Assembly (NCBI RefSeq): GCF_001305575.3
Contig: NZ_CP012373.2
Location: 2,046,001-2,110,000, forward strand
Direction: 5' to 3'
Source of the DNA: Beggiatoa leptomitoformis
GTDB taxonomy: Bacteria > Pseudomonadota > Gammaproteobacteria > Beggiatoales > Beggiatoaceae
Length of the DNA: 64,000 bases
Below the pieces are notes generated by a model. It was not told the DNA's origin and made no database searches. It saw nothing but the letters and a program-made list of their open reading frames with translations. Positions within the stretch are counted from its first letter, which is position 1; each line of letters starts with the position of its first letter. The translations under genes and the position numbers were made by a program. Below are positions 1 to 64,000 of this stretch, piece by piece.

Positions 1-135
1 TGTCATCAGGATTTTTACCATTCCCCCACCTGCCTCGCCTGTGACTTCTAAAGTGGCAATTTCTTCTTGCGCTTTTTGTAAATTTGCTTGCATATCTTGT
101 GCTTGCTTCATTAAATTACCGAGTCCACCACGCAT
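1..135 (-). CDS. YbaB/EbfC-family nucleoid-associated protein, N-terminal 45 residues (partial)
   Basis: The first 45 codons of a minus-strand gene that runs off the left edge. It starts at an ATG at 133-135 and reads [20 protein letters not shown], then a Gln/Lys/Glu-rich helix and a Glu-Ala-Gly-Gly-Gly-Met turn. This is the typical start of the YbaB/EbfC family of about 105-110 residues, which forms dimers that bind DNA and in many bacteria lies between dnaX and recR. The neighbours that would confirm the dnaX-ybaB-recR order lie outside the window. Confidence 0.85.
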
Positions 136-228
136 TAAAACTATCCTCGCTATAAAGTTAAGTTAAAAAGATAAAATAGTTATACGACTGTAAAATTCAA
201 CCAAATAAAAGATGCTTTATGATAAATG

Positions 229-822
229 CTATTTTTTCATCACACTTTCATCAATTTGTGTACCATCAATTTTTGCCCCTGTTAAATCAGCTTCTGTCAT
301 CGTTGCTTTAAAAAGGCTTGCCCCTGTTAAATAGGCTTCAATGAGATTGGTTTCTGTGAGATTAGTTTTAAATAAATTTGCACCTGTTAAATTGGCGCGA
401 AACAAGTCAGATTCGAATAAGTTGGCTCTAAATAAATTGGCTTCGGACAAATTTGCCCCAGATAAATACGATTCAATAAGATAAGCCTTTGTTAAATTGG
501 CTTCAGATAAATTCGCATCGGTTAAGTTAGTTCGCGCAAGATAAGATTCACTTAAATTGGCTTCGCTCAAATCCGCTTTACTTAAATTGGCTTTACTCAA
601 GTTTGCTTCGCTTAAATTCGCTCCAGATAAATTCGCTCCAGTTAAATTAGCGTTCGTTAAATCCACTTTATTTAAATTGGCGCGAAATAAATCCGCTTTC
701 GTGAGGTTTAGCCCTGCTAGATTGCTACCCGATAAATCAGGCCACTCAGCCGCCTTTGCCCGCCACGCATTCCACACAACTACCCCTTGCTGTAGGATAG
801 ATAAATGCTCTGGGTTTGCCAT
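229..822 (-). CDS. pentapeptide-repeat protein, 197 aa
   Basis: After a leader of about 30 residues (MANPEHLSILQQGVVVWNAW) almost the whole protein is an unbroken run of A(D/N)LxxAN-type pentapeptides, roughly 30 units from residue 32 to 190. Such runs fold into a right-handed quadrilateral beta-helix. Leu or Phe occupies the central position throughout, and polar residues alternate with Tyr and Phe outside. No signal peptide, transmembrane segment or enzymatic domain is seen. Some family members mimic DNA and bind gyrase (Qnr, MfpA), but most have no known function, and nothing here points to gyrase in particular. The DNA is correspondingly repetitive. It is a single gene, with a 93-nt gap to the YbaB gene downstream. 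Confidence 0.9.
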   Translation of the reverse strand: MANPEHLSILQQGVVVWNAWRAKAAEWPDLSGSNLAGLNLTKADLFRANLNKVDLTNANLTGANLSGANLSEANLSKANLSKADLSEANLSESYLARTNLTDANLSEANLTKAYLIESYLSGANLSEANLFRANLFESDLFRANLTGANLFKTNLTETNLIEAYLTGASLFKATMTEADLTGAKIDGTQIDESVMKK

Positions 823-1278
823 AACACCAATCTCTAATCTCTAAGGATAATTTAGATAAATATCGCCATTTTCCATCATTAAATAAGTCGCTCGATGTAT
901 GCAAGGGAGAAACGCATTCTGCAAATGTGTGTACATAGCGACAGTATCCATGAGTAGATTTTTCATTATTATGCACTTATTTATATCATTGAACAGGTGT
1001 TAATCTGTTAATGTGTCGAATGGATTATATAAATAATTTGATTATCTTACAGGAAAATATTAAACCAAAATCTTAATTGGTGAAATTGTTGTTAAATTGG
1101 GTTATTTAAAACAGCAAGCTAACGCCTTATATCCTTTTAGTCGTGTTACACAAATCAGGACTGCCACGCTTCGCAATTTACTTGTTTGGGTTATTTGCAG
1201 AAGTAGCGCGGATAGCACCGCTTAAAACAATGGTGTCCGTATGCGTCTTTCATCATTCCTTTAAAAAGATACTTAATC
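823..1278. other. intergenic region, 456 bp
   Basis: AT-rich spacer between a minus-strand gene and a plus-strand gene, so it should hold divergent promoters. None stands out clearly. It contains one member of the dispersed hairpin family near 1209-1239. Short open frames here have no coding signature. Confidence 0.5.
1209..1239. repeat. dispersed hairpin repeat, copy 1
   Basis: Inverted repeat with arms cggatagcacc and tggtgtccg around a cgcttaaaaca loop. It is the most degenerate of seven related intergenic hairpins in this window that share the core ggataccaccgc-ttaa-gcggtggtatcc. Confidence 0.5.
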
Positions 1279-2382
1279 ATGGATATACAACTCATTATTC
1301 TCTTTATTATTGGCTTAGTATTCTTGGTTTACGGGGCGGATATGTTGGTTGCAAGTGCTTCTAAACTTGCATTAATCATGGGAATTTCTCCATTGGTGAT
1401 AGGACTAACCGTTGTCGCATTTGGGACAAGCGCGCCAGAATTGGCGGTGAATATCCAATCGGCATGGATAGGACAATCTGATATTGCCATTGGGAATGTC
1501 GTTGGGAGTAATATCGCTAATATCCTATTGATTTTAGGCGCGGCGGCGGTTATTGCGCCATTGATGGTCAGTCAACAACTGTTGCGTTTAGATGTGCCAT
1601 TAATGATAGGGGCTTCTTTTCTCTTATGGTTTTTGGTTTTTGACGGCTTAATCAGCCTATTTGATGGATTTGTTTTATTCGCAGGTATTGTTATTTATAC
1701 CGTTTATTCTATTAGAAAAAGTCGGCAAGAAAATAATGCCGCTGTTCAAGCAGAATATGCAGAAGCCTTAGATGTGGAAGTGTCTAATAAAGGCCAAACA
1801 ACTATTTTTAAACAAATTGCTTTGCTAATAATGGGATTAGTTTTGTTGGTTGTCGGTTCTAATTGGTTAGTGGATGGTGCTGTTGCGTTGGCAAAATATT
1901 TTGGAATTAGTGAGTTAGTCATTGGATTAACCATTGTTGCGATTGGTACATCGTTACCCGAGCTTGCAACCTCCATTATTGCTAGTTTACGCAAAGAAGC
2001 CGATATTGCTGTTGGTAATGTGATTGGCAGTAATTTATTTAACATTCTCGCCGTATTAGGATTGTCCGCATTTGTTGCACCGAATGGTATTGCGGTTTCT
2101 GAATCAGCAATTTATTTTGATATTCCTGTGATGCTGGGTGTTGCCCTCGCAACATTACCTATTTTCTTTATAGGTCATAAAGTTGAACGTTGGCAAGGAG
2201 CTTTATTCCTCTTCTACTATGCGGCGTATCTGGTCTATTTAGTCCTGCTTTCTACTAACCACACGGGGCTAGAGTTCTTTTCTGATGCCATGTTATGGTT
2301 TGTGATTCCCTTAACCGTTTTAACACTCAGTGTTTTTGTGTGGCGGACATGGCAGGTAACAAAACTAAAAATAAATTATTAA
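1279..2382 (+). CDS. calcium/sodium antiporter, CaCA family (YrbG-like), 367 aa
   Basis: Integral membrane exchanger expected to move Ca2+ against Na+ or H+ across the inner membrane. It shows the internal duplication of the family: two alpha-repeat motifs, GTSAPE at residues 49-54 and GTSLPE at 223-228, each followed by a GN(V/I)xGSN motif (GNVVGSN near 72 and GNVIGSN near 245). The acidic residue of each G-T-S-x-P-E motif is a known cation ligand. About ten hydrophobic segments flank a polar cytoplasmic loop near residues 145-178. The length is normal for bacterial YrbG-type proteins. The ATG at 1279 follows a weak purine stretch. The stop codon is separated by one base from the next gene, so the two are probably translated together. 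Confidence 0.92.
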   Translation: MDIQLIILFIIGLVFLVYGADMLVASASKLALIMGISPLVIGLTVVAFGTSAPELAVNIQSAWIGQSDIAIGNVVGSNIANILLILGAAAVIAPLMVSQQLLRLDVPLMIGASFLLWFLVFDGLISLFDGFVLFAGIVIYTVYSIRKSRQENNAAVQAEYAEALDVEVSNKGQTTIFKQIALLIMGLVLLVVGSNWLVDGAVALAKYFGISELVIGLTIVAIGTSLPELATSIIASLRKEADIAVGNVIGSNLFNILAVLGLSAFVAPNGIAVSESAIYFDIPVMLGVALATLPIFFIGHKVERWQGALFLFYYAAYLVYLVLLSTNHTGLEFFSDAMLWFVIPLTVLTLSVFVWRTWQVTKLKINY

Positions 2383-2383
2383 T

Positions 2384-2971
2384 ATGCCTTGGGTAATCAA
2401 AATCGGGGGCAGTTTGGCAAACACGCCTGACTTGCCCCATTTGTTGACTGAACTTGTGCAAAAAGGCAGACACAAAGCGGTCATTGTTGCGGGCGGTGGA
2501 CAATTTGCCGACCAAGTTCGTCTTGCTCAAGCCCGTTGGCACTTTCCTGACAGCAACGCGCATCAGATGGCATTGCTTGCGATGGAACAATACGCATGGA
2601 TGCTACAGGGAATACAGCCAAGTTTACAAGGAGTTAGCACTCTCGCGGAAATTCATACGCTTTTAGAAACAGGCGAAAAAATTCCTCTCTGGCTTCCTTG
2701 TCAGATGACTAAAGGACGTGCTGATATTGAAGAATCTTGGGAAATGACCTCAGATAGTCTTGCCGCGTGGTTAGCCCAACAATTACAAGCAAGCCGTTTA
2801 ATTTTAGTTAAATCAGCCCATTTGCCGACATATCCCAACTCTTTAGAACAATGGGTGCAACAAGGGATTGTTGATGCGTGTTTACCACGTTATGTAGGCA
2901 ATTTTACGGTTTCTTGTGTGAATGATAGGGCGGTTGGTGCGTTATTAAGGGGTGATACACAAATTGGTTAA
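2384..2971 (+). CDS. amino-acid-kinase family protein, MfnE-like (H4MPT/methanofuran cofactor associated), 195 aa
   Basis: Small protein of the aspartate/glutamate/uridylate kinase fold. It has the N-terminal phosphate-binding motif WVIKIGGSL (residues 3-11), a second glycine loop VIVAGGGQFADQVR (about 34-47) and the late motif TSDSLAAWLA. It is shorter than UMP kinase or acetylglutamate kinase (about 240-300 aa). This short form with VKIGGS, GGG and W..TSD..A.WLA matches the kinase group found with tetrahydromethanopterin and methanofuran genes in methylotrophs and archaea (MfnE, which phosphorylates the aminomethylfuran phosphate). The assignment is supported by fae and two associated genes at 53.6-56 kb in the same window. 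It begins one base after the antiporter stop. The exact substrate in bacteria is inferred. Confidence 0.72.
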   Translation: MPWVIKIGGSLANTPDLPHLLTELVQKGRHKAVIVAGGGQFADQVRLAQARWHFPDSNAHQMALLAMEQYAWMLQGIQPSLQGVSTLAEIHTLLETGEKIPLWLPCQMTKGRADIEESWEMTSDSLAAWLAQQLQASRLILVKSAHLPTYPNSLEQWVQQGIVDACLPRYVGNFTVSCVNDRAVGALLRGDTQIG

Positions 2972-2977
2972 TCGTTT

Positions 2978-3006
2978 TTAAAAAAATAGGGCGAATAAAT
3001 TCGCCC
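2978..3006 (-). terminator. terminator downstream of trpD
   Basis: Perfect hairpin gggcgaataaattcgccc (2989-3006). Read on the minus strand it is followed by a T-rich run (2978-2988), so it ends trpD. The same 18 bases occur downstream of glyA at 56219-56236. Confidence 0.8.
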
Positions 3007-3014
3007 CGTACTCT

Positions 3015-4043
3015 TCACACAATACGTGCAAATCCCTGTGAACGACTCACTAATTCAGTCAATTTTTGTTTTGCTGCACCACTGGCTAAGGCTTCGCGGG
3101 CTTTAACAATACCTTGAGCAATGTTATCTGTAATACCTGCTGCGTATAAAGTCGCGCCTGCATTGAGTAAAACAACGTCACGCGCGGGACAAGTTTGATT
3201 ATTTAACACCTGATTAACCATAGTTAAACTCTCCGCGACAGAATTAACTTGAATAGAACTTAATGGCGCGGAACAAATACCAAATGTTTCAGGTTGAATA
3301 GTGTAAGTGCTGATGCTCCCTTCTCTTAACTCGGCGATAAATGTCTGGGCAGCAATACTAATTTCATCTAATCCATCTTCTGAATGTACAACCAACACAT
3401 GTTCACTGCCTAAACGTTTTAACACTTCAGCAACAGGAATAAGCCAATCACGACTGAAGACCCCCAACAATTGATTGGGTGCTTTAGCGGGATTAGTCAG
3501 TGGGCCGAGCAAATTAAAAATAGTCCGAACAGCCATTTCTCGGCGCGGTGCTATTGCGTGCTTCATAGCGGTATGATGTTGTGGGGCAAACATAAAACCC
3601 ACACCAACCGTTTGCACACAATCCGCAATTTGTTCAGGGGTTAAATCCAGTTTTACACCTAAAGCCTCTAAAATATCTGCACTACCTGAACGGCTAGACA
3701 CAGAACGATTGCCATGCTTGGCAACATGTGCGCCAGCCGCCGCAACAACAAACGCGCTGGTTGTAGAAATATTAAATGTACTTAAACCATCGCCCCCTGT
3801 ACCAACAATATCAACGAGATGAGGCGCATTAATATTGACGGGAATGGCTAATTGGCGCATCACTTGGGCAGCGGCAGTAATTTCTTCTACCGTTTCACCT
3901 TTCATACGTAACCCAATGAGAAAGCCACCAATTTGAGCGGGTGTTGCTTGTCCTGTCATGATTTCGGTCATCACGGCAAGCATTTCATCCATGTTTAAAT
4001 CACGTTTTTCTGTCACGGCTTTCAATGCAGTTTTTATATCCAT
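3015..4043 (-). CDS. trpD: anthranilate phosphoribosyltransferase
   Basis: Transfers phosphoribosyl from PRPP to anthranilate, the second step of tryptophan synthesis, in the cytoplasm. The 342 residues match the usual TrpD length. The N-terminal helical domain includes [18 protein letters not shown] (residues 34-51), followed by the PRPP/Mg-binding glycine loop GTGGDG at 81-86 and NIST just after. The downstream [21 protein letters not shown] segment is also typical. It stands alone here, with no trpG or trpC next to it, and is convergent with the kinase gene. A minus-strand terminator follows the stop codon closely. Confidence 0.97.
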
Positions 4044-4206
4044 CTTGTTGCCTTACATTCTCGGTTATAGGGTAGGATTGACATTATAATAAGCTTCTGT
4101 AGGCTCGCAATTGTCATTGATACCAGTTGAAAAACTTATGCTATGATGAATTGCATAATATGATTGACGTGCTTTATATTTTGTTACTTTAAAGAAGGAT
4201 TTTGCC

Positions 4207-4710
4207 ATGCTCCCACAAATTAAAAAAATTCTTTATCCCGCCGACTTAGGTGAACAGTCACGCCCTGTTTTACGTTATGCCATCAGTATGGCGCAAAAGT
4301 ATGGTGCGACCATTCGTATTATTCACGTTTTAGAACCACTAGGCACGGTCGGGGCGGCATTATTAGAAACATATATCCCACGTGATATGGCGGAAAAGAT
4401 GCACACCGATGCCATTAACGAAGTCCGTAGCAAGATGCAGCAGCGTTTAGAAGCCTTTTGTGCCGAAGAGTTGCATACAACCTCAGCAGAAAGCCATCTA
4501 ATCGATAGTATTGCTGTACTTGATGGCTCTGTTGCACAAACTATTGTCGAACAAGTGAAAGAAAGTGGTGCGGACATGATTATTATGGGAACACATAATT
4601 ATTCTGTGTTAGGCGAATTTTTTATCGGTTCTGTTGCACGTCGGGTAACGCAAATTTCTCAAATTCCTGTCTTAGTTGTTCCTATGCATGTTAATAAAAC
4701 ATTCGAATAA
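4207..4710 (+). CDS. universal stress protein A family, first of a tandem pair, 167 aa
   Basis: Cytoplasmic single-domain Usp protein beginning MLPQIKKILYPADLGE, with the usual alpha/beta fold and a C-terminal MGTHNY...GSVARRV segment followed by IPVLVVP. In ATP-binding Usp proteins the motif is G-x2-G-x9-G-(S/T). Here the second glycine is replaced (MGTHN), so nucleotide binding may be weakened. The start is the ATG preceded by aaggat. The next gene is a clear paralogue 39 nt downstream, which suggests a tandem duplication and joint transcription. The role in stress survival is inferred from the family. Confidence 0.92.
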   Translation: MLPQIKKILYPADLGEQSRPVLRYAISMAQKYGATIRIIHVLEPLGTVGAALLETYIPRDMAEKMHTDAINEVRSKMQQRLEAFCAEELHTTSAESHLIDSIAVLDGSVAQTIVEQVKESGADMIIMGTHNYSVLGEFFIGSVARRVTQISQIPVLVVPMHVNKTFE

Positions 4711-4749
4711 TTCTTGTTTGTTGTTGTCATCATCAAAGGAGAAAATCAC

Positions 4750-5250
4750 GTGTTACCAACGATTAAAAAAATTTTATACGCAACAGATATGGGAGAAAAT
4801 GCGGATGTTGTTTTCCGTTATGCCATTAGTCTAGCTCACCGTTACGATGCACGACTAACGCTAGTACATGTTACAGAACAACTAGGTACATTTGGAGAGG
4901 CATTATTTGAGGCTCATTTTCCAGAAGATAAAGCCAAACAAATGCACACTGAAGCAGTGCAAAAAGTGCAAAAAGGGATGCAACAACAATTAGAAGTTTT
5001 TTGTGCAACAGAATTAAAAAATAGCGAGATAGCCAGCCACTTGGTAGAAAGCATCACAGTGATTGAAGGACATAATCCCGCACAGGCAATTGTTGAACAT
5101 GCGAAAGCACAACATATTGATATGATTGTAATGGGAACACGTGGACATAACGCCTTAGGCGAGTTATTTATTGGTTCAGTCGCGCGCCGTGTTACACAAT
5201 TATCCGCAATACCTGTGTTAATCGTACCCATCATTCAAGCAGAAAAATAG
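4750..5250 (+). CDS. universal stress protein A family, second of a tandem pair, 166 aa
   Basis: Paralogue of the preceding gene, with MLPTIKKILYATDMGE at the start and an intact MGTRG...GSVARRV nucleotide-binding motif near the C-terminus. I place the start at a GTG at 4750. It follows an aaaggag ribosome site at a good distance and aligns exactly with the start of the upstream paralogue, whereas an upstream extension to 4714 would lack both. The pair may form a heterodimer, which is speculation. A short hairpin (about 5261-5281, cccc...gggg) lies just after the stop. Confidence 0.9.
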   Translation: MLPTIKKILYATDMGENADVVFRYAISLAHRYDARLTLVHVTEQLGTFGEALFEAHFPEDKAKQMHTEAVQKVQKGMQQQLEVFCATELKNSEIASHLVESITVIEGHNPAQAIVEHAKAQHIDMIVMGTRGHNALGELFIGSVARRVTQLSAIPVLIVPIIQAEK

Positions 5251-5361
5251 ATTTAAAAGATTTCCCCTTTGAAAAAGGGGGATTGTAGAAAAGTTTATCT
5301 GGTTTGTTAATTTTGAAGCTGTAACAGAAAATCCATTTTTGCTAAACAGGATAATTTACTG

Positions 5362-6057
5362 ATGAATATACATTATTTACAACATGTTCCTTTTGAAGGA
5401 CTCGCCAGTATTGCAACATGGATAGAAAAAAATGGACATTCTGTCACCGTTACCCGTTTATTTAATGATGAATCCTTACCGCCTCTCACAACGATTGATT
5501 GCTTGATTGTGTTAGGTGGGTCCATGAATATTTATGAAGTAGAACAGTTTGCATGGTTAACCCGTGAAAAAGCCTTTATTCATGAGGCGATACAATCGGG
5601 TAAAAAAGTATTAGGTATTTGTTTAGGGGCGCAACTAATCGCCGACGTGCTAGGGGCGAGTGTGACGCGCAATACGTATAAAGAAATTGGTTGGTTTCCA
5701 ATAGCGTTGATGAATACAGAAATTAGTCAGCGCATTTTCGGGGCGGATACCCTGCAATTTCCTGCATTCCATTGGCATGGCGATACTTTCGCATTACCAC
5801 CCGATGCAATTTCGTTGGCAAAAAGCGACGGTTGCCAAAATCAGGCTTTTCTTTATAAAGACCGTGTGTTAGGACTACAATTTCATTTAGAATCCACGCC
5901 AGCAAGCGTGCAAGACATTGTACAAAACTGTCATGCTGAATTGATTGCAGACAAATACGTACAAACAGAAGCGGATTTATTAGCGACAACCTGCCATTTT
6001 GCAGAAATTCAACAACGGGCGTGGCAGGTATTAGATTATTTACAAAATCTTCACTGA
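5362..6057 (+). CDS. class I glutamine amidotransferase-like protein, 231 aa
   Basis: Stand-alone GATase1 domain. The nucleophile elbow is GICLGAQ with Cys87, and the His-Glu part of the triad is in QFHLES (His175, Glu177). The segment IDCLIVLGGSMNIYE near residue 45 is the oxyanion strand of the GMP-synthase-like subgroup. No synthetase domain is attached and no partner synthetase is adjacent. Members of this group are often annotated as GMP synthase-like, but their substrates are mostly unknown; some hydrolyse gamma-glutamyl compounds. A terminator follows at 6068-6095. Confidence 0.88.
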   Translation: MNIHYLQHVPFEGLASIATWIEKNGHSVTVTRLFNDESLPPLTTIDCLIVLGGSMNIYEVEQFAWLTREKAFIHEAIQSGKKVLGICLGAQLIADVLGASVTRNTYKEIGWFPIALMNTEISQRIFGADTLQFPAFHWHGDTFALPPDAISLAKSDGCQNQAFLYKDRVLGLQFHLESTPASVQDIVQNCHAELIADKYVQTEADLLATTCHFAEIQQRAWQVLDYLQNLH

Positions 6058-6067
6058 ATATCTAGCT

Positions 6068-6095
6068 GGGCAGTTCTTAATAAACTGCCCATTTT
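6068..6095 (+). terminator. intrinsic terminator after the GATase gene
   Basis: Stem gggcagtt/aactgccc with a 7-base loop followed by attttt, 10 nt after the stop codon. Confidence 0.8.
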
Positions 6096-6153
6096 TGAAT
6101 GGATTTCTCACAAAAGTGGCACAACCATTTTTGCAAAAAATTTAATCTCTGTG

Positions 6154-7182
6154 TTACTTAATCAAGGCTTGCACCGCACTTTGTAATTCAACGGTATTCA
6201 CCAATTTACCGTTGACAAAAAATGAAGGTGTTCCCGCTAATCCTAAGCGTAAAGCTTCATTCTCGGCAGTTTTAACCTTGGCTTTGGTCGCAGGTTCTGC
6301 AAGACATTTCTTAAAAGCGGCTTCATCCAGTTTTAATAGGCCTGCAAATTCTTGTGGAGAATCTGTTTTTAATGTTGCTTGTTGTTCAAAAGCAAGTTCG
6401 TGATACTCCCAGAATTTACCTTGTTGGTCAGCACAGACTGCACCTTCAGCAACCGTGCGTGAAATACCTGAAGCATTAATTGGATAGTCCATATAAACCA
6501 GTTTGATTTTTTCCCCAAACGCCGCCATTAATTTCTTTACATCTTCTACCGCGTGTTTGCAGTGTGGACATTGATAATCAGCGAACTCTACAACGGTGAT
6601 ATCGGCATTTAAATTACCTTTTGCAGGGTAGCCCGTGAAATGAATATCCGCAATCGGGGCAACGGGTTCAGCAACCAATAATTCAAAAAAGCCTTCGCCT
6701 TTCACTTTTGCAATCAGCGTTTTTTGCTTTTCTTGCACTTTTTGTTGTTTCAAAAATTGAACTATCTGGGTTTTGGCTTCGGCTAAACTGACGGGAATAC
6801 GTTCCTTGTTCTTCTCATAAAACGTGTTGACTTCCGCCTCGCTGGGTTCATCTACCTTAAACCATTCTTGTAACAGCACTTCTTTGTCTTTGCCTTGCTT
6901 TTTCGCTTCAGCTTCTGCGTATAAATCAAAAACGGCTGCATCAACGATTTGTTTTTGCTTGGTGAAGTGTTCCATATCCGCATCGTACAAACTTTGCCGC
7001 AAACTGTCTGGCAGTGTGGCTTGGTTGTATTGAATACCTTCATAACCAAAAAGCAGGCGTTGGCTAGGTGGTACGGGTGCGGGAGGGGTTTTTGATGTTT
7101 CTTGCGCGCTTAAATTCAGTGAGGCACAAACAAGGCTTGCGAATAAACTTAGGTGACGAAAAGCAGATTGCCGATAAAACAC
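6154..7182 (-). CDS. DsbA-family thioredoxin-fold protein with N-terminal helical domain, 342 aa
   Basis: Probable periplasmic thiol-disulfide protein. An N-terminal signal sequence ends around SLNLSAQE (residues 20-28). A charged, largely helical region (about 60-165) follows, with EAEVNTFYEKNKERIP, as in proteins that place a SurA/parvulin-like segment before the thioredoxin domain. The catalytic domain starts near residue 185 with FADYQCPHCKH (CPHC at 205-208, as in E. coli DsbA). The conserved cis-Pro loop GTPSFFVNG is near 320. The start is a GTG at 7180-7182 with an aaagga ribosome site. The gene is 34 nt downstream of the FAH-family gene and probably co-transcribed with it. Oxidase or isomerase direction cannot be decided from sequence. 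Confidence 0.88.
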   Translation of the reverse strand: MFYRQSAFRHLSLFASLVCASLNLSAQETSKTPPAPVPPSQRLLFGYEGIQYNQATLPDSLRQSLYDADMEHFTKQKQIVDAAVFDLYAEAEAKKQGKDKEVLLQEWFKVDEPSEAEVNTFYEKNKERIPVSLAEAKTQIVQFLKQQKVQEKQKTLIAKVKGEGFFELLVAEPVAPIADIHFTGYPAKGNLNADITVVEFADYQCPHCKHAVEDVKKLMAAFGEKIKLVYMDYPINASGISRTVAEGAVCADQQGKFWEYHELAFEQQATLKTDSPQEFAGLLKLDEAAFKKCLAEPATKAKVKTAENEALRLGLAGTPSFFVNGKLVNTVELQSAVQALIK

Positions 7183-7216
7183 GTTTTTTTCCTTTGTTTA
7201 AAAACAAATAAGAGGG

Positions 7217-7885
7217 TTAAGCAACTGTTGTAACAAATGAATAGTCGTTTTCTAATTCAAGCAGAAGTTGGTCGCCTGATTTAAGTTCACCAACGCCTGC
7301 GGGTGTACCCGTTAATACAACATCGCCGGGAAGTAAGGTAAAGTAGGTTGAAATATAGGCAAGCAATTCATTGATTTTAGTTATCATTTGTCGGGTATTG
7401 CCTTCTTGTCGCAATTGTCCATTGACTGTCAGGCGAATATCAACATTTTGTGGGTCTTGGATTTGCTCTACAGGAATAAAAGGGGAAATAGGACAAGCAT
7501 TATCGAAGGCTTTTGCCATTTCCCAAGGATGACCTTTTACTTTTAATTCATCTTGTAAATCACGTAGGGTTAAGTCTAATGCTAACGCATAACCAATAAT
7601 TGCCGCCGCGACATCGCTCACATTTGCCTTTTTTAGAGGTTTACCTATCAGTAATGCAAACTCTAATTCATGATGGCATATCTTGCTATAACTGGGGATT
7701 TCTAGTGGATTACGCAAGTCGGCAAGCGCGGTATTGGGTTTAATAAATAATAAGGGTTTGCTAGGAATGGGGTTATTTAACTCTTTGGCATGTTCTGCGT
7801 AGTTTCTGCCTATGCAGACAACTTTGCCGACGGGGAGATTCACTGAAGAACCATCTAAAAACAGGTGTTGATAATGAGTGGTCAT
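7217..7885 (-). CDS. fumarylacetoacetate hydrolase family protein, 222 aa
   Basis: Cytoplasmic FAH-fold enzyme of the short class (YcgM/FAHD1-like), length typical. Visible motifs are VVCIGRNYAEHAKEL near the start, the metal-binding HHELEFALLIGKPL (His-x-Glu-x-Glu type) around residues 70-83 and GDVVLTGTPAGVG near the C-terminus. Family members hydrolyse or decarboxylate small diketo acids such as acylpyruvates or oxaloacetate; which one is not determined by the sequence. The start ATG is at 7883-7885. It is followed after 34 nt by the DsbA-like gene. Confidence 0.92.
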   Translation of the reverse strand: MTTHYQHLFLDGSSVNLPVGKVVCIGRNYAEHAKELNNPIPSKPLLFIKPNTALADLRNPLEIPSYSKICHHELEFALLIGKPLKKANVSDVAAAIIGYALALDLTLRDLQDELKVKGHPWEMAKAFDNACPISPFIPVEQIQDPQNVDIRLTVNGQLRQEGNTRQMITKINELLAYISTYFTLLPGDVVLTGTPAGVGELKSGDQLLLELENDYSFVTTVA

Positions 7886-8050
7886 AGTATTAAAACTGTT
7901 TTATCGTTGTTTGTTTTAGTTTAGTGAAACTTTAGCACAAATCGACGGTTTCCTACCAACGGACTCATAGTGCCAAGTAAGATAAATAAAGTTTGCGCCT
8001 GTATCCCTTATTTTATCTTTATACGCTTGATACTACGTTTATTTATTGAT

Positions 8051-8182
8051 TTAAATTTCAGTAAGACTTTGGCTTGATAGTCTTTTTAGCAGGAAGCTTA
8101 AATAATCACGCGCCTGTGCGGTTGTTTTGGCGGTTTGTTTAAGAAAGTTGTCAATATACTCCCGTTTGTATGCCATAGCCAT
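8051..8182 (-). pseudogene. short 43-codon open frame, possible remnant of a larger gene
   Basis: Reads MAMAYKREYIDNFLKQTAKT and continues as a charged amphipathic helix to a TAA at 8051. Just upstream on the same strand, a different frame reads ARLMIDRFYTA before a stop, so the two may be halves of a frameshifted coding sequence. I do not recognise the family, and no ribosome site is evident. It could equally be chance. Confidence 0.25.
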
Positions 8183-8269
8183 GACAATAAAATGATAGGT
8201 TATGCCGTGTAAAATCTATCAATCATGAGCCGTGCTAAATAGAAAAAGAGGTAAAAATAAGATGTTTAT

Positions 8270-8346
8270 TATCTGAACCAGAATTGGCTGAATTTCTGGA
8301 CACAAAAGTATTATTTTTGTGTATCTGCAAATCCTGATTCAGACAG
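8270..8346. repeat. imperfect palindrome, tctgaa-type ends
   Basis: Outer arms tatctgaaccagaatt and aatcctgattcagaca pair imperfectly. Inside is a second hairpin, acacaaaa...tttttgtgt. The ends resemble those of the 114-bp units at 20.2 kb. Confidence 0.55.
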
Positions 8347-8362
8347 GTTTAGGCTAAATAAC

Positions 8363-9001
8363 TTATCCGCCAAATAATGACCATAATTCTTTACCCGCCA
8401 TAATCGCCCCACCAATAAGCACGGTAAAATAAATAATTGTCAGGATGTTCATAATATAGCCAGCTAGCACGAAATAGCCATCTTTTTGCAGCATACCAAC
8501 GGCTAGTAAAAGAATAGCAAGCCCCGGTAGGGTATTGGAAAAAGGAACAAATCCAAAAGGGAAAATCAGCAGGATACCACCGAGTAACAGCATAAAGCCG
8601 TTAAACTGTAAGGCGGTTGTACTTTGGGTTAATTGTTCTAAGCGAGCATGAGAAAATTTATCTATTTTTTCAAAAATATGCGCGCTTTTTTCTAAGGCGG
8701 TATTGAGAAAATCTTTTGGAATCGATTTTTGCATGAGTTTTTCGGGCAACCAAGGTAGGCGGTTGGTGAGTAATCCGATACTAATCAGTATAATCAATGC
8801 GCCAAAAACCGTGCTAACACCGGGAATAGACACGGGAATTAAAAACGGAATCGTCAGAAAAATACAAAAAATTAATAAGCCTTGTTCGCCAATTTCTTCT
8901 AATAATTGACGTAACGTTAAACTGCCTTCAGGTAGATGGCTGGCAATCTCGGTGAGCGTGATGGACAGTTTTTTTTCAATGGGTTTTAGTTCAATAGACA
9001 T
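8363..9001 (-). CDS. ExoD-family membrane protein, 212 aa
   Basis: Integral inner-membrane protein. A polar N-terminus with SLTLRQLLEEIGEQG (residues 27-41) is followed by a hydrophobic IFLTIPFLIPVSIPGVSTVFG segment and at least three further membrane segments. The L..LL..IGE.G....I.L..PFL.P.P.PG pattern and length match ExoD, named for an exopolysaccharide phenotype in Rhizobium. The molecular function is unknown, and no polysaccharide genes are adjacent here. Start ATG at 8999-9001. Confidence 0.87.
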   Translation of the reverse strand: MSIELKPIEKKLSITLTEIASHLPEGSLTLRQLLEEIGEQGLLIFCIFLTIPFLIPVSIPGVSTVFGALIILISIGLLTNRLPWLPEKLMQKSIPKDFLNTALEKSAHIFEKIDKFSHARLEQLTQSTTALQFNGFMLLLGGILLIFPFGFVPFSNTLPGLAILLLAVGMLQKDGYFVLAGYIMNILTIIYFTVLIGGAIMAGKELWSLFGG

Positions 9002-9117
9002 AAGTGTTTAGCGGTTGAGATGGAAAGAAACGGCTATTTATCGCAGGGCAATAAATAGCAGTCGGTGGGAGCAGAATGGAATAATATCCATCCTAGGTAT
9101 TTAATTTATTCATTTAT

Positions 9118-12100
9118 CTAAAATATAAATTGTCCCCCAATATCAGTATTAACCAGTAGTTCAGCCCCGCCTGCGGTATAGCGGTTATATGAAGCGGTTC
9201 CTATGGTTTCTACACCTGAATTTGTCCAGCCGTCGTTAGAAACCACAAAACTTTGCGCGTTGCCTTCTATCATCAATCGATTGTTATCCGAAATGTTTAA
9301 CACATCTTGAACACTTAGGCGCAGTTGGCTGTTGCTGGTACTGGTGCTTCGTAAATCAATAACATCAATGCCTGTAAGCGCAAATCCTTCTCCCGCAGGT
9401 AAGCTGCTATTTTGTAATAAATCTAAACTTTGTGACCCCACTAATTTTAGGGTGTCTTGACCTTCTTCACCGCGTAACACTGCATTTTTAACGGTGCTGG
9501 GGTCAAAAAGAAATAAATCGTCACCTGTGCCGCCCAGAAAAATATCATTACCTGTCGGTGCTTGAAAAGTATCATTCCCGCCCAGTCCTAAAATAATATC
9601 GTCTCCACCAGTACCGCGTAGATTATCGGCTACTGCCGTTCCATGAGTAACATTGTTACTTTCCACCGTTACCGTTGTTTCACTGTTATGACCTTGTCCA
9701 TCACTGAGAATATAGTTAAAACGCACACTCTCAAATTGATTGCTAGCAAGTGCATCAACAAATAGTTGAATTTCATTATTATTCAGTAATTTAACCGTCA
9801 CACCATCATCTGGATTATCAATTACTTGAGTGATTTGTAGCACATCGGTGGAATCAGGGTCGTTGTCATTGCTAAGGAGGTCTGCACTGGCGATAAAAAC
9901 CGTTTGATTAAATGGCGCATCAATGGTGTCTGGCGTGGCAACGGGTGGACTGTTTGCATCGACCACCGTGACGGCAACCGTTGCACTGTCAAATTTTCCT
10001 TTTCCATCGCCAATACTGTATTGAAAACCAGCCGTACCAACAAAGTTGACATCAGGAGTGAAGGAAACAGAGCCATCTAATGCAAACAATACTTGACCAT
10101 TTACCGCATTACCCAACGCAATAACGGTTAATGGGTCATTATCTGGGTCGCTATCATTCGCTAATAATGTCGTAACGGGAATAATGATAGCTTGATTTTT
10201 GGCCGTCGTTAGTTGTGTTGGGTCTAAATCATCTACGGCGACAGGCGGCGCGTTTTCCGCAAAAACGCTCACAGTCGCGCTAGCTGTCGCACCTTGTCCA
10301 TCGTCAATTGTATAAGTAAATTGGTCTGTACCGTTGTAGTCCGTCTCAGGGGTGTAGATGACATTTCCATCGGCATCAAGTGCAACTGTTCCATGGGTTG
10401 CTGTGCCAACGCTTACGATTTGTAAGGTATCACCATCAGGGTCGCTATCATTGGCTAATAATAATGCCGCATTCAAGGTTAAGGATTGGTTAGTGATATA
10501 CGTATTGGTGTTTGAGTCGGCATCATCCACTGCAATAGGCATTTGGTTTGCCATCACGTCAACCGTTACACTCGCACTACTGGTTTTACCTTGCGTATCG
10601 CTGATTGTGTAGTTAAAGGTTGCAAGCCCTGAAAAATCTGCCGTTGGTGTAAAAAGGACTGTGCCAGTACTGGTGAGTTGCACGGTGCCGTTGCTGGCAT
10701 TACTCACTGTTGTGACTTGTAAAATATCGCCTGATTGCGCAGGAATATCATTATTTAACAATAAATTGCTGGCAATTTCTAACGGGGTATTGTGTGGGGT
10801 GCTAAAAGTATCATTAAGAGCTTGTGGTTGCTCGTCAGGCAGTGGAAGCACTTGAATTTGTACCGTTGCCGTGCTGTTTTTTACCCCGTCCGAGACGTTA
10901 TAGGTAAATTGGGCATTGCCTACAAAATTAGCGGTAGGCGTAAAAATGAGATTCCCTATTGCATCTTGTGTTAGCGTGCCATTACTCGCCCCGCCAAACG
11001 AAGCGATATTTAATGGCTGACCTTCAGGGTCTGTGTCGTTACTTAATAATGCTGAGGGGGCAATGACTAAAAAACTATTTTCTGCGACGCTAAAATTATC
11101 AGTCACCGCGACAGGGGGCAGGTTGACGGGAAGCGTGTCACCCTGCAAGCTCACAATGGCACTCGCATTGCCACCGCGTCCGTCGCTTATTGTATAAGTA
11201 AAACTGGCGTTACCTGTAAAATCCGCGCTACGGCTAAACAGAATATTGCCTGCATTGTCTAGTGTAGCCGTTCCCCCTGTTAATGAATTAACGGAGGTAA
11301 TGGTTAAAACATCGCCGTTTGGGTCACTATCATTGGCTAACAAGCGCGCTCCTAAAATCAGAACGCTATCGGCTGAGCCTATTTGTAACACGCCATCATT
11401 AGTCGCTATCGGACTGATATTATTATCAACGGGTATATCAGGGTCGGGAATTGTTGGGTCGGGGGTATCTGGCGTATTTCCTGCCGTGATGGTGACAACT
11501 CCCCGACTGGTGCTATTTTCTGCCTGCCCATCACTCACGATATATTCAAAACGTCCACCGCTAAAGTTAAACGCGGGTGTAAACGTAATCATGCCATTTG
11601 GAAGCAAAGTAACAACGCCATTTTCTGCATTATCAACGCCGATGATTACAAGCGGTTGCGCCTCTATGTCACTATCATTACTTAATAATTGGGTAACAGG
11701 AATCGTAATGCTGGCTTGTCCAGCTCCTTCTACTGTGTCCGCTACCACTAAGGGGGCATCATTAACAGCGGTTACATTAACGCGAACAGTTGTACTGCTG
11801 CGTACCCCTGCATTATCTTGTACTACATAGGTAAATTCTGTTTCACCATTAAAATTAGGTGTTGGTTGAAAGCTAATGCTGTTATCCGCGTTGAGTACCA
11901 CAGCCCCTTGTGTCCCTAAAGACCCTAGTGTATTGGGGATGGTGTTCACCTGATAAATAGACAGGCTGTCGCCATCTACGCTATCTACATCAATATCATT
12001 TGCTAATAAAACGCTGGCGGGAATAGTTAAACTAGAATCTTCTGCAACGCTTAAAACGCTAGGGTCAGACAATTCATTATAGTGGTCACGCACGGCTTGT

Positions 12101-13470
12101 GGTGCGTCGTTCATTGCGGCAACCGTTAGTACGATGGTAACGGGTTCTGTCTGTCCTGCGGGTAAATAACTAAAACTATCCGTGCCATGAAAATCAGCAG
12201 GGGGAATATAATCCACTGTTCCATCAGGCTGTAATAATAAATCGCCCCCCGCATTGGTTTTAATGGGTAATTCGTCACCTGTTTTGATGTTCGGCATTAT
12301 CACTTGTGGACGCGACACGTTCACTTCCACAAAAATAAAGGGTTCTGTGCTGGTAAATCGATAGGCAAAGGTATCTGTTCCCGAAAATCCTGCATTGGGT
12401 TGATAGGTAAATGAACCATCTTGATTATTAAATACAAAGCCATTGCTACCTTGCAATAATTCTGTATCAGCACGGATTAACTCGGGTTCAGAAAATAAAA
12501 CAGGGGTAATCAGCGCGTAATCTTCTGTCAATTGATTAGCATCGTCGTCGACAGTCGGTGGTGTTGGAGGCAATGGTTCAAGCACGGTGACTAATAACGC
12601 ATCATTACTGGTTATGTTTGTATTATTGTTGCTTACACCCTCATTATTTAAAGCCTCATCATTGAGATTAAATGCGGTGTGAATAGCATGATTTAGCCGT
12701 GTTTCTGTTGGTGATGAAGAATGTAACGCACCTGTCAACGGTATCTGTGCATCAGGCGAAAATATAGTAAACGCATTACGTCCTAAACTTTCCGTGGCAT
12801 TATTGGGGTTTGCGTTATCTGTATTTTTATCATCTACCGTTTGCTCTTTATTCTCTGCATGAGTGGTGCGAAGCAACTCCTCTTTTTCAGTATTTGCAGG
12901 ATTGAGTGGCAGTAAAAATGCCCGAAATCCATTAATAAACTCGGGAGAAGCCAACTCCATAAATGGAACACCCGTTAGAGGAATTTCAATCCGTGTACCT
13001 GTTACATAGACGGTGAATGGATCACCAGTAAGCGGACTAATATCAATCAACCCTGAAATATGTAAAACGGTTGTATCACCGTGTTCATTAACTGCCATAT
13101 CCAGTTCGCTACCACGAATACCAATTGTGGCCGAAGGGGTTTTAATCGTTGTATGTTGCCCGCGTTCATCACCGCCAATTTTTCCGCTAATAAACCGAAA
13201 AAATCCTATAAAAACATTCGTCTCTAATTCACCATGATGTGCTTCTGGTTGATAATTAAACTTATCAAGACTGGCTTTAGACAAAGGGCCTAATTGAAAT
13301 AATGTACCATCAGTCAGCGTGATTTTAATGTATGCCCGCTTACCTGTTTCAATAGTATCACCCTCATAAATAGGGTCACCTTGAACCAGTATTCGACCAC
13401 TGCCATCCGCTCCAACTGCTTTAATAGCCGTGTCCACAACCGTTGTAACAATACCAACTTGCTTTGCCAT
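9118..13470 (-). CDS. giant secreted protein: FecR-like domain, about ten Ig/cadherin-like repeats, RTX tail; 1450 aa
   Basis: No classical signal peptide. Residues about 18-165 form a FecR-like domain (GDPIYEGDTIETG, then TPSATIGIRGSEL). A low-complexity Asn/Thr-rich linker (about 200-300) follows. From about 305 to 1240 there are roughly ten tandem beta-sandwich repeats of 85-100 residues, most with PPVAVDD at the start, LLANDSDPDGD in the middle and F.G...F.Y..SDG at the end, as in VCBS/cadherin-like adhesins. Acidic NDxDPxxD loops probably bind Ca2+. Near residue 1270 are RTX-type nonapeptides (GTGGDDIILGLGGND, GGTGDDLF), which point to type I secretion. It is probably a surface adhesin or matrix protein. 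No ABC exporter genes are adjacent. Confidence 0.9.
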   Translation of the reverse strand: MAKQVGIVTTVVDTAIKAVGADGSGRILVQGDPIYEGDTIETGKRAYIKITLTDGTLFQLGPLSKASLDKFNYQPEAHHGELETNVFIGFFRFISGKIGGDERGQHTTIKTPSATIGIRGSELDMAVNEHGDTTVLHISGLIDISPLTGDPFTVYVTGTRIEIPLTGVPFMELASPEFINGFRAFLLPLNPANTEKEELLRTTHAENKEQTVDDKNTDNANPNNATESLGRNAFTIFSPDAQIPLTGALHSSSPTETRLNHAIHTAFNLNDEALNNEGVSNNNTNITSNDALLVTVLEPLPPTPPTVDDDANQLTEDYALITPVLFSEPELIRADTELLQGSNGFVFNNQDGSFTYQPNAGFSGTDTFAYRFTSTEPFIFVEVNVSRPQVIMPNIKTGDELPIKTNAGGDLLLQPDGTVDYIPPADFHGTDSFSYLPAGQTEPVTIVLTVAAMNDAPQAVRDHYNELSDPSVLSVAEDSSLTIPASVLLANDIDVDSVDGDSLSIYQVNTIPNTLGSLGTQGAVVLNADNSISFQPTPNFNGETEFTYVVQDNAGVRSSTTVRVNVTAVNDAPLVVADTVEGAGQASITIPVTQLLSNDSDIEAQPLVIIGVDNAENGVVTLLPNGMITFTPAFNFSGGRFEYIVSDGQAENSTSRGVVTITAGNTPDTPDPTIPDPDIPVDNNISPIATNDGVLQIGSADSVLILGARLLANDSDPNGDVLTITSVNSLTGGTATLDNAGNILFSRSADFTGNASFTYTISDGRGGNASAIVSLQGDTLPVNLPPVAVTDNFSVAENSFLVIAPSALLSNDTDPEGQPLNIASFGGASNGTLTQDAIGNLIFTPTANFVGNAQFTYNVSDGVKNSTATVQIQVLPLPDEQPQALNDTFSTPHNTPLEIASNLLLNNDIPAQSGDILQVTTVSNASNGTVQLTSTGTVLFTPTADFSGLATFNYTISDTQGKTSSASVTVDVMANQMPIAVDDADSNTNTYITNQSLTLNAALLLANDSDPDGDTLQIVSVGTATHGTVALDADGNVIYTPETDYNGTDQFTYTIDDGQGATASATVSVFAENAPPVAVDDLDPTQLTTAKNQAIIIPVTTLLANDSDPDNDPLTVIALGNAVNGQVLFALDGSVSFTPDVNFVGTAGFQYSIGDGKGKFDSATVAVTVVDANSPPVATPDTIDAPFNQTVFIASADLLSNDNDPDSTDVLQITQVIDNPDDGVTVKLLNNNEIQLFVDALASNQFESVRFNYILSDGQGHNSETTVTVESNNVTHGTAVADNLRGTGGDDIILGLGGNDTFQAPTGNDIFLGGTGDDLFLFDPSTVKNAVLRGEEGQDTLKLVGSQSLDLLQNSSLPAGEGFALTGIDVIDLRSTSTSNSQLRLSVQDVLNISDNNRLMIEGNAQSFVVSNDGWTNSGVETIGTASYNRYTAGGAELLVNTDIGGQFIF

Positions 13471-13836
13471 TTTTCGTCACCCGCACAAATACAAAAGTAA
13501 TTGCTGTTATTAAAGCACAACTTATTGAGAGTTTATAATGCAATGTGTACCTACTTGCTTAAATTTTAAGTAGTGCTAAACAAGTTAAGGGTTTGTGGCA
13601 CATCATCAGATAATGTCATTGATAGACAATGATTGAGGAATTTGAACTACGACACCGTCGTTTTTTAATATTTATATAGCCACATCGCGCTTATTATTAT
13701 CATGATGTGAATAGTTTTTAGTTTACGAGCGTTTGCGGGTATGTTTAGGCGGGTTATTTAGCCGTTTTTATAAGGGATTGACCACAGATGGATACCACCG
13801 CTTAACACAGTGATATCCAATAGAAATATAATGCAC
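13471..13836. other. intergenic region, 366 bp
   Basis: Upstream region of the giant RTX gene and 3' region of the lytic transglycosylase gene. It contains one dispersed hairpin (13790-13818) close to the transglycosylase stop. No other feature recognised. Confidence 0.5.
13790..13818. repeat. dispersed hairpin repeat, copy 2
   Basis: Arms ggataccaccg and cagtgatatcc around a cttaaca loop, 18 nt past the stop of the minus-strand transglycosylase gene. Confidence 0.65.
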
Positions 13837-14601
13837 CTACATATTGCGATAAGCATCATACAACCCTAATACGCGCGTGACATAACCACGGGTTTCTTTA
13901 TAAGGCGGAATTTGGTTGCCGTATTTAATCACCGCGTTTTCACCCGCGTTATAGGCGGCAATTGCTAATTGCTTATTATATTGAAACATTTCTAATAAAT
14001 CTTTTAAATAGCGCGCCCCACCCGCCATATTATCCGCTGGATCGGTGCGGTCAGATACACCATAACGTGCAGCGGTTGCAGGCATGAGTTGCATAAGTCC
14101 TACCGCTCCTTTTGGTGAAACCGCATTAGGGTTATAAGCAGATTCTGCATGAATAACCGCATGAAGTAATTCTGGTTCTAGCTGTGTTTGGGCAGCAATT
14201 TGATTCACTAAATCTTTATAATCTTGATATTTACTGATGATAGTTTTTGGCGCGTAAGTCACCCCTAGCTGGTTATAATACAGATTTTGAATATTGCTAG
14301 GGCCTTCATAAATCAGCTCGTAACGATTGTCTTTTGGTGTATCCGTCAGATGGACAATGCCTAATGAGTCAACAAATTTGTAAATACGAAAGGCTTTGCC
14401 CGTTGTTTTGGTGCTTGCTTTTACTTTTGCAGTTTGTGCGGCATTACGTTTAGGGGGAACATCAGTAAAATGTATCAACCCTTTAGAATCCGTATAACGA
14501 TAAATTTCTTTTGCAATACAGTCGGATGCTAGCGTTACGTTAAAAAGTAACAATACGCTAGGCAAACAGCAAGTATAAAATAAGTGTTGTCGTTTTTTCA
14601 T
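13837..14601 (-). CDS. lytic transglycosylase (SLT domain) with two DUF4124 repeats, 254 aa
   Basis: Cleaves the peptidoglycan glycan strand in the periplasm. A signal peptide with hydrophobic core spans residues about 9-27. Two short DUF4124-type units follow (IYRYTDSKGLIHFTDVPP, residues 33-50; IYKFVDSLGIVHLTDTP, 73-89). The catalytic SLT domain starts near 125. The acid is Glu153 in VIHAESAYNPNAVS, followed by GAVGLMQLMPATA (166-178) and YNAGENAV. The duplicated DUF4124 is a small beta module often found on envelope proteins. It stands alone between the giant RTX gene and a repeat-bearing region. Confidence 0.93.
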   Translation of the reverse strand: MKKRQHLFYTCCLPSVLLLFNVTLASDCIAKEIYRYTDSKGLIHFTDVPPKRNAAQTAKVKASTKTTGKAFRIYKFVDSLGIVHLTDTPKDNRYELIYEGPSNIQNLYYNQLGVTYAPKTIISKYQDYKDLVNQIAAQTQLEPELLHAVIHAESAYNPNAVSPKGAVGLMQLMPATAARYGVSDRTDPADNMAGGARYLKDLLEMFQYNKQLAIAAYNAGENAVIKYGNQIPPYKETRGYVTRVLGLYDAYRNM

Positions 14602-14781
14602 AGCAAAGTACCTAGTTTTTCTGCTTTCTTGTCTTCTTTACAAAAGAGATTAAATAGTAATAATAACCTTTTGTAAAGCGTAGCTTTCATATATGGCAAT
14701 TAAGTGTCATACATGGCTAAAAAACGACAAAATGGGTCAGTTTTTGCGTATTTTTGCCGATTCTAAAATAGCCCGCAAAAG

Positions 14782-15738
14782 TTATACCCTTAATACAATT
14801 TTACCGCGCGTGTGTAACAATTCAGATACTTCATGCGCTTTGGCAACATCGGCTAAGGGATACACTGCATCAATATGAATTTGTAGTTGTTCTTGTTCAA
14901 ATAGTTGGCAAATATGCTCTAATTGCATCACATTGGGTTCAACAAAAACATAGTGAAAGTCAAAAGGATATTTTTGTTCTTCAGGAAGTTGTTCAACAAT
15001 AGAGACAAGCACACCACCTTTTTTGACACACGTTTGTCCTGCATATAATGCCCCACCACCAACACAATCAAACACAACATCCACACCATCTGGTAGGCAT
15101 TCATGCAATCTTGTTGCGAAATTGGGTGTTTCAGTATAATCCAACACTTGCTCAATCCCTAATTGCTTTAAATAATGGCGATGCCGACCACTCGCTACCC
15201 CAATGACCTGCGCACCTATCAGCTTGCCATATTGCACGGCAAATGACCCCACACCACCTGATGCCCCAATGACTAATAAACGCTGTCCTTCTTGTAAATG
15301 GGCGGTGCTATAAATCGCCTGATAAGCCGTTAATGCTGCCAGTGGCACACCTGCGGATTCTTCAAATGTTAAATTTTTCGGACGATAGCTCAAATAGCTT
15401 TCAGGCAGGCTGATATATTCAGCGTATGTTCCCTGTTTAACACAAGGGCGACGGCAATAAGCATATACCTCATCCCCCACTTTAAAACGTCGCGCACTAT
15501 AACCCAACTCTGCCACTACGCCCGCCATTTCCCAGCCTAAAATAAGCGGAAAATGATGGGGAATAAATTCTCTTAACCAGCCCTCGCGGATTTTCCAATC
15601 AACAGGATTGACACCTGCCGCTTTAATCTGAATTAAAACCTCACCTTCATTAATAGCGGGTTTAGGTAATTCAACATACTTAAGTTGTTCACGTCCCCCA
15701 AAATTTTGAATAATAACCGCGTGCATTTTATGATTCAT
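14782..15738 (-). CDS. zinc-independent alcohol dehydrogenase / quinone oxidoreductase family, 318 aa
   Basis: Medium-chain dehydrogenase/reductase of the NADPH:quinone oxidoreductase type. The N-terminal GroES-like domain contains GVNPVDWKIREGW (residues 44-56). The Rossmann domain holds the nucleotide loop GASGGVGSFAVQYGKLIGA near 160-178. The Cys/His zinc ligands of true alcohol dehydrogenases are absent. The ATG at 15738 is preceded by aaggggg, which favours it over an internal Met four codons later. The substrate is not determined, and quinones or enones are usual. The repeat element at 15.8-16.05 kb lies just upstream. Confidence 0.9.
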   Translation of the reverse strand: MNHKMHAVIIQNFGGREQLKYVELPKPAINEGEVLIQIKAAGVNPVDWKIREGWLREFIPHHFPLILGWEMAGVVAELGYSARRFKVGDEVYAYCRRPCVKQGTYAEYISLPESYLSYRPKNLTFEESAGVPLAALTAYQAIYSTAHLQEGQRLLVIGASGGVGSFAVQYGKLIGAQVIGVASGRHRHYLKQLGIEQVLDYTETPNFATRLHECLPDGVDVVFDCVGGGALYAGQTCVKKGGVLVSIVEQLPEEQKYPFDFHYVFVEPNVMQLEHICQLFEQEQLQIHIDAVYPLADVAKAHEVSELLHTRGKIVLRV

Positions 15739-15767
15739 AAAACCCCCTTTAGAAATAGAATTTTATT

Positions 15768-15811
15768 ATTTCACTATATTCATCAAAAGGATGAAGCGAG
15801 ATAGACAGATA
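15768..15811. repeat. 44-bp direct repeat, left copy
   Basis: Begins atttcactatattcatcaaa and ends agatagacagata. It is identical base for base to 16004-16047. The two copies bracket the mobile-element remnant. Confidence 0.9.
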
Positions 15812-16003
15812 TAGTAACCGTATTTTAAAAAGAGAATAAGAAATGACCTATTCAACAGATTTCCGTAAAAAAGTATTGCTCGTTACCAAGCTCTGCTTGG
15901 CGGGTACTTGAACGCCTCACGCTTAAGTCCGCTTGTACTCGGCAAGCGGAGCTTGCAAGGCAGGCATTACCAAGCAGAGCTTGGTAACGAGCAATAACGA
16001 GCA
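15812..16003 (+). mobile_element. truncated IS630-type element with transposase start and palindromic block
   Basis: Begins tagtaaccgtattttaaaaa, the same left end as the 251-bp element at 20414, directly after a TA. An ATG at 15843 opens MTYSTDFRKKVL, matching the N-terminus of IS630-family transposases, and the frame is then lost. A perfect 27-bp inverted repeat follows (15874-15900 with 15970-15996) around a block shared with the 20.5-kb element (15904-15994). No right terminal repeat is present; instead the left flank is repeated. Confidence 0.75.
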
Positions 16004-16047
16004 ATTTCACTATATTCATCAAAAGGATGAAGCGAGATAGACAGATA
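16004..16047. repeat. 44-bp direct repeat, right copy
   Basis: Identical to 15768-15811. It is followed by acactgc, the presumed original right flank of the TA target. Confidence 0.9.
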
Positions 16048-16252
16048 ACACTGCTTGCAGCAATAGCATACACAAATGCTTTCTTTCGCAAAAAAACACA
16101 TGGTCGTGTAAATCTAATGTTGACAGTGATACACAAGTGAGGATAAAGCAAATTTCCCCCCACAAGTAAGACGATTAGGGAAATTTTTTTATGTAAAGAA
16201 ATGCGCTAAAGGCAGAGGAATGGATTTGTAAAACGCACTAATGATGAGACAA

Positions 16253-16280
16253 AGCAAGCACAAATAAATTTGTGCCTGCT
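16253..16280 (-). terminator. hairpin downstream of guaB
   Basis: Stem gcacaaa/tttgtgc extended by agca/tgct across one mismatch, with an ataa-type loop like the trpD terminator. It sits 18 nt beyond the guaB stop. The T-run on the minus strand is weak. Confidence 0.5.
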
Positions 16281-16297
16281 CTTGGTTGCGGTATTTT

Positions 16298-17824
<1,527 letters not shown>

Positions 17825-17942
17825 TTATATCAAGTATAAGTACAAATTTATTTACCTACAACTATCAATTGCTGAATAATCTAGCATATAACCAATTAAT
17901 ATTTATTAAAGTTTTTTAAGAAAAATAGCAGCAACATGTTTA

Positions 17943-17998
17943 AGACCGAATAACACCGTTTAAAGTCGTGGTGTCTGTGTTATTTCTCTAAACGGTCT
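17943..17998. repeat. dispersed hairpin repeat, copy 3, nested in an outer palindrome
   Basis: Inner arms aacaccgtttaaa and cgtggtgtctgtgtt, with outer arms agaccg and cggtct. The inner part belongs to the ccaccgc-ttaa family. Confidence 0.5.
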
Positions 17999-18050
17999 GT
18001 TTTATAAAGGTGACTTTCTCAAGAATCTATGGCATCCATGCCAATAAATA

Positions 18051-18082
18051 AAGGGATGTTGATTTTTCAATCAACATCCCTT
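18051..18082 (-). terminator. terminator downstream of phaC
   Basis: Perfect 12-bp stem aagggatgttga/tcaacatccctt with a short T-rich loop, 23 nt beyond the phaC stop. It is flanked by T/A-rich sequence on both sides. Confidence 0.8.
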
Positions 18083-18105
18083 TTATTCACCACACAAACA
18101 AGGAA

Positions 18106-19944
18106 TTAACCTGCTAATGCACGTACTTTAACATAACTACCGGGGGCATTTTCAACAACAGGTAACTGCCCTGTTCCAGGGGTGCGCGCATCTACTTTCT
18201 CACCACCATATTGGTCAACCCATAATTCCCAATGTGGCCACCAAGAACCTTCATGCTTGCTTGCACCTTTTAACCATGTTTTGGGGTCATCAATGGTCTT
18301 GGTTTTGTCATTCGTGTAGTAAAAATATTTAGGTTTATAGGGCGGGTTAATAATCCCTGCAATATGCCCAGAACCACCCAGAATAAATTTAACCTCACCA
18401 GAAACTAATTGCGTGCCTGCATAAGTAGATTCCCAAGGGGCTATATGGTCTTCTTGTGCGGATACAAAACAAACTGGAATTTTAACGTTTCCTAAATCAA
18501 TCGGTTGTCCTGCTAAAACAACGTTATTAGGCGTTTTTAATGCGTTATTTAAATACATGCGGCGCAAATAAAAACTGTGCATTTTCGCTGGCATACGGGT
18601 GGAATCAGAATTCCAATATAACAAATCAAATGCACTGGCTTCTTTGCCCAGCAAATAATTATTAATGTGGAATGACCAAATCAAATCGTTAGCACGTAAC
18701 ATGGTAAACGTGGTTGCCATGTGACTTCCTTCTAAATAGCCTTTTTCATCCATCTTTTCTTCTAAGGCTTCGATTTGCTCTTCATCAATAAAAATACTCA
18801 GCTCACCGGGGTCTTTAAAATCTAACAAAGTAGTGAAAAGCGTCGCACTAACAATGCGTGTGTCATTCTTGCTTGCCATATAAGCTAAGGTACTGGTTAA
18901 AAGCGTACCGCCTAAACAATAGCCAACGGCATTAACTTCTTTTTCCCCAGTTGCTTGCTCGATAGCACCCAATGCGGCTAATGGACCTTCAAGCATATAA
19001 TCTTCAAAGTTTTTATCCGCTAAACGTGCGTCAGGATTGACCCAAGAAATAACAAAAACGGAATGTCCTTGGTCAACAGCCCATTTTACAAATGAGTTAT
19101 TTTCACGCAAATCAAGGATATAAAACTTATTAATCCATGGCGGAACAATCAACAAAGGCCGTTTGTAAACTTTTTCCGTGCTGGGTGTGTATTGGATAAG
19201 CTGCATTAAATCGTTTTGAAAAACGACTTTACCCGGTGTGACGGCGATATTTTTACCCGGTTCAAACGCTTCCAAATCAGTCATTTTAATGCTTAAATTT
19301 CCCTTACCGCGCTCTAAATCTTCAAGGAAATTATTTAACCCATTTAACAAGTTTTGTCCCCCCGTTTGTAACGTGAGAAATAAAACTTCAGGATTGGTTG
19401 CAACAAAATTAGTGGGTGCAAGTGCATCAATCAGTTGGCGGGTGTAAAAATCAATCTTTTTGGCGTTGGCGTGTTCGGCTTCTTTAATACCGATTTCTTT
19501 AATGGTATTGTGTAGCCATGTTGCTGAAAGTAAATAGCTTTGCTTAATTAAATCAAAGGCAGGGACGGTATTCCATGCTTCATGTTTAAACCGACGGTCA
19601 CCTTTAGCCGCATCAATATAAGGTTCTGTTTCTAAACCAAGTGTACGTTTAAAAACATTATCAGCCACTTTAATCTGTTCTTGCCAAAAGGACAAATTTG
19701 CTTCCATCAAGCTCACAGGATTCATCATAAAGTGCGTTACAAGTTCTTGTGAGGCACGACCGATATTGAGCGGGTCATGGTCAATATTAGGGATTGTACC
19801 TTGCTCCACTTTTTCTGCTTGTTGAGCCATTAAATGCGTCATAATTTTCTGGCTTTTATCCAAAATACCCTGCATTGTTTTTAGCAATGCTTCAGGGTTA
19901 TACCCTTCAAAAATAGGCAATTCACTGAGTGATTTGGGAAGCAT
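18106..19944 (-). CDS. phaC: class I poly(3-hydroxyalkanoate) synthase, 612 aa
   Basis: Polymerises hydroxyacyl-CoA into storage PHA on granules. The class I length (about 590-610) and N-terminal domain are present, including NPVSLMEANLSFWQEQ near residues 75-90 and DRRFKHEAWNTVPAFDLIKQ (116-135). The alpha/beta-hydrolase core carries the lipase-like box GYCLGG with nucleophile Cys343. The Asp is in AQEDHIAPW near 510 and the His in GSGHIAGIINPP near 540. An aggag site precedes the ATG at 19944. phaA and phaB are not adjacent. A PhaE-like subunit, normally paired with a short class III PhaC, is encoded 14 kb away. Confidence 0.96.
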   Translation of the reverse strand: MLPKSLSELPIFEGYNPEALLKTMQGILDKSQKIMTHLMAQQAEKVEQGTIPNIDHDPLNIGRASQELVTHFMMNPVSLMEANLSFWQEQIKVADNVFKRTLGLETEPYIDAAKGDRRFKHEAWNTVPAFDLIKQSYLLSATWLHNTIKEIGIKEAEHANAKKIDFYTRQLIDALAPTNFVATNPEVLFLTLQTGGQNLLNGLNNFLEDLERGKGNLSIKMTDLEAFEPGKNIAVTPGKVVFQNDLMQLIQYTPSTEKVYKRPLLIVPPWINKFYILDLRENNSFVKWAVDQGHSVFVISWVNPDARLADKNFEDYMLEGPLAALGAIEQATGEKEVNAVGYCLGGTLLTSTLAYMASKNDTRIVSATLFTTLLDFKDPGELSIFIDEEQIEALEEKMDEKGYLEGSHMATTFTMLRANDLIWSFHINNYLLGKEASAFDLLYWNSDSTRMPAKMHSFYLRRMYLNNALKTPNNVVLAGQPIDLGNVKIPVCFVSAQEDHIAPWESTYAGTQLVSGEVKFILGGSGHIAGIINPPYKPKYFYYTNDKTKTIDDPKTWLKGASKHEGSWWPHWELWVDQYGGEKVDARTPGTGQLPVVENAPGSYVKVRALAG

Positions 19945-20162
19945 TAAAGACTCCTATACGGTGATTGTTGTAAGTGCCAACAGGTCTTTATAACAAACAT
20001 TTATTGCAACGTTCACATCAGTTGACGTAAAGGTTACATACCAGTTTGTTATGGCACATCAATTTTAGGGATTAGTGAGTTGAATCTAATTGATTGTGCA
20101 ATGCACCATAGTAGCGTAGTGAGGGTAATATTGACAAGTTAAGAAAATGTACGGCTTTAATT

Positions 20163-20276
20163 GTCTGAACCACAATTTACGTAATTAACACAATTACCTT
20201 AATTAATACAAGAAGATAAAAATAATTGTCTTTAAATTGTGTTAATTATGGAAATTGTGTGAATTGCGGTTCAGAC
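20163..20276. repeat. 114-bp palindromic unit, copy A
   Basis: Starts gtctgaaccacaatt and ends gaattgcggttcagac. Long imperfect inverted arms meet at a central gataaaaataattgtcttt segment. Separated by one base from copy B. Confidence 0.9.
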
Positions 20277-20277
20277 T

Positions 20278-20391
20278 GTCTGAACCACAATTCGCATAAT
20301 TAACGCAATTACCCCAATTAATACAAAAAGATAAAAATAATTGCCTTTAAATTGTGTTAATTATGGAAATTGAGTGAATTGCGGTTCAGAC
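20278..20391. repeat. 114-bp palindromic unit, copy B
   Basis: Same ends and length as copy A with scattered substitutions. The period between copies is 115 bp. Confidence 0.9.
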
Positions 20392-20392
20392 T

Positions 20393-20759
20393 GTCTGAAC
20401 CACAATTCGCATATAGTAACCGTATTTTAAAAAGAGGATAAGAAATGACCTATTCAACAGATTTCCGTAAAAGTATTAGTTTCACTTGGTAATGCCTATT
20501 CGCCAAGCTGGTACTTGAACGCCCCACGCTTAAGTCCACTTGTACTCGGCAAGCGGAGCTTGCAAAGCAGGCATTACCAAGCAGAGCTTGGTAACAAGCA
20601 AATTGTTCTATGATGAGTTCTTTTTACTGATATTCTATTTAATCTTTTTATAGTACTGTTGCTATAATTAACACAATTACCCCAATTAATACAAAAAGAT
20701 AAAAATAATTATCTTTAAATTGTGTTAATTGTGGAAATTGAGTGAATTGCGGTTCAGAC
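20393..20759. repeat. 114-bp palindromic unit, copy C, interrupted
   Basis: Left part 20393-20413 and right part 20667-20759 add up to exactly 114 bp once the inserted element and one TA are removed. Confidence 0.9.
20414..20664 (+). mobile_element. 251-bp IS630/Tc1-type miniature element with TA target duplication
   Basis: Flanked by TA at 20412-20413 and 20665-20666. The terminal inverted repeats agree at 19 of the first 23 positions (left tagtaaccgtattttaaaaa; right, reversed, tagcaacagtactataaaaa). An ATG at 20444 opens MTYSTDFRKS, an IS630-type transposase start that soon ends. A palindromic block (20484-20600, outer arms ttggtaatgcct/aggcattaccaa) makes up the middle. It is too short to encode a transposase, so it would be mobilised in trans. 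Confidence 0.85.
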
Positions 20760-20775
20760 AATTAAAGGGTAAATC

Positions 20776-21828
20776 CTAGGGGAAGAAAACAATACGAAAG
20801 CCTTCGATACCATCACGGTAAGTAGAATTGCCGTAGCGGTAAGCAGAACGCACGCCATTTGCAAAGCTGCCCCAAGAGCCGCCGCGCAAAACCCAATATT
20901 CACTATTACTTTTATGTGCTTGCTGACTTCTTAGCGTATTATAGTTCCCTTCCCATTTATCCTCACACCATTCCCATACATTTCCCAACATATCACATAA
21001 CCCAAATGGGTTCGTATGCGCGTTCACTTTTTTACCCACAGGGTGTGGGTGTGTTTTTCCCCCTGAATTATCATTATACCAACAACGGTTATTATCTATA
21101 CTGTCGCCCCACCAGTAATTCGTTGTTGTCCCCGCTCGACACGCATATTCCCATTCCGCTTCGCTAGGTAAACGTATCGTTTTCCCTGATAATTTTGAGA
21201 GCTTTTCGCAGAACGCTACACAATCTGCCCAATTCACATTCTCAACTGGCAAATTGTTTCCTTTCCAATGCGATGGATTATTCCCCATCACTGCTTTCCA
21301 ATACGATGGATTATCCCCCATCACTGCCTTCCATTGCGCTTGCGTCACTGGATATTTCCCCATATAAAACGGCTGTTTTATCTTAACGTTATGCACAGGC
21401 TTTTCATTGTCTTCACCCTTTTCAGACCCCATCATAAACTCGCCTGCTGGTATTAAAACCATTTTAATATTGACAGACGGAGAAACCCGAAGTGAAAAAG
21501 TCTTTACAGGCTTTTCATCACTAGACCCATTATTCGAACCCATCATAAACTCACCCGCTGGTATTAAAACCATTTCAATACTGACAGACCAAGAAACCCG
21601 AAGTGAAAAAGTCTTTGCCCTCCCGTCTAACGCAACAGGCGGTAACGTAACAGGTGGCAATAGCTCTTGTATAAAAACTGAATCAGCCACACGTGGAAAA
21701 GGGTCTTTCCCTTGTAATGCTTTTACTCTTTCGCACCACGTACAAACAGATTTCTGCTGATAATACCAATGCTCAGGATTTGCCCGACACTGTACCAAAC
21801 CATCCTCTGCTTTCTTTAAACCTTCCAC
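20776..21828 (-). pseudogene. FGE-sulfatase (SUMF1) domain protein, 5'-truncated and internally duplicated, 350 codons
   Basis: The C-terminal half is a clear FGE/SUMF1-type domain: PVTQAQWKAVMG, RLPSEAEWEYACRAG, NPFGLCDMLGNVWEW and VLRGGSW...GFRIV. The Cys of the usual GFRC end is replaced by Ile, so formylglycine-generating activity is unlikely. The first 50 residues (EGLKKAEDGLVQCRANPEHW and CTWCERVK) resemble the C-terminal tail of a larger kinase-type protein. An in-frame TAG lies two codons before the GTG start and there is no good ribosome site. Two tandem duplications are visible: a 111-bp unit repeated at 21430 and 21541, and a 33-bp unit at 21265 and 21298. It may still be expressed. 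The call as a degraded gene is an inference. Confidence 0.65.
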
Positions 21829-21865
21829 CCACTACAAGTGAATATTCAACCAGTTCTAATGCAGA

Positions 21866-21906
21866 CGGCACGGACACCACCGCGTTAAACGATGTTGTCC
21901 GTGCCG
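21866..21906. repeat. dispersed hairpin repeat, copy 4
   Basis: Strong hairpin with arms cggcacggacaccac and gttgtccgtgccg around cgcgttaaacgat. It lies between the NAD-GDH stop and the FGE-like gene and could end transcription of gdh. Confidence 0.7.
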
Positions 21907-21935
21907 ATTTTATCAGTGGTTTATAGCCACTTTAT

Positions 21936-24900
21936 TTATAAAACACTGCGAATTTCTCTTAATGCGACAGATAACATGGCTAAATCCATCTTGTCTTGAT
22001 GACTTAAATCTGCCAATAACGCCAAGCTGCGTGTAATTCCTAATATATTCTGTGCCTTCCATTTTTCAAATAAAACATCAGCACTCAGATTATCAGGTGT
22101 TTCTTGAGCCAGCACGGCTAACGTTAATTCACGATGCGTGCGGAATAATTCATCCCGCAAGGAGGCCCGCGCGAGCGATGACCAACGATTATCACGCGGT
22201 AACGCTGTCATACAATCCCGTAACCAATGCAGTTGTAAACGTGTCCCCAATAAAAAGTGTACTTGTCCTACATACGCTAAACGTTGATTAAACGCATCTT
22301 CATCCGTGAAATGTATCGAGGTTGCATTCGTCACTTCGACAATATCTAGGGTGGAAAAATTAGTTTCTAAACTCACTACCCGTTGCGCAAGTGCTAAGGG
22401 AATGCCTGCATTAACCAATAATTGCAGTTTATCAGCGAGTAGTTGGCGGTCTTGTGGAACAATAATATCCCATAAGATACTGGTAAGACGTTTCACACCG
22501 GGGCGTAATGCGCTAACCATCTCTTGCATATTCAGTGGGGCGCGATGATTGCGGAGTAACCAGCGGGCGACTCTGTCAACTAATTTTCGTGCATCGAGCA
22601 TCATGCTGTATTGCACATCGGTTGTTATCTTGCCGTCTAAACTTTCAATATCTGTCCAAAGCGTTTTCATGTCGAAAATATCCCATGCAATGCGAAATGC
22701 ACGCACGGTGTCAGCAACGGGAAAGCCTGTGCCTTCTTGTAGAAGAAAGCTAAATACACTACTTCCCCGATTGACTACCATATTGGTGAGTTCAGTGGCG
22801 ACAATTTCGCGGTGTAAGCGATGTTCACGAATTTCTTTGTCAAAACGTTCAGGTAATTGTGTGGGAAAATAGTTGCACAAAACGGTGTGTAAATAGGGGT
22901 CGTCTGGTACGTCAGAGCTGAGTAATGCGTCATAAATGGTGATTTTGCTATAGGCAATTAAAATCGCAATTTCAGGCGCGGTGAGTCCAATGCCTTGCGC
23001 ACGGCGTTCTGCAATGGTTTTGTCGGTGGGTAAAAACTCTAGTTCGCGCGCCAGTTGTCCTTTGCTTTCTAGCTCGCGGATAAAGCGGGCATGTACATCA
23101 ATTAATGAGCTGGCGAGGAGTAGCGATAAACTGCGCGCTTGGGTTTGTAAGTAGTTGTTGCGTAGGACTAATTGCGCGACTGATTCGGTCATGTCGACTA
23201 ATAATTGGTCGCGTTGCTTTGCGGTCATATCGCCATTGCTGACGATGGCATTGAGGAGAATTTTAATATTGACTTCATGGTCGGAGCAGTCAACACCGCC
23301 AGAATTATCAATGGCATCTGTATTTAAGCGTCCACCAGTCAGTGCGTATTCAATTCGTCCGCGTTGGGTAAAGCCTAAATTCCCCCCTTCACCAACGACT
23401 TTGCAACGTAATTCTTGCCCATTTACGCGCAAGTTATCATTTGTACGGTCGCCAACATCGCTATGGTGTTCGGTACTTGCTTTTACATACGTGCCAATAC
23501 CGCCATTCCACAATAAATCAATGGGTGCGCATAATAAGGCGCGAATTAATTCATTCGGTGTGAGTGCATAGGCTTGAATACCTAAAAGCGTTCTTACTTC
23601 AGGTGTTAAAACAATAGATTTTACGGTGCGTGAATGAATCCCACCACCTTTAGAAATCAATTGATTATTGTAATCTCCCCACGTTGAGCGCGGTAATGCA
23701 AATAAACGCTGGCGTTCTACATAGCTGGTGTCAGGGTCAGGATTGGGGTCTAAAAAGATGTGTTGATGATTAAAGGCGGCAACGAGGCAAATATGAGGAG
23801 ACAATAACAGGCCATTGCCAAATACATCGCCCGACATGTCACCAATTCCTACCACTGTAAAATTCTGGGTTTGCGTATCGATACCCAGTTCACGAAAATG
23901 ACGTTTAACCGATTCCCACGCACCCCGTGCGGTAATGCCCATTTTTTTGTGGTCATAACCCGCAGACCCGCCAGAAGCAAAAGCATCCCCTAACCAAAAA
24001 CCGTATTCTTTCGCCAAGCCATTGGCAATATCAGAAAAAGTCGCTGTGCCTTTATCAGCAGCAACGACTAAATAGGGGTCATCGTCATCATGGCGCAAAA
24101 CATGGGGCGGTGGGACAATTTTATTGTCAACCAAGTTATCAGTTAAATCTAATAAACCGCGAATCAAGGTTTTATAACAAGCAATCCCTTCTGCTTGCAT
24201 GGCTTCGCGCCCGCCTTCTGTGGGAGGACGTTTACAAACAAAACCCCCTTTAGAGCCAACAGGTACGATAATGGCGTTTTTCACCATTTGTGCTTTAACC
24301 AAGCCTAACACTTCGGTGCGAAAATCTTCTAAACGGTCAGACCAGCGAATTCCCCCCCGCGCTACTTTGCCGCCCCGTAAATGAATGCCTTCCATGCGAG
24401 GCGAATAAACGAAAATTTCAAATAATGGGCGCGGTTCAGGCAAATCAGGGATTTTATGCGGATTTACTTTAAAGGAGAGATAGGGCTTAGGTTCGCCATT
24501 TGCCTCTTTTTGGAAGAAATTGGTGCGGAGCGTGGCTTGTATCACAGCAAGAAATTTACGCAGAATACGGTCTTCATCCAAACTGACAACGCTGTCTAAC
24601 GCGGTTTCTAACTGCTTTAACAAAACATCCGCTTTAATTTCTGCCGCTTGTTCAGGGTTGCAACGGGCATGAAATAATTTGGAAAGTAAGCAGGTGATTG
24701 ACAGATTATTAAATAAGGTTTGTTCAATATAGCTTTGGCTAAAACTGCTGCCTGCTTGGCGTATGTATTTGTAATAGGCGCGAAAAGTGACAATATCCCG
24801 CCAATTTAATTCAGGGTGTAATACCAAACGGTTAAAACCATCGTTCTCAATGTCACCCTGCCAAACCCGTTTAAAGGTTTCCTGAAAAGCTTGATTTAGT

Positions 24901-26816
24901 TGTTTAATATCAATCGTAACCGATGGCATGTGGGTTAAACCAAAATCTTGAATCCACATGGTTGGTTGTGTTGGCTCTGCGGCTAGGTGAATTTCATACG
25001 CATCCTCGCTGATAACCTTGACTCCCATGTTTTCCAACATAGGCAAGACATCTGACAAGGAAATATGTTTATCCAAATGAAATAGCTTAAACCGTAGGCT
25101 ATTATCTAAGGCTTCCAATGGTTTATACAAGTGCATTACCAATGGTTCGCCTGCCCGCAAGCGTTCTAGTTTTTCTGCATCATGAGCCGCATGACGCGGG
25201 TTAAAATGTTCACGATAAGCACTTGGAAATGCAGCACGATAACGGCGAAATAATTGTGTGCCTTTTTCTTCGCCATACATTTCTAATACCATCGTGTTTA
25301 ATACATCCTCCCAACCACTGATAATATCAACCAGTTGTGTTTCAATCTCTTTTACATCATAACGCGGGATTGTGTTGGAATCGGTGTGAACAACGAGATG
25401 GACTTGCGCAAGTGCTGATTCAGATAAATTAACGGTAGAATCAATACTATTCCCTTGAAAAGTCTTTAATAAAACGGCTTGCATCCGCTCACGCACAGCC
25501 GAGTCATAACGGTCGCGTGGGGCAAAGACTAGGCAGGAATAAAACCGTCTATACGTATCAGGACGCACGAATAAACGCACACGTTGTCGTTCTTGTAATT
25601 TTAAGATTCCCGTGACTATTTGAAACAATTCCGTTGCGTCCATTTGTAATAACTCATCACGCGGATATGTTTCTAAAATAGTGAGTAATTTACGTTGTTG
25701 ATGACTATTAGGACGATACCCTGCATGGGTAACAACTTGTTGTACTTTACGCTGTAAAAAGGGAATGTGTGCTGTGCTGAGATGATACAAGGTCGCGGTA
25801 TAAAGCCCGACAAATCGCCGCTCGCCAATCACTTCCCCTTGTTCGTTAAAGCGTTTTACGCCGATATAATCCATATAGCTGGCGCGATGAATCGTCGAGC
25901 GCGAATTCGCCTTTGTTAATAATAATAATTGTGGCTGACGCGCCAGTTGACGTAATGCTGGGGGTAATTCAGTAAATCCTTTAGAACTGCGTTCAACGGC
26001 GGATTCTTCACGCAAAATGCCCAAGCCTGAGCCTGCTACCACTCGTAATTCATCCTCACCATCGCGCTTGACTAATTTGTATTCTCGATAGCCTAAAAAG
26101 GTAAAACGGTCAGCTTGCAACCATGCTAAAAATGCAGTTGCTTCAGTAACTTCTTCACGTGCTATGCCAACAGGTGGCGTTGTTGTCAATTCCTCAATCA
26201 GCACACTCATCTGGGTTTTCATCACTTCCCAGTCATCTACGGCAGATTTTAGCGTTTGTAGGACACTTGCAATAGATTGTTGAATTTTTTCTAGTTGTAT
26301 CAAGTCAGTATGGCGGTCAATTTCAATATGCATAATCGACTCATAACAGTCGCTGCAACCCTCTTCTTGATGCGGTGATAGGGAGTATAAGGCTTGTAAA
26401 TTGCCTTGTTTATCACGTTCTACCCTTAAAATAGGGTGCGCAATAAGATGAATGGTCATATTGAGGCGAGTTAATGCCATTTGTACGGAATCAACAAGAA
26501 AGGGTCTATCACGGGTTAAAATACTAATAATCGTATGGGGTGACTGCCAACCATCTTGTTCAAACTGTGGATTAAAAACGCGAATTTTCACTTCATCATG
26601 TTGTCGTTGTCGTGAGAATTGCCAATAAGAGACGACTGCACCATATAAGTCGATAAGGCTTGCACGTTCTAAAACATCTTCAGGTGTGAGGAAGTTAAAG
26701 AAATACTCGGTAAACGTTTTTAGTTGGGAAAATTCGTTTGGTGGGAAATTTCGTTCTAAATTAGTTAGGATTTTCTGCAATAATTCAGTCGCTTGCACTT
26801 CAAGACTTAAAGACAT
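21936..26816 (-). CDS. large NAD-dependent glutamate dehydrogenase (GDH-180 type), 1626 aa
   Basis: Converts glutamate to 2-oxoglutarate and ammonia with NAD+ and is mainly catabolic. The size of about 1600 residues is characteristic. A long N-terminal ACT-like regulatory region (about 1-700) includes SILTRDRPFLVDSVQMAL near 85-105. The catalytic domain follows, with RGGKVARGGIRWSDRLEDFR near 815-835, VPVGSKGGFVCK near 860 and the Rossmann segment GIGDMSGDVFGNGLLL near 985. A C-terminal helical region completes it. An agaggg site precedes the ATG at 26816. It is a single gene, ending near a hairpin. It links amino-acid breakdown to the nitrogen pool that the nitrate genes in this window feed. 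Confidence 0.96.
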   Translation of the reverse strand: MSLSLEVQATELLQKILTNLERNFPPNEFSQLKTFTEYFFNFLTPEDVLERASLIDLYGAVVSYWQFSRQRQHDEVKIRVFNPQFEQDGWQSPHTIISILTRDRPFLVDSVQMALTRLNMTIHLIAHPILRVERDKQGNLQALYSLSPHQEEGCSDCYESIMHIEIDRHTDLIQLEKIQQSIASVLQTLKSAVDDWEVMKTQMSVLIEELTTTPPVGIAREEVTEATAFLAWLQADRFTFLGYREYKLVKRDGEDELRVVAGSGLGILREESAVERSSKGFTELPPALRQLARQPQLLLLTKANSRSTIHRASYMDYIGVKRFNEQGEVIGERRFVGLYTATLYHLSTAHIPFLQRKVQQVVTHAGYRPNSHQQRKLLTILETYPRDELLQMDATELFQIVTGILKLQERQRVRLFVRPDTYRRFYSCLVFAPRDRYDSAVRERMQAVLLKTFQGNSIDSTVNLSESALAQVHLVVHTDSNTIPRYDVKEIETQLVDIISGWEDVLNTMVLEMYGEEKGTQLFRRYRAAFPSAYREHFNPRHAAHDAEKLERLRAGEPLVMHLYKPLEALDNSLRFKLFHLDKHISLSDVLPMLENMGVKVISEDAYEIHLAAEPTQPTMWIQDFGLTHMPSVTIDIKQLNQAFQETFKRVWQGDIENDGFNRLVLHPELNWRDIVTFRAYYKYIRQAGSSFSQSYIEQTLFNNLSITCLLSKLFHARCNPEQAAEIKADVLLKQLETALDSVVSLDEDRILRKFLAVIQATLRTNFFQKEANGEPKPYLSFKVNPHKIPDLPEPRPLFEIFVYSPRMEGIHLRGGKVARGGIRWSDRLEDFRTEVLGLVKAQMVKNAIIVPVGSKGGFVCKRPPTEGGREAMQAEGIACYKTLIRGLLDLTDNLVDNKIVPPPHVLRHDDDDPYLVVAADKGTATFSDIANGLAKEYGFWLGDAFASGGSAGYDHKKMGITARGAWESVKRHFRELGIDTQTQNFTVVGIGDMSGDVFGNGLLLSPHICLVAAFNHQHIFLDPNPDPDTSYVERQRLFALPRSTWGDYNNQLISKGGGIHSRTVKSIVLTPEVRTLLGIQAYALTPNELIRALLCAPIDLLWNGGIGTYVKASTEHHSDVGDRTNDNLRVNGQELRCKVVGEGGNLGFTQRGRIEYALTGGRLNTDAIDNSGGVDCSDHEVNIKILLNAIVSNGDMTAKQRDQLLVDMTESVAQLVLRNNYLQTQARSLSLLLASSLIDVHARFIRELESKGQLARELEFLPTDKTIAERRAQGIGLTAPEIAILIAYSKITIYDALLSSDVPDDPYLHTVLCNYFPTQLPERFDKEIREHRLHREIVATELTNMVVNRGSSVFSFLLQEGTGFPVADTVRAFRIAWDIFDMKTLWTDIESLDGKITTDVQYSMMLDARKLVDRVARWLLRNHRAPLNMQEMVSALRPGVKRLTSILWDIIVPQDRQLLADKLQLLVNAGIPLALAQRVVSLETNFSTLDIVEVTNATSIHFTDEDAFNQRLAYVGQVHFLLGTRLQLHWLRDCMTALPRDNRWSSLARASLRDELFRTHRELTLAVLAQETPDNLSADVLFEKWKAQNILGITRSLALLADLSHQDKMDLAMLSVALREIRSVL

Positions 26817-27271
26817 GTTCCCTCTCCCTATTATTATTCGGTGGAGTTTAGAACATGCTTCTGTTGGAGAGGGAAATCAAGGTGGGAAATAGTGCTTAAA
26901 TTTTATAGTGCTTAGCGCGTGTTATCGTTAAAAAAGGGGATTGCTAAGGAAAGGGGGAATCTTTCTCTTTATGCCTTCATTATTGTTTAAGCTAAAATTT
27001 GACAAAAAGCGGATAAAATTTTCTTTTATTTTCATACTTATCTGCTAAATGACTTCATTTCGTCACAAGCAATAAAACTGTCAAGTTTCTGTGTCACAAT
27101 GCGCCTGTTAAATTTTATTCTCACTATAGATGCCACCCACTATAAACATTCGTTTCAGTAATAACCTGCTGAAAGGTAAGTGTGTATGCGTTGTAACCCT
27201 GATTTCACAGAAAACCTGACTAATACAAGGGGTGTAACATTGTTGTCATAAACCAACAATAGAATTATTTT
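26817..27271. other. intergenic region between divergent gdh and pst genes, 455 bp
   Basis: Should hold promoters for both directions. A candidate Pho box lies at 27078-27095. The inverted repeat ccctctcc/ggagaggg (26820-26827 and 26865-26872) sits over the gdh start. No gene recognised. Confidence 0.5.
27078..27095 (+). promoter_or_regulatory. candidate Pho box upstream of pstC
   Basis: ctgtcaa-gttt-ctgtgtc: two 7-mers in direct repeat separated by four bases, as in the PhoB site CTGTCAT-N4-CTGTCAT. The first matches 6 of 7 bases, the second only the leading four. It is about 175 bp before the pstC start. Confidence 0.4.
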
Positions 27272-29563
27272 ATGAATACTACCGCATCCAATAATACATC
27301 TTCTACTGTTACCTCTTTATTTGACACTCCCGCTATGGAACGGTTACACCGTTGGCGGCGTTTGAAAGATAAAATCGCCCGCCATGGTATGACTGTCGGT
27401 GGCTCAAGCGTGATTGTTGCCGTTGTCCTTATTTTCTTCTATCTGCTTTATGTTGTTTTTCCCTTGTTATTGCCTGCACGAATGGAGGCGGTTAAGCAAT
27501 ATGCGCTGCCTGTCGCTGAGGCAGGGGAAAGCTTGTATATCATGACGGAAGAACGGGGGGAAATTGGTGTTCGTTATACTGTGACAGGTCAAGTGGTTTT
27601 TTTTGATGTCGCAACAGGTCAACACTTGCAAACGCAGAAAATCACATTGCCTGATGGTGTGAGCATTAGCAGTTTTAATACGGCGGATTTTACCAGTAAT
27701 GCGGTTGCGTTTGGCTTAAGTAATGGACAGGCATTGGTGGTGGAAGCCTCTTTTAAAGTCTCCTTTGGTGAGAATAATGCGCGTTCTGTAGAAACTGCTT
27801 TGCGTTATCCGATGGAGCAAGCACCGATTGTGGTTGACCCTAAAGGACACGCTTTATTAACGATTGCCGTGCAGGTAGGGTCTGATGCAAATACCATTGC
27901 AGCGGTAACAGACGATAATCGCTTGGTATTAACGGGTGTTACAAAGCAAAAAAACTTTATGACAGATGAGATGACTTTACAAAGTGTGAATGGTGAAATC
28001 GCGCTGTCACAAACGGGTAAAGTTGAGCATTTGTTGATTGATAAAGAACAACGGGTTGCCTATTTGGCAGATATTAATGGCGTTATTTTGCGGATTAATA
28101 TTGTAGAGAAAAATGCACCGGTTATTGAGCAAAGCGTTAATGCTTTAGAAAAAGGTGTAACCGTTACTGCGTTAGCCTTTTTGAATGGCGATATTTCTTT
28201 ATTAGTAGGGGATTCTTTAGGTCGTATCACTCAGTGGTTTCCTGTGCGGAATGAAAAAAATGAGTCCATTTTAACGCGCATTCGTTTTTTTCATGAACAA
28301 CGGACACCAATCACCAGTATTGATATAGAACAACGTCGTAAAGGATTTATTGCAGCCGATAGCGATGGGTATGTTGGTGTGTATTACACCACGTCGGAGC
28401 GCGTGCTGAAAATTGAAAAAGTAAGCCCTGCACCGATTAAACAAGTTGCGTTGTCGCCACGTGGTGAAGTGATTCTGGCAGAGGATGCAAAAGGAACAAT
28501 TAGTGTTTGGCATTTAGACAATCCACATCCTGAATCATCTATGTATGCCTTGTGGAGCAAAGTTTGGTATGAAAGCTATTCTAAACCTGACTATACATGG
28601 CAATCTACATCAGCGACCAATGATTTTGAATCTAAGTTTAGCCTTGTTCCATTGGTATTTGGCACAATAAAAGCGGCTTTTTACGCGCTATTAGTTGCTA
28701 TTCCCCTTTCTATTTTCGGGGCGATTTATGCCGCTTATTTTATGTCGCCTGCAATGCGCACGGTGGTAAAACCAACCATTGAAATTATGGAAGCGTTACC
28801 AACGGTTATTTTAGGTTTTTTAGCAGGATTATGGTTAGCACCGTTTGTTGAATCTAACTTACCCGGTGTATTAATGCTTTTGCTCTTCTTGCCTATTGCG
28901 GTGCTTGTTTCTGCTTATGTATGGCATATTCTGCCTAAATCATTTACTGAACGTGTTCCTGATGGGTGGCAAGCGGGTATATTGATTCCCGTTATCCTTT
29001 TTGTGGGTTGGGTCGCGTTTGCGCTAAGTCATCCTATTGAAGCCTTATTATTCGCGGGTGACATGCCTCATTGGTTAACCCAACATGGGATTGATTTTGA
29101 CCAACGTAATGCGCTAGTTGTGGGTATTGCAATGGGATTAGCGGTTATTCCTAACATTTTCTCCATTGCCGAAGATGCAATTTTTAGTGTTCCTAAACAT
29201 CTTACTTCAGGGTCATTGGCTTTAGGTGCAACGCCTTGGCAAACATTAATCCGTGTGGTGATTTTAACGGCAAGCCCCGGTATTTTCTCTGCCATTATGA
29301 TTGGTGTGGGGCGAGCTGTTGGGGAAACGATGATTGTGTTAATGGCAACGGGCAATACACCTGTCATTGATTTCAGCATCTTTCAAGGCTTGCGTACCTT
29401 ATCTGCGAATATCGCGGTAGAGTTGCCTGAATCTGAAGTCAACAGTACACATTATCGGGTTCTATTCCTTGCAGCTTTATTCCTGTTCTTAGTCACTTTC
29501 TTCTTTAACACCATTGCAGAAGTGATACGCCATCGTTTGCGTAAAAAGTACAGTTCACTGTAA
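27272..29563 (+). CDS. pstC: phosphate ABC transporter permease PstC with large N-terminal domain, 763 aa
   Basis: Inner-membrane permease for phosphate import. One transmembrane helix (about 45-68) is followed by an extra domain of roughly 380 residues (about 75-450) with repeated beta-strand units such as GHALLTIAVQ and GFIAADSDGYVGVYY, suggesting a beta-propeller-like periplasmic domain. Five or more membrane helices come from about 465 on, with the permease EAA-type loop SLALGATPWQTLIRVVILTA near 648-667. This long form occurs in several gammaproteobacteria, whereas E. coli PstC has about 319 residues. No PstS gene is adjacent. It is followed by pstA after 125 nt. Confidence 0.95.
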   Translation: MNTTASNNTSSTVTSLFDTPAMERLHRWRRLKDKIARHGMTVGGSSVIVAVVLIFFYLLYVVFPLLLPARMEAVKQYALPVAEAGESLYIMTEERGEIGVRYTVTGQVVFFDVATGQHLQTQKITLPDGVSISSFNTADFTSNAVAFGLSNGQALVVEASFKVSFGENNARSVETALRYPMEQAPIVVDPKGHALLTIAVQVGSDANTIAAVTDDNRLVLTGVTKQKNFMTDEMTLQSVNGEIALSQTGKVEHLLIDKEQRVAYLADINGVILRINIVEKNAPVIEQSVNALEKGVTVTALAFLNGDISLLVGDSLGRITQWFPVRNEKNESILTRIRFFHEQRTPITSIDIEQRRKGFIAADSDGYVGVYYTTSERVLKIEKVSPAPIKQVALSPRGEVILAEDAKGTISVWHLDNPHPESSMYALWSKVWYESYSKPDYTWQSTSATNDFESKFSLVPLVFGTIKAAFYALLVAIPLSIFGAIYAAYFMSPAMRTVVKPTIEIMEALPTVILGFLAGLWLAPFVESNLPGVLMLLLFLPIAVLVSAYVWHILPKSFTERVPDGWQAGILIPVILFVGWVAFALSHPIEALLFAGDMPHWLTQHGIDFDQRNALVVGIAMGLAVIPNIFSIAEDAIFSVPKHLTSGSLALGATPWQTLIRVVILTASPGIFSAIMIGVGRAVGETMIVLMATGNTPVIDFSIFQGLRTLSANIAVELPESEVNSTHYRVLFLAALFLFLVTFFFNTIAEVIRHRLRKKYSSL

Positions 29564-29587
29564 CGCTGTAGTCATGCGGACTTTGTA

Positions 29588-29635
29588 AGATGTGGGATAG
29601 CACGAGTATCTAGCTTGTGCTGTCACATACCCCAC
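29588..29635. other. imperfect hairpin between pstC and pstA
   Basis: Arms around agcacgag...gcttgtgct, flanked by tgtggg and ccccaca, form an extended imperfect stem in the 125-nt pstC-pstA spacer. There is no T-run, so it may be an mRNA processing or stability element rather than a terminator. Confidence 0.35.
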
Positions 29636-29688
29636 AAAAGCTGTCAACGGCATTCCCTAATCAAAAAATACAACCGACCTAAACTCTT

Positions 29689-31344
29689 ATGAAAAACTGG
29701 TGGAAAAGTGGTGCTCCTTGGATTTGGCTAACAGCCTCCGCAGTCAGCGTTAGCGTCATCGTCGTTATGGGCTTGTTGATTCTTATCGCTGTGCGTGGTT
29801 TGGAACAATTTTACCCGTCAGCGGTGATGCAAGCACAATATAAAGAACGCGACGGTACAAGTTATCGTCTCATTGCTGAAATCCGTAGTGAGGAAGAAAT
29901 TCCTGCTGCTCGCTTGCGGGAAATCGGTTTCACAATAGATCAAAACGTTGAATGGGTAGATCGTTATCTGGTCAAAACAGGTAATCGTGATTTGGTTGGC
30001 TTAGATTTTCGTCCTATTCTTGCAATGGACCTAAGCCAAATAGAGTACCCACAAAATTTGATGATTGTAGAACGTTACGAGTGGGGAAATTTTTATGGTT
30101 TCCTGCGTGACGTGAAAGAAAATGGCACGGTCGTGAAGTCAGGCTCGGGTGCGTGGGAGGAATTACAAACGCGCATTACTCGCGCAAATGGATTGTTTAA
30201 AGATATAGAAAAACTTAAAAAACATGATATTGGCAGAGTAAATTACCAGTTAGAACAACTTCGTTTATGGGAACGTCGTTTAGAGCTGAATAACGACACA
30301 GACCCTGATAAACATGCTGACATTGCCAAACAACGCGCCGAATATCAAAAAGAGTTTGATGCAATTCTTGCTAAGGTGGGGGAACTCACCATGCAACTGG
30401 GTCGTGATAGTTTTACGGCAGAAGTGATGGATGGCAAAGTGATTGAAATTCCGCTTTCAAAAGTGGTTCGTGCCTATCTGCCTAACGCCATGACACTCAG
30501 CGAAAAATTAAGTTTTTACTTCTTAAAAATTTGGGAATTCATCACTGAAGAACCGCGCGAAGCAAACACAGAAGGCGGTATTTTTCCTGCCATCTTTGGC
30601 ACGGTGTTGATGGTTTTCATCATGTCCATCTTCGTTACCCCGTTAGGGGTGATTGCCGCCGTTTATTTACGCGAATATGCAAAACAAGGCGTATTAACGC
30701 GGATGATACGCATTGCCGTCAATAATCTTGCAGGTGTGCCATCTATTGTTTACGGTGTGTTTGGTCTAGGATTTTTCGTCTATATGATGGGGAGTACGAT
30801 AGATAAAATTTTCTATCCTGAAGCCTTGCCTGCACCCACTTTTGGCACGGGCGGTATTTTATGGTCAGCCGTTACCCTTGCCATTTTAACCTTACCAGTC
30901 GTCATTGTTTCTACTGAAGAAGGTTTATCGCGTATTCCCAGTGCAATTCGTGAGGGCAGTTTAGCCTTAGGCGCGACCAAAGCTGAAACCTTATGGCGAA
31001 TTATATTACCCATGGCAAGTCCTTCCATTATGACGGGTATGATTCTCGCCATTGCCCGTGCGGCGGGTGAAGTTGCTCCCCTCATGCTTGTGGGTGTCGT
31101 CAAACTTGCCCCCACCTTGCCTATGGATGGTAATTTCCCTTATTTACATTTAGAGCGGAAATTTATGCACTTAGGTTTCCATGTTTATGATGTGGGTTTT
31201 CAAAGCCCAAATGTTGAAGCGGCACGTCCTTTAGTGTACACAACCTCTTTATTACTGGTTGCTGTCATTGTTATTTTAAACTTGTCCGCTATCGCTATCC
31301 GTAATCGCTTACGGGAAAAATACAAGGCTTTAGAATCAGCTTAA
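29689..31344 (+). CDS. pstA: phosphate ABC transporter permease PstA with extended N-terminal region, 551 aa
   Basis: Second permease of the Pst complex. The first transmembrane helix is at about residues 14-36. A soluble segment (about 40-285) of the type found in long PstA proteins follows and contains a coiled-coil-like charged stretch near 165-235. The permease core starts near 300, with the EAA-type loop EGSLALGATKAETLWRIILP near 422-441 and RAAGEVAPLMLVG just after. E. coli PstA has 296 residues, so both permeases here carry matched extensions. No strong ribosome site is seen before the ATG. Confidence 0.95.
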   Translation: MKNWWKSGAPWIWLTASAVSVSVIVVMGLLILIAVRGLEQFYPSAVMQAQYKERDGTSYRLIAEIRSEEEIPAARLREIGFTIDQNVEWVDRYLVKTGNRDLVGLDFRPILAMDLSQIEYPQNLMIVERYEWGNFYGFLRDVKENGTVVKSGSGAWEELQTRITRANGLFKDIEKLKKHDIGRVNYQLEQLRLWERRLELNNDTDPDKHADIAKQRAEYQKEFDAILAKVGELTMQLGRDSFTAEVMDGKVIEIPLSKVVRAYLPNAMTLSEKLSFYFLKIWEFITEEPREANTEGGIFPAIFGTVLMVFIMSIFVTPLGVIAAVYLREYAKQGVLTRMIRIAVNNLAGVPSIVYGVFGLGFFVYMMGSTIDKIFYPEALPAPTFGTGGILWSAVTLAILTLPVVIVSTEEGLSRIPSAIREGSLALGATKAETLWRIILPMASPSIMTGMILAIARAAGEVAPLMLVGVVKLAPTLPMDGNFPYLHLERKFMHLGFHVYDVGFQSPNVEAARPLVYTTSLLLVAVIVILNLSAIAIRNRLREKYKALESA

Positions 31345-31408
31345 TTAAAGACGGTTCTCGTGCTAGGTGATGGGGCGAGAACAACATCCCCACACGAGGG
31401 TAGAAAAC

Positions 31409-32263
31409 ATGCAGGATTTAGACACGATGACGCAACCCAATACAATTACACATGGATTTGATATCGCTTCTTTAGGACGAGGTGAGCCACAGCTCAACTT
31501 AGAACAAGAAGACATCTGCTTAGAAGCAAAAAATTTCAACCTGTTTTACGGTACAAAACAAGCCCTTAAAAACATCAATATGGAAATCCCTCGCAAACGA
31601 GTGACAGCCTATATTGGCCCTAGCGGTTGCGGTAAATCCACATTATTACGCTGTTTTAACCGTATGAATGATTTAGTTGACAGCGTTAATGTGAAAGGTG
31701 AGGTGCTATTAGACGGTAAAGATATTTTTCATCCGTCGATAAACGTTGCCGACTTGCGCCGACGGGTAGGAATGGTTTTTCAAAAACCCAACCCTTTTCC
31801 AAAATCGATTTATGAAAATGTCGCTTATGGTTTGCGTTTACAAGGGATTAATAACCGCCGTATTTTGGATGAAGTCGTAGAAAAATCCTTACGCGGTGCT
31901 GCGTTATGGGATGAAGTTAAAGACCGTTTACACGAAAATGCGTTAGGCATGTCTGGTGGACAACAACAACGGCTTGTTATTGCACGTGCGATTGCCATTG
32001 AACCTGAAGTCCTGTTGTTAGATGAACCCGCCTCAGCATTAGACCCGATTTCAACCCTGAAAATTGAAGAGTTGATTAGTGAATTAAAATATAAATACAC
32101 CATTGTCATTGTGACGCATAACATGCAACAAGCAGCACGGGTTTCTGACTATACTGCATTTATGTATTTGGGTGAATTAATTGAATTTGGTGACACAAGC
32201 ACCCTTTTCACCAACCCCAAAGAAAAACAGACGGAAGATTACATTACAGGACGCTACGGCTAA
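31409..32263 (+). CDS. pstB: phosphate ABC transporter ATPase
   Basis: Drives phosphate import. Walker A is GPSGCGKST, the signature motif is [16 protein letters not shown] and Walker B is [12 protein letters not shown]. The Q-loop is in [22 protein letters not shown], specific for PstB. I start at the ATG at 31409 because gaggg precedes it at normal spacing; an upstream ATG at 31367 in frame lacks such a site. This gives 284 residues with about 45 non-conserved N-terminal residues. It lies in the pstCAB-phoU operon. Confidence 0.96.
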
Positions 32264-32331
32264 ACAGCCACAACCCCTTTAGTAAAGCAATGATATGATG
32301 GCATAGCACTGAATAATTGGGAGTAAGTAAC

Positions 32332-33045
32332 ATGATGGAAGAGACCGAACATCACATTTCGCAACAATTCAATCAAGAATTGCGCGAATTACGGAATCAA
32401 GTATTAAGTATGGGCGGTCTGGTTGAAGAGCAGTTGCTAAATGCACTAACAGCTCTCGTCGAATGTGATATTCAACTTGCAAAACGAGTTTATAACTCCG
32501 ACTATAAAATCAATGCGCTAGAAGTTGCTATTGATGAAGACTGTTCACGCATTATTGCACGTCGTCAACCAGCCGCAAGCGATTTACGCTTACTAATCAC
32601 TGTGATTAAAACCATCGGTGATTTAGAGCGAATAGGCGATGAAGCAGAACGCATTGCACAAATGGCAATGCAAGAAGCTGAAGAATCACCTAGCCGTTAT
32701 TTTGTCGCGATTAATCACTTTGGCAATCATGTTAAACAAATGCTTCATGACGCATTAGACGCATTTGCTCGCATGGATGTGGATGCTGCCTTACATGTGA
32801 TTCGTGAAGATTTAAAAGTAGATAACGAATATGACAGCGTTAGCCGTCAATTAATGACCTATATGATGGAAGATACCCGCTCTATTCCCTTAGTAATGGA
32901 CATCATGTGGGCAGCACGGGCGTTAGAAAGAGTTGCAGCCCATTCTCGCAACGTCTGCGAATATGTTATTTACTTTGTACGTGGTAAAGATGTACGTCAC
33001 GTTAGCGTGGACAAAATTGAAGAAGTTGCCCGCGTCCCCAAATAG
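32332..33045 (+). CDS. phoU: phosphate transport system regulator PhoU
   Basis: Cytoplasmic regulator that couples the Pst transporter to the PhoR/PhoB system. It has two PhoU three-helix repeats. The first carries NALEVAIDEDCSRIIARRQP and the second EYDSVSRQLMTYMMED, each with the E/D-x-x-x-D metal-binding pattern. The length is 237 residues (E. coli 241). The start is the ATG at 32332, preceded by gggag; a TTG at 32317 would include that site in the coding region. It is the last gene of the pst operon, followed by a dispersed hairpin with a T-rich tail. Confidence 0.95.
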   Translation: MMEETEHHISQQFNQELRELRNQVLSMGGLVEEQLLNALTALVECDIQLAKRVYNSDYKINALEVAIDEDCSRIIARRQPAASDLRLLITVIKTIGDLERIGDEAERIAQMAMQEAEESPSRYFVAINHFGNHVKQMLHDALDAFARMDVDAALHVIREDLKVDNEYDSVSRQLMTYMMEDTRSIPLVMDIMWAARALERVAAHSRNVCEYVIYFVRGKDVRHVSVDKIEEVARVPK

Positions 33046-33063
33046 ACCGCTTGCAACAGACAC

Positions 33064-33100
33064 AGATACCACCGCGTTAAGCGATGGTATCTATTTTATT
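33064..33100 (+). repeat. dispersed hairpin repeat, copy 5, probable phoU terminator
   Basis: Stem agatacca/tggtatct around ccgcgttaagcga, followed by attttatt, 19 nt past the phoU stop. The position and T-rich tail suggest it acts as a terminator between the convergent phoU and pgeF genes. Confidence 0.65.
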
Positions 33101-33112
33101 AATCTTAAAACA

Positions 33113-33844
33113 CTATTCCATCCAAATTAAACTTGCCATTCTGCCTGTTACTGGTTCACGTCGATAAGAGAAAAACCGCTCTTTTTCAGTAAATGTGCAG
33201 TAATCTCCCCCATAAATGACCGTAATTCCCATTCTTCGTAAACGTTGTCTAGCCAATTCATACAAATCTGCCCACCAATGTTGTGCGCGACTCGCCCGAA
33301 AAGCAATTGCAGACTCAGGATGTTGTGTGACAAAGGCTTGATAAACCTCATCACCCACTTCAAATGCTTGCTGACTAATACACGCCCCAAGCCAAACCAA
33401 GACTTGTTCGGATGGTAATGCTAACTGTTGCACGGTATTTTCTAACACACCATTTAGTAAACCACGCCAACCTGCATGAGCCGCTGCAACCTGTGTACCT
33501 GCCTTATCACAAAACAACACAGGTAGACAATCTGCTGTCAAAATTGCGCAAACATATCCCACTGTTTTCGTCGTTGCCGCATCAGCAATGCCATCAACGG
33601 GCGGATGTTCAAGCGTTGCGACAACCGTACCGTGTACTTGCTTCAGCCACAATGGTTCACGCGGTAATTGCAGGCTATTACATAACAACGCCCGATTTTT
33701 TAATACCTGCACGGGGGCATCACCAACATGGTCACCTAAATTAAAACCATGATATGGCATAGAACTGTAACCCCCTTGACGAGTGGTACAATAGGCTTTA
33801 ACACGTGCGGGTGCTGTCCACTGCGGAATAATAAAATCTAACAT
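33113..33844 (-). CDS. pgeF: peptidoglycan editing factor PgeF (multicopper polyphenol oxidase/YfiH family), 243 aa
   Basis: Family enzyme that removes L-Ser-containing peptides from UDP-MurNAc precursors. Motifs visible are TRQGGYSSMPYHGFNLGDHVGD (spread over residues 20-41), WLKQVHG with a metal-site His, ADCLPVLFCD and AAHAGWRGLLNGVLE with the second and third metal ligands (Cys and His). The length is normal. It is convergent with phoU. The C-terminus contains YRREPVTGRMASLIW, typical of the family. Confidence 0.93.
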   Translation of the reverse strand: MLDFIIPQWTAPARVKAYCTTRQGGYSSMPYHGFNLGDHVGDAPVQVLKNRALLCNSLQLPREPLWLKQVHGTVVATLEHPPVDGIADAATTKTVGYVCAILTADCLPVLFCDKAGTQVAAAHAGWRGLLNGVLENTVQQLALPSEQVLVWLGACISQQAFEVGDEVYQAFVTQHPESAIAFRASRAQHWWADLYELARQRLRRMGITVIYGGDYCTFTEKERFFSYRREPVTGRMASLIWME

Positions 33845-34079
33845 AATATGAATTCACTCAAATTAAGCCTGTCTGAATCAAAATTTACTAACATTCAGCA
33901 TTAAAAGCAAAAAATAACATTTTTGTGTCTATCAATCATGACAGTTCTAAAAACACCGACTTAAACAAAATTTGGCACTGCCTGTGCTTCAATTAACCCC
34001 TTATTGACCCATAACAAATTCGCCTGCTTATTTGCTATGATGTTTAAAATACTCACTGTCGCCAATACACACCTACGCT
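33845..34079. other. intergenic region with a tctgaat half-palindrome
   Basis: At about 33868 the sequence gtctgaatcaaaatttac matches one end of the palindromic repeat family. A matching right end is not evident. No other feature. Confidence 0.4.
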
Positions 34080-35213
34080 ATGAAAGATAAAGACATTTTC
34101 CCAGATGAAGAACAATGGTCAAAAATCCAGCAACTCTATTGGGATATGTGGCTTGCTATCAGTAATCAACTATTACAGCATAAAACGCAACAAGCAAATG
34201 TAACAGAAGATAATCCTCCGCCTTTACAAGCCATTGAACCTTGGATAGAAAGTATTGAATTGTGGTGGCAAGTATTATCCTCCGTTACCCCTACAGATAA
34301 TCAAACGGTTCTGCGTAAATTTATTGATCAAGGAAAAAATTATTTTCAGTTCAATAATGAATTTATTAAGGCTTTTCAAACACTAATTAATGCACCAGCA
34401 GAGACACAGGAAAGCATTACGCTGATTGAAGATGGTTTGCGCCTTTTACAAGAAAATCTGCTTAACTATCTAAAAGAGAAAAAAAATATTCCCGGTTTTT
34501 GGGATTTACCGCTGGACAATTGGGGACACACATTATCCCTCTTGTCTGCTTTTCCGGGAGATTTCTTACAAAATCTTAACGCGCAAGTCAAATCTGAAGA
34601 GATAACTAAAGAGAAGATGACACAATTGTTGTCTATGCCTGCTATCGGTTATACGCGAGAATGGCAAACGCGATTGCAAAAGGGATTACAATTATTGATT
34701 GCTCATCAAACAGCACAGAGAGATTATAGCCATCAATTTCAGCGTATTGTTACTCGTACAATTGAATTGTTACGTGATAAGCTTATCCATCGTGCAAATA
34801 AAGCACAACCCATTGATAATTTGCGTTGTTTATATAATGAGTGGGTTGATTGTGGCGAATTAGCTTATGCCGAAATTGTAACTACTGAAGAATATAGCAT
34901 TGTTAATGCGCGTTTAATTAATAGTTTGATGGCTTGGAAACGTCATGAACAACAAACGATAGACGAAATATTAGGTGCGTTAAACATGCCCACTCGACGG
35001 GGTTTAAACACCTTGCACAAACGTATGCAGGAAATGCGTCGAGAAATAAAAAAGACCGCAATGGAAGAACCGTTGCAAACGAAAGAAGTCTTGTCATACG
35101 ATGATTTAAAAGATGAAATTAAAGCCTTACGTGCAGAGATTGAATTAATTAAACGCGCTGACAAAAAAGCAACTCTCCGTCACACGACAAAACCAACTAA
35201 AGGGGATGAATAA
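34080..35213 (+). CDS. phaE: PhaE-like subunit of class III poly(3-hydroxyalkanoate) synthase, 377 aa
   Basis: Mostly helical, soluble. The region PAIGYTREWQTRLQKG near residues 197-212, LRCLYNEWVDCGELAYAE near 255-272 and the C-terminal ALNMPTRRGLNTLHKRMQEM are the conserved PhaE signatures. PhaE has no catalytic residues and activates a short (about 355 aa) class III PhaC. Here no short PhaC is adjacent, and the only phaC in the window is the 612-aa class I enzyme. The last 30 residues are Lys/Glu-rich coiled coil. It may pair with a class III PhaC elsewhere in the genome. A 66-aa gene follows. Confidence 0.8.
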   Translation: MKDKDIFPDEEQWSKIQQLYWDMWLAISNQLLQHKTQQANVTEDNPPPLQAIEPWIESIELWWQVLSSVTPTDNQTVLRKFIDQGKNYFQFNNEFIKAFQTLINAPAETQESITLIEDGLRLLQENLLNYLKEKKNIPGFWDLPLDNWGHTLSLLSAFPGDFLQNLNAQVKSEEITKEKMTQLLSMPAIGYTREWQTRLQKGLQLLIAHQTAQRDYSHQFQRIVTRTIELLRDKLIHRANKAQPIDNLRCLYNEWVDCGELAYAEIVTTEEYSIVNARLINSLMAWKRHEQQTIDEILGALNMPTRRGLNTLHKRMQEMRREIKKTAMEEPLQTKEVLSYDDLKDEIKALRAEIELIKRADKKATLRHTTKPTKGDE

Positions 35214-35266
35214 ACACAATATGTAATACTTATCTCGCTTCACATAAGCATTAAGGGGAAATAGAG

Positions 35267-35467
35267 ATGTCAACAGCTACTATTACGAATACCTTAGAGC
35301 GTTTGGAAAAATCCGCACGTTTTGCGATTGGTGTTCCTTGCGTTGCGTTGGTTGGTAACGATAGAATCGAAGTCATTTCCATATTACGAGCGGGTTTTAT
35401 CACCTTGACCTATAAGCGTAATTACCAAGTGGTTAATCGGAATGATATTTTATTATTAAGTGCTTAA
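35267..35467 (+). CDS. small hypothetical protein, 66 aa
   Basis: MSTATITNTLERLEKSARFA opens a short helix, followed by a beta-rich segment with CVALVGNDRIEVISILRAG and a hydrophobic end. A good ribosome site (aagggga) precedes the ATG. I do not recognise the family. It lies 53 nt after the PhaE-like gene and could be a granule-associated or regulatory small protein, but nothing in the sequence proves this. No transmembrane helix or signal peptide. Confidence 0.65.
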   Translation: MSTATITNTLERLEKSARFAIGVPCVALVGNDRIEVISILRAGFITLTYKRNYQVVNRNDILLLSA

Positions 35468-35575
35468 AAAATGAGAAGTTATCTGTATATTCTTTCGCAT
35501 TATCTTTAAAAAATTGACGTTGACGTAAAAGTTAAAAATAAACAACGCAATAAACTACCAAAGGAACTAAATCAA

Positions 35576-36742
35576 ATGTCTGCATTCACGACACTCAATT
35601 TCGCATTAGGCGAAACAGCCGACCTGTTACGCACATCTATCGCACAATTTGCCGAGATAGAAATAGCCCCGCGCGCCGCAATGATTGACCAACAAAATGA
35701 TTTCCCTAGCGATTTATGGGAAAAAATGGGCGATTTAGGTCTATTGGGCATTACCATTCCAGAAGAATATGGTGGTGCGGGCATGGGCTATTTAGAGCAT
35801 GTGATTGCAATGGAAGAAGTAAGCCGTGCCTCTGCCTCTGTGGGGTTAAGCTATGGAGCGCATTCTAATTTATGCGTTAATCAAATCAACCGTAATGGTA
35901 ATCATGAACAAAAACAACGGTTTTTACCTAAACTAATCAACGGCAAGTATGTCGGTGCATTAGCGATGAGCGAGCCGAATGCAGGGTCTGATGTAGTCAG
36001 TATGAAATTACGCGCCGATAAACAAGGCGACCGTTACGTTTTAAATGGCAATAAAATGTGGATTACCAACGGTTGTGACGCGGATGTACTGGTTGTTTAC
36101 GCTAAAACTGATATAAATGCGGGTTCAAAAGGAATTACGGCATTCCTGATTGAAAAAGGCTTTAAAGGTTTTTCTACGGCTCAAAAGCTCGATAAATTAG
36201 GAATGCGTGGTTCAAACACATGCGAATTGGTTTTTCAAGATTGCGAAGTGCCTGAAGAAAATATTCTTGGTACATTGAATAAAGGCGTAAAAGTATTAAT
36301 GAGCGGCTTAGATTACGAGCGCGTGGTGTTATCTGGCGGCCCTTTGGGGATTATGCAAGCCTGTTTAGATGTGGTTATTCCTTATCTGCATGACAGAAAA
36401 CAATTTGGGCAATCCATTGGTGAATTCCAATTAATGCAAGGCAAACTGGCAGATATGTACACAACATTAAACTGTTGCCGTGCCTATGTTTATACGGTTG
36501 CGAAAGCCTGTGACCGTGGTGAAACCACCCGCAAAGATTCAGCAGGCGTGATTTTATATGCGGCTGAAAGAGCAACACAATTAGCATTAGAAGCGATTCA
36601 ATGTTTAGGGGGAAATGGCTATATTAATGAATATCCCACAGGACGTTTATTAAGAGATGCCAAACTCTATGAAATTGGTGCAGGCACATCAGAAATTCGC
36701 CGCATGTTAATTGGACGTGAATTATTTAACGAAACCAGATAA
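35576..36742 (+). CDS. liuA: isovaleryl-CoA dehydrogenase, 388 aa
   Basis: FAD-dependent acyl-CoA dehydrogenase of leucine breakdown. Motifs: [13 protein letters not shown] (residues 128-140), [19 protein letters not shown] (161-179), and [20 protein letters not shown] near 335-354. In this subfamily the catalytic base is the Glu in the [16 protein letters not shown] segment, here Glu248, as in IVD (Glu254 in human) rather than the later position of other acyl-CoA dehydrogenases. The active-site loop SYGAHSNLC (92-100) is also diagnostic. The partner genes liuB and liuD (methylcrotonyl-CoA carboxylase) are not in the window. A purine-rich site precedes the ATG. Confidence 0.94.
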
Positions 36743-36808
36743 TTTTTTTAATACAGTTAGATACGCAACGATAAGAAAACGGAACGTGTCAAACAAGATA
36801 AACAGCAT

Positions 36809-36892
36809 GATTGTTTGAATTAGAACTTTTAGACCTGATAGATATAAAAAATAATGGCATTGATAACACTGAAAATTCTGATTCAAACAGTC
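36809..36892. repeat. imperfect palindrome, tttgaat-type ends
   Basis: Left arm gattgtttgaattagaactt and right arm aattctgattcaaacagtc are inverted repeats of each other. The unit occupies most of the gap before the ABC-2 permease gene. Confidence 0.6.
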
Positions 36893-36945
36893 TTTAATCA
36901 AAAAATAACCCATTCTTTCCTGCTGGCACTAACAGAAAATAAACG

Positions 36946-37689
36946 ATGTGGACAATTGCAACTAAAGAATTACGCAGTCTTTTTTATTCGCCATTAGCAT
37001 GGATTGTATTAGGCGTTCTACAAGTCATTCTTGCTTTTATCTTTGCTACCCGCGTCGAGTTTTTTCTTGACCCCAGTTTTCAAGCAAAAATTAACCACAT
37101 ACCAGATGCGCTAGGGCTAACAGATATTATTGTTAGCTACTTATATGTTTGGGCAGGTATGCTCTTTTTAATCGTGACTCCCTTATTAACCATGCGATTG
37201 CTCAGTGAAGAACGACGCAATAAAACCCTTGCACTATTACTGTCCTCTCCTATCTCTATCACTGCCATTATTCTTGGAAAATATTTAGGTTTAATGGGGT
37301 TCTTCCTCTTCATTTTTGGGTTAATCAGCTTAATGCCCTTAAGCCTATTAATCGGTGGAGCGGTAGATATAGGACAATTAGCCATGTGTACATTGGGATT
37401 ATTCCTACTAACAGGTGCATTTACCGCCATAGGTTTATACATATCCACCCTTACGCAACACCCAGCCATTGCGGCAATAGGCACATTCGGCAGCCTATTA
37501 CTGCTATGGATAATTGATATCATAGGCAAAGAAACTAACACCCCCCTAAGCTATTTATCTCTCACGCGCCATTATCAACCCCTACTTCAAGGCATCTTTG
37601 ATACCACAGATATTGCGTACTACTTGATAGTCATCAGCTTATTTTTACTACTCAGTATTTGGCGATTGGATAATGAACGCGTACAGTAA
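36946..37689 (+). CDS. ABC-2 type transporter permease, orphan, 247 aa
   Basis: Six hydrophobic segments (about 15-35, 60-85, 100-125, 140-165, 175-195, 220-240). The N-terminal MWTIATKELRSLFYSPLAW is typical of ABC-2 permeases grouped with gliding-motility GldF. The conserved TMRLLSEERRNKTLALLLSS loop lies near residues 83-102. A permease needs an ATPase partner, and none is adjacent on either strand. A link to gliding would be attractive in a filamentous glider but is not shown. The ATG at 36946 has no strong ribosome site. Confidence 0.8.
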   Translation: MWTIATKELRSLFYSPLAWIVLGVLQVILAFIFATRVEFFLDPSFQAKINHIPDALGLTDIIVSYLYVWAGMLFLIVTPLLTMRLLSEERRNKTLALLLSSPISITAIILGKYLGLMGFFLFIFGLISLMPLSLLIGGAVDIGQLAMCTLGLFLLTGAFTAIGLYISTLTQHPAIAAIGTFGSLLLLWIIDIIGKETNTPLSYLSLTRHYQPLLQGIFDTTDIAYYLIVISLFLLLSIWRLDNERVQ

Positions 37690-37704
37690 AACACCTGTTT
37701 TTAA

Positions 37705-37721
37705 TGCACCAAAATAGCGCG
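37705..37721 (+). promoter_or_regulatory. candidate NtrC binding site upstream of nasT
   Basis: tgcaccaaaatagcgcg fits the NtrC palindrome GCAC-N7-GTGC at 7 of 8 core bases. It sits about 120 bp upstream of the sigma-54 type promoter, a usual enhancer position. Confidence 0.5.
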
Positions 37722-37822
37722 TTTTATGCGGAAAATAACCAATTAAGTGCGCAACTAACAACAAACAAGATATTTTTTTTCTTAATAAGCTATTTTTATA
37801 GCATAAAACTTATAAGAACGAA

Positions 37823-37839
37823 TTGGCTTCAATTTTGCT
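37823..37839 (+). promoter_or_regulatory. candidate sigma-54 promoter of nasT
   Basis: ttggcttcaattttgct contains TGGC and TTGC with seven bases between them (GG-N10-GC), the invariant layout of -24/-12 promoters. A start site about 12 bases downstream would give a leader of about 90 nt before nasT. Confidence 0.6.
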
Positions 37840-37942
37840 TTAATTTCGACTCAACGAGGTACAACGGCGTATCTCCATCAGGAAAAGTGCAACTGACCCA
37901 CAGACAACGCTGTCAAATAAGTCTGTTGCCGAATCGATTAAC

Positions 37943-38524
37943 ATGATGAAATTACGAGTTGTGTTGATAGATGAAGACCGTGGACGGATTGCTTTACTAA
38001 AGCAAGCCCTAGATGACGCAGGTTACGAAGTCGTCGCCACGCTCAAAACAGGGGTTGAACTACTAACCCAGTTAGAAAAAACACCTGCAGATATTATTAT
38101 TATCGATTTAGATTCGCCTGACCGTGACACATTAGAATATGTCAACAGTCTAAATCGAGAACAGCCTAAACCCGTGATTATGTTTGCTGAAGATGATGAC
38201 AGCGACATGATTCACGCCGCGATTAAAGCAGGGGTTAGTGCTTACGTTGTAGATGGATTAAGTGAAAAGCGGGTTAAATCCGTTTTAGAAGTTGCCATTG
38301 CGCGTTTTCGCGAATATCAAGCGATGCGCAAAGAGTTAGAAGATACGAAAAGTAAATTAGCTGAACGTAAATCCATTGAAAAAGCTAAAGGTATCTTAAT
38401 GCAACACAAAGGTTTAGATGAAGATTCAGCCTATCGCGCACTGCGTAAAATGGCAATGGACAGAAATATCCGCCTTGCAGAAGTCGCAGAAGACATTATT
38501 GCTGTCGCTAAACTACTGATATAA
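37943..38524 (+). CDS. nasT: nitrate-responsive ANTAR-domain antiterminator NasT, 193 aa
   Basis: RNA-binding antitermination protein. Residues about 3-120 form a response-regulator receiver-like fold. The phospho-acceptor position is Asp55 in IIIIDLDSPD, but the DE pair is LIDEDRG. The coiled coil MRKELEDTKSKLAERKSIEKAK leads into the ANTAR domain (about 140-190), with KGILMQHKGLDEDSAYRALR and the MAMD segment. This matches NasT of the NasS/NasT nitrate system. An ATG-ATG start allows 37943 or 37946. No nasS gene is present nearby. The RNA target is visible just downstream (38571-38651). Upstream lie a sigma-54 type promoter and an NtrC-like site. Confidence 0.92.
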   Translation: MMKLRVVLIDEDRGRIALLKQALDDAGYEVVATLKTGVELLTQLEKTPADIIIIDLDSPDRDTLEYVNSLNREQPKPVIMFAEDDDSDMIHAAIKAGVSAYVVDGLSEKRVKSVLEVAIARFREYQAMRKELEDTKSKLAERKSIEKAKGILMQHKGLDEDSAYRALRKMAMDRNIRLAEVAEDIIAVAKLLI

Positions 38525-38570
38525 CACTGTATAACTCAATCAACTTGAGTTAAGTAATGAACAACTGATA

Positions 38571-38590
38571 GCAAGCCAACGTTGGTTTGC
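38571..38590 (+). promoter_or_regulatory. ANTAR target hairpin P1 in the nrtA leader
   Basis: gcaagcc-aacgtt-ggtttgc: seven base pairs (one G-U) closing a six-base loop with A at position 1 and G at position 4, the features recognised by ANTAR proteins. Confidence 0.85.
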
Positions 38591-38594
38591 GCAC

Positions 38595-38610
38595 TGGACA
38601 ACGGCGTCCG
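38595..38610 (+). promoter_or_regulatory. ANTAR target hairpin P2 (antiterminator) in the nrtA leader
   Basis: ggac-aacggc-gtcc with a flanking T-G wobble, four bases after P1. The hexaloop again has A1 and G4. Its 3' arm (38606-38609) is also part of the terminator stem, so P2 and the terminator exclude each other. Confidence 0.85.
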
Positions 38611-38651
38611 TTTTAACGAGTGAAAGCTCGTTAGACGGACGCTTTTTTTTT
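38604..38651 (+). terminator. intrinsic terminator (attenuator) upstream of nrtA
   Basis: Outer stem gcgtccgt/acggacgc (38604-38611 with 38635-38642), inner stem taacgag/ctcgtta, loop tgaaag, then nine T (38643-38651). It lies 34 nt before the nrtA start and would block the operon unless P2 forms. Confidence 0.92.
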
Positions 38652-38685
38652 GCTTTTTTTTACTGATATTTTCGGGAGTTTTACC

Positions 38686-40086
38686 ATGCGTGATGCAATA
38701 AAATCTGGTTTTAATCGCCGCGATTTTCTGAAATTAACGGGTGCCGCCGTTGGAGGAGCAACACTAATGGGTATGGATTCATTACGTAGTCTGGTTTATG
38801 CAGGAACTGCTGATAATCTGGAAAAAGTTAAATTAACCTTAGGGATTATTCCCTTAACAGATTGCGCGCCCTTAGTCATTGCAAAAGAAAAAGGCTATTT
38901 CAAAAAATATGGCTTAGATGTTGAAATCTCTAAAGAAGCCTCTTGGGCAAATATTCGCGATAAAGTCTCAATTGGTGCATTAGACGGTGCGCACATGCTG
39001 GCAGGGATGCCCATTGCCGCGAGTTTAGGCGTTGGCGCATTACCAAAACCAACCATTACCGCTTATAGCATGGATTTAAATGGTAACGCGATTACCGTGA
39101 GCAACGAATTATATGGGCGCATGGTACAAGCTGACCCCGAAGCGATGAAAGCCTCACCAATGACCGCTATCGCGTTGAAAAAAGTCATTGATGCCGACAA
39201 AAAAGCAGGTAAAGAACCACTGACTTTTGCAATGGTTTTTCCTGTTTCTACACACAACTATCAACTACGTTACTGGATGGCCTCCGCAGGCATTAATCCT
39301 GACAAAGACGTACGTTTAATCGTCATTCCACCACCCCAAATGGTCGCCAACTTAAAAGCAGGCAACATTGTTGGCTACTGTGTCGGCGAGCCTTGGAATG
39401 AACGCGCAGTAACAATGGGTATTGGACGCACCATCATCACCAGCTATGAAATTTGGCAAAACAACCCTGAAAAAGTTTTCGGGGTAAATTTAGAATGGGC
39501 AGAAAAAAATCCCCATACGCATCAAGCCATTATTATGGCGTTATTAGACGCAGCGCAATGGATGGATAAGCCCGAAAATCGTCTGGAAGTGGTGAAAATT
39601 ATTTCCAGTAAATCCTATGTCAACGCGCCTGAAGATGTTGTCAAAATGTCCATGACGGGCACATTCCAATATAACGCGATGGAAGAACCGCGCCCATTGC
39701 CTGATTTCAACGTGTTCTACCGTTACGCCGCAACCTTCCCTTGGCAATCTCATGCAGCGTGGTTTATCTCCCAAATGATACGCTGGGGACAAATTGATAA
39801 GCCCTTACATATCAAGAAAACAGCCGCAGAAATTTATCGCCCTGATATTTACCGGGAAGCAGTGAAAGCCCTCAACTTACCTGCACCAATCATTGATTAC
39901 AAAACAGAAGGGACGAATGCCAACGCTTGGGAATTAAAAGAAGCAACCAACCCCATAGCAATGGGTGCCGATCGCTTTTTTGATGGAAAAACCTTCAACC
40001 CCGCCAACGTTGTGGAATACATCAGCAGTTTTGAAGTTCATAGCCTCGCCATGCAATTAGCCGATTTGGAGAAAGCAAATGTCTAA
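38686..40086 (+). CDS. nrtA: nitrate ABC transporter substrate-binding protein NrtA, 466 aa
   Basis: Periplasmic nitrate receptor of the NrtA/CmpA family. It has a twin-arginine signal with FNRRDFLKLTGAAVGG near residues 8-23. The mature part starts near AGTADNLEKVKLTLG and contains IPLTDCAPLVIAKEKGYFKKYGL, as in nitrate and bicarbonate binders. I start at the ATG at 38686, preceded by gggag; a TTG at 38650 would fall within the terminator T-run. The Tat signal distinguishes it from the cytoplasmic nitrate sensor NasS, which is a homologue without a signal. It overlaps nrtB by 8 nt. Confidence 0.93.
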   Translation: MRDAIKSGFNRRDFLKLTGAAVGGATLMGMDSLRSLVYAGTADNLEKVKLTLGIIPLTDCAPLVIAKEKGYFKKYGLDVEISKEASWANIRDKVSIGALDGAHMLAGMPIAASLGVGALPKPTITAYSMDLNGNAITVSNELYGRMVQADPEAMKASPMTAIALKKVIDADKKAGKEPLTFAMVFPVSTHNYQLRYWMASAGINPDKDVRLIVIPPPQMVANLKAGNIVGYCVGEPWNERAVTMGIGRTIITSYEIWQNNPEKVFGVNLEWAEKNPHTHQAIIMALLDAAQWMDKPENRLEVVKIISSKSYVNAPEDVVKMSMTGTFQYNAMEEPRPLPDFNVFYRYAATFPWQSHAAWFISQMIRWGQIDKPLHIKKTAAEIYRPDIYREAVKALNLPAPIIDYKTEGTNANAWELKEATNPIAMGADRFFDGKTFNPANVVEYISSFEVHSLAMQLADLEKANV

Positions 40087-41023
40087 TAATGCTGTTGTTA
40101 TTGCCTTACCGTTAAACCAAACGGGACATACTCATGAATCCACAAAACCCATAGCGACCTCTGTCACCATGAGCGTTGAATCTACAAATAAAAATGCGTC
40201 CCTAGCAACGCCTGAATTACCTAAGCAACCCAATTGGTTAGCGAGCAATTGGCAGGCTTATACCGCCGCTATCGTGTTACCGCTCATCACCTTTTCTATC
40301 GTGATTGGCTTGTGGTTCATTGTGCAAAAGCATTTCGCCACAGACTTACCCACACCAATAGACGTTTGGAATCGTGCAATAGAAGTATTCGCCAACCCTT
40401 TTTACGATGCAGGCCCTAATGATAAAGGTATCGGTTGGCAAGTGTTGTACTCCTTAGGGCGTGTTATGGCAGGCTTTTCACTCGCGGTACTTATTGGGAT
40501 TCCCGTTGGTTTTTTAATGGGAATGAGTGCAAATTTTTCCCGTGCTTGCACCCCATTAATTCAAATTTTACGCCCTGTCAGCCCATTAGCATGGCTACCA
40601 ATAGGCTTATTAATGTTTAAGGCTGTTGACCCTTCAGCAATTTTTGTGATTTTCATCACCAGTATTTGGCCCATCATTATCAATACCTCCGCAGGAGTGC
40701 GGGCAATTCCGAAAGATTACATGAATGTCGCTGCTGTATTACAACTGAATACCTTTGAAATAACACATAAAATTCTCTTACCATCGACACTACCGCATAT
40801 CCTTACAGGGATGCGTTTATCACTCAATATTGCATGGATGGTTATCGTAGCGGCGGAAATGCTCACGGGCGGTATCGGGATTGGTTTCTACGTCTGGGAC
40901 GAATGGAACAATTTAAATGTCAGCTCCATTGTCGTTGCGATTCTACTAATTGGTTTTGTCGGGATTCTCCTAGAAACCATTATGAATTTTATTCAATCCC
41001 GTTTTGATTACAACGCTCGTTAA
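40079..41023 (+). CDS. nrtB: nitrate ABC transporter permease NrtB, 314 aa
   Basis: Inner-membrane permease. A hydrophilic N-terminus of about 60 residues precedes six membrane helices, with the permease loop in LLPSTLPHILTGMRLSLNIAWM near residues 238-259 and the NrtB/SsuC-like ISPLAWLPIG equivalent PVSPLAWLPIGL near 168-179. The ggagaaagca site lies within the end of nrtA, which it overlaps, so translational coupling is likely. It belongs to the nrtABC-nirBD-nasA operon. Confidence 0.95.
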   Translation: MSNNAVVIALPLNQTGHTHESTKPIATSVTMSVESTNKNASLATPELPKQPNWLASNWQAYTAAIVLPLITFSIVIGLWFIVQKHFATDLPTPIDVWNRAIEVFANPFYDAGPNDKGIGWQVLYSLGRVMAGFSLAVLIGIPVGFLMGMSANFSRACTPLIQILRPVSPLAWLPIGLLMFKAVDPSAIFVIFITSIWPIIINTSAGVRAIPKDYMNVAAVLQLNTFEITHKILLPSTLPHILTGMRLSLNIAWMVIVAAEMLTGGIGIGFYVWDEWNNLNVSSIVVAILLIGFVGILLETIMNFIQSRFDYNAR

Positions 41024-41034
41024 GGATACACATC

Positions 41035-41826
41035 ATGAGCTACCTAAGCCTAGAACAAATAGAAATGGTGTTTAACACAAAATCGGGCGTATTCCACGCC
41101 TTACATGATGTCTCTTTACGGGTAGAAAAAGGCGAATTCGTTAGCCTCATTGGTCACTCAGGCTGTGGAAAATCTACAGTTTTAAACATCATTGCAGGTC
41201 TGTTAAAAGTTACCGCTGGCGGTGTGTTATTGGAAAATAAAGAAGTCAACGCCCCCGCACCAGAACGTGCGGTTGTATTTCAAAACCATTCCTTACTGCC
41301 TTGGCTCACCGTTTATGACAACGTACGTTTAGCGGTTGACAAAGTTTTTACCGATAAAAAAACCAAAGCGGAACGCCATGAATGGACATTACACCAATTA
41401 GAACTGGTCAACATGTTACACGCGCTGGAAAAACGCCCAAATGAAATATCAGGCGGGATGAAACAACGGGTCGGTATTGCGCGCGCTTTAGCGATGCAAC
41501 CCAAAGTGCTGCTGATGGATGAACCTTTTGGCGCGCTAGATGCCTTAACCCGTGCGCACTTACAAGACTCCGTAATGGAAATTCACGCAAACCTAGGCAA
41601 CACCGTCATCATGATTACCCATGATGTGGACGAAGCCGTTTTACTCTCCGACAAAATTGTCATGATGACCAATGGTCCCGCCGCAACGGTTGGGGAAATT
41701 CTCAAGGTCAAATTACCGCGCCCGCGTAACCGTTTAGCCTTAGCGGATAACCCTGAATATAACCATTATCGCGCTGAAGTTTTACGCTTTTTATACGAAA
41801 GACAAAAACATAAAGCAGTTGCTTAA
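41035..41826 (+). CDS. nrtC: nitrate ABC transporter ATPase (NrtC/NrtD type), 263 aa
   Basis: Energises nitrate import. Walker A is GHSGCGKST (near residues 40-48), the signature ISGGMKQRVGIARALA and Walker B VLLMDEPFGALD. The length equals NrtD-type subunits. The extra substrate-binding-like domain of cyanobacterial NrtC is absent, so a single ATPase gene serves as homodimer. It starts 11 nt after nrtB and ends 102 nt before nirB. The usual QNHSLLPWLTVYDNV Q-loop is present. Confidence 0.94.
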   Translation: MSYLSLEQIEMVFNTKSGVFHALHDVSLRVEKGEFVSLIGHSGCGKSTVLNIIAGLLKVTAGGVLLENKEVNAPAPERAVVFQNHSLLPWLTVYDNVRLAVDKVFTDKKTKAERHEWTLHQLELVNMLHALEKRPNEISGGMKQRVGIARALAMQPKVLLMDEPFGALDALTRAHLQDSVMEIHANLGNTVIMITHDVDEAVLLSDKIVMMTNGPAATVGEILKVKLPRPRNRLALADNPEYNHYRAEVLRFLYERQKHKAVA

Positions 41827-41928
41827 TTAAACCCTAAATAGTACGCAGTCTCTGATGAGAGCAGGGACTGTTACAAAAAATCGTCGCCTATTGTGTCATT
41901 CTTGATTGTTGTGTTTGAGGTCTTTCCC

Positions 41929-44412
41929 ATGAAAAAACGTAAACTGATTTGTATTGGTAATGGCATGGCGGGAATGCGTACCGTTGAAGAACTGCTCGCC
42001 CTTACCCCCGACTTATATGAAATTACTGTATTTGGCACAGAACAATACGGTAACTATAACCGCATTCTCCTATCACCCGTGTTATCTGGCGAAAAAGCTT
42101 TTGAAGACATAATGATACACAATGATGAATGGTACGCGACGCGCGGGATTACCTTACATAAAGGGCATACTGTTACCCAGATTAACCGCCAACAAAAAAC
42201 CGTTACCAGTGACAATGGCATCACCTTAGATTACGACAAACTCCTGATTGCAACAGGTTCTAATCCTTTCATGCTCCCTGTTGCAGGCAGTCAATTAGCG
42301 GGCATCGTCGCTTATCGGGACATCCGCGACGTAGAAGCTATGCTCACCGTTGCACGTTCAGGCACAGGCAAACATGCGGTTGTTATCGGTGGTGGTTTAT
42401 TAGGATTAGAAGCCGCTTACGGCTTACAAAAACAAGGCATGACGGTCACTGTCGTCCATTTACTCGACACCTTAATGGAACGGCAATTAGACAAACCCGC
42501 CGCCAATTTACTCAAAGCCCATTTAGAAAAACAAGGCTTAAATTTCCGCTTAGAAGCACAAACTGACTGCTTCTTAGGTGAAAATCATGTGCAAGCAATT
42601 CGCTTTAAAGATGGACACGAATTACCCGCTGATTTAATCGTGATGGCGGTTGGAATTCGTCCCAATATCAACCTAGCAAAAAGTGCGAATTTAGAATGCG
42701 GGCGCGGTTTACTCGTCAATGACCACTTACAAACCAGCGACAACGATGTTTTCGCGGTGGGTGAATGCGTCGAACACCGTCAACAAATTTACGGTTTAGT
42801 CGCGCCCCTATACGAACAAGCCAAAGTCTGCGCCCACCATTTAGCCGATATTGGCGGTAAACACTATGAAGGCTCAGTAACCTCTACCAAATTAAAAGTA
42901 ACAGGCGTTGATGTTTTCTCAGCGGGCGATTTTCTTGGCAACGAAAAAACCGAAAGCATTATTTTTCAAGACCCCAGCATGGGCATATATAAAAAATTAG
43001 TCTTGGAAGATAACAAAGTTAAAGGCGCGGTCATGGTTGGCGATACCACCGATGGCGCATGGTATTTTCAACTATTACGCGATGGTGAAGATGTCAGCAC
43101 AATGCGGGAACGCATTCTATTTGGTCAAGCCTTCGCCCTCACAGGCGACGGTGGAAGCAATACAAGCCTTGTTGCCAGCATGGCAGATGATAACCAGATT
43201 TGCGGATGCAATGGCGTTTGCAAAGGCACAATCGTACAAGCTATTCAAGAAAAAGGCTTAACCACACTCGAAGAAGTCCGCAAACAAACAGGTGCATCAG
43301 CCTCTTGTGGCGGTTGCTCAGGTCTGGTTGAACAACTTTTAATGCTAGTCAACGGTGAAGATGCGGTAAAACCCACAAAAAAAATAATGTGTGCTTGTAC
43401 CGACATGAGCCACGACGAAGTTCGTGAAGCGATTACACACACCGACGTGTACACCGTTGCAGAACTCATGAAATCCTTAAATTGGAAAACCCCTGACGGT
43501 TGCACTACCTGCCGTCCTGCCCTGAATTACTACCTACTCTCCACCCATCCCGATAAAGCCCAAGACGATTATCAATCTCGCTTTATCAATGAACGCGCCC
43601 ACGCCAACATTCAAAAAGATGGCACTTACTCTGTCGTTCCCCGCATTTGGGGTGGTTTAACCACGCCCGACGAATTGCGCGCCATTGCCAACGTTGCTGA
43701 TAAATACAGCGTTCCAACGGTCAAAATCACAGGCGGGCAACGTATCGACCTGCTCGGGGTGAAAAAAGAAGACTTGCCCGCCATGTGGGCAGACCTTAAC
43801 GAAGCGGGTATGGTCTCAGGCTACGCCTACGGTAAATCTTTACGCACCGTAAAAACCTGCGTTGGTTCAACATGGTGTCGATTTGGTACACAAGACGCGA
43901 TGGGCATGGGCATTAAATTGGAACAAATGACATGGGGTTCATGGACACCGCACAAAGTCAAACTGGCTGTTTCAGGCTGTCCACGTAACTGCGCAGAAGC
44001 CACAATTAAAGATTTTGGCGTTGTTGCTGTTGATTCTGGTTGGGAATTACACGTTGGGGGCAATGGCGGGATTAAAGTCCGTGCTACCGATTTACTCTGT
44101 AAAGTCAATACAGAAGAAGAAGTTATGGAATACTGCGGCGCGTTTATGCAAATTTACCGCGAAGAAGCGCGATATTTAGAACGAACTGCCCACTGGATTG
44201 AACGGGTTGGTGTGGAATACGTCAAAAAGCAAATAGTTGAAAATGCTGAAAATCGTAAACATTACTACGACCGTTTTTTACAATCCCAAATAACCGCACA
44301 AAAAGACCCTTGGGCAGAACGGGCAAAAGCAGGCGTGCATGAACACGAGTTTAAGGCAATGAAACACATAGATATTGTTAAATTAGCTGATATTTCTTCT
44401 AAAGTCGCCTAA
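41929..44412 (+). CDS. nirB: assimilatory nitrite reductase [NAD(P)H] large subunit, 827 aa
   Basis: Reduces nitrite to ammonium with six electrons in the cytoplasm. An N-terminal FAD/NAD(P)H oxidoreductase domain (LICIGNGMAGMRTVEEL at residues 5-21; VVIGGGLLGLEAAYGL near 150) is followed by two BFD-type [2Fe-2S] units (CGCNGVCKG...CGGCSG, CACTDMS...GCTTCRP). The siroheme nitrite/sulfite reductase part has TCVGSTWCRFG and SGCPRNC, which bind the [4Fe-4S]-siroheme centre. I choose the ATG at 41929 (MKKRKLICIGNG), preceded by gagg, over an in-frame start at 41893. nirD follows across a palindromic repeat. Confidence 0.96.
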   Translation: MKKRKLICIGNGMAGMRTVEELLALTPDLYEITVFGTEQYGNYNRILLSPVLSGEKAFEDIMIHNDEWYATRGITLHKGHTVTQINRQQKTVTSDNGITLDYDKLLIATGSNPFMLPVAGSQLAGIVAYRDIRDVEAMLTVARSGTGKHAVVIGGGLLGLEAAYGLQKQGMTVTVVHLLDTLMERQLDKPAANLLKAHLEKQGLNFRLEAQTDCFLGENHVQAIRFKDGHELPADLIVMAVGIRPNINLAKSANLECGRGLLVNDHLQTSDNDVFAVGECVEHRQQIYGLVAPLYEQAKVCAHHLADIGGKHYEGSVTSTKLKVTGVDVFSAGDFLGNEKTESIIFQDPSMGIYKKLVLEDNKVKGAVMVGDTTDGAWYFQLLRDGEDVSTMRERILFGQAFALTGDGGSNTSLVASMADDNQICGCNGVCKGTIVQAIQEKGLTTLEEVRKQTGASASCGGCSGLVEQLLMLVNGEDAVKPTKKIMCACTDMSHDEVREAITHTDVYTVAELMKSLNWKTPDGCTTCRPALNYYLLSTHPDKAQDDYQSRFINERAHANIQKDGTYSVVPRIWGGLTTPDELRAIANVADKYSVPTVKITGGQRIDLLGVKKEDLPAMWADLNEAGMVSGYAYGKSLRTVKTCVGSTWCRFGTQDAMGMGIKLEQMTWGSWTPHKVKLAVSGCPRNCAEATIKDFGVVAVDSGWELHVGGNGGIKVRATDLLCKVNTEEEVMEYCGAFMQIYREEARYLERTAHWIERVGVEYVKKQIVENAENRKHYYDRFLQSQITAQKDPWAERAKAGVHEHEFKAMKHIDIVKLADISSKVA

Positions 44413-44413
44413 A

Positions 44414-44513
44414 TGTCCAAACCATAATTCACGTAACTAACACAATTTACTTAATTTTTTAATACTTTTAAATTGTGTCAATTAAGTTAATTGTGCAAAT
44501 TATGGTTCAGACA
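44414..44513. repeat. 100-bp palindromic unit between nirB and nirD
   Basis: Ends tgtccaaaccataatt and aattatggttcagaca are inverted repeats, and the interior (cacaatttacttaa...ttaagttaattgtg) is also palindromic. It is a diverged relative of the 114-bp units at 20.2 kb. It sits inside the operon, so it should be transcribed and form a long mRNA hairpin. Confidence 0.85.
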
Positions 44514-44540
44514 ATATTTTTTTTCTCACAGGAAAACATC

Positions 44541-44870
44541 ATGAGCCATTGGATAGACATTGGAAAAATTGACGACATCCCCCGTTTAGGTGCGCGCATT
44601 GTAGAACTGGGTAAACAAAAAGTTGCCGTATTTCGCACCAGTAACGATGCTGTGTTTGCCTTAAATGACCGTTGCCCGCACAAAGGCGGGGTTTTATCAC
44701 AAGGCATTGTAACGGGTTATAGCGTCACCTGTCCCTTACACAGTTGGAATATTCAACTGGATAACGGTTGCGTAACTGAACCGAATAAAGGTTGTGTGCG
44801 TAAATTTCCCATCAAAATAGAAAACGGACAATTGTTTATTTCCCTAACGCCAGAAACTGCGCCTGCTTAA
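44541..44870 (+). CDS. nirD: nitrite reductase small subunit, Rieske type, 109 aa
   Basis: Small subunit of the assimilatory nitrite reductase. It is a Rieske-fold domain with intact cluster ligands: CPHKGG and CPLHSW (C-x-H and C-x2-H) near residues 45-70. The E. coli NirD lacks these ligands; forms with the complete motif, like NasE of Bacillus, have them. The start is the ATG at 44541 (MSHWIDIGKID), with aggaaa upstream. The reading frame is open further up to 44475, but that would include the palindromic repeat. Confidence 0.94.
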   Translation: MSHWIDIGKIDDIPRLGARIVELGKQKVAVFRTSNDAVFALNDRCPHKGGVLSQGIVTGYSVTCPLHSWNIQLDNGCVTEPNKGCVRKFPIKIENGQLFISLTPETAPA

Positions 44871-44903
44871 CCCCCTGCAACCGCACTACATAAGGTTTTG
44901 TAT

Positions 44904-47582
44904 ATGACTGATTCAACAACTCAAACCACCTGCCCCTATTGCGGCGTTGGCTGTGGTGTGGTGGCAACCCAAGAAGGGGATAAAATCACCGTGAAAGGGG
45001 ATAAAACCCATCCCGCTAATTTTGGACGTTTATGCTCTAAAGGCGCGGCACTGGCGGAAACGCTAGACCTAGAAGGGCGTTTATTACACCCTGAAATTTA
45101 TGGACAAGTCACCGACTGGGAAACCGCCTTAAACACCACCGCCACCGCCTTAAACGACATCATCCAAAAATACGGTAATTCAGCCATTGGCTTCTACGTC
45201 TCGGGACAATTATTAACTGAAGATTACTACGTTGCTAACAAATTAATGAAAGGCTATATCGGCACCGCTAACATCGACAGCAATTCCCGCCTGTGCATGG
45301 CATCAAGCGTTGCAGGACATAAACGCGCCTTTGGTAGCGACACTGTCCCTGTTGACTACAGCGACCTTGAAAAAGCTGACCTTATTGTCATTGTCGGCTC
45401 TAATCTGGCATGGTGTCACCCTGTTTTATTCCAACGCATCAGTGCTGCACGTCAACAACGCAATGATAAATTAAAAATTGTCGTTATCGACCCGCGTCGT
45501 ACCGCAACCTGCGATATTGCCGATTTACATTTACCGATTAAAACAGGGGTTGATGTCACCTTATTTAATGGCTTACTGCATCACTTACGCGCCCATGACC
45601 ATTTAGACTACCGTTTTATCGAACAATCCACCCAAGGTTTTGCCAACGCATTACAAACCGCAAAAGAAACCGCCAATTCAATACCCGCAATTGCCCAACA
45701 TTGTGGCGTGAGCGAAGCTGATATTATTGAATTTTATCGCCTATTTGCCCGCACAGAAAAAGTTGTCACCCTCTATTCACAAGGGGTTAATCAATCCAGC
45801 AGTGGCACAGATAAAGTCAACAGCATCATCAACTGCCATCTTGCAACAGGACGAATTGGGCGCGTCGGTATGGGGCCTTTTTCCATCACAGGACAACCCA
45901 ACGCCATGGGTGGGCGCGAAGTCGGTGCATTAGCTAACCAACTGGCGGCACACTTAGATTTTGAACCTGAACACCAAGCTATCGTTCAAAATTATTGGCA
46001 ATCACCCACTATTGCCTTGCAGGCAGGGCTAAAAGCGGTGGATATGTTTGAAGCCATTGAAAAAGGGGATATCAAAGCAGTGTGGATTATGGCAACCAAT
46101 CCTGTTGTCAGCTTACCCAATGCCGAGCGGATTAAAACCGCTTTAGCCCGCTGTGAATTAGTCATCATTTCCGACTGTGTACGCAATAACGACACCGTCC
46201 CCTACGCTCACATTCTGCTACCTGCCCAAACATGGGGCGAGAAAGAAGGCACAGTCACCAACTCAGAAAGACGCATTTCTCGCCAACGCGCTTTTTTAAC
46301 TGCACCTGCTGATGCCAAACCCGACTGGTGGATAATCAGCCAAGTCGCCCAACATATGGGCTACCAATACGGTTTTAACTATCAATCACCTGCTGATATT
46401 TTCCGCGAATATGCAGGCTTATCAGGCATTGAAAATAATGGTCATCGTGATTTTGACATCAGCATATTGAGCCAACTTTCTGATGCAGAATATCAAACCT
46501 TAACACCTTATCAATGGTCGCCCCGTTCTGCACTGCAAACGACAGCAGAAAATCGCCCGCGTTTTTTTGCAGATGGACGTTTTTATACCTTGTCAGGCAA
46601 AGCTAATTTCGTCCCCGTGCGCCCTATCGCCCCAAAAAGTGAAAGTAATTCAACTTTTCCACTGATTCTTAATACAGGACGAATTCGTGACCAATGGCAC
46701 ACCATGACGCGCACAGGCAAAACCCCGCGCCTGCTCTCGCATATTAGCGAACCTTTTGTCGACATTCATCCTGAAGATGCACAAGCCTTCGATATTAAAG
46801 ATAACGAGCTTGTTTGTCTTAACAGCGCACTACAACAAATCATCGTCCGCGCCAAATTAAGCGAGGGACAAAAACGCGGTTATCTGTTCAGCCCTATGCA
46901 CTGGAATGCGCAATTTAGCGCGCAAGCCCGTGTCGGTACATTGATTGCGTCCCACACCGACCCGTATTCGGGACAACCTGAATTTAAACATACCCCTGTT
47001 GCAGTCAGTCGCTATCAAGCCAGATGGTACGGCTTCTTATTGTCCAAAAATCCGCTTGAATTGCCACCAAGCGCGGGAATACGCTACTGGGCAAAAATTC
47101 CACAACAAGGCTTTATACAATATGAATTTGCAGGTGATGACCCCCCAGAAAATTGGGCAACATGGGCAAATACCTACTTTGGTGCGGATAAAAACTGGCT
47201 AGAATTTGCCGACCCTGCACATGGTCGTTACCGTTGTGCAAATGTACAGGATGATTTGTTAAATATTTGTTTATTTATTAGCCGTGATATGCAGTTACCT
47301 AGCCGTATTGGACTCAGCGAACTTTTTAACCATCCGCTAAGCCTAACAGACCGATTAAGTCTATTAACAGGACAAATAGGCAAAAACGTGGCAGAGCGCG
47401 GCGACACTGTTTGTTCTTGCTTTGGTGTTGGACGTGCAACAATTATTAAAACAATTCAGGAACAGGGAATTAATAGCGTTACACAACTAGGTGAGATTTT
47501 AAAAGCAGGGACTAATTGCGGGTCTTGTATTCCTGAGTTAAAACAGTTAGTAGCGCAACATGCTATTAAACAGGTGGCTTAA
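44904..47582 (+). CDS. nasA: assimilatory nitrate reductase catalytic subunit, 892 aa
   Basis: Molybdopterin enzyme reducing nitrate to nitrite in the cytoplasm. The N-terminus TCPYCGVGCGV with RLCSKGAALA carries the [4Fe-4S] cluster (C-x2-C-x3-C-x27-C). Molybdopterin-binding segments follow, including CMASSVAGHKRAFGSD and GPFSITGQPNAMGGREVG. No Tat signal is present, consistent with a cytoplasmic assimilatory form. The C-terminal 60 residues form a BFD-like [2Fe-2S] domain (CSCFGVG...CGSC), as in Klebsiella NasA. The ATG at 44904 is chosen; a TTG lies two codons upstream. Last gene of the operon. Confidence 0.96.
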   Translation: MTDSTTQTTCPYCGVGCGVVATQEGDKITVKGDKTHPANFGRLCSKGAALAETLDLEGRLLHPEIYGQVTDWETALNTTATALNDIIQKYGNSAIGFYVSGQLLTEDYYVANKLMKGYIGTANIDSNSRLCMASSVAGHKRAFGSDTVPVDYSDLEKADLIVIVGSNLAWCHPVLFQRISAARQQRNDKLKIVVIDPRRTATCDIADLHLPIKTGVDVTLFNGLLHHLRAHDHLDYRFIEQSTQGFANALQTAKETANSIPAIAQHCGVSEADIIEFYRLFARTEKVVTLYSQGVNQSSSGTDKVNSIINCHLATGRIGRVGMGPFSITGQPNAMGGREVGALANQLAAHLDFEPEHQAIVQNYWQSPTIALQAGLKAVDMFEAIEKGDIKAVWIMATNPVVSLPNAERIKTALARCELVIISDCVRNNDTVPYAHILLPAQTWGEKEGTVTNSERRISRQRAFLTAPADAKPDWWIISQVAQHMGYQYGFNYQSPADIFREYAGLSGIENNGHRDFDISILSQLSDAEYQTLTPYQWSPRSALQTTAENRPRFFADGRFYTLSGKANFVPVRPIAPKSESNSTFPLILNTGRIRDQWHTMTRTGKTPRLLSHISEPFVDIHPEDAQAFDIKDNELVCLNSALQQIIVRAKLSEGQKRGYLFSPMHWNAQFSAQARVGTLIASHTDPYSGQPEFKHTPVAVSRYQARWYGFLLSKNPLELPPSAGIRYWAKIPQQGFIQYEFAGDDPPENWATWANTYFGADKNWLEFADPAHGRYRCANVQDDLLNICLFISRDMQLPSRIGLSELFNHPLSLTDRLSLLTGQIGKNVAERGDTVCSCFGVGRATIIKTIQEQGINSVTQLGEILKAGTNCGSCIPELKQLVAQHAIKQVA

Positions 47583-47667
47583 CGTTGTTATTCAATTGCC
47601 TTAGCAACCTATTAAATTGCAGAGTGCGTTAGCATTAGCGTAATGCACTCTGAATCAACATTTCAGT

Positions 47668-47973
47668 TTAACTGTAAAACTCAGACCAACGTTTTTTTAC
47701 AACAACAAAAAAATAAGCAAAGATTGCTATAAGACCAATTAATTGCGCAAAGAATTTAAATATAGAAAAAAGAGCCGTCAGCAAATGAGCCATCAGCGGA
47801 TGAGAGATATTGCTGTTACCTCGATAAAAGATATAATCAAGAACTAAGGGAAGTAACAAACTAAAAATACTGATGATGATAATACCAAAAATCAATGTTC
47901 CTACTATGGATAATCGGTCGGCTATATGCCAAACATCAGCAAAAAGTGCAGACCGTTTTCTACGCATACGCAT
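47668..47973 (-). CDS. small membrane protein of unknown function, 101 aa
   Basis: Two hydrophobic segments (about residues 25-49 and 66-92) with a positively charged N-terminus (MRMRRKRS) and a charged tail. A strong ribosome site (aaaggagatgg) precedes the ATG at 47971-47973, supporting a real gene. The shape resembles DUF4282-type small membrane proteins, but I cannot assign it. It is convergent with nasA. Confidence 0.7.
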   Translation of the reverse strand: MRMRRKRSALFADVWHIADRLSIVGTLIFGIIIISIFSLLLPLVLDYIFYRGNSNISHPLMAHLLTALFSIFKFFAQLIGLIAIFAYFFVVVKKRWSEFYS

Positions 47974-48342
47974 AATTTACCATCTCCTTTAATTTAAAAG
48001 AATCCAATTATCTATAGCTCTTCTTTATAAAAACAAGCTTATATAGAAAATAGTTTTCACTCTCCAGCCGCTATTATTTATCTCTCCTGAACATGCTGTA
48101 AAATACCAAGGGACTCTTCTATTTCCTCAATTTTCTCATTTTAGTATCACTACATCTTTAGCACTACTTAAATAGGATAATAAAACAAAAGCTAATTCTT
48201 ACCATAAGCGACTTTCTTCAGGTATAAATTTTTCGTAAATATCGCTTACGCTAATTATGTTTATAATAGAGAAAATCTAATGCAATTGACTTAATTGCAG
48301 CAATGGATTTTCTTTTTTTTATGTCATTAGAGGTTATGTCAA
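47974..48342. other. intergenic region, 369 bp
   Basis: Divergent spacer between the small membrane protein gene and dsbB, AT-rich. No repeat of the known families and no clear regulatory site. Confidence 0.4.
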
Positions 48343-48861
48343 GTGTTACAAAACATTTTATCTAATCGTCGTAGTGTGTATGCGTTTATCTTTTTGGCTT
48401 GTGTTGCCTTGATGATAACCGCCTATTTTTTTCAATATGTAATGGGTTTAGAACCTTGCCCTTTATGTATGGCACAACGGCTTATCATGATTTCTATTGG
48501 TTTAATTGCACTTGTTGGCTTATTGCATGGGTCATTTGGCTGGGCAAATAAAATATACAGTGTGTTGCTATTTTTGTTTGCCGTTGGCGGGATGTCTGTT
48601 GCGGGCAGACAAGTTTGGCTACAAAGTTTACCAGCAGACCAAGTGCCTGCTTGTGGACCTGATTTTGAATTTATGGTCAACAATTTCCCGATTTTAAAAA
48701 CGGTTGAAGTGTTATGGCGTGGTTCAGGGTCTTGCGCAGAAGTCTCATGGGAATTTTTAGGATTATCTATTGCTGGTTGGACATTCATTTGGTTTACTTT
48801 TTTTGCAATGCTTGCCATTTATCAGTTAATTAAACGCTTTACACCAGCAAAAACTGTGTAA
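48343..48861 (+). CDS. dsbB: disulfide bond formation protein B, 172 aa
   Basis: Inner-membrane quinone reductase that re-oxidises DsbA. Four membrane helices (about 13-31, 44-63, 67-86, 144-163). The first periplasmic cysteine pair is in LEPCPLCMAQR (Cys39, Cys42), the second pair in VPACGPD and GSGSCAEV (about residues 105 and 130). The start is a GTG at 48343, preceded by agagg. A short ATG-started frame just upstream is in another phase. A DsbA-family gene at 6.2-7.2 kb is the only candidate partner in the window. Confidence 0.95.
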   Translation: MLQNILSNRRSVYAFIFLACVALMITAYFFQYVMGLEPCPLCMAQRLIMISIGLIALVGLLHGSFGWANKIYSVLLFLFAVGGMSVAGRQVWLQSLPADQVPACGPDFEFMVNNFPILKTVEVLWRGSGSCAEVSWEFLGLSIAGWTFIWFTFFAMLAIYQLIKRFTPAKTV

Positions 48862-48886
48862 TAACCGCTTTTTTCTCTTTTTTAGT

Positions 48887-48908
48887 GCGTTCAAGGTTTC
48901 TTGAACGC
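48887..48908. other. perfect hairpin in the dsbB-DUF815 spacer
   Basis: gcgttcaag-gttt-cttgaacgc, 9 base pairs, 25 nt after the dsbB stop and 11 nt before the next start. There is no T-run; it may be a weak terminator or mRNA stability element. Confidence 0.5.
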
Positions 48909-48919
48909 TATTCGATAAA

Positions 48920-49801
48920 ATGATGAACGACTCTTTAAAACCTCTCCTTGAACGTGCAGAAGCCTTGTTAAATCGCTTAGAGAATTTTTTACCAACAACA
49001 CCATTACCGCCTAATTGGGAAAATATTTATGCGTGTCGCTGGAGAAAACGGAATCAACAAGGTGAATTACAAGCGGTTTATCATCCACATGATATTCGTT
49101 TAAGTGATTTACAAGGCATTGATACACAAAAACAACAAATTGACCGCAATACTCAACAATTTATCCATCATTACCCCGCAAATAATGTTTTATTATGGGG
49201 TTCACGTGGTACAGGAAAATCATCCCTTATCAAAGCCTTATTAAATGAGTATGCAACGCAAGGCTTACGTTTGATAGAAGTGGAAAAACATGATTTAGTT
49301 GATTTACCTGATATTGTGGAGAGTTTATATAATCGTCCTGAACGCTTTATTATTTTTAGTGATGATTTATCTTTTGAGAAGGAAGATGCGAGTTATAAAG
49401 CCCTGAAAAGTGTGTTAGATGGCTCTATCAGTGCGCCACCACACAATGTGTTGATTTATGCAACGTCTAATCGCCGACACTTGCTACCTGAATATATGAA
49501 GGAAAACCTAGAGGCGACTTATACGCCTGAAGGCGAAGTTCATCAGGGGGAAGCGGTAGAAGAAAAAATTTCTTTATCTGAACGCTTTGGCTTATGGTTA
49601 TCGTTCTATCCCTTTAAACAAGATGAGTATTTAGATATTGTAAGCTACTGGTTAGCGCACTTAGGGGTTACTGACTTGACTAATCCTGCTATGCGTACTG
49701 CGGCTTTACAATGGGCATTAACCCGTGGTTCACGTAGCGGGCGGGCGGCGTGGCAATTTGCCCGTGATTGGGCGGGACAACATGGAATGAGTGAAAAATA
49801 A
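48920..49801 (+). CDS. DUF815 AAA-type ATPase, 293 aa
   Basis: Cytoplasmic P-loop protein. Walker A is WGSRGTGKSS (residues 93-102) and the Walker B-like strand FIIFSDDLSFEKED is near 143-156. An arginine-finger region is near SNRRHLLPEYM, and the C-terminal segment is GRAAWQFARDW. The length is normal for the family. Its role is unknown. The ATG at 48920 is followed directly by a second Met. Confidence 0.9.
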   Translation: MMNDSLKPLLERAEALLNRLENFLPTTPLPPNWENIYACRWRKRNQQGELQAVYHPHDIRLSDLQGIDTQKQQIDRNTQQFIHHYPANNVLLWGSRGTGKSSLIKALLNEYATQGLRLIEVEKHDLVDLPDIVESLYNRPERFIIFSDDLSFEKEDASYKALKSVLDGSISAPPHNVLIYATSNRRHLLPEYMKENLEATYTPEGEVHQGEAVEEKISLSERFGLWLSFYPFKQDEYLDIVSYWLAHLGVTDLTNPAMRTAALQWALTRGSRSGRAAWQFARDWAGQHGMSEK

Positions 49802-49903
49802 ACACCGTGCTATCACCTCATGACACACAGGGGTGATTCAGGCAAATATCATGTATTATTCGGGTACAATGACGGTCGCATTTTTTCACGACGCACGCTA
49901 TTT

Positions 49904-50932
49904 ATGAATCACTACAGCACTGATGAAGCCTATCAAAAACATATATTAACAGGGGTTTCGCGTACCTTTGCCCTGACTATTCCACAATTACCCGCAGATT
50001 TATATACGGTGGTTGGCAATGCTTATTTGCTTTGTCGCATTGCAGATACGATAGAAGATGAGCCACAACTCACGCCCGCGCAAAAACAATTATTTAGCCA
50101 ACAATTTATTCACGTAGTCGCAGGTACAGAACCCCCCCAACCGTTTAGTGACCAGCTTTTACCGCTTTTATCCAGCAGCACAACGCCCGCCGAAAAAGAT
50201 TTAATTCTCCATACAAACCATGTTATCCGTTTAACGCATAGTTTTACGGCAACACAGCAAATCAGTTTACACCGTTGTGTGAGCATCATGGCGGAAGGAA
50301 TGAGCGTTTTTCAACAATCCAATACGCTCGCAGGCTTGCAAGATGTTACTGAATTAAATCGTTATTGTTATTACGTTGCGGGGGTGGTTGGGGAAATGCT
50401 AACGGATTTATTTTGTGAGTATTCGCCCGATATTGCCAAAAACCGTCAAATCTTGCAGCCGCTTGCAGTTTCTTTTGGGCAAGCCTTACAAATGACGAAT
50501 ATTTTAAAGGATATTTGGGATGACCGTAGTCGTGGCGCGTGTTGGTTGCCACAAACGGTTTTTCAACAAGCGGGGTTTGATATACGCCAGTTAGATACTA
50601 CCTCTTATTCGCCAGCATTTGGTGATGGCTTACAATATCTTATCGGTATTGCGCATTATCATTTAATTCAATCATTACACTATATACTGCTCATTCCCCC
50701 CAAAGAAACAGGCATTCGTCGTTTTTGTTTATGGGCATTAGGCATGGCAATTTTAACTTTACGTAATATCAACCAACACCCCCAATTTACCAGTGGGCAA
50801 CAAGTGAAAATTTCGCGTCGTTGGGTAAAAGCAACCTTATTAATCAGTAATCTCAGTGTTAAAAGTAATATTACATTGAGAACACTTTTTTATCTGCTTA
50901 CACGCGGTTTGCCTGCACCACATGTTTCATAA
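49904..50932 (+). CDS. squalene/phytoene synthase family protein, 342 aa
   Basis: Condenses two prenyl diphosphates; squalene synthase is most likely. Aspartate-rich motif 1 is LCRIADTIEDE near residues 45-55. The second is ILKDIWDDRSRGACWLP near 195-211, and YCYYVAGVVGEMLTDLF carries the conserved Tyr-Cys-Tyr region. VSRTFALTIPQLP near the start is typical of the eukaryote-like squalene synthases found in Methylococcus-type bacteria. I choose the ATG at 49904 (MNHYSTDEAYQK); the 28 codons upstream (from 49820) are not conserved in style. No sterol or hopanoid cyclase gene is adjacent. Confidence 0.88.
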   Translation: MNHYSTDEAYQKHILTGVSRTFALTIPQLPADLYTVVGNAYLLCRIADTIEDEPQLTPAQKQLFSQQFIHVVAGTEPPQPFSDQLLPLLSSSTTPAEKDLILHTNHVIRLTHSFTATQQISLHRCVSIMAEGMSVFQQSNTLAGLQDVTELNRYCYYVAGVVGEMLTDLFCEYSPDIAKNRQILQPLAVSFGQALQMTNILKDIWDDRSRGACWLPQTVFQQAGFDIRQLDTTSYSPAFGDGLQYLIGIAHYHLIQSLHYILLIPPKETGIRRFCLWALGMAILTLRNINQHPQFTSGQQVKISRRWVKATLLISNLSVKSNITLRTLFYLLTRGLPAPHVS

Positions 50933-51030
50933 GGGCAAATTCATTTGCATATCTTGTTTTTAATAAATTGATTTATATTATTTTATTAAACGAGTATGAC
51001 TAAACTTTCTTTATAAAAGGGGTAATCCTG

Positions 51031-51819
51031 ATGGAATTAGATTTTAATTTGCTAATCGTGTTTGTCGTGTTAATTGTTGTGTTTTTATACAATACAATCA
51101 AGATACTTCGCGAGTATGAAAGAGGGGTGGTTTTTTTCTTAGGACGTTATCAATGTGTAAAAGGGCCAGGACTCATCATCTTGATTCCTTTTTTACAACA
51201 GATGGTCAAGGTTGAATTACGCACGGTGGTGATGGATGTTCCTAGTCAAGATGTGATATCGCGGGATAACGTTTCTGTTAAGGTGAATGCGGTGATTTAC
51301 TTCCGTATTATCGAACCAGAAAAAGCCATTATTCAGGTAGAAGATTATCAACAAGCGACCAGTCAATTAGCACAAACAACATTGCGTTCTGTGTTGGGAC
51401 ACCATGAGCTGGATGAGATGTTGTCAGGGCGTGACAAACTCAACAAAGATATTCAAGATATTTTGGATAAACAAACAGATGAGTGGGGAATTAAGGTTGC
51501 AAATGTGGAAATAAAACATATAGACCTTAATGAAAACATGATTCGAGCAATGGCTCGTCAAGCAGAAGCAGAGCGGGAGCGGCGTGCAAAAGTCATTCAT
51601 GCAGACGGTGAACTGCAAGCCTCGCAAAAGTTGGTACAAGCGGCAAAAATTCTTGCAACACAACCCCAGTCTTTACAACTGCGTTATTTACAAACGCTTA
51701 ATGATATTTCCTCAAAAGATAAAAGCCACACGGTTATTTTTCCCCTACCAGTGGACATGCTCGTCCCATTACAAGGGGTTTTAAAAGCCTACGCAGAAGA
51801 TAGAAATGCAAAAGGCTAA
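51031..51819 (+). CDS. slipin (SPFH/stomatin-like) membrane protein, 262 aa
   Basis: An N-terminal membrane anchor (residues about 6-27) is followed by an SPFH domain with [21 protein letters not shown] and [22 protein letters not shown]. The helical C-terminal part is Ala/Glu-rich ([19 protein letters not shown]). Slipins scaffold lipid microdomains and often pair with NfeD proteins; no NfeD gene is adjacent. aaggggt precedes the ATG. A dispersed hairpin follows the stop at 51850. Confidence 0.93.
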
Positions 51820-51849
51820 TTGAAAATTTTCCTATCGTCCAACCATAGT

Positions 51850-51882
51850 ACGGATACGACCGGTTCAAACGGTGATATCCGT
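51850..51882 (+). repeat. dispersed hairpin repeat, copy 6
   Basis: Arms acggatac and gatatccgt around an inner accg/cggt stem (gaccggttcaaacggtga), followed by T-rich sequence. It lies 30 nt after the slipin stop, a terminator-like place. Confidence 0.65.
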
Positions 51883-51939
51883 TATTTATTTTTCTTTTTA
51901 CTTTTCTGATATATCAGCATAGACCTTAAGCCTTTAAAT

Positions 51940-52719
51940 ATGCACACAGCAACAATTACTATTGGTTGGTTAGAAATTGGATTAGCAACTTTTTTCATTT
52001 TTGTCGCGGGTATTATTTCTGTTGTCATGGCGTTAGGATTGGTACAAAGTTTATTATTTTCCGTTATTCGAGCTTATGTACAACTTATCGCGCTTGGTTT
52101 TGCGTTTACTTGGATTTTTAAGCATTCCAGTATGTGGCTGGTTTTGGGGATTTTATTATGTATGATTTTCATGACAGCACACATTGCTATTCAACGGATT
52201 AATAAACGTCCTGCTGGTTTATATTTACCTGTGACGGCAGCCATTTTTTTATCCAATGTTATCGTTACTTTCGCGCTGACGACCATCATTTTACAAGTAG
52301 AACCGTGGTATGACCCGCGTTATGTATTAACCAGTGCAGGCATGGTTTTAGGTAACACAATGACCAGCATTGCGGTTTCTATTGAACGGTTACTTGATGA
52401 TTTACGTAAACGGACTGCTGAAGTTAATCAATCGCTTGCATTCGGTGGAACGTTGTGGGAAGTCGCATTACCTAGCATTCGCACGGCATTATTAGCAGGG
52501 TTAATGCCGATGATTAATTCTATGAATGCCGTTGGCTTGGTGTTTATCCCCGGTATGATGACAGGGCAAATTTTGGCGGGAGCAGACCCATTACATGCGG
52601 CACGCTATCAAATTGTATTTATTTTGATGTTATCCGCCGCAACAGCCATCGGGACGATGGCAAGCGTTTATTTAGTGTATCAACGGGTATTTGATAAGGA
52701 ATGGCGATTGTGTTTGTAG
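51940..52719 (+). CDS. UPF0014 / FetB-like ABC transporter permease, 259 aa
   Basis: Six or seven membrane helices in the UPF0014 pattern. Key segments are YVQLIALGFAFTWIF (near 46-60), GMVLGNTMTSIAVSIERL (near 134-151) and SMNAVGLVFIPGMMTGQILAGADP (spread over 190-213). In E. coli FetB works with the ATPase FetA in iron efflux and oxidative-stress tolerance. No FetA-like ATPase is adjacent here, so its partner is unknown. It is convergent with the next gene, whose stop codon directly abuts. Confidence 0.9.
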   Translation: MHTATITIGWLEIGLATFFIFVAGIISVVMALGLVQSLLFSVIRAYVQLIALGFAFTWIFKHSSMWLVLGILLCMIFMTAHIAIQRINKRPAGLYLPVTAAIFLSNVIVTFALTTIILQVEPWYDPRYVLTSAGMVLGNTMTSIAVSIERLLDDLRKRTAEVNQSLAFGGTLWEVALPSIRTALLAGLMPMINSMNAVGLVFIPGMMTGQILAGADPLHAARYQIVFILMLSAATAIGTMASVYLVYQRVFDKEWRLCL

Positions 52720-53505
52720 TTAAGCGTTAAATTGACCGTTTTTCGGAGTTTCAATAAAGGCGGTTGTGATTGCACGGCGTAGTTTTAAATCGTGTAGCAA
52801 CAATAAAATAATGCCGTCTAAAAAGGGACTTAGTAGGCTTGTAATGAGGATATAAATAAATTTTAACACGGCTAAAAATACAGCCTCATCCAGCGGTATG
52901 GTTGCTTGAATTAACATTTCTAAAAGCATGGCAATCAGTTGTCCCACAACTGACGATATTAAAAACGCCAATAATAAAACTGAAGCGGTATGTAGCCATT
53001 GTCCCCACACTAAGCGGAAACTTTCTCGTAAGCTCGTCACAATCCCTTTTTCGTCAAAAAGTATCAAGGGCATATAAAAAATAAGCGCGATGCCTAACAC
53101 AATGCCGGGAACAAGCATAAAAAAGAAACCCATTCCTAATAAGAACGCATAAATCCATGTTGCAACAAATAAAATAGGTAGTTTTTCTACACCAGTGCGT
53201 AGAATTTCCCAGTAACTGATAGTTATCCCCCGAATAACCACGCTGAGTTGATAAAATAAAATCGCGTATAACATCAGCATAATGCCTGTATAAAAAGGCA
53301 AATAGGGGAAAAAATCCAGCATAGCTTGCACAATGTCGTCCAAATTGTCTGAGGATAACGCAGGCAGGCTCAGACTGGGTAACATGGAAAAAATCCCAAC
53401 GGCTAGGGTGACAGGATAAATGGTGGGAAAGGCTTGAATAAATAAACGTACACCGTTTTCAATTAACTGGTTAGGGGTCTGAGGCGTTGTGGGTAATTGC
53501 AACAT
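52720..53505 (-). CDS. multi-pass membrane protein, YciC/GlpF-like membrane domain, 261 aa
   Basis: Five to six hydrophobic segments. An acidic loop follows the first, and PLILFDEKGIVTSLRESFRL lies near residues 148-167. This motif (F.E.....AL..S..L) is typical of the YciC/DUF975-like membrane domain family of unknown role. Length normal. It shares no base with the convergent FetB-like gene. Confidence 0.75.
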   Translation of the reverse strand: MLQLPTTPQTPNQLIENGVRLFIQAFPTIYPVTLAVGIFSMLPSLSLPALSSDNLDDIVQAMLDFFPYLPFYTGIMLMLYAILFYQLSVVIRGITISYWEILRTGVEKLPILFVATWIYAFLLGMGFFFMLVPGIVLGIALIFYMPLILFDEKGIVTSLRESFRLVWGQWLHTASVLLLAFLISSVVGQLIAMLLEMLIQATIPLDEAVFLAVLKFIYILITSLLSPFLDGIILLLLHDLKLRRAITTAFIETPKNGQFNA

Positions 53506-53543
53506 AACGGATTAAGTTTAAATTGATTTAAAATAGTGAGCTA

Positions 53544-53587
53544 CAAAAAAAGCCTGTCAGACAATACAGCATACTGACAGGCTTTTT
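53544..53587. terminator. bidirectional terminator downstream of fae
   Basis: Stem agcctgtca/tgacaggct (53551-53559 with 53574-53582), flanked by A7 on the left and T5 on the right, so it can work in both directions. It ends fae on the minus strand. Confidence 0.9.
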
Positions 53588-53605
53588 CACTACATACTTA
53601 CAACA

Positions 53606-54130
53606 TTATTTCGGGGAGAAAGGATGTTGTGAGCTACTGCGTTTTGCAACCACGTCTTGTGGTTTGGGTTCTTTGGCAATCGCACGTTTGATGGATTCTT
53701 TGGTTGCTGCATAGTTGTAGTCATAAATCTTGGCATCGTCTTCTGCCAACCAATGAATGAAGACACCAACGCAAATGAAGAGATCATCTGCTTCTTCCAT
53801 TGGAATCGTACCATCGGCTAAACAATCAGCAACCGCCATTGCAACTGCGCGTTGTGCGGGACCAAACATTTGCACGGCTTGTTTTGCGCCCTTAATCGTG
53901 ACTTTATTAAACATCACGGTAGAAGGTTTGACCGCTAAATTAGGGGCTAAAACGGCTAATAAACCATTTACGCCTTCTTTTTGGTTGGTCAGGGTTAAGC
54001 AAAATGCATCTTCTGCGGCACTGCCACGGGGGCCGATGATTAAATCAATATGGGCAACTTCGTTGCCATCACCAACTAAAGACTCACCAACTAAAACGCC
54101 ATCAATCACTTTATTACCATGAGCTGACAT
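53606..54130 (-). CDS. fae: formaldehyde-activating enzyme
   Basis: Condenses formaldehyde with (dephospho)tetrahydromethanopterin to methylene-H4MPT, the entry to the H4MPT-linked C1 oxidation route. The 174 residues fit the family (about 170). The catalytic His is in [15 protein letters not shown] (His27, the equivalent of His17 of the Methylobacterium enzyme), and the substrate segment ESLVGDGNE is intact. The motif [20 protein letters not shown] lies near residues 85-105. The C-terminal Lys/Arg-rich tail is about 15 residues long. It is the last gene of the ATP-grasp/CitG-like/fae unit, with gaggaag before the ATG. Confidence 0.96.
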
Positions 54131-54177
54131 TATTCTTCCTCTCTATTTTACGTGGTTTTAAAAATGGCAAACTGCCA

Positions 54178-55077
54178 TCAGTCGTTATGTGTGGAATACG
54201 AAATTCGAACAGAGTCGCGTTTAGCATTCCCCTCCTTTAGTTTCGCATCCCTGCCACTAAACAGTTCCCTTAATTGCGTTATAAATAAAACGGCAACCGT
54301 TAAATCTGCACTAGTACCTGGATTAATATCCCGCGTTTTTAACCAATCATCAAAGGCAGATAGACTGGTATCGGATGGAAACACTTCTTTTGCTACCCAC
54401 AAACGGGCTTGCTGTTGTACTTGTTCAGCAATAACACGTCCCCATTTTCGCACAATATGCGTATCTAGGAAATCACTTAAAAAATGCAGATAAGTGATAA
54501 CGGTTGCTGTTGGTAAAGCACATCCGTTTGTGAGTAAGCGATTTAATGTAGGTAAAAATTTAATAATATCAATATAATTATTTGCATATTGATAAGCAAT
54601 TTTATCTTGTGTTTGTGCCAATCGCATTATTTCTAATAATGACAACGTGGGTACTTGTTGCACATCTTGTTCTGCAACATCGCCTAATCCCGCAGGATTA
54701 GCCAACCGAATAGCTTGATAAGTTAAACACGCATCCGCTTGGGTTAAACTTGCCAATACAGTGGGTAAACATTCAAGCACATCCCCCTGTTCCGCTGCTT
54801 TTGCCAATGGCGCACATAAAAGGATAATGCCTAAATTTGTATTACACGCCACCGCTTTTTGTGTTGCCTCAACACTCCCCAAAATGCGCTCACCAATGGA
54901 TAAACTGGGATTCGCTAAAATAGGGGCAATTTGTTTTGCACTGTGAATAAAATCAGCCGTGGTCATGCCATGTCCTGCACTGTAAATGCTGACATTTCCC
55001 GGTTTAAACGCATTTAGTTCAGCAACACAGGCGGCATAAACGGCTTGTTCAATCAGGCTTGCAGACAATCCACTCAT
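54178..55077 (-). CDS. triphosphoribosyl-dephospho-CoA synthase (CitG)-like protein of the H4MPT cluster, 299 aa
   Basis: Resembles the CitG/MdcB family that makes the prosthetic group precursor of citrate lyase (ALIEQAVYAACVAELNAFKPGNV near residues 6-28 and NTNLGIILLCAPLAKAAEQG near 97-116). No citrate lyase or malonate decarboxylase genes are nearby. Instead it overlaps an ATP-grasp gene by ATGA and precedes fae, the arrangement seen in bacteria with H4MPT-linked C1 metabolism. A role in making the pterin or methanofuran-like cofactor is therefore more likely than CoA derivative synthesis. This role is inferred from context. Confidence 0.82.
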   Translation of the reverse strand: MSGLSASLIEQAVYAACVAELNAFKPGNVSIYSAGHGMTTADFIHSAKQIAPILANPSLSIGERILGSVEATQKAVACNTNLGIILLCAPLAKAAEQGDVLECLPTVLASLTQADACLTYQAIRLANPAGLGDVAEQDVQQVPTLSLLEIMRLAQTQDKIAYQYANNYIDIIKFLPTLNRLLTNGCALPTATVITYLHFLSDFLDTHIVRKWGRVIAEQVQQQARLWVAKEVFPSDTSLSAFDDWLKTRDINPGTSADLTVAVLFITQLRELFSGRDAKLKEGNAKRDSVRISYSTHND

Positions 55078-56018
55078 AACACAGCATGTGCCTGACTGTA
55101 TGGTGACAAATACCGTAAAACAAAGTCATCCACCAAACAATCGGCAATATCTTGTTTACAGACCCCTTGTAACCCTTGCCATGCAGGAACGCCGTTTACT
55201 TCTAATACATAGGCTTGTCCTGCTTTATCGCGCAGAATATCCACACCAGCATAATCAACATTGATTGTCTGGGCAGCAGATTCAGCCAATTTAATTAATT
55301 CGGGGTCTAAAGCACTGGCGCGACAGCTTGCACCTTGGGCGCGATTAGTAATCCAATGTTGACTATGCCGTAACATAGCTGCTTGGGCTTTACCATTAAT
55401 AACAAACACGCGCCAGTCATGATAAGCCAATGTATTACCGCTTTTATCCGTATTTGCACAAGGGATAAAGGTTTGTAAATAGTAAAGATGATTATACAGT
55501 TCACCCGCTGGCAAACTATCGCCTGCTTTTAAACGCAACAAGCGTTTACCTTGTGAGCCAAATAACGGTTTTAATACCATTTCCTCACCACGCGCAAACG
55601 CGGTATGCAAAACATGGCTTGCCTGTTCCCGCGATTCGCAAACAACCGTTGCGGGTGTAGGAATCCCTGCTCGATACAGTAAAAAACTGGTCATCGATTT
55701 ATCAACGGTTCGTTCAATGGCTCGAACATCGTTATAAATAGGCACGCCCGCTGCTTTTAGCGCGTGTAATATGCCTAATCGTACTGTTACTTGTTCAAAC
55801 GTTCCGCCTGCAATACCTCGCACAAAGACACCATCAGGCAAACAATCGGTAAACGTAGGAATTTGCAAGCCAGTTGCGCTGTTTAAATCAAAGTAACAAT
55901 CGTTGAGAGAAAGATATTGGCTCGTAATATGGCGTTTAGCAAAGGCTTTAGTGAGCCGTTTTCCATGCCAACCCGGAAAATCCGTAAAGATGACCACACG
56001 TTGTTGATGATGCGGCAT
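55074..56018 (-). CDS. ATP-grasp ligase (RimK-like) of the H4MPT cluster, 314 aa
   Basis: ATP-grasp fold with EMVLKPLFGSQGKRLLRLK near residues 148-166, DWRVFVINGKAQAAMLR near 210-226 and the metal-binding YAGVDILRDKAGQAYVLEVNGVPAW near 260-280. It resembles RimK-type ligases that add glutamate or other amino acids. In H4MPT-using bacteria such a gene accompanies fae and the CitG-like gene, and archaeal relatives (MptN, MfnD) attach glutamate to the pterin or to tyramine. The exact substrate is not determined. aaagga precedes the ATG at 56018. It is the first gene of the three-gene unit. Confidence 0.83.
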   Translation of the reverse strand: MPHHQQRVVIFTDFPGWHGKRLTKAFAKRHITSQYLSLNDCYFDLNSATGLQIPTFTDCLPDGVFVRGIAGGTFEQVTVRLGILHALKAAGVPIYNDVRAIERTVDKSMTSFLLYRAGIPTPATVVCESREQASHVLHTAFARGEEMVLKPLFGSQGKRLLRLKAGDSLPAGELYNHLYYLQTFIPCANTDKSGNTLAYHDWRVFVINGKAQAAMLRHSQHWITNRAQGASCRASALDPELIKLAESAAQTINVDYAGVDILRDKAGQAYVLEVNGVPAWQGLQGVCKQDIADCLVDDFVLRYLSPYSQAHAVL

Positions 56019-56218
56019 ATAGTGTCCTTTGATGTATTATTTTTTTATAATATTTTCGTTTAGTATAACAAATATAAATGATATTTCACCTAACCGTTTT
56101 GCAATGATCACTATCATTAATTTTTATGGTGATGCCCAACCACAGGGAACAATTTATTTAAATTCTAAAAGTTAGATTATCAATGCGTTCTGATTTGAAC
56201 TTACAACAACCAAATAAA

Positions 56219-56236
56219 GGGCGAATAAATTCGCCC
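56219..56236 (-). terminator. hairpin downstream of glyA
   Basis: gggcgaataaattcgccc, identical to the trpD terminator stem, 10 nt after the glyA stop; the minus-strand downstream sequence is moderately T-rich. Confidence 0.7.
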
Positions 56237-56246
56237 TCAATCTTAA

Positions 56247-57527
56247 TTAAGCCGCATTTGCCTGTTTAGTGGTTTCTGCGTAAACGGGGAATTGTGTACA
56301 CAAATGTTTCACCTGATTGCGCACACGGGCTTGTATCTCGATGTTATCAATATCGCCTAAAATGTCACAAATCCAATTTGCAATTTGTTTCACTTCATTT
56401 AATCCCATGCCACGGGTGGTAATTGCGGGCGTACCAATACGTAAACCACTGGTGACAAATGGCGATTGTGGGTCATTTGGCACTGCATTTTTGTTGACTG
56501 TAATGTGGGCTAAGCCTAGCGCGGCATCCGCTGCTTTTCCTGTAATCCCTTTATCAATCAAGTCTAATAAAAACAAATGATTGTCCGTGCCACCAGAAAC
56601 AATTTTATAGCCACGTTCACTAAACACGGCAGCCATTGCGCGGGCATTGTCTAACACTTGTTGTTGATACACTTTAAATGCGGGTTGTAAGGCTTCTTTA
56701 AACGCGACCGCTTTAGCAGCAATGACGTGCATTAAAGGACCGCCTTGTGTGCCGGGAAACACCAACGATTGTAATTTCTTTTCAATATCAGGGTTTGCCC
56801 GCGCCAAAATCATTCCACCGCGAGGCCCTCTTAAGGTTTTATGTGTGGTGGTGGTGGTTACATCCGCAATCGCAACAGGGCTAGGATATAAACCCGCAGC
56901 AACCAGTCCTGCAACATGTGCCATATCGACAAATAAATACGCGCCAACTTTATCCGCAATATCACGAAAACGTTGCCAATCAACCACGCGCGAATAAGCA
57001 CTAAACCCCGCAACTATCATCTTTGGCTTATGTTCTAACGCTAAACTTTCTACTTGTGCATAGTCAATTTCACCCGTTGCCGTGTCTAACCCATACTGCA
57101 CTGCGTTATAGATTTTGCCTGAAAAGTTGACTTTTGCACCGTGTGTTAAATGTCCACCATGCGCTAGGCTCATGCCCAATACAACATCGTGTGGCTCTAA
57201 CAATGCCATATAAACAGCCGCATTTGCTTGTGAACCTGAATGTGGTTGAACATTGGCATAATCTGCGTGAAATAATTCTTTAGCGCGGTCAATAGCCAAT
57301 TGTTCAGCAATATCAACAAACTCACATCCCCCATAATAACGTTTGCTGGGATAACCTTCAGCATATTTATTGGTTAATACAGAGCCTTGCGCTTCTAACA
57401 CGCGCGGGCTGGTGTAATTTTCGGATGCAATTAACTCTAAATGGTCTTCTTGCCGTTGTTTTTCTTGTTGAATGGCGTGAAATAACTCAGGGTCAAACTC
57501 GGCAATAGTCATATTTGTTGAGAACAT
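56247..57527 (-). CDS. glyA: serine hydroxymethyltransferase
   Basis: PLP enzyme that interconverts serine and glycine, producing methylene-tetrahydrofolate. It has 426 residues with [21 protein letters not shown] near residues 30-50, the PLP lysine in [14 protein letters not shown] near 225-238 and SDGTDNH-type segment [13 protein letters not shown] near 315. The start at 57527 ([15 protein letters not shown]) is supported by an aaggt site and by the same extra five residues before MNIADYD in E. coli. A shorter start at 57512 is possible. It lies upstream of the fae unit on the same strand but is separated by its own hairpin. Confidence 0.96.
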
Positions 57528-57977
57528 AGCTTGTTACCTTACTTAAAATGGAAGAGGAAAAAATTCGGTTGTATTGAAAAAATAATATGAGAAAAGCGGT
57601 AGTTAATTGAGGGAGGTTTTAGTTGGTAATAACGCTAAAATTCTAGTAAAGCTGTTGGGAATTACAATGGTGAAAAAATTGAGGGTGTCATTTTACCTGA
57701 CATCAGATAGAGAAGATACCTTGCAAGAAAGTAGGTTTATAACCACAACCGATTCATATAGTTTGCATATTCGCGTGTCAGCCCGCGCCCAAAAGCATCA
57801 CGGATACCACTGCTTGAAGCGGTGTTATCCGTTGTCTTTGTTGATACTTCTGTTAATGGTGACTTGCAAAATTCCCCTGTTTGAAAGGGATTTATCTATA
57901 CTAAACGCACTATAAAACGGTGCGAAGGATTAGGCTAATCCTAAATTTAAATCACTTTATGGCACGGTTGCTATATT
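57528..57977. other. intergenic region, 450 bp
   Basis: Between the divergent-side glyA start and the end of the DJ-1 gene (both minus strand). Contains dispersed hairpin copy 7 (57800-57832) and an imperfect short inverted stretch cccctgtttgaaaggg near 57870. A 102-codon plus-strand open frame runs through the hairpin and shows no coding features. Confidence 0.5.
57800..57832. repeat. dispersed hairpin repeat, copy 7
   Basis: acggataccac-tgcttgaagcg-gtgttatccgt: near-perfect arms; best-preserved copy of the family. Confidence 0.75.
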
Positions 57978-58562
57978 TTACAGGGTGATTTTTGTACCTA
58001 ATAATATAAGGAATTTTGCTAACCATTGGGGATGTGCAGGCCATGCGGGGGCGGTAACTAAATTACCATCAACATACGCATCTGTTAAGGCAATATCTAC
58101 CCAACATCCCCCTGTACTATTGATTTCAGGCGCAACCGCAGGATAGGCGGAGCAACTTTTACCACTAACAACCCCTGCCGCCGTTAAGATTTGCGCACCA
58201 TGACAAACGGCTGCAATGGGTTTATTGGTTTCAGCAAAGTGTTTAACAATATTAATAACATCAGGGTTTAGACGTAAATATTCTGGCGCGCGCCCCCCCG
58301 GAATAACTAATGCGTCATAATCACTCGCTTTCACATCTGCAAATGTCGCATTTAAGGTAAAGTTATGTCCCGGTTTTTCGCTATACGTTTGGTCACCTTC
58401 AAAATCATGAATAGCGGTACGAACAATATCACCTAGTTTTTTTTGAGGGCAGACAGCATGAACAATGTGTCCAACCATCAATAAGGCCTGAAATGGCACC
58501 ATGATTTCATAATCTTCAACATAATCACCCGCTAACAACAGAATTTTTTTCGCACTCATCAT
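57978..58562 (-). CDS. DJ-1/PfpI family protein, 194 aa
   Basis: Single-domain DJ-1/PfpI fold. The nucleophile elbow [10 protein letters not shown] has Cys near residue 118. The acidic partner strand is [11 protein letters not shown] near the start (residues 22-32) and [10 protein letters not shown] lies near 88-97. Family members act as deglycases, proteases or chaperones; the activity here is not assignable. A Met-Met start allows 58562 or 58559. The DNA between this gene and cysH is 100 bp. Confidence 0.9.
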
Positions 58563-58662
58563 TATTTCTCTGCGTAAAATGGAAGGAATTATTCGCTAGA
58601 TTCGGTCAGACCTTAAGTTCACGTAACAACCTTTCCTTGAGTGTGGGAGTGTGTGGCAATAA

Positions 58663-59415
58663 TCAAGTGGGCTTGTGTGTGGAAATTGTATTGCTGGCAT
58701 GTAAACCGCATTCTTTTTTTGTGCCTGCTTCCCACCACCACCGCCCTTCCCGCTCGTGTTGATGTGGTAATACCGCGCGTGTACAGGGTTCGCAACCAAT
58801 ACTGACAAAACCGCGTTCATGTAACAAATTATAAGGAACTTCATACAATTGAATATAATTCCAAACTTGTGCGGATGTCCAATTTGCCAATGGATTAAAT
58901 TTAACCAGTGGATGCTCGACCGTAGAAAACGTTTTATCTATTTCAATAACTGACAGTTGTGCGCGAGTATCTAAACTTTGGTCTTTACGTTGTCCTGTTA
59001 TCCATGCGTCTAGGGTATTCAGTTTGCGTGTTAAAGGGGCAACTTTACGAATACCACAACATTCTTGGTGTCCCTCTTGGAGAAAACTGAAAAATCCTTT
59101 TTCCTTAATAAGTTGCTCTACAGCAGTCGCATCAGGATACAAAATAGTCAGTGTGCATTGATAATGGGTGCGGACAGTTTCTAAAAAACGATAGGTTTCT
59201 GCATGTAATCGTCCAGTATCTAAACAGAAAATTTCTATTGGTTTTTTTAATAAATTGTATGCCATATCAATCAGCACAACATCTTCAGCACCACTAAAGG
59301 CAATTGAAATTTTTTCATAGTGTTGTAATGCCAATTGTAAAATTGCTTTTGGCGATTGTGTTGCATAATCAAGTGCGTGGGTTTGAATTTGTTGCTCTGT
59401 TAAATGCACCATCAT
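58663..59415 (-). CDS. cysH: assimilatory APS reductase, thioredoxin-dependent, [4Fe-4S] type, 250 aa
   Basis: Reduces adenylyl sulfate to sulfite for cysteine synthesis. The PP-loop signature [17 protein letters not shown] is near residues 37-53. Two cysteine pairs that bind a [4Fe-4S] cluster are present: ECCGIRK (Cys119-120) and GCEPCTR (Cys208, Cys211). The catalytic Cys236 is in the C-terminal KKECGLH. The cluster ligands separate APS reductases from PAPS reductases, which lack them. The rest of the assimilation pathway is not adjacent. The start is at Met-Met, 59415 or 59412. Confidence 0.94.
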
Positions 59416-59813
59416 GGATACTCCTTTTATAGAAATAACTGTTCTAATAATTGTATTTTCTTTTATAATATAATGAAACTTATAATAAATCTGTTTATGG
59501 CGATAACTAAAAGTTTGGTAATTTATTTATTCTTCCATTATCTAGGAAATAGGATAGAAATCTGCTTAAAGATTGTTTGAATCAGAATTTACAGACAGAT
59601 AGGATTTTCAATATTATCAATGTGGCTATCTTTACTATTATCCATGAGTAGATAATTCTTGATTGTTTTTATATTTTTTATCTTTAAATTTTGTTAATGC
59701 TGACTTAAACGCAATATAAATCAGCATAATATGCTGTAAAATGCTACTTTATTCTGTTTTAGTTTATACTGCTCTCCTACTTTAATTGTTTTATTTCAAG
59801 CCTATTCCTTATC
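59416..59813. other. intergenic region between divergent cysH and GT2 genes, 398 bp
   Basis: AT-rich. A tctgaat-family half repeat (gattgtttgaatcagaattt near 59571) lies in the middle. No clear promoter pair or other repeat. Confidence 0.4.
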
Positions 59814-61508
59814 GTGCCTTTAACCCCACTGTTGTCGTTGTTTCGTGCTAAACCTAAAGCCCTTCCCTACCTTATTGATAAGCCCACGACTATTGATTTA
59901 AGACGTTGGGCGAGTAGTGAATGGATTGAATATCAAGCATGGTTATTTCACCATAGTTTCCTAACGTTGTATGAATGGCAACAGTTACGAGATGACGCAA
60001 TTACATGGGAAAAACCGCCCATTATCAGTATTGTTACCCCTGTTTATAACACCCCACCCGATTTTCTGCGGGAATGTATCTATTCCGTACAAACACAAGC
60101 CTATCCACATTGGGAATTGTGTATCGTTGATGATGGCAGTCGTCATCCTGATACTATCGCCTGTTTACAAGCGTTAAGCCGTGATGATTCCCGTATTCGG
60201 GTTTATCATGCCGCAGAAAATTTAGGTATTTGTCGGGCAACTAATCAGGCGATTACAATGACAACAGGGGATTATGTTGCTTTTTTAGACCATGATGACC
60301 GACTTGCGCCCGACGCGCTTTATTGGGTTGCAAAAACGCTACGAGATAAACCAGACACCGATATTGTTTATACCGACCGCGATATGATTTCCCCAACAGG
60401 TTTTCGTTTTATGCACCTGTTTAAACCACAATGGTCACCAGAAACCTTGTTATCAGGTAACTATTTGTTTCACTTATTAGTTTATCGACGGTATTTATTG
60501 AATGAGCTAGGTGGGGTGCGTGAAGCATTTGAAGGTTCACAAGATTACGATTTAATGTTGCGGGCGATGGATAAACAGCCTCATGTCCAGCATATTCCTA
60601 AAGTACTCTACCACTGGCGACAACATCAACATTCGGTTGCGTTGGAACATAATGCGAAAGAATATGCTTATCAAGCGGGTATTCATGCGTTACAAGAATC
60701 CTTACAACGACAAAATATACAATACGCAACAGTGACTGAAAATAAAGCACTATGGCGTGGCAATTACCGTATAACGTTCATGCCTGTCGCAGAAAATCAT
60801 TATCAGATTTTAACGTTACCTGCTGATGCAGATTATGTAAACTGTATTAATCAGGCATTAAAAAATGCGCCAGACATCACTTATCTAATTATCTTAGCTG
60901 ATACTTTACAAGCATTAACACCAGATACGGTGCAAGAACTTATCGGCTGGTTACAATTATCCGCAGTCGGAATGGTAACGGGAAAAGTTATAGATACAAA
61001 TGGCCGTATTTTACATGCAGGCTGGGTACAACGTCCCACAGGTATTCCGCTTGCGCTCTATCAAAATGAGCCAGAAACAACCCCCAGTTATATGGCAATG
61101 ACGGCAATCGCGCACAACGTTAGCATTCCGCATCCGTTCTGCTGTGCGATTAAACGCACTGCTTGGCAACAACTCGGGGGGTTAACGCATGATTATCAAA
61201 GCCCCTACGGTCTATTTGATTTTGCATTGCGCGCCTTACACGCAGGCTGGCGCACGGTTTACACCCCTTTTGCCCGCTTTCAACACACGGGAGAATGGCA
61301 AACCCCCAGCAACTGGTCAAATAATGACCGTACACGGTTTAGTGAATATTGGGCAAACTGGCTACAACAAGGCGACCCCTACTACAATCCTTTTTTAACC
61401 ACTGAATTGGTCGATATGGGTTTAACGATGCATTGGTCACTGCCACAGCCCGCAGGCTGGGCGATTGACCAAGACGAATCGGCTCAACCAGTGACCTCAG
61501 AATCCTAA
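59814..61508 (+). CDS. family 2 glycosyltransferase, 564 aa
   Basis: GT-A fold enzyme with the nucleotide-binding start IISIVTPVYNTPPDFLREC near residues 65-83, YVAFLDHDDRLAPDAL (DxD-type motif DHDD) near 153-168 and EGSQDYDLMLRAM near 238-250. The C-terminal half holds a second, more divergent domain with GLFDFALRALHAGWRTVYTP. It starts at a GTG. The stop is followed after 6 nt by the PilN/GspL-like gene, suggesting shared transcription. No sugar or acceptor can be assigned. Confidence 0.88.
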   Translation: MPLTPLLSLFRAKPKALPYLIDKPTTIDLRRWASSEWIEYQAWLFHHSFLTLYEWQQLRDDAITWEKPPIISIVTPVYNTPPDFLRECIYSVQTQAYPHWELCIVDDGSRHPDTIACLQALSRDDSRIRVYHAAENLGICRATNQAITMTTGDYVAFLDHDDRLAPDALYWVAKTLRDKPDTDIVYTDRDMISPTGFRFMHLFKPQWSPETLLSGNYLFHLLVYRRYLLNELGGVREAFEGSQDYDLMLRAMDKQPHVQHIPKVLYHWRQHQHSVALEHNAKEYAYQAGIHALQESLQRQNIQYATVTENKALWRGNYRITFMPVAENHYQILTLPADADYVNCINQALKNAPDITYLIILADTLQALTPDTVQELIGWLQLSAVGMVTGKVIDTNGRILHAGWVQRPTGIPLALYQNEPETTPSYMAMTAIAHNVSIPHPFCCAIKRTAWQQLGGLTHDYQSPYGLFDFALRALHAGWRTVYTPFARFQHTGEWQTPSNWSNNDRTRFSEYWANWLQQGDPYYNPFLTTELVDMGLTMHWSLPQPAGWAIDQDESAQPVTSES

Positions 61509-61514
61509 TGTGAT

Positions 61515-62780
61515 ATGAAAATAAAAATACCTTCTTTTAAACGCAGTGCTTCCATAGTAAAAGCAGATATTTGTCTTATTATTCGTGGTAATACATTATT
61601 TCATGCAGAACGGCAAAACTTAATTGCCCAACATGATGAATCGTTACTAAAACTCACCGCCACTGAAATTGCCGAAGCCGCACGGCGACTATTACCCAAT
61701 ACAGACCGACAACAACGAATTGCGCTTGCCTTGCCGAATGACGAATTCGTCGCCATCAGCTTAAATTTACCCGCCATTGCACCCACTACGCTAAAAAATG
61801 CCGTCAACTTACAACTACCTACGCTATTACCCGGTGTAACCGACCCCTTATTACTTGCGGTACAACCCCAAACCCATAGCGGTGCAACGGTTGCTTTGTG
61901 GCTTTCTGCACAACGGGCGGAAGAACTATTTAATGCGTTTGAAAAAGAAGGTTTATTTCTGGCAGTTATTTTACCCCGCGCCTTGCTTGCCCTCCCTGCA
62001 CCTGTAGAACAAGCCTGCCATCTCATTGACGAGGATGATGCGGCTATCACTGCAATAGAATGGTCAGGCAGTGCTATTCGTCGCTGGTTACATGTTCTAA
62101 AAGCAGATTGTGCGGATGCAGAATTCAACAAACAATTTCAAGCCAATTTATCCGCCTTAAACGATAAAAATGCCATTTACAAGGGAACAGCTAATGCGTG
62201 GGACAGTCTGCCCATGCCGCATAGCGTTGTTTATGGTTATGGCTTTATGCCCGCAGGCACGCAACGACGGACAAATATCCTAAATAACCAGAAAAAACGA
62301 CGCACCATGATGATTGCGGCAGGTATAGTTGTTTTTCTAGGTATATTAGGAGTCGCCTATGCCATTCAGCGGGAATTACGTTTAGAACGTAAACTGGCTG
62401 AAGTAAAGGGTAAAACGATTGACGTGACACAATTACGCAATGAAGTTGTGGAAATTGAAGATTATCTTGCCCCTGTGAAAAACTTTCCACAACAGCATGT
62501 TACGGTTTTAATGAATAAGCTGAATGACTTAATCCCAAAAAACAGTTGGATATCAGGATTAAAAATAGAAACAGGGGTTGCAGAAGTTGAAGGTTATAGC
62601 CCAAATCCGCCTGCATTATTGGAAATTTTGACAAATAACCCAGAATTTACAGAGGTTTCTTTTATCCGTCCAACACAAAAAGAAGCGGATAAACTTGAAG
62701 AGCGATTTGGTATCCGTTTTAAATTAACAGGTGTTGATTTCCCAGCTTATTTAGCCGAATACTTCAAAGTAGAACAATAA
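61515..62780 (+). CDS. PilN/GspL-like fimbrial assembly protein, 421 aa
   Basis: The N-terminal 230 residues form an ActA/PilM-like actin-fold domain similar to GspL. A single membrane helix (about 258-275, MIAAGIVVFLGILGVAYAI) is followed by a PilN-type periplasmic coiled-coil and ferredoxin-like domain (LVNKLNDLIPKNSWISGLKI near 330-350). Such fused proteins belong to type II secretion or type IV pilus inner-membrane platforms. No other pilus or secretion genes are adjacent, so its system is unknown. A terminator follows at 62820-62844. Confidence 0.85.
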   Translation: MKIKIPSFKRSASIVKADICLIIRGNTLFHAERQNLIAQHDESLLKLTATEIAEAARRLLPNTDRQQRIALALPNDEFVAISLNLPAIAPTTLKNAVNLQLPTLLPGVTDPLLLAVQPQTHSGATVALWLSAQRAEELFNAFEKEGLFLAVILPRALLALPAPVEQACHLIDEDDAAITAIEWSGSAIRRWLHVLKADCADAEFNKQFQANLSALNDKNAIYKGTANAWDSLPMPHSVVYGYGFMPAGTQRRTNILNNQKKRRTMMIAAGIVVFLGILGVAYAIQRELRLERKLAEVKGKTIDVTQLRNEVVEIEDYLAPVKNFPQQHVTVLMNKLNDLIPKNSWISGLKIETGVAEVEGYSPNPPALLEILTNNPEFTEVSFIRPTQKEADKLEERFGIRFKLTGVDFPAYLAEYFKVEQ

Positions 62781-63087
62781 TTAAATCCGTCATATAGAAA
62801 CTAACTACCTAATAATCATAGCAACCCATCGTGGTTGCTTTTTTATGCCTCACCCACTGCTTTGCTGTGGGTCTTTTTTTATCTGCATCAAAATTCATAG
62901 AATTTCAAAAACTGACAGAATTCAAAGATAAAAAAATATTCCCTACGTTTACACACATAGATACTGTGGTTTTATCCATTATATATCTTTTACCGACAGA
63001 CATCGTTAGAATAATCAATAGGTATTGATACCTAAGATAACCTAAATTTATAATAAAACACTAAGTACAGGGAGAAGTTAAAAGAAT
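62781..63087. other. intergenic region, 307 bp
   Basis: Begins with the PilN-like gene terminator. The remainder, upstream of the NlpC/P60 gene, is AT-rich with no recognised site. Confidence 0.5.
62820..62844 (+). terminator. intrinsic terminator after the PilN/GspL-like gene
   Basis: Stem agcaacc/ggttgct with a six-base loop, followed by ttttt, 40 nt after the stop. Confidence 0.85.
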
Positions 63088-63900
63088 ATGTCTATCAATA
63101 TGAAAGGAACAGTTTTCCTACTTATCCTTCTTTCGGGATTAACAACGGGATGTAGCCATTTAAGTGATATTCAAGAAACTAGCTTACAACCAGAATTACA
63201 ACAGCTTGATTTCTCCGTTAGACAAGCAGATTTAAAAGCAGAATTAAATGATTTTCAACAAAGTAAATTGGTTGACCCTGTTGGTGCGTTCGCCTTTTCT
63301 TATGACTCTGTTGTCAGCACATTAGCTGAACAATCTGTTTCTATGGCCTATTTAAATATTCTTCAACAAACAGGGACAGAAAATAACTTTTCATACGATA
63401 AAGTGGTAGAAATTTTTGTCGACACACTAGGACAAATGGCTGAGGCAGAAGAAGAAAACCCCACACTTGCAGATGCTAATGATGCCCTCTCCTATTTGCA
63501 AGCGAGTCACTTACCACGCACAGCACGTATGAATCTAATTTTGACACAAGCCAATAAAGTGTTAGGAACACGGTATCGGTTTGGTGGAAAAACCCCCAGC
63601 AGTGGCTTTGATTGCAGTGGTTTAGTTTATTACGCACATAGCAAAATTGGCATTTCACTACCCCGCACAGCACACGACCAATATTTAGCCTCGCTTCCTG
63701 TCCAACATACCGATTTACAACCGGGTGATTTGGTTTTCTTTAAAACCAATCGTTCACGACGCATTAGTCATGTTGGTATTTATGTCGGCAATGACAAATT
63801 TATCCATGCACCATCACGTGGTAGAAACGTAACCGTTGATAGCCTGGCCAGTGGTTATTATGCTAAACGCTTTGTAAGAGGCGGACGGGTTATCAGCTAA
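63088..63900 (+). CDS. NlpC/P60 cell-wall peptidase, lipoprotein, 270 aa
   Basis: Secreted D,L-endopeptidase that cleaves peptidoglycan stem peptides. It has a lipoprotein signal with lipobox LTTGC (Cys22). The region about 30-150 is helical and of no known family. The NlpC/P60 domain starts near residue 155, with GFDCSGLVYY (Cys176), HVGIYVG (His228) and FIHAPS (His240), giving the Cys-His-His triad. The mature N-terminal part may tether the enzyme to the outer membrane. An agggag site precedes the ATG at 63088; a second Met at 63100 would also keep the signal. Single gene. Confidence 0.93.
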   Translation: MSINMKGTVFLLILLSGLTTGCSHLSDIQETSLQPELQQLDFSVRQADLKAELNDFQQSKLVDPVGAFAFSYDSVVSTLAEQSVSMAYLNILQQTGTENNFSYDKVVEIFVDTLGQMAEAEEENPTLADANDALSYLQASHLPRTARMNLILTQANKVLGTRYRFGGKTPSSGFDCSGLVYYAHSKIGISLPRTAHDQYLASLPVQHTDLQPGDLVFFKTNRSRRISHVGIYVGNDKFIHAPSRGRNVTVDSLASGYYAKRFVRGGRVIS

Positions 63901-63933
63901 AGGTAATAAATTCACTTGTGTCATAAAAAATAG

Positions 63934-64000
63934 CTATTGAGCAATATCTGATACAACACCATATTCAATGATGCGTTCGAAGAAATTTTTTAGACTGTAT
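63934..64000 (-). CDS. C-terminal end of a minus-strand gene, partial
   Basis: An open frame on the minus strand enters from the right edge and reads YSLKNFFERIIEYGVVSDIA before a TAG at 63934. The amino-acid composition looks like real protein, but 21 residues are too few to name a family, and it could be chance. Confidence 0.3.
   Translation of the reverse strand, partial: YSLKNFFERIIEYGVVSDIAQ

Follow-up and report, generated by a model that had tools for sequence, protein, structure and literature searches.

How a nitrate-assimilation operon could be switched by the regulator NasT in a genome without NasS is the question raised by one locus of Beggiatoa leptomitoformis. In Paracoccus, NasT is kept bound by a signal-less NasS, and nitrate breaks up this complex (PMC3795266). 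We analyzed a stretch of 64,000 nucleotides (the window) from the complete genome, a single contig of 4,265,317 bp, in which nasT is followed on the forward strand, after a spacer, by nrtA, nrtB, nrtC, nirB, nirD and nasA.

The nasT gene (37943-38524) encodes a REC + ANTAR regulator of 193 aa, which domain and genome searches identify as the sole ANTAR protein of the genome, and it adjoins the leader, as a preliminary description of this DNA had stated. Its start codon (37943) is preceded by no recognizable Shine-Dalgarno sequence (0.1 kcal/mol). Family and profile searches place the product of nrtA (38686-40086) among the CmpA/NrtA-family nitrate-binding proteins, with a twin-arginine signal and a stretch of the SWA..RDK type. 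The genes for the nitrate ABC permease NrtB (40079-41023; TIGR01183), an NrtC/D-type nitrate ABC ATPase (41035-41826; TIGR01184), the nitrite reductase large subunit NirB (41893-44412; TIGR02374; true start probably at 41926) and the small subunit NirD (44475-44870; TIGR02378) all scored above the cut-offs of these models. The last gene (44898-47582) encodes a NasA-type assimilatory nitrate reductase, recognized as a molybdopterin oxidoreductase with a C-terminal BFD domain, which reached no equivalog cut-off.

The leader between nasT and nrtA

The spacer measures 161 nt, since nasT stops at 38524 and nrtA begins at 38686, and it harbors the two hexaloop hairpins, about four bases apart, that had been read there in the preliminary description. 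The first, P1 (38571-38590), is GCAAGCC-AACGTT-GGTTTGC with a 7-bp stem; the second, P2 (38595-38610), is (U)GGAC-AACGGC-GUCC(G), running from 38595/6 to 38609/10, with 4 bp and a U-G pair. Both loops have A at position 1 and G at position 4 (A1/G4), and the linker GCAC counts 4 nt with the U38595-G38610 pair and 5 nt without it. P2 overlaps an intrinsic terminator (38604-38651), recognized from sequence and folding, whose stem (38604-38642) is followed by nine T (38643-38651), then GC and then eight T; the stem folds at -25.5 kcal/mol, and P1 and P2 jointly at -17.0 kcal/mol. As also proposed earlier, the 3' arm of P2 (38606-38609) is contained in the 5' arm of the terminator, and P2 and the terminator are therefore mutually exclusive. 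The folding suggested as a check placed the 166-nt leader 5.0 s.d. above its shuffles in stability. In the minimum-energy fold an extra pair closes the P1 loop, giving a tetraloop, and the hexaloop reading is retained because it is conserved in relatives. Scans for sigma-70 and sigma-54 promoters gave no match above chance. A small hairpin (AACTCAA...TTGAGTT, 38531-38552), also present in the sister genome G005, stands right 3' of the nasT stop and has no T tract.

Given that short stems and loops are easily found by eye, the leader could be merely a strong terminator behind chance hairpins, with no ANTAR regulation. We scanned the 64-kb window and random strands for two nearby A1/G4 hexaloop hairpins with a terminator over the second. 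This combination occurs once in the window, at the nasT-nrtA site, and in none of 60 Markov-random 64-kb strands of matching dinucleotide make-up. A leave-genus-out covariance model, built from no sequence of the window's genus, has a single match in the whole genome, the leader site (42.5 bits, E 3.8e-7). Among 43 genomes of the order, a covariance-model search found strong sites in seven of the eight that bear NasT and in none of the 35 without it, where nothing exceeded 21.6 bits; the informative part of this census is the absence elsewhere, because the family's sites were in the training set of that model. In the eighth NasT genome (G035), nasT and the gene that follows it are not separated by such a leader.

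Covariation in orthologous leaders, whose absence would have spoken against the earlier proposal, was abundant. Sites were aligned with linkers padded with N. In 13 curated sites, which were chosen partly by their stems, 97.9% of cells are paired, both sides change in 8 of 11 pairs, no shuffle attains the covariation score (0/500) and slid structures remain below 44% paired; every site of this set has A1 and G4 in both loops, A1/G4 itself having been a selection rule. Because the curated sites were picked partly by stems, the count was redone on 37 sites in other genomes of the class, found by the leave-genus-out model. Here, in an alignment fitted to the model and hence leaning towards it, 97.4% of cells are paired, 83 cells show double changes and again none of 500 shuffles matches the covariation score.

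The random strands, the genome-unique model match, the covariation and the co-occurrence with NasT contradict a chance origin of the hairpins and make it very improbable. The leader has the features of an ANTAR dual-hexaloop RNA: two A1/G4 hexaloop hairpins with stems of at least 3 bp, stems kept by compensatory change, a P2 overlapping an intrinsic terminator and an ANTAR-domain protein in the genome. Because of the rare combination, the unique model match, the covariation and the co-occurrence, we conclude from sequence comparison that the nasT-nrtA leader is very probably a NasT-dependent ANTAR transcription attenuator, and the antiterminator originally suggested is thus strongly supported. 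Of the Rfam families, just one, the narK RNA (RF03032), matches the site at all (38571-38608, 23.6 bits, E 0.05); the match stays below the gathering score of 43.2, and the family has another gene context. We considered and dropped the idea that the NasT regulon of the genome is larger, as there is no second covariance-model match.

The attenuator is a further example of an already known RNA class, in a system departing from the textbook NasS-NasT, and extends that class to giant sulfur bacteria. Like the Enterococcus eut RNAs targeted by EutV (PMC3369931, PMC8934654), it has two A1/G4 hexaloops, a few-nt linker and P2 in the terminator stem; EutV, however, is switched by EutW phosphorylation, whereas the NasT of the window lacks a phosphorylation context. 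With the nasF leader of Klebsiella and its regulator NasR (PMC3369931) it shares a nitrate-assimilation operon, an A1/G4 hexaloop and ANTAR antitermination, but NasR has a nitrate-sensing NIT domain of its own. The Paracoccus denitrificans system (PMC3795266, PMC5424462) is similar in its REC + ANTAR NasT and in a hairpin/terminator leader between regulatory and nitrate-assimilation genes; there, nasS adjoins nasT upstream of the leader, whereas the genome studied here has no NasS and encodes, behind the leader, a member of the NasS protein family, the twin-arginine NrtA.

NasT binding and antitermination are modeled on work on EutV, NasR and NasT. RNA polymerase passing nasT would copy P1, P2 and the strong terminator in turn. 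Without active NasT, the 3' arm of P2 would pair into the terminator and transcription would stop before nrtA. Free dimeric NasT would bind the P1 hexaloop and then P2, which would stay closed, and nrtABC-nirBD-nasA would be read.

Nitrate sensing without NasS

According to the preliminary description, the locus seemed to unite a sensor arm with the RNA target and the operon. The RNA target and the operon (nrtABC-nirBD-nasA) are indeed together; the sensor arm is not there, because NasS is absent from both locus and genome, and NasT is the RNA-binding arm. Three kinds of search of the complete genome found no cytosolic, signal-less NasS, the partner by which a NasS-NasT system is recognized. 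A 15-member NasS profile matched NrtA alone, NrtA as query matched nothing in the genome but itself, and Pfam PF13379 matched, besides NrtA, one distant protein whose N-terminus is lipoprotein-like. NrtA, with its twin-arginine export signal, is the only NasS/NrtA-family protein of the genome. The sensor is either absent or NrtA itself.

Loss of NasS as a peculiarity of this organism was an idea we dropped, since it is common among other NasT genomes: NasT occurs with exported family members only in four Beggiatoaceae genomes, Ralstonia, Moraxellaceae and others. Many NasT regulators lack NasS as a nitrate sensor. Neither a NasT lacking NasS nor a dual-start nrtA is reported in the literature searched, to which most subscription papers did not belong; this is weak evidence of novelty. 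In two related genomes (G040, G041) a signal-less NrtA homologue occupies the nrtA slot, and in place of the ABC partners stands a carrier that looks NarK-type, as named from its sequence; with the ABC partners gone and a carrier in their stead, the best reading of this binding protein is as a sensor. On the NrtA-family tree, the NrtA of the window clusters, with modest support, close to these signal-less proteins, and the export trait has changed three times or more. At locus L057 of G035, a signal-less NrtA homologue lies 74 nt after nasT, with an N-terminus that resembles the tail of a twin-arginine signal. It adjoins no leader, nrtBC or nirB and is read as a sensor-only remnant.

A signature in the binding proteins and one in NasT bear on the question. 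The stretch SWA..RDK is found in most signal-less NasS and in exported proteins of the window NrtA's kind, and ANWKVLLD in most exported members of NasS-bearing genomes. Synechocystis NrtA (PDB 2g29), in the family of the window NrtA (E 1e-76) and sharing its SW..RD stretch, has the near-identical SWGTTRDN. Because of this near-identity, SWA..RDK is no proof of NasS function, and its use as a mark of NasS alone was given up. We know of no link between the Synechocystis protein and an ANTAR regulator.

The N-terminal domain of NasT is a Response_reg receiver, so that NasT has the REC + ANTAR architecture of NasS-NasT systems, and no NIT domain is fused to its ANTAR domain as in one-component NasR. 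The receiver retains D55 and has A82 and D104 where phosphorylated receivers have Thr and Lys; the complete phosphorylation site of the EutVW type (Asp, Thr/Ser, Lys) is not present. The receiver pair R61-D62, kept in the window's NasT, occurs in 67 of 69 NasTs from genomes that encode an SWA-type binding protein, be it cytosolic or exported (44/44 with cytosolic NasS, 23/25 with an exported SWA-type protein only) and in none of 25 without one (0/18 with the NW type only, 0/7 with no binding protein found). On a NasT tree built with the motif left out, about 9 changes fall on R61-D62 and about 10 on the SWA-type protein, and the two go together in five of five independent well-supported pairs, a number with which P cannot fall below 0.0625. 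This pattern suggests that NasT has retained a surface for contact with the SWA-type protein, including where the latter is exported. Five genomes of 1.1-1.6 Mb (G135, G231, G366, G081 and G304; loci L211-L215) have a NasT-like protein that has lost R61-D62, and a search for a NasS/NrtA-family protein in them found none.

We lean slightly towards a reading in which nitrate-free NrtA would hold NasT inactive, either in a signal-less form started at 38767 or while still a folded twin-arginine precursor. Since twin-arginine substrates are already folded in the cytoplasm when they are exported, the NrtA precursor could reach NasT. As nrtA lies behind the attenuator that it would control, the circuit would, with NrtA as sensor, form a negative feedback loop. 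A different possibility is that the attenuator works with a constitutively active NasT, ungated by NrtA or NasS, whose amount sets readthrough by way of the nasT promoter, general nitrogen control or autoregulation through a hairpin at 37856-37875. NasS is absent, as this would have it, and in Paracoccus excess free NasT permits transcription without nitrate (PMC5424462); yet R61-D62 is kept here and lost where there is no SWA-type protein, a sign that NasT may still use a partner, and we regard a constitutive NasT as unlikely. Quite unlikely, too, is gating by an unrelated sensor elsewhere in the genome, such as a kinase or another nitrate-binding protein: genomes with the NW type only or with no binding protein keep NasT-like proteins, so NasT can live without the family, but those NasTs have lost the R61-D62 that the window's NasT has kept, and D104 and A82 in place of Lys and Thr speak against a kinase.

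A possible internal start in the nrtA signal

A candidate answer to how nitrate is perceived without NasS, to which the data point, is an exported nitrate-binding protein doubling as sensor, possibly via a second start codon. Within the nrtA signal, a Shine-Dalgarno sequence GGAGGAG (38752-38758) precedes an in-frame ATG (38767, codon 28), the whole site spanning 38752-38769; its anti-Shine-Dalgarno pairing amounts to -9.3 kcal/mol vs -6.9 kcal/mol at the annotated nrtA start. With a threshold of -9 kcal/mol or better, such an internal site with a start is present in 17 of 28 exported SWA-type proteins of NasS-less genomes (9/20 by lineage), compared with 2 of 40 other twin-arginine signals of related genomes (lineage-based P 0.0004), none of 20 NW-type signals and 1.5% of segments elsewhere in SWA-type genes. 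The pattern recurs in several proteobacterial lineages that have no NasS, among them Beggiatoaceae, Ralstonia and Moraxellaceae; about half of the lineages lacking NasS do not show it.

It is possible, if rather doubtful, that one gene has two starts here, the full NrtA being exported for the transporter and the codon-28 form staying in the cytosol to hold NasT as a NasS-like sensor. If true, the transporter subunit and the transcription sensor would be isoforms of nrtA, encoded behind the attenuator that they control. There is an even chance that the internal motif is unrelated to initiation, a by-product of Gly-Gly-rich twin-arginine signals or a translational pause that aids export. For the window's nrtA alone, synonymous recoding gives no significance to the internal Shine-Dalgarno (P ~0.30), since the amino acids of the signal nearly dictate the motif, as a by-product would require. 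Over 20 lineages, however, synonymous recoding reveals an excess (Fisher P 2e-4) that exported NW-type signals do not show (P 0.74), and the motif is rare in the other twin-arginine signals of those genomes. Against a by-product also stands the signal-less homologue of G035, which begins at about the codon-28 point (MHSPIDSSLSPAAVYAGNGQGLEK) and which we read as a natural counterpart of the predicted short NrtA form.

A hairpin upstream of nasT

A further AACGGC hexaloop hairpin, with 7 bp, lies 5' of nasT (37856-37875, forward strand) and, from comparison with relatives, is a possible single-hexaloop NasT site. At the aligned place, G005 has GAAACAC-AACGAT-GTGTTTC, in which nearly the whole stem is changed and compensated. 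A 3-bp hairpin, GAC-AACGCT-GTC (37903-37914, forward strand), weak alone, is a possible second arm and aligns with a compensated AGC-AACGTC-GCT in G005. All six attenuator-bearing family members tested have AANG (A1/G4) hexaloop hairpins 5' of nasT. Outside the family, four loci had one vs about 1.8 expected, and the hairpin was dropped as a general feature.

Actinobacteria are known to have ANTAR targets that overlie ribosome sites (PMC8164766), and according to one proposal the minimal ANTAR site is a single hexaloop (PMC8934654); given these two precedents, nasT autoregulation via 37856-37875 is plausible. The actinobacterial RNAs, comparable in this respect, have dual stem-loops (PMC8164766), whereas the site upstream of nasT is one good hairpin with at most a 3-bp second. 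The hairpin would add a terminator-independent NasT target. In G040 and G041, 6-7 nt separate its end from the nasT start.
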